22,257 nucleotides of DNA from a virus. A program made the position numbers and the translations under genes. Positions 1 through 22,257 of this stretch are shown here, piece after piece. The stretch lies in the IMG/VR virus record IMGVR_UViG_3300050025_000074, positions 1 to 22,257 of that record. One strand, 5' to 3'. Each line of letters begins with the position of its first letter. Position 1 is the stretch's first letter. Below the pieces are notes generated by a model, which saw only the letters and a program-made list of their open reading frames with translations, made no database searches and had not been told where the DNA came from.

Positions 1-961
1 CTGCCCATGGAATGGCCTTAGCAGCCCCGTAGGCCCCTGCCCCTAGACCACCTACCGCCAGAGCCTTACCCCACCCAAAACGCTTTACAGCGGGTCCTGG
101 AGAGGCTACAGACCCTACTGGATTAGCTCCGGTAGGTGGCGGGGCACCTGGAGTACCGTTATGGAATCCTGCATCACCACCCATGCTACCGCCTGTACGT
201 GGTGTTACCTGTTGCCTAGCAGCAATATTTTTATTTGCCTTCTCTGACCAGCCACCTGCTGGACCAGCAGGCATCGCCTTACCAGTTTCAAGCAAATGAT
301 GAGCAACTGGGTCGGTATAGGGCTTGGGGTGTGCCCTAGCTACCGCTGCTTGTATAGGGTCTAATGCACCTGGCGCCACTACTCTACCCATAGCTGCATC
401 ATGTAGGGGCAAAAGCTTGCCCACCGAATGCTCTATACCGCCAGTAACGCCTTTTGCTATGGCTCCCTCTGCTGGCCGCAGTAACTTCCCCACTCCCTTC
501 AATGCTCCTACTCCAAAAAGAGCCTCCTTAGACATACAGGCCATCAGCACCCCCGCCTGCTTAGCCAAGGTGATTGATCCATCCTCAACCTTACCCAAGC
601 TTTCCGCCACTTCTTTAGCCATGTCACCTTTCCGATAGTAGTCAGGTTTTTCGGTCAAGTGGTCCATGGCTATTTCACAAGCTATAGATGGGTCTGAGGT
701 ATGTTCCATCTCTACTGTCATGCCTAAGACCAAATCGGCGGAAGGAAAGTCTGAAGGCTTTTTTCCTTCCGCCAATCCACCAGGTATGTGGTCCTGCCAC
801 TTGTGAGACATGATATCAGCAAGGTCCCTACGAGCTGGCTCTTTACCAGAGTCATCTGCAGAGACCTTACTGAACTCACGGGCTAGAATCTTACCTGCGG
901 CATCAGCAGCTTGTAGAGCTGCAGTCTTTTCAAGTAGCTCGGCCGGCTGAAGAAGATGCAT
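1..961 (-). CDS. Partial CDS: DUF5661-like domain plus glycine-rich helices (C-terminus outside window)
   Basis: An open frame runs from an ATG at 961 to the left edge without a stop, giving 320 visible residues. It starts 10 bases after the tube gene stop, behind a weak SD (GAGTAGAGT). The N-terminus has K-x-A motifs (LEKTAAL at 10-16, FSKVSAD at 30-36, LAKQAG at 132-137). Residues about 60-112 (GGLAEGKKPSDFP, then VEMEHTSDP, then AMDHLTEKPDYY) match my memory of DUF5661, a small domain of unknown function found in phages and bacteria. Residues 145-180 and 295-320 are Gly/Ala-rich possible membrane helices, and the stretch between them is disordered and Pro/Gly-rich. The function is unknown. 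Its position after the tube and its resemblance to the other Ala/Gly-rich proteins here suggest a virion-associated protein. I am sure it is coding and fairly sure of the domain. Confidence 0.8.
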   Translation of the reverse strand, partial: MHLLQPAELLEKTAALQAADAAGKILAREFSKVSADDSGKEPARRDLADIMSHKWQDHIPGGLAEGKKPSDFPSADLVLGMTVEMEHTSDPSIACEIAMDHLTEKPDYYRKGDMAKEVAESLGKVEDGSITLAKQAGVLMACMSKEALFGVGALKGVGKLLRPAEGAIAKGVTGGIEHSVGKLLPLHDAAMGRVVAPGALDPIQAAVARAHPKPYTDPVAHHLLETGKAMPAGPAGGWSEKANKNIAARQQVTPRTGGSMGGDAGFHNGTPGAPPPTGANPVGSVASPGPAVKRFGWGKALAVGGLGAGAYGAAKAIPWA

Positions 962-971
962 ACTCTACTCA

Positions 972-1715
972 CTAGGTAGTCAACACTCCGCCAGCTCCTC
1001 CAACGATGGTCAGGTTGGTGACTGATACAGGTACTGCTCGTTCAAACTGGATAGCAGCTGACTCCTGGATCAAAACACCCTGAGCATCTGTGGCCCACGT
1101 ATGGTTCGGGATGTAGCAACCTTCCAAGTAGACTGCGCCGTAGGTCTCCTGGTTGGAGTCACGTACGTACATGAGCAGACCCATTGGTTGGTTAAACAAG
1201 TCCGAAGCCAGGTTAAGGAACAGGTAATCATAGCCGGGTGGAATGATGACATCATGTGGATTAGCAAGGGCTTCTACGCCAGCATTTGGGAAGAGGGCTG
1301 GGAGGGTAGTTGCCCCAATCTTATCCGAGTAATAGGCCATGAGGACACGGAGCAAGCTAGGTCCGTGGTACAGGATACGGCTGATAGCTAGCTGACCGAT
1401 AGTACGGCCGGAGATGAAGTAAGATCTTTCGGAGCCCACTTCAAAAATCCGATTGAACTGTCTGTTATGAGACAGGTTGACATTTTGGATGACACCGATG
1501 GGGTAGACCAACTGATCTGCGGCGGCCCCTCCACCAGTAGTTAGTGCTGTCCCTAGCGCAGCTGTACCAGTAGCAGTGCTACCACCACCCAAAGCTGCTA
1601 ATCGTGGAGGGCCGGCACAAAGAAGAGTGAATCCTGCATTCAGGAATTTCCCGTCCACCATACCATCTTGCACGTACTTTTCGTAAGGACTCCAGTCGGA
1701 GAATGAAGAGCTCAT
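972..1715 (-). CDS. Probable tail tube protein
   Basis: A 247-aa protein two genes after the sheath, where contractile-tail phages usually keep the tube. It is beta-rich, with a central segment (IGVIQNVNLSHNR, FEVGSERSYFISGRT, SRILYHGPSLLR) that resembles tube-type virion proteins of large myoviruses, where the equivalent sequence tends to read FE-[IV]-GS-x-RS followed by a GPSLLR-like stretch. A Gly/Thr/Ala-rich loop at about 40-67 looks like a surface insertion. The ATG at 1715 overlaps the stop of the upstream HNH gene as ATGA, and its SD (CAGGAGTC) lies inside the HNH coding end, so the two are translationally coupled. The assignment rests mainly on gene order and general character. A minor tail protein is the main alternative. 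Confidence 0.62.
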   Translation of the reverse strand: MSSSFSDWSPYEKYVQDGMVDGKFLNAGFTLLCAGPPRLAALGGGSTATGTAALGTALTTGGGAAADQLVYPIGVIQNVNLSHNRQFNRIFEVGSERSYFISGRTIGQLAISRILYHGPSLLRVLMAYYSDKIGATTLPALFPNAGVEALANPHDVIIPPGYDYLFLNLASDLFNQPMGLLMYVRDSNQETYGAVYLEGCYIPNHTWATDAQGVLIQESAAIQFERAVPVSVTNLTIVGGAGGVLTT

Positions 1716-2440
1716 AATTGACTCCTGTTAGTGGTTGATACTGTTTTGTGATGTGAAAGGATCAGTTCACACCAATGCAGTAACGTATCAGTGGGCTGAT
1801 CATTCTTCATACGGTTGACCCAGACACAGCATAGAACCGTATTTTCTTTAGTGTAGCCTTTGGTACTGTCTATGCGATCAAGACTAACACTTTCAGGACC
1901 TCCACTACCATCGTACCTCATCTGAAGGCCAGTATAAGAACACTTACCATCTTGATCATTCCACATCTTGACCAAATCAGATGTAGTTAGTTCGTGTGGT
2001 AACCCTTTTCTTTTTGCAGTGTCTTTAGAGGTGTTCAAAGACATAGCTAAGCGATGGGCCGGAGACCTAGAATGAAACTCTTTATTCCAACTTGCGAGGC
2101 AAGGCTTGCAGTATGACCCACGCCCATCTAGTACCTTCTTATCTGGACGGAATTGATCTAACTTCTTCTCCGCCAAGCATCTAGCACACAGCTTGTAACC
2201 CTTCTTGAGCTTTTTCTTCTTGTTCCTTATTTCCGCCAGTCTACTTGCTTCTTCTACTCCAACACGCTTGACACTTTCATCGAAGTACTGTGCTCTACGT
2301 CTGGCACAAGCACACTCTTTGCACTCATACTGTCTTCCGTCTCGAGTAGCACAAGAGACATGGAATTCAGTCAGAGGCTTCCGCTCCTTACAGGAGGTGC
2401 ACTTCTTTCGGAGCGGAAGTATGTTTTGATCTGACTTCAT
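1712..2440 (-). CDS. HNH-type homing endonuclease with two zinc-finger modules
   Basis: A 242-aa free-standing endonuclease of the homing type. It has two CxxC...CxxC modules: C14/C17 with C40/C43, and C85/C88 with C111/C114, each with a K-x-L-x-x-F element after the first pair. A Lys-rich linker (74-80) separates them. The C-terminal nuclease-like part carries CSYTG (167-171), SLDRID (186-191), GYTKENT (195-201) and a late VNRMK (208-212), a pattern seen in HNH enzymes of phages. The ATG at 2440 has an SD AGGGA four bases upstream. It lies directly between another HNH gene and the tube gene, and its 3' end supplies the SD and start context of the tube gene. It is likely a selfish element that cuts and spreads into phages lacking it. 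DNA specificity cannot be read. Confidence 0.85.
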   Translation of the reverse strand: MKSDQNILPLRKKCTSCKERKPLTEFHVSCATRDGRQYECKECACARRRAQYFDESVKRVGVEEASRLAEIRNKKKKLKKGYKLCARCLAEKKLDQFRPDKKVLDGRGSYCKPCLASWNKEFHSRSPAHRLAMSLNTSKDTAKRKGLPHELTTSDLVKMWNDQDGKCSYTGLQMRYDGSGGPESVSLDRIDSTKGYTKENTVLCCVWVNRMKNDQPTDTLLHWCELILSHHKTVSTTNRSQL

Positions 2441-2450
2441 GTCATCCCTA

Positions 2451-2483
2451 TCAATGACGCACCCAAGTTGAAAAATCAGACAT
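2451..2483 (-). other. 10-codon mini-ORF with strong SD (leader peptide or vestigial tube start)
   Basis: On the minus strand an excellent SD (AAGGAGACA) precedes an ATG at 2483 that opens only MSDFSTWVRH before a TGA. The peptide resembles the start of the tube protein (MSSSFSDWSPY), with F-S-x-W in common. The mini-ORF ends 10 bases before the HNH start at 2440, so it could also act as a coupled leader. I favour a leftover of the original tube-gene start displaced by HNH insertion, but the similarity is only a few residues. Confidence 0.45.
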
Positions 2484-2516
2484 CTTATGTCTCCTTGATC
2501 TATAGACTTTATGGTT

Positions 2517-2546
2517 ACGGGGCTAAAGAAACGAGGCTAACCCCGT
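2517..2546 (-). other. Inverted repeat after HNH gene (weak hairpin, no T-tract)
   Basis: ACGGGG and CCCCGT pair across an 18-base interval, with a few further pairs including G-T wobbles. The hairpin sits 10 bases after the stop of the 278-aa HNH gene. It is not followed by a run of T on the minus strand, so it is not a convincing intrinsic terminator. It may be an mRNA 3'-end structure or an insertion boundary. Confidence 0.3.
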
Positions 2547-2555
2547 TTCCCATGA

Positions 2556-3392
2556 TCAATTTCTTTCCTTCAACCAGTTGGCTATTCCCTGAGCCAACTG
2601 TTCTGGTAAATCTTGTTGCAGAAGCACTTGAGCTGCAGTTGCAAGATCGAATTCGTGCCCTGGATGATGCCCAGGTCCTTCTCTCTTGGCTCTGCCATCT
2701 AGTAGCTCCAGATTCTCTGGTCTGTTGTCTGCTCGAATGCCGTTCTTGTGATGTACCAACTCCCACTCCTCCAAGTACCTTCCCAATTGCTGTTCCATCA
2801 CCAAACGATGTTCGAAAATAGTACCGTCTGCGCGAGCATGAGGATGCCCTTCTGGAGCTGCTCGAAGCACGTACCCATCTCGGCTGCTCCCCACCCATCT
2901 CTCTCGTTCCCGTTTCTTGCCATTTGACAGCAAATCTCGCAGCTGATTCCCCTGCTCGTCTATTATTCCTGTATTTCGTTGTTGCGCGTGCTTGCTGCAC
3001 ATCCAACGATTTACCGGACGTTTCAGACAGCCGGCGACACAACAAGTTGCTTGCCCGTACGTCGCAGTTGCTTTTTCGTGGCCTCGATCTGGAATCTCTA
3101 TTCCCAGGTCTACTCCAGCTTCCCACTGCTGATAATGCTTTGGGCACAGACCCCTGCCAATGGGTCTGCTTCCGCAGCCAGAAACTGTGCATCTTGCCCC
3201 GGGCCCGTAACTTCGAATACGCTTGGGCTCGTACAGAGACTTCCCCTCGCGATCTATCTGACCACGACGATTGGCCATATAGTGCATTCGACAAAGGCCA
3301 AATGAACCATTCTCGGTCGTATTGATGCAACCAATAACTTTGCATGATCCGTAATCTGTTTTCTTGGGTCTTCCTGGGTGTCTCTTGTTCAT
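2556..3392 (-). CDS. HNH homing endonuclease with three Cys/His zinc-binding repeats
   Basis: A 278-aa protein with three copies of a C-x4-C...C-x2-H module (C17/C22/C34/H37, C68/C73/C83/H86, C118/C122/C132/H135), each followed by an aromatic or basic helix, probably DNA-contacting. The C-terminal HNH domain begins near W166 (GYVLRAAPEGHP), with EHRLVMEQQLGR (194-205), HHKNG (214-218) and N223/P225/N227, the classic phage HNH pattern. It ends in a short amphipathic helix with NWLKERN. The ATG at 3392 has its SD (AGGAG) partly inside a perfect hairpin (3396-3419). It sits between sheath and tube, where it has no structural role, as expected for a mobile endonuclease. Another reading frame on the same strand stays open across most of it, but its translation lacks domain order. 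Confidence 0.9.
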   Translation of the reverse strand: MNKRHPGRPKKTDYGSCKVIGCINTTENGSFGLCRMHYMANRRGQIDREGKSLYEPKRIRSYGPGARCTVSGCGSRPIGRGLCPKHYQQWEAGVDLGIEIPDRGHEKATATYGQATCCVAGCLKRPVNRWMCSKHAQQRNTGIIDEQGNQLRDLLSNGKKRERERWVGSSRDGYVLRAAPEGHPHARADGTIFEHRLVMEQQLGRYLEEWELVHHKNGIRADNRPENLELLDGRAKREGPGHHPGHEFDLATAAQVLLQQDLPEQLAQGIANWLKERN

Positions 3393-3395
3393 GGT

Positions 3396-3419
3396 TAAGT
3401 ATCTCCTGTGAGATACTTA
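3396..3419 (-). promoter_or_regulatory. Perfect 10-bp hairpin overlapping the SD of the HNH gene
   Basis: TAAGTATCTC and GAGATACTTA form a perfect 10-bp stem with a four-base loop. On the minus strand the loop and the start of the 3' arm contain the SD AGGAG of the HNH gene at 3392, with about 10 bases to its ATG. The folded form should therefore hide the SD. Comparable hairpins that block translation of homing endonuclease genes from some transcripts are known for T4 I-TevI. Here the effect is inferred from sequence alone. Confidence 0.7.
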
Positions 3420-3444
3420 TACCACAATTTATGTTAACATTGGA

Positions 3445-6400
3445 TTAAATAATCAATGTGACACGAATATAATTCACGGGCAGAGGAATGTCGAGGACCA
3501 CGTCCACCAAAACACTATCGGGTGCATCCGCATCCTGGATGATGTTATTCAAATCTCCGCCGATCAAGACACCAGCCTCACGAAGGAATCCCAGTTGTCC
3601 TTGAACTACTGTGGACAAAGTATCGAGGAATGAGTGCGTGATATTGAACCTACCGATGAAATTCCTCAATCCGACCCTCATAAACTTCGCCACGAAGTCC
3701 ACGATTCTTGTGACCGAGAATTCACGAGTCTCGATACTCGTTAGATCTGTTGTCACCTGCATACGAGTAGTAAGAGGTGCTCCCTTGGTTTCTTGTACTA
3801 CCCAGTAAGTACCACCAGCAGCCCCCACATTCATTTGTGTCCGGCTGAAGACATCATTCGAACCCAGGACTCTTGTAAATCCCGCGATTGGGTAGTTAGT
3901 GAAGCCCTGTTGAGGCGGTAGTTGTCCTACCATACCCGCGATAGCTGCATTGATGTAGTAGCCAGCGATTTCTTGTTCCACTCCGCCGATGACCGAAGCA
4001 GTCTTCTCAGGAGCAGTCATGAGCACACGGCGGTTGCCGTAAGACTGACCCAACTTCTGGTAAGCCTCTGAGATTCTTTCATAGTCCGGCAACCCTGTTA
4101 GTGTTACCAACTCTGTTCCGCGAACATATACTGTGAATCCCACTCCTATCAACTGCTTCGAGAACGGAGGAGTATCTTGTGAATAGAACCCGTCGTCATT
4201 TTGTCCAGGGGCAAAGGCTACTCGGACCAAGACACGAGTTCCTGAAATCTGAGAAATGTTATAGTGCTCAGCACTGGTTGCAACCTGCAAGTACAGACCA
4301 GCATCAGCTGGGATAGTACCGGTAGGATTGATCTGATTTGCCTGCAAATCAGCAGCTAGGCTAGCCACTTTGGTATCGAACCAATAACCGGAAGGAGCTG
4401 TTGCTAGTGTGTCTCCTTCTCCGCTAGCCACCAAGGCAGGCAAGTCTTCACTTGGCATCTTGGGGTTAATCAGTACCACTCTTTCTCCGCCGGCATCTGG
4501 GTCAGACATAGCCAGCACGTGAGCCATAGCAGACTGATGCACGAGTGGATTTTGTGAAGCTGGAGCAAGAGCATAGACTTCTTGAGCTTCCAAGAAACCA
4601 AACGCTTCAGTGTAGGCTGCTGGAGTACCATCAGGGTCGTTAGCATCCACAGCACTTACTCCGATACCCGTGACTGAGATACCTGGGGCATTGACCATCA
4701 TGAAGTAGAACATGAGTCCCAGTGGATTCGTTATATCCAACGGGGACAGGGTATCTTCCAGTACAGTGATATCGCCGAAGGTAAGCAGGGACGGTTTCTT
4801 AGACTGTGGGGATACATCCAAGCGAAGGGCATTGTATGCCACCACCAAGGCTCCGAGAACATTGGTAAGTGGGAATCCTTCTGTATCCCGGAGCACATTC
4901 GCCTTGATGAGAGCAGCACCAGAGGGGTCAATAACCAAGTCTGGTGTCGGTCTATCGGGCGGCAATGTTGCTGGAATATTCATAGCTTCGATATAGAAGG
5001 CTTGTGCTACGAAGTCCAAAGAGAGCTCTCTATCTAACTTGAGCTGTGTTTGATCTGCTCTGGGGGCTACGGCTGCAATATTGCCAATGAAAACACCATC
5101 AGCAAAGACTTGGTCTCCAACCTTTGGTGCAAATGGATTACCATTCGTCACGTAATTGTCCGTGAATCCTAGGTCCGAGTTCGCAGTCCCAAGACCAATG
5201 CGAATCTCAGACTCTGAACCACTGATCAAAGAACTCAATACTAGATGGTTAGAACCATCGTCGGATGCAAAACTCGCACCCATGGTAGCATTGAGCTTTA
5301 CTTTGAGATTAGCAAGACTGATAGTTTGAGATACTACTGATGGGGTGGACGTAATGACATAGCTTGCGAAACCAAGAGCTCCGAATACAGTATCGTCATC
5401 AACAGAGCCACCGTAAGTCAGTGATATAGAACCACCTGCTACTGCTACTTGGCCGCCCACCTGGAATGACAGTTTAGTGCCTGTTAAGCTATAAGCACCA
5501 TTAGCATCAGAACGGTAGCAAACGATAGTGCCTGCAGCCCCATTGATCTGACTTGCCACATGCGCAATATCAGCTGGGGTAGCAAATGTAACTGTCTTAC
5601 CAGACCCGTTCACTGTGAATGCGAAAGTCTTCCCATCCAAACCTGTAGTTACCAGGTCAGGAACACCAAAGATTGGGCCTGCATCAATAGTCAAGTCTTG
5701 CTCTGGACCCCCATTCAACCCTACCTGGAAAGTCTTGTTGTGAATGGCTAGATTTCCCGCGATAGCTACAGAGCCTGTCACTGTGGCAGCACCAGCTGAT
5801 GCTGAGAAGTTATCTTGCGGAGCTACAAGCAGTGGACTGGTTGCATCCCCATCTCCATCATCGGCTACTGCCAACGTGTAAACTACATCAGTGTCGTGGA
5901 AGTGAAGGAAGTCGTGAGCAGTATTCGAAGGAGGTGCTACGATCTTAATATAGCCAGCAGGGCTTTCGATCTGAATCTTGAGTGCGTCCGAAGTTGAAAC
6001 AGTAACGACTGCTTTGGACCCATCTGCAGTTATCACCGTCTGCATAGCATCAGCTACACCAGACACAGTAGTTGGGTTAGTAGTGAATGTATGGGTCTCT
6101 GTAATCCCCTGCAGCCCTTGCTGGAAAGAGAATTTTAGACCAAATACTGTTGTTGGGATAAGAGTTATGTCAGCTGTAGACGTATATTGTGCTGCTCTCC
6201 CCTTCCGCAAAAAGGTTTGGGTACGAAGCAGCTCAAGCAGAGTCTTTCCCGTGTTTACGAATACACGAATGCTGGCATCGTCTACAACCAGCTCATCAAT
6301 GATGCCACGGGGGTCAGGGAAGTTCAGCTGCTCCAGACGTATGGCCGTCTGGTTGTAGTTGGTAACCCCAAATGCTTGGTAATCATCCGCGAAGCCAAGA

Positions 6401-6867
6401 CGGGCATTTGCAGAACCAGCCAAGACCTTCAAACTTTGGCCGTCCCCAGTTGCAGTAGTACGTAGCTGTACGAACTTGCTACCCTCCGCAACAACCACGT
6501 ATGCGCCAAAGCCTTGTGGAGACTGGGACTCAATCTGATCTACTACTTGCCCCGCATCCAACTCCGCACCTGCGGGAGCAGTAAAAGTGAACGCTTGAAT
6601 TGGTCCATTGTTGATGCTCACATCAAGCTCAAGAGTATCCATACCTGTGTATGGGGCTGGAAGTCCAGCGACCAAGATAGCCGGCACAGAGGCAATAGCC
6701 TGTGAGTTCAGCACCTGGTTACCGGTAGCATCAGTAGTCATAGCAGGAACTACTTGGAATCCGGGGGCGATAGCACACGGAACCAAGGTAGGAACCACTA
6801 TGGTAGGGCTGACAGCACGAAACTCTTGGATGACGGAAACGCCAGGTTGTGGCAACTGAGTAGCCAT
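3445..6867 (-). CDS. Contractile tail sheath protein, unusually long with inserted beta domains
   Basis: An 1140-aa sheath. The N-terminus (QPGVSVIQEF) is the typical sheath opening. The C-terminal core, roughly 660-1140, has YALAPASQNP, HVLAMSDPDAGGERVVLI, a late VTRIVDFVAKFMR, then NFIGRFN and a final VNYIRVTLII, the usual sheath ending with the strand that links subunits. Subunits polymerise around the tube and contract to drive it into the cell. Known sheaths such as T4 gp18 are about 660 aa. The extra length lies between about 75 and 575 as several beta-rich units, three ending in an LGF element (RLGFADDY, GALGFASY, DLGFTDNY) and one in a similar FLHFHDTD. The ATG at 6867 has an AAGGAGATC SD. 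The following gene downstream is an HNH insert, then the tube. Confidence 0.92.
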   Translation of the reverse strand: MATQLPQPGVSVIQEFRAVSPTIVVPTLVPCAIAPGFQVVPAMTTDATGNQVLNSQAIASVPAILVAGLPAPYTGMDTLELDVSINNGPIQAFTFTAPAGAELDAGQVVDQIESQSPQGFGAYVVVAEGSKFVQLRTTATGDGQSLKVLAGSANARLGFADDYQAFGVTNYNQTAIRLEQLNFPDPRGIIDELVVDDASIRVFVNTGKTLLELLRTQTFLRKGRAAQYTSTADITLIPTTVFGLKFSFQQGLQGITETHTFTTNPTTVSGVADAMQTVITADGSKAVVTVSTSDALKIQIESPAGYIKIVAPPSNTAHDFLHFHDTDVVYTLAVADDGDGDATSPLLVAPQDNFSASAGAATVTGSVAIAGNLAIHNKTFQVGLNGGPEQDLTIDAGPIFGVPDLVTTGLDGKTFAFTVNGSGKTVTFATPADIAHVASQINGAAGTIVCYRSDANGAYSLTGTKLSFQVGGQVAVAGGSISLTYGGSVDDDTVFGALGFASYVITSTPSVVSQTISLANLKVKLNATMGASFASDDGSNHLVLSSLISGSESEIRIGLGTANSDLGFTDNYVTNGNPFAPKVGDQVFADGVFIGNIAAVAPRADQTQLKLDRELSLDFVAQAFYIEAMNIPATLPPDRPTPDLVIDPSGAALIKANVLRDTEGFPLTNVLGALVVAYNALRLDVSPQSKKPSLLTFGDITVLEDTLSPLDITNPLGLMFYFMMVNAPGISVTGIGVSAVDANDPDGTPAAYTEAFGFLEAQEVYALAPASQNPLVHQSAMAHVLAMSDPDAGGERVVLINPKMPSEDLPALVASGEGDTLATAPSGYWFDTKVASLAADLQANQINPTGTIPADAGLYLQVATSAEHYNISQISGTRVLVRVAFAPGQNDDGFYSQDTPPFSKQLIGVGFTVYVRGTELVTLTGLPDYERISEAYQKLGQSYGNRRVLMTAPEKTASVIGGVEQEIAGYYINAAIAGMVGQLPPQQGFTNYPIAGFTRVLGSNDVFSRTQMNVGAAGGTYWVVQETKGAPLTTRMQVTTDLTSIETREFSVTRIVDFVAKFMRVGLRNFIGRFNITHSFLDTLSTVVQGQLGFLREAGVLIGGDLNNIIQDADAPDSVLVDVVLDIPLPVNYIRVTLII

Positions 6868-6883
6868 TATTGATCTCCTTGGT

Positions 6884-7687
6884 CTAGATCTTATGTTCCT
6901 GAATCGATTGTCCTCTAAGTGGCTGACGTGGTCCGCCCCTCATTGTATCTAATCCTCTATCTCTCATAACGGGGACTTGATCTTGTGTCTCCGGCAAATG
7001 CATTTTAGATCTGATTTCCTCTGCCCGCGATTTGAAGACAGTAGAAATATGTTGGAGCGTATAGATTGGATGCCCATCAAACTCGTTTTTCAAGGGTGTA
7101 ACCAAATCTGTATATTGCAAGTACACAGGTACAGTTACAGGGCACACAACCCATTCCGCCTCTGTATCTCCGGTCACTAGAGCTCCAGCTGGAGTGACAG
7201 AACCTATTTCATTTTTCCGGCCACATTCTTGGATACCCTTCTCCGCGATGAAGAGCTTGCGGAGTGACCAGATCATACGGGCATTCTGCCAAGCTAAGAA
7301 TCTAGCTTCGGACTGTACCCTGGACAGACAGTTGATAGTGATGTTGGTGGGTAGAAGGTCTGTATGCTTCTCCGCAGCATTTCTTACATTGACCATGACA
7401 CGGTCATCCAACGAGCTACCATTGAACCGTGTAGGTCCAAGGGCGACTGCCAGGGCTGGACGTTTTTCCATTGTCTCGACGTGCACAGGGTTTTCCTCGG
7501 TGATGACTAGTTCAGTTTCCTCCGAAAGGGGGGTCCAATGGAAGCTTCCTTTTGGGGCTGTTTCCCAGACCGTTTGTAAGAAGGCCACGAACACTCTGAC
7601 CAGATAGTTCAGTGGGTCATTTCCCCACGAAGATGTAAGCTCCGAAGAGGCAGAGATGCGGCTGCTGGAATCTGGGGCATTACTCAT
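6884..7687 (-). CDS. Probable tail terminator / neck-type protein
   Basis: A 267-aa protein directly before the sheath gene, where myoviruses often keep the tail terminator or a neck protein. It has a Ser-rich start, then WGNDPLNYLVRVF, a helical segment rich in aromatics, and alternating beta stretches (PALAVALGPTRFNG, WVVCPVTVPVYLQY). The C-terminus is basic and disordered (RGGPRQPLRGQS). No diagnostic motif is visible, so the role is from position only. I start at the ATG at 7687, with a weak AGG about 10 bases upstream and an 8-base overlap with the upstream stop. An ATG at 7705 would add six residues but has no SD. Confidence 0.6.
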   Translation of the reverse strand: MSNAPDSSSRISASSELTSSWGNDPLNYLVRVFVAFLQTVWETAPKGSFHWTPLSEETELVITEENPVHVETMEKRPALAVALGPTRFNGSSLDDRVMVNVRNAAEKHTDLLPTNITINCLSRVQSEARFLAWQNARMIWSLRKLFIAEKGIQECGRKNEIGSVTPAGALVTGDTEAEWVVCPVTVPVYLQYTDLVTPLKNEFDGHPIYTLQHISTVFKSRAEEIRSKMHLPETQDQVPVMRDRGLDTMRGGPRQPLRGQSIQEHKI

Positions 7688-8009
7688 GTTTGCCGTACCT
7701 GACATACTGATCTACGTGTGGCCTATGCATACTATGAAGCATACCAAGAGCACCACCCAACACAGCAGAAGCTGCAGGTGCATACTTGGATACAATGCCT
7801 GGATGATTCTGGAGCAAGTACTTCCTGGCTGCGTAACCTGCTCCCGTACCTAAGCCAGCACCAGCCGCACCAACTAGAGCAACATGCATAAGTCTCTTCA
7901 ATCTGTCCTTGGTGACGAACGGGCCACCTGGACCTTCGCCGGGCTCTTGCTTAGGAGCAGAGTCTCCTATCTTCTCCAGTTCATCAAAGAATGAGCTAGT
8001 GTAGATCAT
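7680..8009 (-). CDS. Small glycine-zipper protein with FFDELEKIG N-terminal motif
   Basis: A 109-aa protein of unknown function. It opens with the motif FFDELEKIGD (7-16), shared in form with the 90-aa and 405-aa proteins of this window. An acidic Gly/Pro linker is followed by two Gly/Ala-rich hydrophobic helices (about 42-60, VALVGAAGAGLGTGAGYAA; about 78-93, YAPAASAVLGGALGML) of glycine-zipper type that could insert in a membrane. The C-terminus is His/Arg-rich (HRPHVDQYVRYGKHE). Its ATG overlaps the stop of the upstream gene as ATGA with no clear SD, so it is probably coupled. A virion protein that enters the cell membrane at infection is a possible role, inferred only from composition. 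Confidence 0.75.
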   Translation of the reverse strand: MIYTSSFFDELEKIGDSAPKQEPGEGPGGPFVTKDRLKRLMHVALVGAAGAGLGTGAGYAARKYLLQNHPGIVSKYAPAASAVLGGALGMLHSMHRPHVDQYVRYGKHE

Positions 8010-8917
8010 GGGAACGGGCCATAGACAGCAAAGATATCGTTGATAGCCTGAGTTTCGAAAGCTTGTAGGTCCTGGGGATTCAAGAAGTTGCGGATGGGGC
8101 TAGGCTCAAAGTCTCTCAGATTCTCTATACGTATGGGAAGCTGGTACTCCACATCCCCCTTGATAATCTCATGCAACACCATCTCTTGATGTACTACTGC
8201 TCTCAATCTTTCCGTCGGTGTTACTTTCACTACCCGCCACCGCTTGTTAGTCATCTCCACGATGATATCTCTGGGCTTCATGATGGGGAAATTAGGCATC
8301 CTGGCAGTAGTATCTCTTTGACCACGCTCTGCGATGGGCAAGTTCTGGACAGAAGTAGAGGATGGATCAATCTGCATATAGATTTCGATCGGTGAGTAGT
8401 AGCCCCTTACGAACGTGGTGTCAAAACACGAGAAACAATTAGATCGACGCTTCTGGCTAGTGAACCCTTTACCCTTTTCCGGGCCGTCATAACAATTCTG
8501 GCAACGCTTACCAAAAGTGCGGATAGGGAAAACGAAGCACTTAGTACCTGCGTACTCATTCCATAGTAGCCGTTCTAGTCTTTGTACTTCTTCCGCGATG
8601 AGGTCAGGTTCATTAGCAAAGGTGAAGGCATCAGACTCTTCTACGTTGGTGCTATCTACCTTCTGTACGCTTTTGATCTTATAGTAAATCTGTCTCCAAC
8701 GATGAAGCAGATTGACTTTGTTGTCTACGAAGCGGTAGTGGTCATCGAAGGGCCCGGCGATAGTATCAAACGGGCCCATAGGAGATTCAGAGCGGAGGAC
8801 ATAGAACGAGAAGTCCATAGGGTCAAGCTCGGTCTCTTTGATCTCCCAGAGGACCTCCAAAAAGTCCAGAGAGAAGCTCCGGACTTTGGTATTCACGAAT
8901 GTTAGGTTCTGAGGCAC
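8006..8917 (-). CDS. Fn3-like plus zinc-ribbon virion protein
   Basis: A 303-aa protein starting at a GTG (8917) preceded by AGTAGGTAGG. Residues about 8-100 look like a fibronectin type III fold: SFSLDFLEVLWEI, then YVLRSESPMGPFDTIAG, YRFVDN, and WRQIYYKIKSV, with the Y-x-I-K end strand. A helix follows, then a zinc ribbon with C139/C142 and C161/C164 around a basic loop (KGKGFTSQKRRS). The C-terminal part is beta-rich (DIIVEMTNKRWRVVKVTPTERLR) and ends in helical and loop segments. Placed just before the terminator-candidate and sheath genes, it is probably a neck or tail-completion protein. I do not recognise a named family. Confidence 0.75.
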   Translation of the reverse strand: MPQNLTFVNTKVRSFSLDFLEVLWEIKETELDPMDFSFYVLRSESPMGPFDTIAGPFDDHYRFVDNKVNLLHRWRQIYYKIKSVQKVDSTNVEESDAFTFANEPDLIAEEVQRLERLLWNEYAGTKCFVFPIRTFGKRCQNCYDGPEKGKGFTSQKRRSNCFSCFDTTFVRGYYSPIEIYMQIDPSSTSVQNLPIAERGQRDTTARMPNFPIMKPRDIIVEMTNKRWRVVKVTPTERLRAVVHQEMVLHEIIKGDVEYQLPIRIENLRDFEPSPIRNFLNPQDLQAFETQAINDIFAVYGPFP

Positions 8918-8931
8918 TATTTTATGCCTAC

Positions 8932-9159
8932 CTACTTGGCCAGCGCTGCGCGAACGGCAGCGTCTTTAGATTCCAGGAGCTTGCGAAGCGCGACTGTCCG
9001 CTCTGGATTGCGCGGCAACGTTGCCATGATCGTTTCGAGCGCCAACGCGCCAAACGCTGCCGATACATTCTTGAGGTTGCCTGGTAGGTGCCCGCAAACG
9101 AAGAATTGCAGGATTTGCTCTTGCTCGGACATCTGGAGTAACTTTTCGTCTTGGTTCAT
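8932..9159 (-). CDS. Acb2/Tad1 hairpin-like small protein (possible anti-CBASS/anti-Thoeris sponge)
   Basis: A 75-aa protein: a short charged N-terminus, then FFVCGHLPGNLKNVS, a hydrophobic helix (AFGALALETIMATLP) and a C-terminal helix RNPERTVALRKLLESKD ending AAVRAALA. The pattern hydrophobic-LP / helix / P-x-x-x-ER-x-x-ALxKLLE-x-KDxAVRA matches my memory of the phage family grouped with the Acb2/Tad1 hairpin domain. Characterised members bind cyclic nucleotides or cyclic ADP-ribose signals and so blunt CBASS or Thoeris defence. Many members are untested, so activity is an inference. Its 3' two thirds are visibly richer in GCG/CGC/CGG-type codons than the flanking genes, which suggests recent acquisition. 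The SD is AAAGGGAAA, seven bases before the ATG. Confidence 0.68.
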   Translation of the reverse strand: MNQDEKLLQMSEQEQILQFFVCGHLPGNLKNVSAAFGALALETIMATLPRNPERTVALRKLLESKDAAVRAALAK

Positions 9160-9205
9160 GATGTTTCCCTTTCTTGTTTTCCTATCGTTTCAGCAGAAGA
9201 AATCA

Positions 9206-10735
9206 TCAGAGTCTTTCACCTATATACTTGGCCGCTGCATGCTTCACATGCTCTGGAGCATCCTTGATAGCTCTAAGAGCTGTAATCAAAAGCTCTGCTC
9301 TCTTCTCCGCCCCGGACTTATTACCTTTACCTGCAGCATAACCCTTTTCTTTGCCGTATCTGTAGCCTAAAGCTCCAGGAACTAGCAAGGCAGCAGCTAT
9401 GGACCGGTCATCCATAGGTTCTTTATTTGCGGCCATCAGTCGTCCTTCATTCTTACCCATGTGATAACCAATCATAGATGGGATACCCAGATTAACCAAA
9501 TCTGTAAGAGGACCTACGATAGCAGTCTTTGCCATCATCCTTCCAACTTGATCTGCGCATGCAACAGCTTCCGCGCTTTTCTCTCCTATACCTGGGAACT
9601 TTGCATGTACCTTCCGCTCTACTATTGCCTTTTCCGCAGGTGTTCCATGTTGTGCTACTCTAGCCAGAGCATTCCTCGCGTGGACCGCATCAGGAATTGG
9701 GTACTTGCCTTTGGAGCTTCCCACTATCTCTCCCGCCACTCCAATCTTCTTAGCCTTGGCTGCTGGAATAGCAAACTTGCTGGAAGATAGTGATTCCCTC
9801 TTCTTCAGAGTCAAATCTGCTGCTACTTTTCCTTCCAACCGATCAAATACAGTAGAATTCTTGTCTTTTCCTTTGTGTAAAGCAGCAGCCGTCCCACCTA
9901 CGCCAGCAAGTCCAAGACCCGCACGTGCACCAAGTACTTTATTACGCTCTTTGGAAATAGCTCGTTGATCACTAGATTTCCATGCCTCCCGTAAAGCTTG
10001 CAACTTTTCTCCAGCAGGCCCTTCTTTGGCGTAAAGATCAAGACGTGCACCCTTTAATTTTTTAAGGGCTTCTATATTACCACCTCCAACCAATTGCCCT
10101 ACTCTTTTCAATGAGTTCATTATACCAGCCGTCTTGTTATCCTGGGGACCAGACTGTAGCCGGTCGAAGACAGTAGAGTTCTTAGCTTTGCCACCAATCA
10201 CTTTACCCTTACGCTCTTCCTCATCCACAATAGCACGCATACCACGATGAAACATGGCTACCTGTTCAGGAGTAAAGTGTTTTGGTGTTTGTACTCCAGT
10301 AATAATAGCTCCATCACGGTGTTTAGTTACTGCAGCAGTCTTGGACTCCGCATCTCTACTACCCAGACCTGGGTCATCTGTAGTTTTGATCTCACGGGGC
10401 ACAAAGGGTGTAGTAGGTTCTGGCTTACCAGTAGAGGACTGAAGAAGCTGCTTCCCCGATTCCATGCTTGAGGTACCTGCTACAGTAGAGGATGCAGTAG
10501 GAAGCTCTGCTGGTGTTGTCTTCTTGGCCACCGCCTTCTCCGTGGCATCTAGATACTTCTTCACCGGCCCATCGTCAGGTATCTCAGGTGTTGCAGCTCC
10601 TTCCACAGCCACCTTGGTGAGACCTAGAACCTGTTCCAACTGTTCAACGGAGAGGGAGTCATAGAACTCTTTCAGTTCCGCACCGGCCGTCTTCTCCATG
10701 CTCTCTTTGTATAGGTTGCTCAAGAATGAGTCCAT
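9206..10735 (-). CDS. Large Ala/Lys-rich protein with a conserved phage HARNALARV module
   Basis: A 509-aa protein of unknown function, started at an ATG with SD AGGAGATTG. The N-terminus holds K-x-A motifs (MEKTAGAE, LTKVAVEG), then a disordered region to about 135. KNSTVFDRL occurs twice (185-193 and 292-300). Residues about 317-384 (SSSKFAIP, KYPIPDAVHARNALARVAQ, HGTPAEKAIVERKV, KFPGI) match a short module common in phage structural or scaffold-like genes, which I believe is called DUF6582. A Gly-rich helix lies at 268-286, and the C-terminal part has two more hydrophobic segments (410-425 and 445-470). It is likely virion-associated with the neighbouring 405- and 643-aa proteins. It could be an ejected internal protein; the sequence does not prove this. 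Confidence 0.8.
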   Translation of the reverse strand: MDSFLSNLYKESMEKTAGAELKEFYDSLSVEQLEQVLGLTKVAVEGAATPEIPDDGPVKKYLDATEKAVAKKTTPAELPTASSTVAGTSSMESGKQLLQSSTGKPEPTTPFVPREIKTTDDPGLGSRDAESKTAAVTKHRDGAIITGVQTPKHFTPEQVAMFHRGMRAIVDEEERKGKVIGGKAKNSTVFDRLQSGPQDNKTAGIMNSLKRVGQLVGGGNIEALKKLKGARLDLYAKEGPAGEKLQALREAWKSSDQRAISKERNKVLGARAGLGLAGVGGTAAALHKGKDKNSTVFDRLEGKVAADLTLKKRESLSSSKFAIPAAKAKKIGVAGEIVGSSKGKYPIPDAVHARNALARVAQHGTPAEKAIVERKVHAKFPGIGEKSAEAVACADQVGRMMAKTAIVGPLTDLVNLGIPSMIGYHMGKNEGRLMAANKEPMDDRSIAAALLVPGALGYRYGKEKGYAAGKGNKSGAEKRAELLITALRAIKDAPEHVKHAAAKYIGERL

Positions 10736-10739
10736 TTGA

Positions 10740-11957
10740 TCAATCTCCTGTTTGTGGTAGGCTCTGAATTCTCTGTTGTAACTGGCCGGGGCTCTCTAGT
10801 CCTTGGCTCTCTCGTCTAGACTGATTGTACTGTTTAACCTTACGAATCAAGTATGGTGCAGCTATAGCAGGCAAGCCCATTCCTAAAGCATATGTACCGA
10901 AGCCCTTACCTAGTTGTCTTTTAGCCAGGCTCATCTGTTGCGGAGAGAAGAGTCCAGTACGCTTCATAGACTTGATCGCATTGATCGAAGCCATAGCTTC
11001 TTCTCCCAGGATAGGTGCCACACCAGCAGCCCCCATCAGAGGAGACAACTTGGAAGCAGTACTATCAGGGTCTGCCATCGTCGCGGAAGTCATACCAGCT
11101 ATACCACCTGCATAGGCTGCAGGTGCTCGTAATGCATGGGTCAACTTTCCGATTGTGGAGTTGCCAAACATCGCATGACCGAATTCGTGGGCAGTAAAGT
11201 GAGGACCTGCCTTCATGGGTGCCATCACATGCCCAGTCTCCAGAGCATGCAAAGCATCCTTCTTAGACTGTGCCAATATGTTGGCATCGCCAGCTAGGGC
11301 AGCATCACTTACAGGCTCATCGTAGAGACCTGGGTTCTCTCTTCGCATCTCCTCTAGGGAGCCCTTGAATTTTGCTATGTTCGACTTAGCAAAAGCTGGT
11401 ACGTACTTCTTGGATTCGTGCCCTCTCAAGAACTTAGGTAGGAAACCGCCTTTTGGTACTGACAAAGCATCCAGCATACCGCCCTCTGGTAAGCCAGTAG
11501 TAGGGACTGCGTGACCCATTTGCTTGGTCAAATCTGAGTGTAGGGCTATTAGCTCTTCTGGGGTTGTACGGGAGTTCAGCTCACTCTTGATCAGAGGGTT
11601 CTTTAACAACTTTGTTCGGGCATACAAAGCACCACCACTAAGCCCAGCGGCACCTAACAGACCTCCAGCCCTCTCAGCACCGTGGACATTGCTGAGTTGA
11701 TTAGATAGGGCGCCTCTGAGTGCTTCTTGTACCTGGGGGTTCGTTTGATCTTGCTGTTCTAGCTCTTGAACAGTCTTGTGAGCTTTCGCCTCTCCTCTAG
11801 ACCTACCACCCTCACCCCAGGGGCCATACTTGTACAAATCTGCTGCACCCACCAAACCTGTGAGGGCAGAACTCATCTCATGCTGCCCCATTGACGGGAT
11901 GGCTAATTTAGTCAACTCGTCTACGAAGGCTGCTGCTTTGATCTGACCGGCGAGCAA
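10740..11957 (-). CDS. Putative virion zinc metallopeptidase, YugP-like (HEFGH motif)
   Basis: A 405-aa protein. The start is a TTG at 11957 with a good SD (AAGGAG) that overlaps the preceding stop. Near the N-terminus is FVDELTKLAI (11-20), the shared targeting-type motif. The C-terminal half has FTAHEFGHAMFG with the zinc-binding H257-E-F-G-H261. A Gly/Ala-rich possible membrane segment follows, then GEEAMASINAI (E319/E320, the candidate third ligand) and about 20 residues later LSPQQ-like helix spacing and GTYALG (354-359). In bacterial YugP-type (Zn_peptidase_2) proteases an HExGHA motif, a membrane segment, an E-x-x-AS helix about 60 residues on, and a TYVA segment occur in this order. 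Catalytic H, E, H are all present. The substrate is unknown: cell-envelope protein or virion protein processing are both possible. Confidence 0.7.
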   Translation of the reverse strand: MLAGQIKAAAFVDELTKLAIPSMGQHEMSSALTGLVGAADLYKYGPWGEGGRSRGEAKAHKTVQELEQQDQTNPQVQEALRGALSNQLSNVHGAERAGGLLGAAGLSGGALYARTKLLKNPLIKSELNSRTTPEELIALHSDLTKQMGHAVPTTGLPEGGMLDALSVPKGGFLPKFLRGHESKKYVPAFAKSNIAKFKGSLEEMRRENPGLYDEPVSDAALAGDANILAQSKKDALHALETGHVMAPMKAGPHFTAHEFGHAMFGNSTIGKLTHALRAPAAYAGGIAGMTSATMADPDSTASKLSPLMGAAGVAPILGEEAMASINAIKSMKRTGLFSPQQMSLAKRQLGKGFGTYALGMGLPAIAAPYLIRKVKQYNQSRRESQGLESPGQLQQRIQSLPQTGD

Positions 11958-11962
11958 GGACT

Positions 11963-13894
11963 CTACTCCTTGCTACCGGCAGATGGTGGCTTGGCTGCCT
12001 TTGGAGCTGATGACTTGGGTTGCTGGATATGGATATTCACAGGAGCCCCACTACCCCCTCCGGCAGTACCTCCTGGTGCTGGTGGCCCTCCGGCTGGTGG
12101 ACCGGCATCAGGAGCTACTGGTGGACCTCCTGGGGGCCCTCCAGCTGCTTCAGGAGGAGGTGCTGGCTGCGCATCTGTCGTAGGAGCCATTCCACCTGGG
12201 GTAGCTGCTCCTGGAGGGCCTGCTGCGCCTGCATTGGGGTCCTGACCTGGGAGTGGGGCTACAGGCACTGGTGGTGGGCCTACAGCAGCTGTTGGGTCTT
12301 GGGCCAGCATATCCATCAAGCTTTGGCGATAGGAGGTGATAGCCTGGCGGAGAGCAAGAGCTTGTTGTTGAGCTACCAGGGATTCATTCCTTGCCATCAT
12401 AGCTTCTTGAGCAGAGGCAGCTGCTTGTTCACCAGACATCTGAGCCTGTCCCATACCTTCCGACTTAGCGGCATCCAGTTCTTGAATCAGCTGTTGCAGC
12501 TGACCCTCAAGCATAGAGGCTCGCTCTTCGGCGGCATCAAAGGCTTGAGTAGCCTCATCAGCACGAGTCTGATGGAAGTCGGCTTCGTTGCCCTTTTGGA
12601 TCATAGCCATAATTTCATCTACAGGGTTAGGCTTTAAGTCTTGCGGGACCTGAACCATGGGGTCTGTCTCGGGAGCAGCATCGTTACCATCATGTTCTTC
12701 TGCCGGGAATAGATTAGTAGACCTTTCCCCTTGCCCGGCGTCTACATCATCGTCGTTGGTAGATAGACCATCTCTACCTTGTTCCGCCTTCTTGTGCATC
12801 TTATGAAGGCGGTCGATGGCACGCTTCATGACATCTTTAGCTGCTGCAAGTTTAGGCTCTGTGAACTGTTCTGCACCAGCTTTGGCACCAAGGTTACCGA
12901 CCATAGCTCCGATGCCGGGCATATGGATACGTTCACCAAGGGCATGCCCAGCCATACCGCCTGCTTGACCGATGGCCTCATTGATCGCCCCGGTAGGTCC
13001 TTCCTGCATGGCGCCCGAAGCAGCTGCCTCGCCAATATCTTCTGGAGGCATAACACCTTGAGCAGCGCGGAAGAAATTACGAAGGCTCCATGCCAGTTTG
13101 ATCTTAGCTAAAGCTGCTGCCAATTTCGTAGACCTACCTGCAGCACTTGTATACATGTCTGGTTTGAGTACTTGCAAAGCTGGTTTAGCTGGCATAGCCC
13201 CCAATGCCCTGCCCGCACCAAGAGGGGCAGCTGCTTTACGAGCTAGAAGTGCCTGTCCTCCTGCTCCTAGAGCTCCACCTACTGCAGCCCCTGTAAGAGC
13301 CCCACCCAGTCTATTCCCCGGCTGGGCACTAACACCTCCCGCAGCAGCACCTACACCAGCACCAAGAGCTGGAATAACCATCTTGGGGTGTCTAGCAGCC
13401 ATACCCATTAACTTCTCACCTATGCCGGCGATGTTGACTGCCTGCTTTTCAATAGACCCGTGCTTGGCTGACCTGTGTGTATCAATCTCTTGGCCTACTG
13501 TCTTCCCGGCCACATGTCCCAGAGCCGCACCCACAGCTGTCCTGAATGCCATCTCACCAGGACTATGCCCACGGGAAGCAAGAAGACCGGCACCAATACC
13601 AGCAGCAGTACCTACACCCTTTCCGATTCTTTCTCCGCGACTACGTCTCTGCTTTGCATGCTGAGCAATATCCTGGGCAGCAGTATTGCGGATGCCGGAA
13701 AGAGTTCCAGCCTGCATAGCTTTATCGAAGTCTTCTTGGCTGACAGATACATCAGCAGCTAGCTTCAGCAAGTCCACCTCTTCCGCGAGCAGACCACCAG
13801 AAGCCAGCTTCATAATCATGAAGTGTTCAGCGGCCTTATCCCAAGGAATACTCTGGGATGGAGCCAACAGATCGTATAGGGTTTCCTTACTCAT
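11963..13894 (-). CDS. Large glycine-zipper / coiled-coil / proline-rich protein
   Basis: A 643-aa protein with no recognised family. From the N-terminus: helices with K-x-A motifs (IMKLASGG, LLKLAADV, residues 27-48); Gly/Ala-rich helix pairs of glycine-zipper type at about 90-130 and 172-218; LAAALAKIKLAW (258-269); a further Gly-rich stretch at 308-342; an acidic disordered region (375-425); a long helix predicted coiled-coil (about 428-532, rich in Q, E, A); and a Pro/Gly/Ala tail (539-643) ending in basic residues. The SD AAGGAG overlaps the end of the fibre gene. Size, membrane-type helices and place among structural genes would suit an internal or ejected protein, or possibly a tape-measure-like one, though the sequence is not a typical tape measure. 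I give no function. Confidence 0.78.
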   Translation of the reverse strand: MSKETLYDLLAPSQSIPWDKAAEHFMIMKLASGGLLAEEVDLLKLAADVSVSQEDFDKAMQAGTLSGIRNTAAQDIAQHAKQRRSRGERIGKGVGTAAGIGAGLLASRGHSPGEMAFRTAVGAALGHVAGKTVGQEIDTHRSAKHGSIEKQAVNIAGIGEKLMGMAARHPKMVIPALGAGVGAAAGGVSAQPGNRLGGALTGAAVGGALGAGGQALLARKAAAPLGAGRALGAMPAKPALQVLKPDMYTSAAGRSTKLAAALAKIKLAWSLRNFFRAAQGVMPPEDIGEAAASGAMQEGPTGAINEAIGQAGGMAGHALGERIHMPGIGAMVGNLGAKAGAEQFTEPKLAAAKDVMKRAIDRLHKMHKKAEQGRDGLSTNDDDVDAGQGERSTNLFPAEEHDGNDAAPETDPMVQVPQDLKPNPVDEIMAMIQKGNEADFHQTRADEATQAFDAAEERASMLEGQLQQLIQELDAAKSEGMGQAQMSGEQAAASAQEAMMARNESLVAQQQALALRQAITSYRQSLMDMLAQDPTAAVGPPPVPVAPLPGQDPNAGAAGPPGAATPGGMAPTTDAQPAPPPEAAGGPPGGPPVAPDAGPPAGGPPAPGGTAGGGSGAPVNIHIQQPKSSAPKAAKPPSAGSKE

Positions 13895-13903
13895 AGTAAC
13901 TCC

Positions 13904-15097
13904 TTAGTACTCAATGACAGTAACCATTCCCGCACCCCCAACACCTCCCCCCGCATTTACAGAGTAACTAACTCCACCTCCTCCTCCTCCATATCCTGCT
14001 GCACTAGCCCCAAATCCAGTCCCTTCTCCATCCCCCCCAGACCCATCTTCAGACCCATCTTCAGAGTAGTTGAACACCCTACCGTAGCTCCCAACTCCTC
14101 CTCCAATACCTCCTGCCACAGCGAGAGATTCGTCGGAATAAGAAGCTATACCAGCCGTGCCACAGGCGCCTGGAAGATTGAGATCTCCGTAGTCCCCCGC
14201 TGCTCCCCCCGCCCCTCCGCGAGCTACAAGATAATCAGTTGAACTGCCCTTGCCCCCTGACCCACCAAGCGCAGTATACGTAGTTCCACCAACTGTAACT
14301 GTGGTCGTTCCACCATGGCCTCCATCGCCACCAGTAGAAGCACCACCAGCTCCTGAGGCTCCAGTGGTTATAGCTGTTAAATTAGCCCCAGGAGAAAGCA
14401 GCAGTTTGGTAGTCGTTCCCCCATCTCCACCACCTCCTCCAGCCGCACCTCCATAGGAGTTACTAGCCCCACCGCCGCCCCCGGCTCCTCCCTTCAGAAT
14501 CAATTGACATGGACGAGAAGTATCTAATAGAGAAAAACTTGCCCCAGACTGTGCAGTAAGGACCGTAATCCTTTTCGGAGTAGTTGCGCTAGATCCAGAA
14601 GGTCCCGAAGGTCCTGAAACTCCTGATGGACCAGAATGTCCTGATGGTCCAGAGACTCCTGATGGACCTGAGGGTCCTGTAACAGAAGCTCCCGATGGAC
14701 CAGAAGGTCCTGATAGTCCAGAGACTCCAGATGGACCTGAGGGTCCTGTAACAGAAGCTCCCGATGGACCAGAAGGTCCTGATAGTCCAGAGACTCCAGA
14801 TGGACCTGAGGGTCCTGTAACAGAAGCTCCCGATGGTCCAGAAGGTCCTGATGGTCCTGATGGTCCTGAGACTCCTGATGGACCAGAAGGTCCACCTTCT
14901 GGACCGCCTGGGCCCGATGGACCAGAAGGTCCTGATGGTCCTACAACAGAAACTCCTGATGGCCCTGAGACTCCAGATGGACCTGATGGCCCTGAGACTC
15001 CAGATGGACCTGATGGACCCCCAGGAGGTCCTGGGGGTCCAGAAGGCCCGGAGGGGCCAGAAGACCCTCTTAAATGCTCATCTTTAACATAAGCCAT
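13904..15097 (-). CDS. Collagen-like fibre protein with glycine-rich tip domain
   Basis: A 397-aa protein, ATG at 15097 (MAYVKDEHL). A TTG 12 bases earlier would leave no room for an SD. Residues about 14-170 are G-P-S / G-V-S triplets forming a collagen-like triple helix, broken at regular places by GASVTG and GVSVVG. A short linker (TVLTAQSGASFSLLDTSRP) leads to a C-terminal region of about 200 residues dominated by GGAGGGGG-type runs. It ends AGMVTVIEY, a common ending of glycine-rich tail adhesins. Proteins with polyglycine tip sandwiches include the gp38 adhesin of Salmonella phage S16, so receptor binding is plausible. A 12-bp tandem at 14040-14063 encodes DGSE twice. It is probably a trimeric fibre on the virion. 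Confidence 0.85.
   Translation of the reverse strand: MAYVKDEHLRGSSGPSGPSGPPGPPGGPSGPSGVSGPSGPSGVSGPSGVSVVGPSGPSGPSGPGGPEGGPSGPSGVSGPSGPSGPSGPSGASVTGPSGPSGVSGLSGPSGPSGASVTGPSGPSGVSGLSGPSGPSGASVTGPSGPSGVSGPSGHSGPSGVSGPSGPSGSSATTPKRITVLTAQSGASFSLLDTSRPCQLILKGGAGGGGGASNSYGGAAGGGGGDGGTTTKLLLSPGANLTAITTGASGAGGASTGGDGGHGGTTTVTVGGTTYTALGGSGGKGSSTDYLVARGGAGGAAGDYGDLNLPGACGTAGIASYSDESLAVAGGIGGGVGSYGRVFNYSEDGSEDGSGGDGEGTGFGASAAGYGGGGGGVSYSVNAGGGVGGAGMVTVIEY
14673..14852 (-). repeat. 69-bp in-frame tandem repeat in the collagen-like gene
   Basis: Two identical 69-bp copies (14673-14741, 14742-14810) are followed by a third copy that matches for about 42 bases with one change. Each encodes 23 residues including the GASVTG interruption. 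Identity at the DNA level suggests recent duplication or slippage, and because 69 is divisible by three the length can change without frameshift. Confidence 0.9.
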
Positions 15098-15145
15098 AAC
15101 TACACCCAATCCCTAATAACATGATCGAAGGATCGTGATAGTTCC

Positions 15146-15814
15146 TTACGCATGTGTGATCACACAGTACTTCTGACCACTGGCAATAGACATCACTATG
15201 TTGACTATATTGGTTGATGTCACTTCCGTGACTACTACTGGACTAGAGGCAGCAGGCCAGCCTAAGATCGCATTGGCTGTTCCGGCCTTGATGGAATATC
15301 CGATCTTATCTAGGGCTATCTGCCAAGTCTGTGGTGCCTGCCCGTAATTTCGCAACTTCACGTTTGCAAGATTGGCGCTAGTTGCAAATGCAGGATTGCT
15401 TGCTCCCTGCTGAACAAGTTTAGCGGGAGTTCCCGTCACTCCCACAATTTCCCCCAGGGTGAACGTACCGTGATGCTGCACTACTTTGTAACTGGTGCTG
15501 CTCACCTTGGAGACAACACGCGCAGTAGCTTTACTAGTCTGGCCCGTAATAACATCACCGAAAGCCCAATCAGTAGCAGGAGCAGCATTAAGGGTGACAG
15601 TTTCTGCCTGAATTTGATCTAAGATGGCCGATGGAGAAAGTCCGGCACTCGTAGGGTCTGCCAAGGTAATCGTATAGTCTGTCGACCCATCATTCACCAC
15701 GATAGTCATACCATGCAAACCATATACAAGTGCCAGAAGAGGACGACCAATAATAGTTCCATTCAGGAAATCAACCAACTCCGCCGGGCTACTGAATGTA
15801 TGATAATTGTACAT
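15146..15814 (-). CDS. Beta-rich structural protein of unknown role
   Basis: A 222-aa protein. The ATG at 15814 (MYNYHTFSSPAEL) is chosen because AGGAGAC lies seven bases upstream. The frame also has a TTG at 15841 but that would place this SD inside the gene. The N-terminal part has a helix (SSPAELVDFLNGTI) then alternating beta segments (GMTIVVNDGSTDYTITL, SSTSYKVVQHHG), with a gene-end Ser/Thr/Val-rich region (VTEVTSTNIVNIVMSIASG). No family is recognised. Its place right before the collagen-like fibre suggests a base, linker or chaperone for that fibre, but this is position-based. Confidence 0.65.
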   Translation of the reverse strand: MYNYHTFSSPAELVDFLNGTIIGRPLLALVYGLHGMTIVVNDGSTDYTITLADPTSAGLSPSAILDQIQAETVTLNAAPATDWAFGDVITGQTSKATARVVSKVSSTSYKVVQHHGTFTLGEIVGVTGTPAKLVQQGASNPAFATSANLANVKLRNYGQAPQTWQIALDKIGYSIKAGTANAILGWPAASSPVVVTEVTSTNIVNIVMSIASGQKYCVITHA

Positions 15815-15850
15815 TGATCTGTCTCCTGAATAGTTGCTCAAGAAATCTTA

Positions 15851-16018
15851 CTAGCGCCTAGGGAAGTAGTGCTGCCCCAAACTGAATACCAAACCAATAA
15901 GGCCGGCAAGAACAGTAAGTCTACCAAATTCCCGGAACTTGACTGACTTCCATTCCGGCACCCACATTACTAACCCAATGAGAATGGCTATGATCGGAAT
16001 CGAAAAATAAATCCACAT
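15851..16018 (-). CDS. 55-aa two-helix membrane protein
   Basis: A short gene with an ATG at 16018, an SD AAGGAGACA at the right distance and a TAG at 15851. The product has an N-terminal hydrophobic helix (IYFSIPIIAILIGLVMWV), a short polar turn (PEWKSVKFREFGR), a second hydrophobic helix (LTVLAGLIGLVFSL) and a basic end (YFPRR). It fills most of the space between the 171-aa and 222-aa genes. Two-helix proteins of this size can be holins, antiholins or small virion membrane proteins, but nothing here decides between them. No endolysin is visible next to it. Confidence 0.8.
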   Translation of the reverse strand: MWIYFSIPIIAILIGLVMWVPEWKSVKFREFGRLTVLAGLIGLVFSLGQHYFPRR

Positions 16019-16063
16019 GATGTTGTCTCCTTGTTTTGATGCGAATATGGCTAAAGAAATTGA

Positions 16064-16579
16064 TCAGTAGACCCCGTACCAACCGTTAACGAAGAATAGC
16101 TCGCTGTGTACGCCAGAGGGAGAGCCCAGTAGCTGCTGGATATTCATGGCGACTTTACGTTGTACTTTTTCCTGTTCGTACTTAGTCTGGAAATCTCTGA
16201 TCCATTGCATCCACATTGGTGCTTTATCACTTACCGCGACACTTATTCCACCGTCCGAGAACTGTAGGAAGTTCCTGGTCTGCAAGATACCCACGGACTG
16301 CATAAGAGCTACAGCAGTTCCGCGGAGAGCAAAGGACTGGAAGTGCATACGAAACAGTTCTTCCAGAGTATGGTACCCCAGGTTAGGTGGAGTGCCGGCG
16401 AAGTCAGACAGGAAGTCCATGATAGCCCAAGCTATCATTCTATCTGAGTGTTCCTGTCCTTTGATCAACCGGTTCAGTTGAGGGTGGTCGCGCATGAAGA
16501 AACGTACGGTCTGGATGAAGGCATTGAAGATAGGGCTTACGCCTGCTACTCCATCCAGACCCTGTAGTTCTTGCGCCAT
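16064..16579 (-). CDS. Conserved helical connector-type protein
   Basis: A 171-aa, mostly helical protein with SD AGGAAG before the ATG. Segments such as DHPQLNRLIKGQEHSDRMIA, WAIMDFLSDFAGTPP, LQTRNFLQFSDGGISVAVSD and EQEKVQRKVAMNIQQLLG look like a well-conserved phage protein that I have seen in structural blocks, without a known function. It lies after the capsid and before fibre genes, so a neck or connector role is reasonable. No enzymatic motif is visible. Confidence 0.7.
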   Translation of the reverse strand: MAQELQGLDGVAGVSPIFNAFIQTVRFFMRDHPQLNRLIKGQEHSDRMIAWAIMDFLSDFAGTPPNLGYHTLEELFRMHFQSFALRGTAVALMQSVGILQTRNFLQFSDGGISVAVSDKAPMWMQWIRDFQTKYEQEKVQRKVAMNIQQLLGSPSGVHSELFFVNGWYGVY

Positions 16580-16598
16580 GACTTCCTATCTAGTCTCT

Positions 16599-16901
16599 TC
16601 AACCTTGTCCGCGAGTTCTTCTTTGCGGAGCAGGTATAGCTTGTGCTACCCCTGATACATCTTTTGCTGATGGTACTTCCTTTGGTACTTCTTTCACCGG
16701 CTCATCTTTCTTCACTTTACCGAAGCTGGGGAGTACCACTACTTTTTGAGCTTCTAGTATTCGAATGATTGGGCTATGAGCCACATCCTCAGGTAGCTCC
16801 ATAAAGACCTTACCTCGCTGGTTCATACAGCGGGAAGACTTGGGGAATATGGTCCAACGCTCTACTGAGAGAGCTCGATCTGTGTTGTTGAAAACTCGCA
16901 T
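16599..16901 (-). CDS. Small protein, beta-rich head with disordered basic tail
   Basis: A 100-aa protein with a clear SD (TAGGAGGAC). The first about 60 residues look folded (MRVFNNTDRALSVERWTIFP, PIIRILEAQKVVVLP). The rest is Lys/Glu/Pro-rich with PVKEVPKEVP repeats and ends QRRTRGQG. It is followed 19 bases later by the 171-aa gene. Unknown function. The general build (small folded part plus charged tail) is like the 231-aa protein two genes upstream. Confidence 0.68.
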   Translation of the reverse strand: MRVFNNTDRALSVERWTIFPKSSRCMNQRGKVFMELPEDVAHSPIIRILEAQKVVVLPSFGKVKKDEPVKEVPKEVPSAKDVSGVAQAIPAPQRRTRGQG

Positions 16902-16925
16902 TATGTCCTCCTATTTGAATACCTA

Positions 16926-17183
16926 TCAGGTTCCCTTTGCCGAGCTACTGCCAGGAGCCAGAGATGGCTCACCAATAGCAAGTGCCTTCAGAGCATCATC
17001 CAAATGGAGACACTCCTTCAGGTTGGGCATTAAATCTAAGGGAGAGATTGGTGCGATCTTTCCGTTGCAGCAATCATTGCCAGCTGTCGCATCATAGAGA
17101 ATACCTGTGATGGGTGGCCCATAGCTGGGAATGAGCATAACCTTGTCTCCGTTCTTCGCTTCACGTCCGTTCTTGTAATGCAT
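16926..17183 (-). CDS. Small conserved phage protein (NGREAKNGDKV)
   Basis: An 85-aa protein opening MHYKNGREAKNGDKVMLIPS, an N-terminal pattern I recall in small phage proteins with an SH3/KOW-like barrel. It has a CC pair in GNDCCNG and one more Cys. The C-terminus is disordered (SLAPGSSSAKGT). SD GTAGGAGGAT precedes the ATG by eight bases. No role is known. It sits in a run of small genes after the capsid terminator. Confidence 0.66.
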   Translation of the reverse strand: MHYKNGREAKNGDKVMLIPSYGPPITGILYDATAGNDCCNGKIAPISPLDLMPNLKECLHLDDALKALAIGEPSLAPGSSSAKGT

Positions 17184-17195
17184 AAATCTATCCTC

Positions 17196-17891
17196 CTACT
17201 TGTTATGACGTCTCTTCTTATTCTTGGATACTTGCCCCTCTACCGGCGTCGCGGAAGGAGTATCAAGTGTCAAAGTAGCATCGGGGTCTGGAAGTTCTTC
17301 AGTTACTTCTTCAGAAGTAGCAGTCGGAACTGGCTCTTCCGGCTTTACTTCCGCCACTACTGTGTTGTCAACTACAGGTGGCATTAGATCTGAGAGGGTA
17401 GCAGCACCAGGAGACCCTGATGGGCCAAGAGACTGCTGGCCACAATCTGGGCCAGTCATACCCGGTGGGCCTGCAAGACCTGCATCCCCAGACGGACCAG
17501 GTCCTACCCAATCCTTCAAAGGAACGGGAAGTTCATCAGCAGGAGCTGCTGGTTTCTCGAATAGTAGTCTCCAGTTATCTGTAGAGATTTCCTTCTCTTC
17601 CACGATTTGCATACCTGGCCTCTTTACGTAGATTCTTCCATCCGGCCTCGAATCCACGAAGTAGTTCTCGGGAGTAGTAAAGGCCAGGCGTCCTTCACGA
17701 AGATTCTTTATGATCGTATCTTCCAGAAGCTTGAAAGTTGTTGCGGATATCTTGATAGGTCTCTTCGGCAAAACTACTCTACCGTCTATCCGCAGAACTG
17801 CCCTGTGCTGTGTAGTAGCCACGGCACGTTGAGCTTTAGAACTCTGAGCGCGGCACATGTTCTGAATCGTGTACATCTTCTCTTCAGCCAT
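17196..17891 (-). CDS. Protein with short collagen-like stretch and Lys/Arg-rich end
   Basis: A 231-aa protein, the first gene after the capsid terminator. The ATG at 17891 has SD AGGAAAAA. Residues 1-115 appear folded, with VLRIDGRVVLPKRPIKIS and NYFVDSRPDGRIYVKRPGMQ. A linker then holds a short G-x-y stretch (GPGPSGDAGLAGPPGMTGP, then GPSGSPG), much shorter than in the fibre gene. The rest is acidic and disordered and ends KNKKRRHNK. Unknown function. It could be a capsid- or neck-attached surface protein, since G-x-y runs are used as trimeric stalks. Confidence 0.68.
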   Translation of the reverse strand: MAEEKMYTIQNMCRAQSSKAQRAVATTQHRAVLRIDGRVVLPKRPIKISATTFKLLEDTIIKNLREGRLAFTTPENYFVDSRPDGRIYVKRPGMQIVEEKEISTDNWRLLFEKPAAPADELPVPLKDWVGPGPSGDAGLAGPPGMTGPDCGQQSLGPSGSPGAATLSDLMPPVVDNTVVAEVKPEEPVPTATSEEVTEELPDPDATLTLDTPSATPVEGQVSKNKKRRHNK

Positions 17892-17920
17892 TTGATCTTT
17901 TTCCTATTCTGTGACGCGGC

Positions 17921-17943
17921 TGTACTGGACTGAGTCTAGTACA
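17921..17943. promoter_or_regulatory. 23-bp near-perfect palindrome upstream of the 231-aa gene
   Basis: TGTACTRGACT and its mirror AGTCYAGTACA meet at one central base, with one non-matching pair of positions. It lies between the terminator and the 231-aa gene. A TTGACA (17948-17953, minus strand) lies five bases upstream of it, but no good -10 is seen. It may be an operator or an RNA hairpin in the leader. Confidence 0.45.
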
Positions 17944-17969
17944 AGTGTGTCAATGAGATCTACTCTAAA

Positions 17970-18006
17970 GAAAAAGCGCCAGCGCCCATTCGGAACGCTG
18001 GCGCTT
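17970..18006 (-). terminator. Strong intrinsic terminator after the capsid gene
   Basis: AAGCGCCAGCG and CGCTGGCGCTT form an 11-bp GC-rich stem with an 11-base loop. On the minus strand the stem is followed directly by a TTTTTCTTT tract. It lies 37 bases after the major capsid stop. It has no T-tract on the other strand. Confidence 0.9.
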
Positions 18007-18042
18007 ACTCTATCACAGACTTACCTCTACGATTCTACCTGG

Positions 18043-19164
18043 TTAGAAGATTTCCAGCTGCGGGAAGACGAGACCTTCGTCCACACGATTATTGGATTCG
18101 CCCAGGTCCTCTTCCGACTTTGGAATCACATTTGCCAGCAAGCCATCAATATCAAGAATCGTAGCATCAGCGGAGTAGAGCTCCATCTTGCGTACGGCTG
18201 CGATGTTGATGACTGCCATTCCAATGTCTTCCCAGGACTGCCATGTGATCAAGTTCGCAATCTTGTCGATATAGAACTTGGTGTTATTCAGGATGAAGAA
18301 CTTCCCAAAGAAGTCCGGCTTCGTGAACAGGTAGATATTACCTGGACGAAGGATGTCAGTCTTGATCGTGCGGCAGTATGCCCTACCCAAGAGCAGGTTG
18401 TACTTGTATCCTTCGACCGTAGTCTCGGACACAATCTTGTTACCTACGTCTTCCGCCGTCCACTGAAGGATGTCATCCCAGTCGACTTCAGACATCAGAA
18501 CCATCTCACCACGCAGACGGTTTCCAGACAGCATCTTGAACATGCTCACGAAGTCTGTCTTCTGAACAGGTAGAGATGCCGATGTGGCAGTAGTTGCAGT
18601 ACGAGCAAGTTCGCCCTTACGAACGGAGAACTCGACCGTAGTACCTGCCTGTACCGTAGCGTAGTTCAGGGTCTTTACAGTGCCGCCATTGGCATCCTGC
18701 TGAAGAGCCTGTACTGCAGCTTCGATATGGATGAGGAACTCGCGGTCTTCAATCTCCTGGATGTCCTTCACCGAGTTGTCTTCGATAACCTTGGTGATGG
18801 GCATCTCGTATGCCTGAAGTTCCTGCTCCGTCTTCTCGAACTTTTCCGAGGAGATAGTGAAGAAGGCGACTTCAGCACGGGGTGCGCGAATGAAGCGTGC
18901 AGTGGGTTGGCCACGGAAGGTCAAGGCCATGGCCTTGCTCTTTGGCTCGATATCCACAATCCTCACCAACGTATCGTGATTGACGGACCTTTGGCAATCT
19001 GCTCTAGTCACCTGTTGCGGCGGAATGATCTTCCGTGCGAAGGAGACTTCGCGCAAACGGTCACGGATGTACGTACCAGCGTACTCTGCAATCTTCTCCT
19101 TGCCTTCGCTGCTATCCAGCTTCTGGGTGAAGAGATCATTTAGAATTCTGGAAGGAACGCTCAT
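18043..19164 (-). CDS. Major capsid protein (probable HK97 fold)
   Basis: A 373-aa protein with the character of the HK97-fold shell protein: an N-terminal helical arm (MSVPSRILNDLFTQKL), then RDRLREVSFARKIIPPQQVT, RSVNHDTLVRIVDIEPKSKA, FIRAPRAEVAFFTI, a helix with PITKVIEDNSVKDIQ, and a spine-like helix DREFLIHIEAAVQAL. The central part, MVLMSEVDWDDILQW, is a helix-rich A-domain type stretch. The C-terminal part has GRAYCRTIKTDIL and a final hydrophobic strand region. It has an AAGAGGT SD before the ATG. It is the last gene before the terminator, after scaffold- and decoration-type genes. The hexamer/pentamer assembly role is known of the family; the assignment is from motif and place. Confidence 0.78.
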   Translation of the reverse strand: MSVPSRILNDLFTQKLDSSEGKEKIAEYAGTYIRDRLREVSFARKIIPPQQVTRADCQRSVNHDTLVRIVDIEPKSKAMALTFRGQPTARFIRAPRAEVAFFTISSEKFEKTEQELQAYEMPITKVIEDNSVKDIQEIEDREFLIHIEAAVQALQQDANGGTVKTLNYATVQAGTTVEFSVRKGELARTATTATSASLPVQKTDFVSMFKMLSGNRLRGEMVLMSEVDWDDILQWTAEDVGNKIVSETTVEGYKYNLLLGRAYCRTIKTDILRPGNIYLFTKPDFFGKFFILNNTKFYIDKIANLITWQSWEDIGMAVINIAAVRKMELYSADATILDIDGLLANVIPKSEEDLGESNNRVDEGLVFPQLEIF

Positions 19165-19203
19165 GTTGATTACCTCTTGTTAGAGCCTGTTGATATAACC
19201 CAA

Positions 19204-19656
19204 TTAGCCGAAGGTCTTGAGGAACCTTAGCTTACCACCATTGTTTGCCGGCATACGTGTCACATATCCGAGCACAATGCCACCAGGGGATGCAATCAGA
19301 CCGGACCTTGTAGTACCAGTTGGAGGACCATCTACCGATGCTGAGATGGACAACGGGCCACCAAGAGTCAGACCAGCAGGTGTGAATATACGAGTATCAG
19401 CTTCGTAAGGCCCGGCAAACAGAACTGTCAATTTGCCGATAGCCTGGACGTCGAACCGTCCCTTTTCCGCCCAGACTGCGAAGCCTAGGCCGCCTACAAG
19501 TGACCGTGTGATCTTATAGTCCAGGGTCAGACTTACGAACTCACCGTCAATGATGCAGTTTGGGTTAGTAGGGTTCACATCCTGCTTGTCGGCAAGAGTA
19601 AAATCCCTACGGATGATGTTTTGAACATCCGTTACGATCTCAAGATTTACGAGCAT
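19204..19656 (-). CDS. Beta-rich protein before the capsid gene (decoration candidate)
   Basis: A 150-aa protein with alternating beta stretches (FVSLTLDYKITRSLVG, FDVQAIGKLTVLFAGPY, RSGLIASPGGIVLGYVTRMP) and a basic end. SD AAGGAGACA precedes the ATG by about seven bases. Its place directly before the capsid gene, its size and beta content suit a capsid decoration or head-stabilising protein. No sequence family is certain. A head-closure protein is the other possibility. Confidence 0.65.
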   Translation of the reverse strand: MLVNLEIVTDVQNIIRRDFTLADKQDVNPTNPNCIIDGEFVSLTLDYKITRSLVGGLGFAVWAEKGRFDVQAIGKLTVLFAGPYEADTRIFTPAGLTLGGPLSISASVDGPPTGTTRSGLIASPGGIVLGYVTRMPANNGGKLRFLKTFG

Positions 19657-19699
19657 TTGGGTGTCTCCTTGTGATGCTACTGTTGCCTTCGTTGCCTAG

Positions 19700-20089
19700 C
19701 TACTGCGCTAGACCCCCAAGCAGATATGATTCGAGTGCGTTCTCCCCGTTTCCTTCTACATCACCCGCCACTTTGGCCATCTCTCCATTTGGTGCAGTCA
19801 TGTCAATCGCCTCTTCAATTGCATCGAGCGACCGACCGCTTGCATGGGCTTCCTTGATCTTAGAGACACGCTCACCCAACGAAAGGCCAAGATTGATCTT
19901 CTTGTCCTCCATTGTCTGAGCAATCTTTGTGATCCTATCAGCCAACTTGTACCCCTCTAATGCCTTCTCTGCCTCCGCCAATTTTGTCTGGAGTTGGTCC
20001 TTCTCAGAAGCAAGCTTCCGAAGGACACCAGGCACTTCGGCATAGACCTGAGCGGCCTGGGCTGCACTGATCTTAGTCTTGTTGTCCAT
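19700..20089 (-). CDS. Coiled-coil protein, scaffold-like place
   Basis: A 129-aa protein, mostly helical with heptad-like Lys/Glu/Leu spacing (LRKLASEKDQLQTKLAEAEK, 23-42), acidic in the C-terminal part (GDVEGNGENALESY). It has K-x-A motifs (RKLAS, TKIAQ, AKVAG). The N-terminal KISAAQA (6-12) is repeated near the C-terminal end of the upstream 376-aa protein. SD TAGGAGGAA precedes the ATG. It lies two genes before the capsid. Scaffold or capsid-chaperone activity is inferred from order and from coiled-coil character, not from homology. Confidence 0.65.
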   Translation of the reverse strand: MDNKTKISAAQAAQVYAEVPGVLRKLASEKDQLQTKLAEAEKALEGYKLADRITKIAQTMEDKKINLGLSLGERVSKIKEAHASGRSLDAIEEAIDMTAPNGEMAKVAGDVEGNGENALESYLLGGLAQ

Positions 20090-20100
20090 TTGTGTTCCTC

Positions 20101-21231
20101 CTAGAAACTAGATCCTGTGTTGAACGGTGATGCCGTCCCCCCACCCACTCCCTGACTATCTTTCTCTTTCTGCTTGGACTCGACAAGCGACCGAACCTTT
20201 TCAGCCCTTGCCTTTGCTTCAGACGATGCGTCTGAAGCACCACCCTCTTCAGCAATCTTGCTGAGTAGGGCCCTCGCCGCTACAGCCTGAGCTGCTGAGA
20301 TTTTCACCCCAGCTTCAGATGTATTGGAAAGGTTGTTCTGAAGGACAGTGTCCGTCGACTTCTTCTGAGCTGGTTCATCAAGAACCTCACCCATCTGTTC
20401 TTTTGGCTCTGCCTTCGCCTCACGCTTAGTATAGTCTCTTGCTGCGTCGTTGCTATCGATCATCCTTCTCTGAGCTGCAGCCGGCCCAGGGAGAGAAGGC
20501 ACACCTTCCTCAGAAGCAGTAGCTTCAGGAGGAACATCTGCCAGTTTCTTCATGATACCAAGAACTCGATCTACTTGACTTACTGGAGCAGCAGTCTTTG
20601 TTGCTCCAGCAGGCTTAGTCTCTGTAACCTTCGCAGCTGCTGCCCTCTTCTGAAGCAAAGCAGCACTCTGCTTCAGAATGTCCTTATCCTTCCAGGATTC
20701 ATTTCCTCCCGGAGGGTCATGGATCGTAGTCTCCAAAGCCGTACCAGTGTTGGTCTGGCCAGGTGAAGCAGGGTCTGTACCTGGCTTCATTGGAGGTTGA
20801 TTCTTCTCCGTTGCTTGTCCTACCGCCTCAGACTGTACACCTGGTGTAGGTGTGTCCAAGTTAGTAGGTGTGGCACCTTCACCCTCTCCCGGCCCTATCT
20901 TTGCTTCTGGAGAGCCTGAAGGAGTAGGTGGAGTAATCTCTCCCACCGCGACCTTCAAGAAGTTTTCATTGAGATACTCAATCGCACTGGCCAGTTTAAG
21001 GGCCAGAGCAGAAGAGGTCTTGGTACCCGCCTGTTCTGAGTCATTCCTCTCTGGAACAGTAGCCGGGTTATTGGGTGGTGTATTGGATGCACCGGGGCTC
21101 TTGCTCTTTGCATCCGAAATATCTGTGTTCTCTCCGTTGTGTACGGCTTCGTCATCTGAAGCTGCAAGCTTCTCACGCCTTTCGGCTTCAGACACCGTTG
21201 CCGCAACCATGCTATGTAGCGAAAACTTCAT
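20101..21231 (-). CDS. Long disordered protein with repeated K-x-A motifs
   Basis: A 376-aa protein with the clearest SD of the block (TTAGGAGGACC). It is disordered and Pro/Thr/Glu-rich in the middle (110-180) with short helices separated by it. Most of those helices carry a K-x-A motif: REKLAAS (19-25), LALKLAS (76-82), NFLKVAV (90-96), IMKKLAD (226-232), LLSKIAE (322-328). The region 296-330 includes KISAAQA (310-316). The end is Gly/Ser-rich. No family is recognised. A helix-linker chain of this kind would suit a scaffold that is cut by a prohead protease, or a multi-site adaptor; both are guesses. Confidence 0.72.
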   Translation of the reverse strand: MKFSLHSMVAATVSEAERREKLAASDDEAVHNGENTDISDAKSKSPGASNTPPNNPATVPERNDSEQAGTKTSSALALKLASAIEYLNENFLKVAVGEITPPTPSGSPEAKIGPGEGEGATPTNLDTPTPGVQSEAVGQATEKNQPPMKPGTDPASPGQTNTGTALETTIHDPPGGNESWKDKDILKQSAALLQKRAAAAKVTETKPAGATKTAAPVSQVDRVLGIMKKLADVPPEATASEEGVPSLPGPAAAQRRMIDSNDAARDYTKREAKAEPKEQMGEVLDEPAQKKSTDTVLQNNLSNTSEAGVKISAAQAVAARALLSKIAEEGGASDASSEAKARAEKVRSLVESKQKEKDSQGVGGGTASPFNTGSSF

Positions 21232-21271
21232 CAGGTCCTCCTAAGGATCGTACTAAAGGTGGCGGTTGTTG

Positions 21272-21544
21272 TCATGCCATACTCCCAATGCCTATATCGG
21301 CTCCTGCCGGAGTCCCAAAATTTGGTTGGGAATAGTTAAGGCGTGGCCCAAACTTTGCCGCCGGTTGCACCAGCTTCAGATTCAATGGACCGGGTGCAGT
21401 CGGCGCTTTCGGGAATTGAGTGTTGGTCAGTTTGGCACGTGGAGCCCCAACAGTCTTGGAAACCCAAGGACTATCGGGGGCACGGACTTCTCCGGCCACC
21501 TTGGTCAACTCTTCGAAAAACGCCGACATGCAAATACCGGTCAT
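21272..21544 (-). CDS. Small protein with FFEELTKVAG motif
   Basis: A 90-aa protein of unknown function that begins MTGICMSAFFEELTKVAG. The motif FFEELTKVAG (9-18) is the cleanest example of the shared N-terminal motif. The rest is Pro/Ala/Lys-rich, without clear helices (KAPTAPGPLNLKLVQP). The start is uncertain: neither the ATG at 21544 nor the in-frame ATG at 21529 has an SD, so it may be translationally coupled to the gene upstream, whose stop is 10 bases away. With so little beyond the motif it could serve mainly as a packaged or processed peptide. Confidence 0.65.
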   Translation of the reverse strand: MTGICMSAFFEELTKVAGEVRAPDSPWVSKTVGAPRAKLTNTQFPKAPTAPGPLNLKLVQPAAKFGPRLNYSQPNFGTPAGADIGIGSMA

Positions 21545-21554
21545 TGGGGGTTTG

Positions 21555-22257
21555 TTATTCGTTCCAAGTCACTGGGTAGCCGTTAGCTTCCAGCATCTCG
21601 AGAGCTCTACGCTCTACAGCCAGGTCCAGGGGGGACGCTGTCTTGGTCTCTTCTGCCGCGGGAGGAGCAACAAGGTTACCCTCTGGGTCCACCCAGCCGG
21701 CTTCCTTGGCCATAGCTAGTGCACGCTGTTCAGCAAGGGCATTAAGAGCAGTCTGATCTGCCTCGCCCTTCTTCTCGTGAAGTGCCTTATCTGTGGCCTT
21801 TCCTTCGCGCCAACCCTTACGAGCACCATGAATTTGGCCTGCAATTGATCCAAGACCAGCACCAACCAATGCACCAGCACCAGCACCTTTGCCCGCGCCA
21901 TGCTTGAGTGCCTTACCTAGAGCAGCACCTACTCCAGCACCTACTCCAGCTCCAGCAGCTTGCCCAGCAATACCATGGGTTGTTGCCCTACCGATAGCTC
22001 GTGACCACTTGCCACCCGATGGCTTCTCTTCGCTAGCTTCCTTTTCGATCTCCTTGCACTCTTGTGCAAACGAATGAGCCATCACACGGCCCAGGAAGTC
22101 AGCTTCTGCCACCTTCTCCGCAGCTTCACCTTCCTTCTTCTTCTCTTCTGGGGTCGGCTCGGGCTTATGCTCTTCTGAGGACTCCGGAGAAGCCTCTTGT
22201 GATTCTGGAGTCTCCTTCTTCTCTTCTCCCTCTTCCTTCTTTTGGAACTGTGGAGGA
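21555..22257 (-). CDS. Partial CDS: Lys/Glu-rich glycine-zipper protein (N-terminus outside window)
   Basis: An open frame runs from the right edge to a TAA at 21555, giving 233 visible residues. An internal GTG at 22112 is unlikely to be the start because the frame stays open with the same composition upstream. From the edge: a disordered Glu/Lys/Pro-rich region (KKEEGEEKKETPESQEASPE), a helix (ADFLGRVMAHSFAQECKEIE), a run of Gly/Ala zippers (AAGAGVGAGVGAALGKALKH, AGALVGAGLGSIAG), then a helix with DQTALNALAEQRALAMAKEAGW and a second similar unit, DLAVERRALEMLEANGY. K-x-A motifs occur (EKEAS, AKEAG, TKTAS). It is likely a virion-associated protein similar in build to the 643-aa protein. Confidence 0.78.
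   Translation of the reverse strand, partial: PPQFQKKEEGEEKKETPESQEASPESSEEHKPEPTPEEKKKEGEAAEKVAEADFLGRVMAHSFAQECKEIEKEASEEKPSGGKWSRAIGRATTHGIAGQAAGAGVGAGVGAALGKALKHGAGKGAGAGALVGAGLGSIAGQIHGARKGWREGKATDKALHEKKGEADQTALNALAEQRALAMAKEAGWVDPEGNLVAPPAAEETKTASPLDLAVERRALEMLEANGYPVTWNE

Follow-up and report, generated by a model that had tools for sequence, protein, structure and literature searches.

Collagen-like fibres are already well known in bacteriophages, and the one described here is of a familiar design. Phage SPP1 is reported to carry a non-essential trimeric collagen-like capsid protein, gp12, whose gene lies beside the capsid gene (PMC6316719, PMC5292684). Collagen-like tail proteins, called EPcl, have been described from prophages of Escherichia coli O157:H7, in a report that gives the triple helix a rise of 0.29 nm per residue (PMC3368898). 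We analyzed a stretch of 22,257 nucleotides, corresponding to positions 1 to 22,257 of the IMG/VR virus record IMGVR_UViG_3300050025_000074 and hereafter called the window, in which a gene of this kind is found amid structural genes (Table 1). On balance, we favour the view that it encodes an optional, probably trimeric collagen-like virion fibre of a large uncultured myophage, with an exchangeable tip and an adjustable shaft.

Table 1. Fibre gene, its parts and its neighbours, in window coordinates.
Feature	Coordinates	Strand	Remarks
Collagen-like fibre gene	13904..15097	minus	397 aa; intact open frame, ATG at 15097; MAYV..GSSGP start homologous in L019
N-terminal peptide MAYVKDEHLR, aa 1-10, putative anchor	15068..15097	minus	cf. 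MAYVTEGH (L019), MGYVKEEHL (L011)
Collagen-like shaft, aa 11-170	14588..15067	minus	Gly-X-Y register; Pfam Collagen PF01391
Glycine-rich C-terminal tip, aa 171-397, putative adhesin	13907..14587	minus	Pfam PF21722
Gly-Gly junction GPPGGPSG, aa 23-30	15008..15031	minus	motif class of E. coli prophage collagens
G4G interruption GVSVVG, aa 48-53	14939..14956	minus	
Gly-Gly junction GPEGGPSG, aa 65-72	14882..14905	minus	
G4G interruption GASVTG, aa 90-95	14813..14830	minus	
G4G interruption GASVTG, aa 113-118	14744..14761	minus	
G4G interruption GASVTG, aa 136-141	14675..14692	minus	
Exactly periodic 69-bp tandem array, 2.55 copies	14661..14836 (176 bp)	minus	107-bp exact run at offset 69
Whole 69-bp copies	14756-14824 and 14687-14755	minus	inside exact array
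g15146, upstream neighbour	15146..15814	minus	small modular protein of structural block; conserved beside site
g11963, downstream neighbour	11963..13894	minus	conserved in relatives
g16064, homologue of Arash gp233 (virion protein)	16064..16579	minus	blastp E 1.7e-15
g8006, homologue of Arash gp234 (virion protein)	8006..8917	minus	blastp E 1.5e-18
Major capsid protein	18043..19164	minus	phrog_2522 major head protein, E 1.2e-10; Arash gp226
Tail sheath protein	3445..6867	minus	phrog_279, E 6.7e-08; Arash gp236

The cultured relatives of this phage are the Salmonella phage Arash and the Vibrio phages D69, D148 and D181, with which its capsid, sheath and tube proteins share only about 25-38% identity. 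Arash is described as a myovirus of 180,819 bp with a 95-nm capsid and a 140-nm tail, and its Gp233 and Gp234 were found in the virion proteome by mass spectrometry (PMC10585845). In viral_contigs, 312 stretches match capsid patterns and 285 of them encode a relative; the relatives used below are the best 80 of these 285. Three capsid relatives come from MAGs labelled Deltaproteobacteria, uncultured bacterium and Methanoregulaceae archaeon, L312 and L314 being those with the first and the last kind of label.

The conserved gene order runs from the capsid gene through the gene at 17196, g16599, g16064, g15146, the fibre gene where present, g11963, g10740, g9206, g8006 and g6884 to the sheath gene. 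The whole g15146-to-g9206 block is missing from this place in Arash and D181, where the g16064 homologue stands directly next to the g8006 homologue. Since structural genes surround the fibre gene, and since the core genes that flank it are homologues of the Arash virion proteins gp233 and gp234, its product is probably a virion component. Elsewhere in the window, the structural-block gene that follows the capsid gene (17196-17891) contains a second short collagen-like tract (GPSGDAGLAGPPG...), and its product has a weak PHROG tail-fibre match (E 0.021). The products of 10740-11957, 7680-8009 and 21272-21544 have in common an N-terminal motif of the approximate form F-x-D/E-E-L-x-K-[LIV]-[AG], and the open reading frames 1712-2440 and 2556-3392, between the sheath and tube genes, look by eye like HNH-type endonucleases.

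The preliminary description had placed the gene correctly: positions 13904-15097 form one intact open reading frame of 397 codons on the minus strand. Residues 1-170 score 53.7 bits against the Collagen family of Pfam, above its cut-off of 27.2, and therefore belong to it; the family is not reported when the full 397-residue protein is scanned at E 0.1. The N-terminal peptide of about ten residues, which may serve as anchor, is short for that role and is without a known family. At the other end of the protein, the tip contains 72 glycines in 227 residues (32%). Taken alone, it scores 27.9 bits against Gly_rich_2 (PF21722; cut-off 24.3), and the score is 25.1 bits when the whole protein is scanned; the family was matched by none of eight shuffles of the tip, nor by its one reversal. 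The glycine-rich tip announced in the preliminary description is thus present.

Relatives of the tip were sought in several ways. The 37 pattern stretches found in viral_contigs yielded no confirmed relative, tblastn with the tip over the fetched loci gave matches confined to the window's own loci, and tblastn with the whole fibre gave no match in 50,697 phage records. Comparison of the tip with the PDB by phmmer returned nothing significant, the sole listing being a Pam3 fibre chain at E 0.82. An AlphaFold model of the single tip sequence had a mean pLDDT of 37 and was discarded as unusable. A search for PF21722 in 30 records gave 0/30, the window's own record being among the misses; this search was insensitive and its result was not used.

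In 25 of the 26 relatives where both g15146 and g11963 could be read, no gene separates the two, and at these 25 loci they overlap or leave a gap of at most 19 bp (27 rows were counted as 26 distinct loci, after removal of loci with an identical g15146 gene). The fibre gene is an accessory element, inserted between two genes that are conserved; this status is new here and goes beyond the preliminary description. L006 and L008, close relatives represented by fragments, are among the loci with an empty site. In the related contig L019, on the contrary, a gap of 1,432 bp between g15146 and g11963 holds a fibre gene and a second gene. The latter (L019 14309-15070) encodes 253 residues and has no Pfam or PHROG match. 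The site of L029, otherwise empty, bears a second copy of g15146 in tandem. We also noticed a TAAGGA stop/ribosome-site sequence at both ends of the window insert (15100-15146 and 13885-13900); it resembles the single TAAGGAG at the empty site of L006 and L008, and its presence at both ends is possibly a trace of insertion.

This distribution bears on the possibility that the protein serves the baseplate as its main receptor-binding tail fibre. Most of its PHROG matches bear the name tail fibre or tail protein, although it is the collagen repeats that drive them, and glycine-rich tips are described as capping long tail fibres of the S16 type (PMC6851490). A gene absent at this site from 25 of 26 relatives, L006 and L008 included, is nevertheless dispensable there; for these two the point is tempered, since both are fragmentary and their fibre could be encoded at another site. 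In addition, the gene lies between homologues of the adjacent Arash genes gp233 and gp234, whereas the annotated tail fibre, Gp190, is found elsewhere in the Arash order as published (PMC10585845). We thus hold a baseplate fibre to be unlikely.

One could also think of a capsid decoration comparable to SPP1 gp12, having little or no adhesive role and a minor effect on the particle. The gp12 gene is reported to adjoin the capsid gene (PMC6316719, PMC5292684), and the window fibre gene is likewise accessory and situated in the head-to-tail gene block. However, gp12 is described as a protein of 64 residues (PMC5292684), against 397 here with a large exchangeable tip, and such a tip points to selection on what it contacts. 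A mere decoration seems to us quite unlikely.

The upstream neighbour g15146 is itself modular, with an internal insert of about 75 residues common to the window and L006 and a C-terminal extension in L019 and L011. Its core fold, predicted from 37 relatives with a pLDDT of 92.9, resembles domains of phage sheath, flagellin and FliD (best Z 8.8, near the warning range of the tool), and there is a weak profile alignment with sheath residues 69-162; Foldseek found no match to the core in the PDB at E 0.001 or less. The predicted model suggests a surface-domain module. As proof of the location of the fibre, g15146 was set aside, the likeness to sheath, flagellin and FliD leaving head versus tail undecided.

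The shaft had been described as containing two identical 69-bp copies and part of a third, and we indeed find 2.55 exact copies at 14661-14836. Tandem Repeats Finder extends the array to 3.5 copies at 95% over 14616-14857 (score 435), the outer copies having diverged from the exact core. When the synonymous codons of the shaft were permuted with the protein kept, the longest exact run at offset 69 attained 41 in the best shuffle, and none of 2000 shuffles reached the 107 bp observed; the identity of the repeats thus reflects an event at the DNA level, beyond protein constraint.

The fibre found at the same site in L019 is a protein of 199 residues (MAYVTEGHSGSSGPAGPSG...) with a collagen shaft, and its start and shaft are similar to those of the window. 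It possesses its own exact 69-bp duplication, with an 81-bp run that 0/2,000 shuffles attained, and its break GPSVSG recurs after 23 residues. There are four G4G breaks in the window and two in L019, and the size of the array thus differs between relatives. DNA identity between the two is 86% for the capsid gene, 84% for g16064 and 69% for the fibre start and shaft. The 69-bp units are 100% identical within each array and 71% identical between them, so the arrays have turned over after the divergence of the window and L019. The recent slippage proposed in the preliminary description therefore stands as far as a recent duplication or homogenisation is concerned, in view of the shuffles and of these identities.

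The copy number of the window rests on one 22-kb virus record and, if short reads underlie that record, could be an assembly estimate. At 176 bp, the exactly periodic span is longer than a typical short read of 150 bases, and one might ask whether the repeat arose during assembly, the true shaft having a different number of units. Against this, another 69-bp unit is exactly duplicated in the independent contig L019, and the outer copies of the window array have diverged, as would be seen in an older array. We consider such an artefact very improbable.

The tips of the window and L019 are different. Comparison of tips among relatives had been suggested in the preliminary description, and it reveals that the whole tip is replaced in L019: at E 10, blastp does not match the C-terminal part of that fibre to the window tip. 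The simplest reading of these sequences would be that the tip was swapped in one piece, and that each array has undergone expansion or homogenisation since the divergence.

L019 provides the only complete relative fibre. Over 3,765 compared bases L010 and L019 do not differ, and the contig of L010 stops just inside the fibre, while the contig of L011 ends within a similar fibre start, MGYVKEEHL; L011 was the sole find in viral_contigs with a degenerate DNA pattern for the fibre start. A whole-fibre search of 40 records gave 7 matches, the only fibre at this site being G007 33476-33742, in the record of L019; we rejected the remaining matches as other collagen-like or glycine-rich stretches. 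Searching the collection with the L019 fibre recovered mostly other collagen shafts, and scans with g16064, the N-terminal part of g11963 and g15146 brought no additional fibre.

A GASVTG break every 23 residues had also been reported. This spacing holds within the repeat array (residues 90, 113 and 136) and fails across the whole shaft, where three breaks that had not been listed (GPPGGPSG at 23, GVSVVG at 48 and GPEGGPSG at 65) violate it; the triplet runs between breaks, read by eye, number 5, 7, 5, 7, 6, 6 and 10. We considered a general 23-residue ruler in phage collagens and ruled it out. At other loci, 23 residues separate G4G breaks in 5 of 78 spacings, in a set chosen by a GASVTG-type pattern, and in 1 of 14 in a second set. 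By a test similar to ours, 22 of 214 collagen-like ORFs from 198 other loci (L233 being entered on both strands) contain an exact tandem duplication, and the period is 69 in none of these 22. The 198 loci were picked by collagen-like patterns and are a sample of phage collagens, not of phages; among such collagens, exact tandem duplication is therefore not special. The 23-residue unit shared by the window and L019 probably reflects common descent and not a general rule. Separately, the distant relatives L204, L205, L207 and L208 encode collagen-like proteins resembling lipoproteins (N-terminal ...LVACG or ...FVACG).

Under the optional-fibre reading that we favour, the conserved N-terminal peptide would anchor the fibre to the particle. 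The Gly-X-Y shaft, with 160 residues at about 0.29 nm each, would fold into a triple helix no longer than about 46 nm and broken at the G4G and Gly-Gly sites, which might act as hinges. As the exposed tip, the glycine-rich C-terminal domain would bind cell-surface material, and it would constitute a separate module exchanged between relatives. Because the 69-bp length is divisible by 3, adding or removing one unit keeps the reading frame, and the shaft would then change by 23 residues, about 6.7 nm and one break. More speculatively, one could imagine the locus as a portable fibre cassette in which two properties are adjusted independently: 69-bp units would set the length of the shaft, and whole-tip exchange the specificity. 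Phages of one lineage might thus tune reach and target separately at one insertion site, possibly within one population. This extension is conceivable but tentative.

An optional surface fibre with a tip swapped as a module and a shaft made of in-frame repeats is clearly exemplified by this locus, which belongs to an uncultured phage group. If the repeat number were to vary within a population, it would provide a natural test of selection on fibre length. As it stands, our analysis is chiefly a record of a familiar design in a phage lineage that is little known.

A parallel can be drawn with several described proteins. The window GPPGGPSG fits exactly the Gly-Gly junction reported for EPcl, and GPEGGPSG has Glu replacing the first Pro (PMC3368898). 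The architecture differs from the one reported there: the putative anchor here has about ten residues and the tip is Gly_rich_2, while PfN and PfC, which stand at the N- and the C-terminus in the EPcl architecture, were found neither in the whole protein at E 0.1 nor in the tip or shaft at E 10. With SPP1 gp12 the putative fibre shares the character of an accessory collagen-like protein encoded near the capsid gene; gp12 is described as 64 residues with a collagen motif and without a large tip (PMC6316719, PMC5292684), unlike the 397-residue window fibre. The polyglycine-sandwich adhesin gp38 of S16 combines, as here, glycine-rich motifs and short variable segments at the tip of a fibre. According to its description (PMC6851490), it is however a separate protein with more than 50% Gly in the sandwich, whereas in the window the tip forms the C-terminal part of the shaft protein itself and has 32% Gly, and the gp38 Pfam family has no match in the window fibre or tip. 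The 27-nt collagen repeats of Guarani virophage ORF8, whose copy number is reported to have shifted in the laboratory (PMC7242381), belong to an unrelated virus and could serve as precedent only for a change of copy number in a collagen array. Finally, in the antireceptors of Streptococcus thermophilus phages, which are of another class and bear other tips, collagen repeats are likewise described as separating domains, one of which determines host range (PMC5601072).
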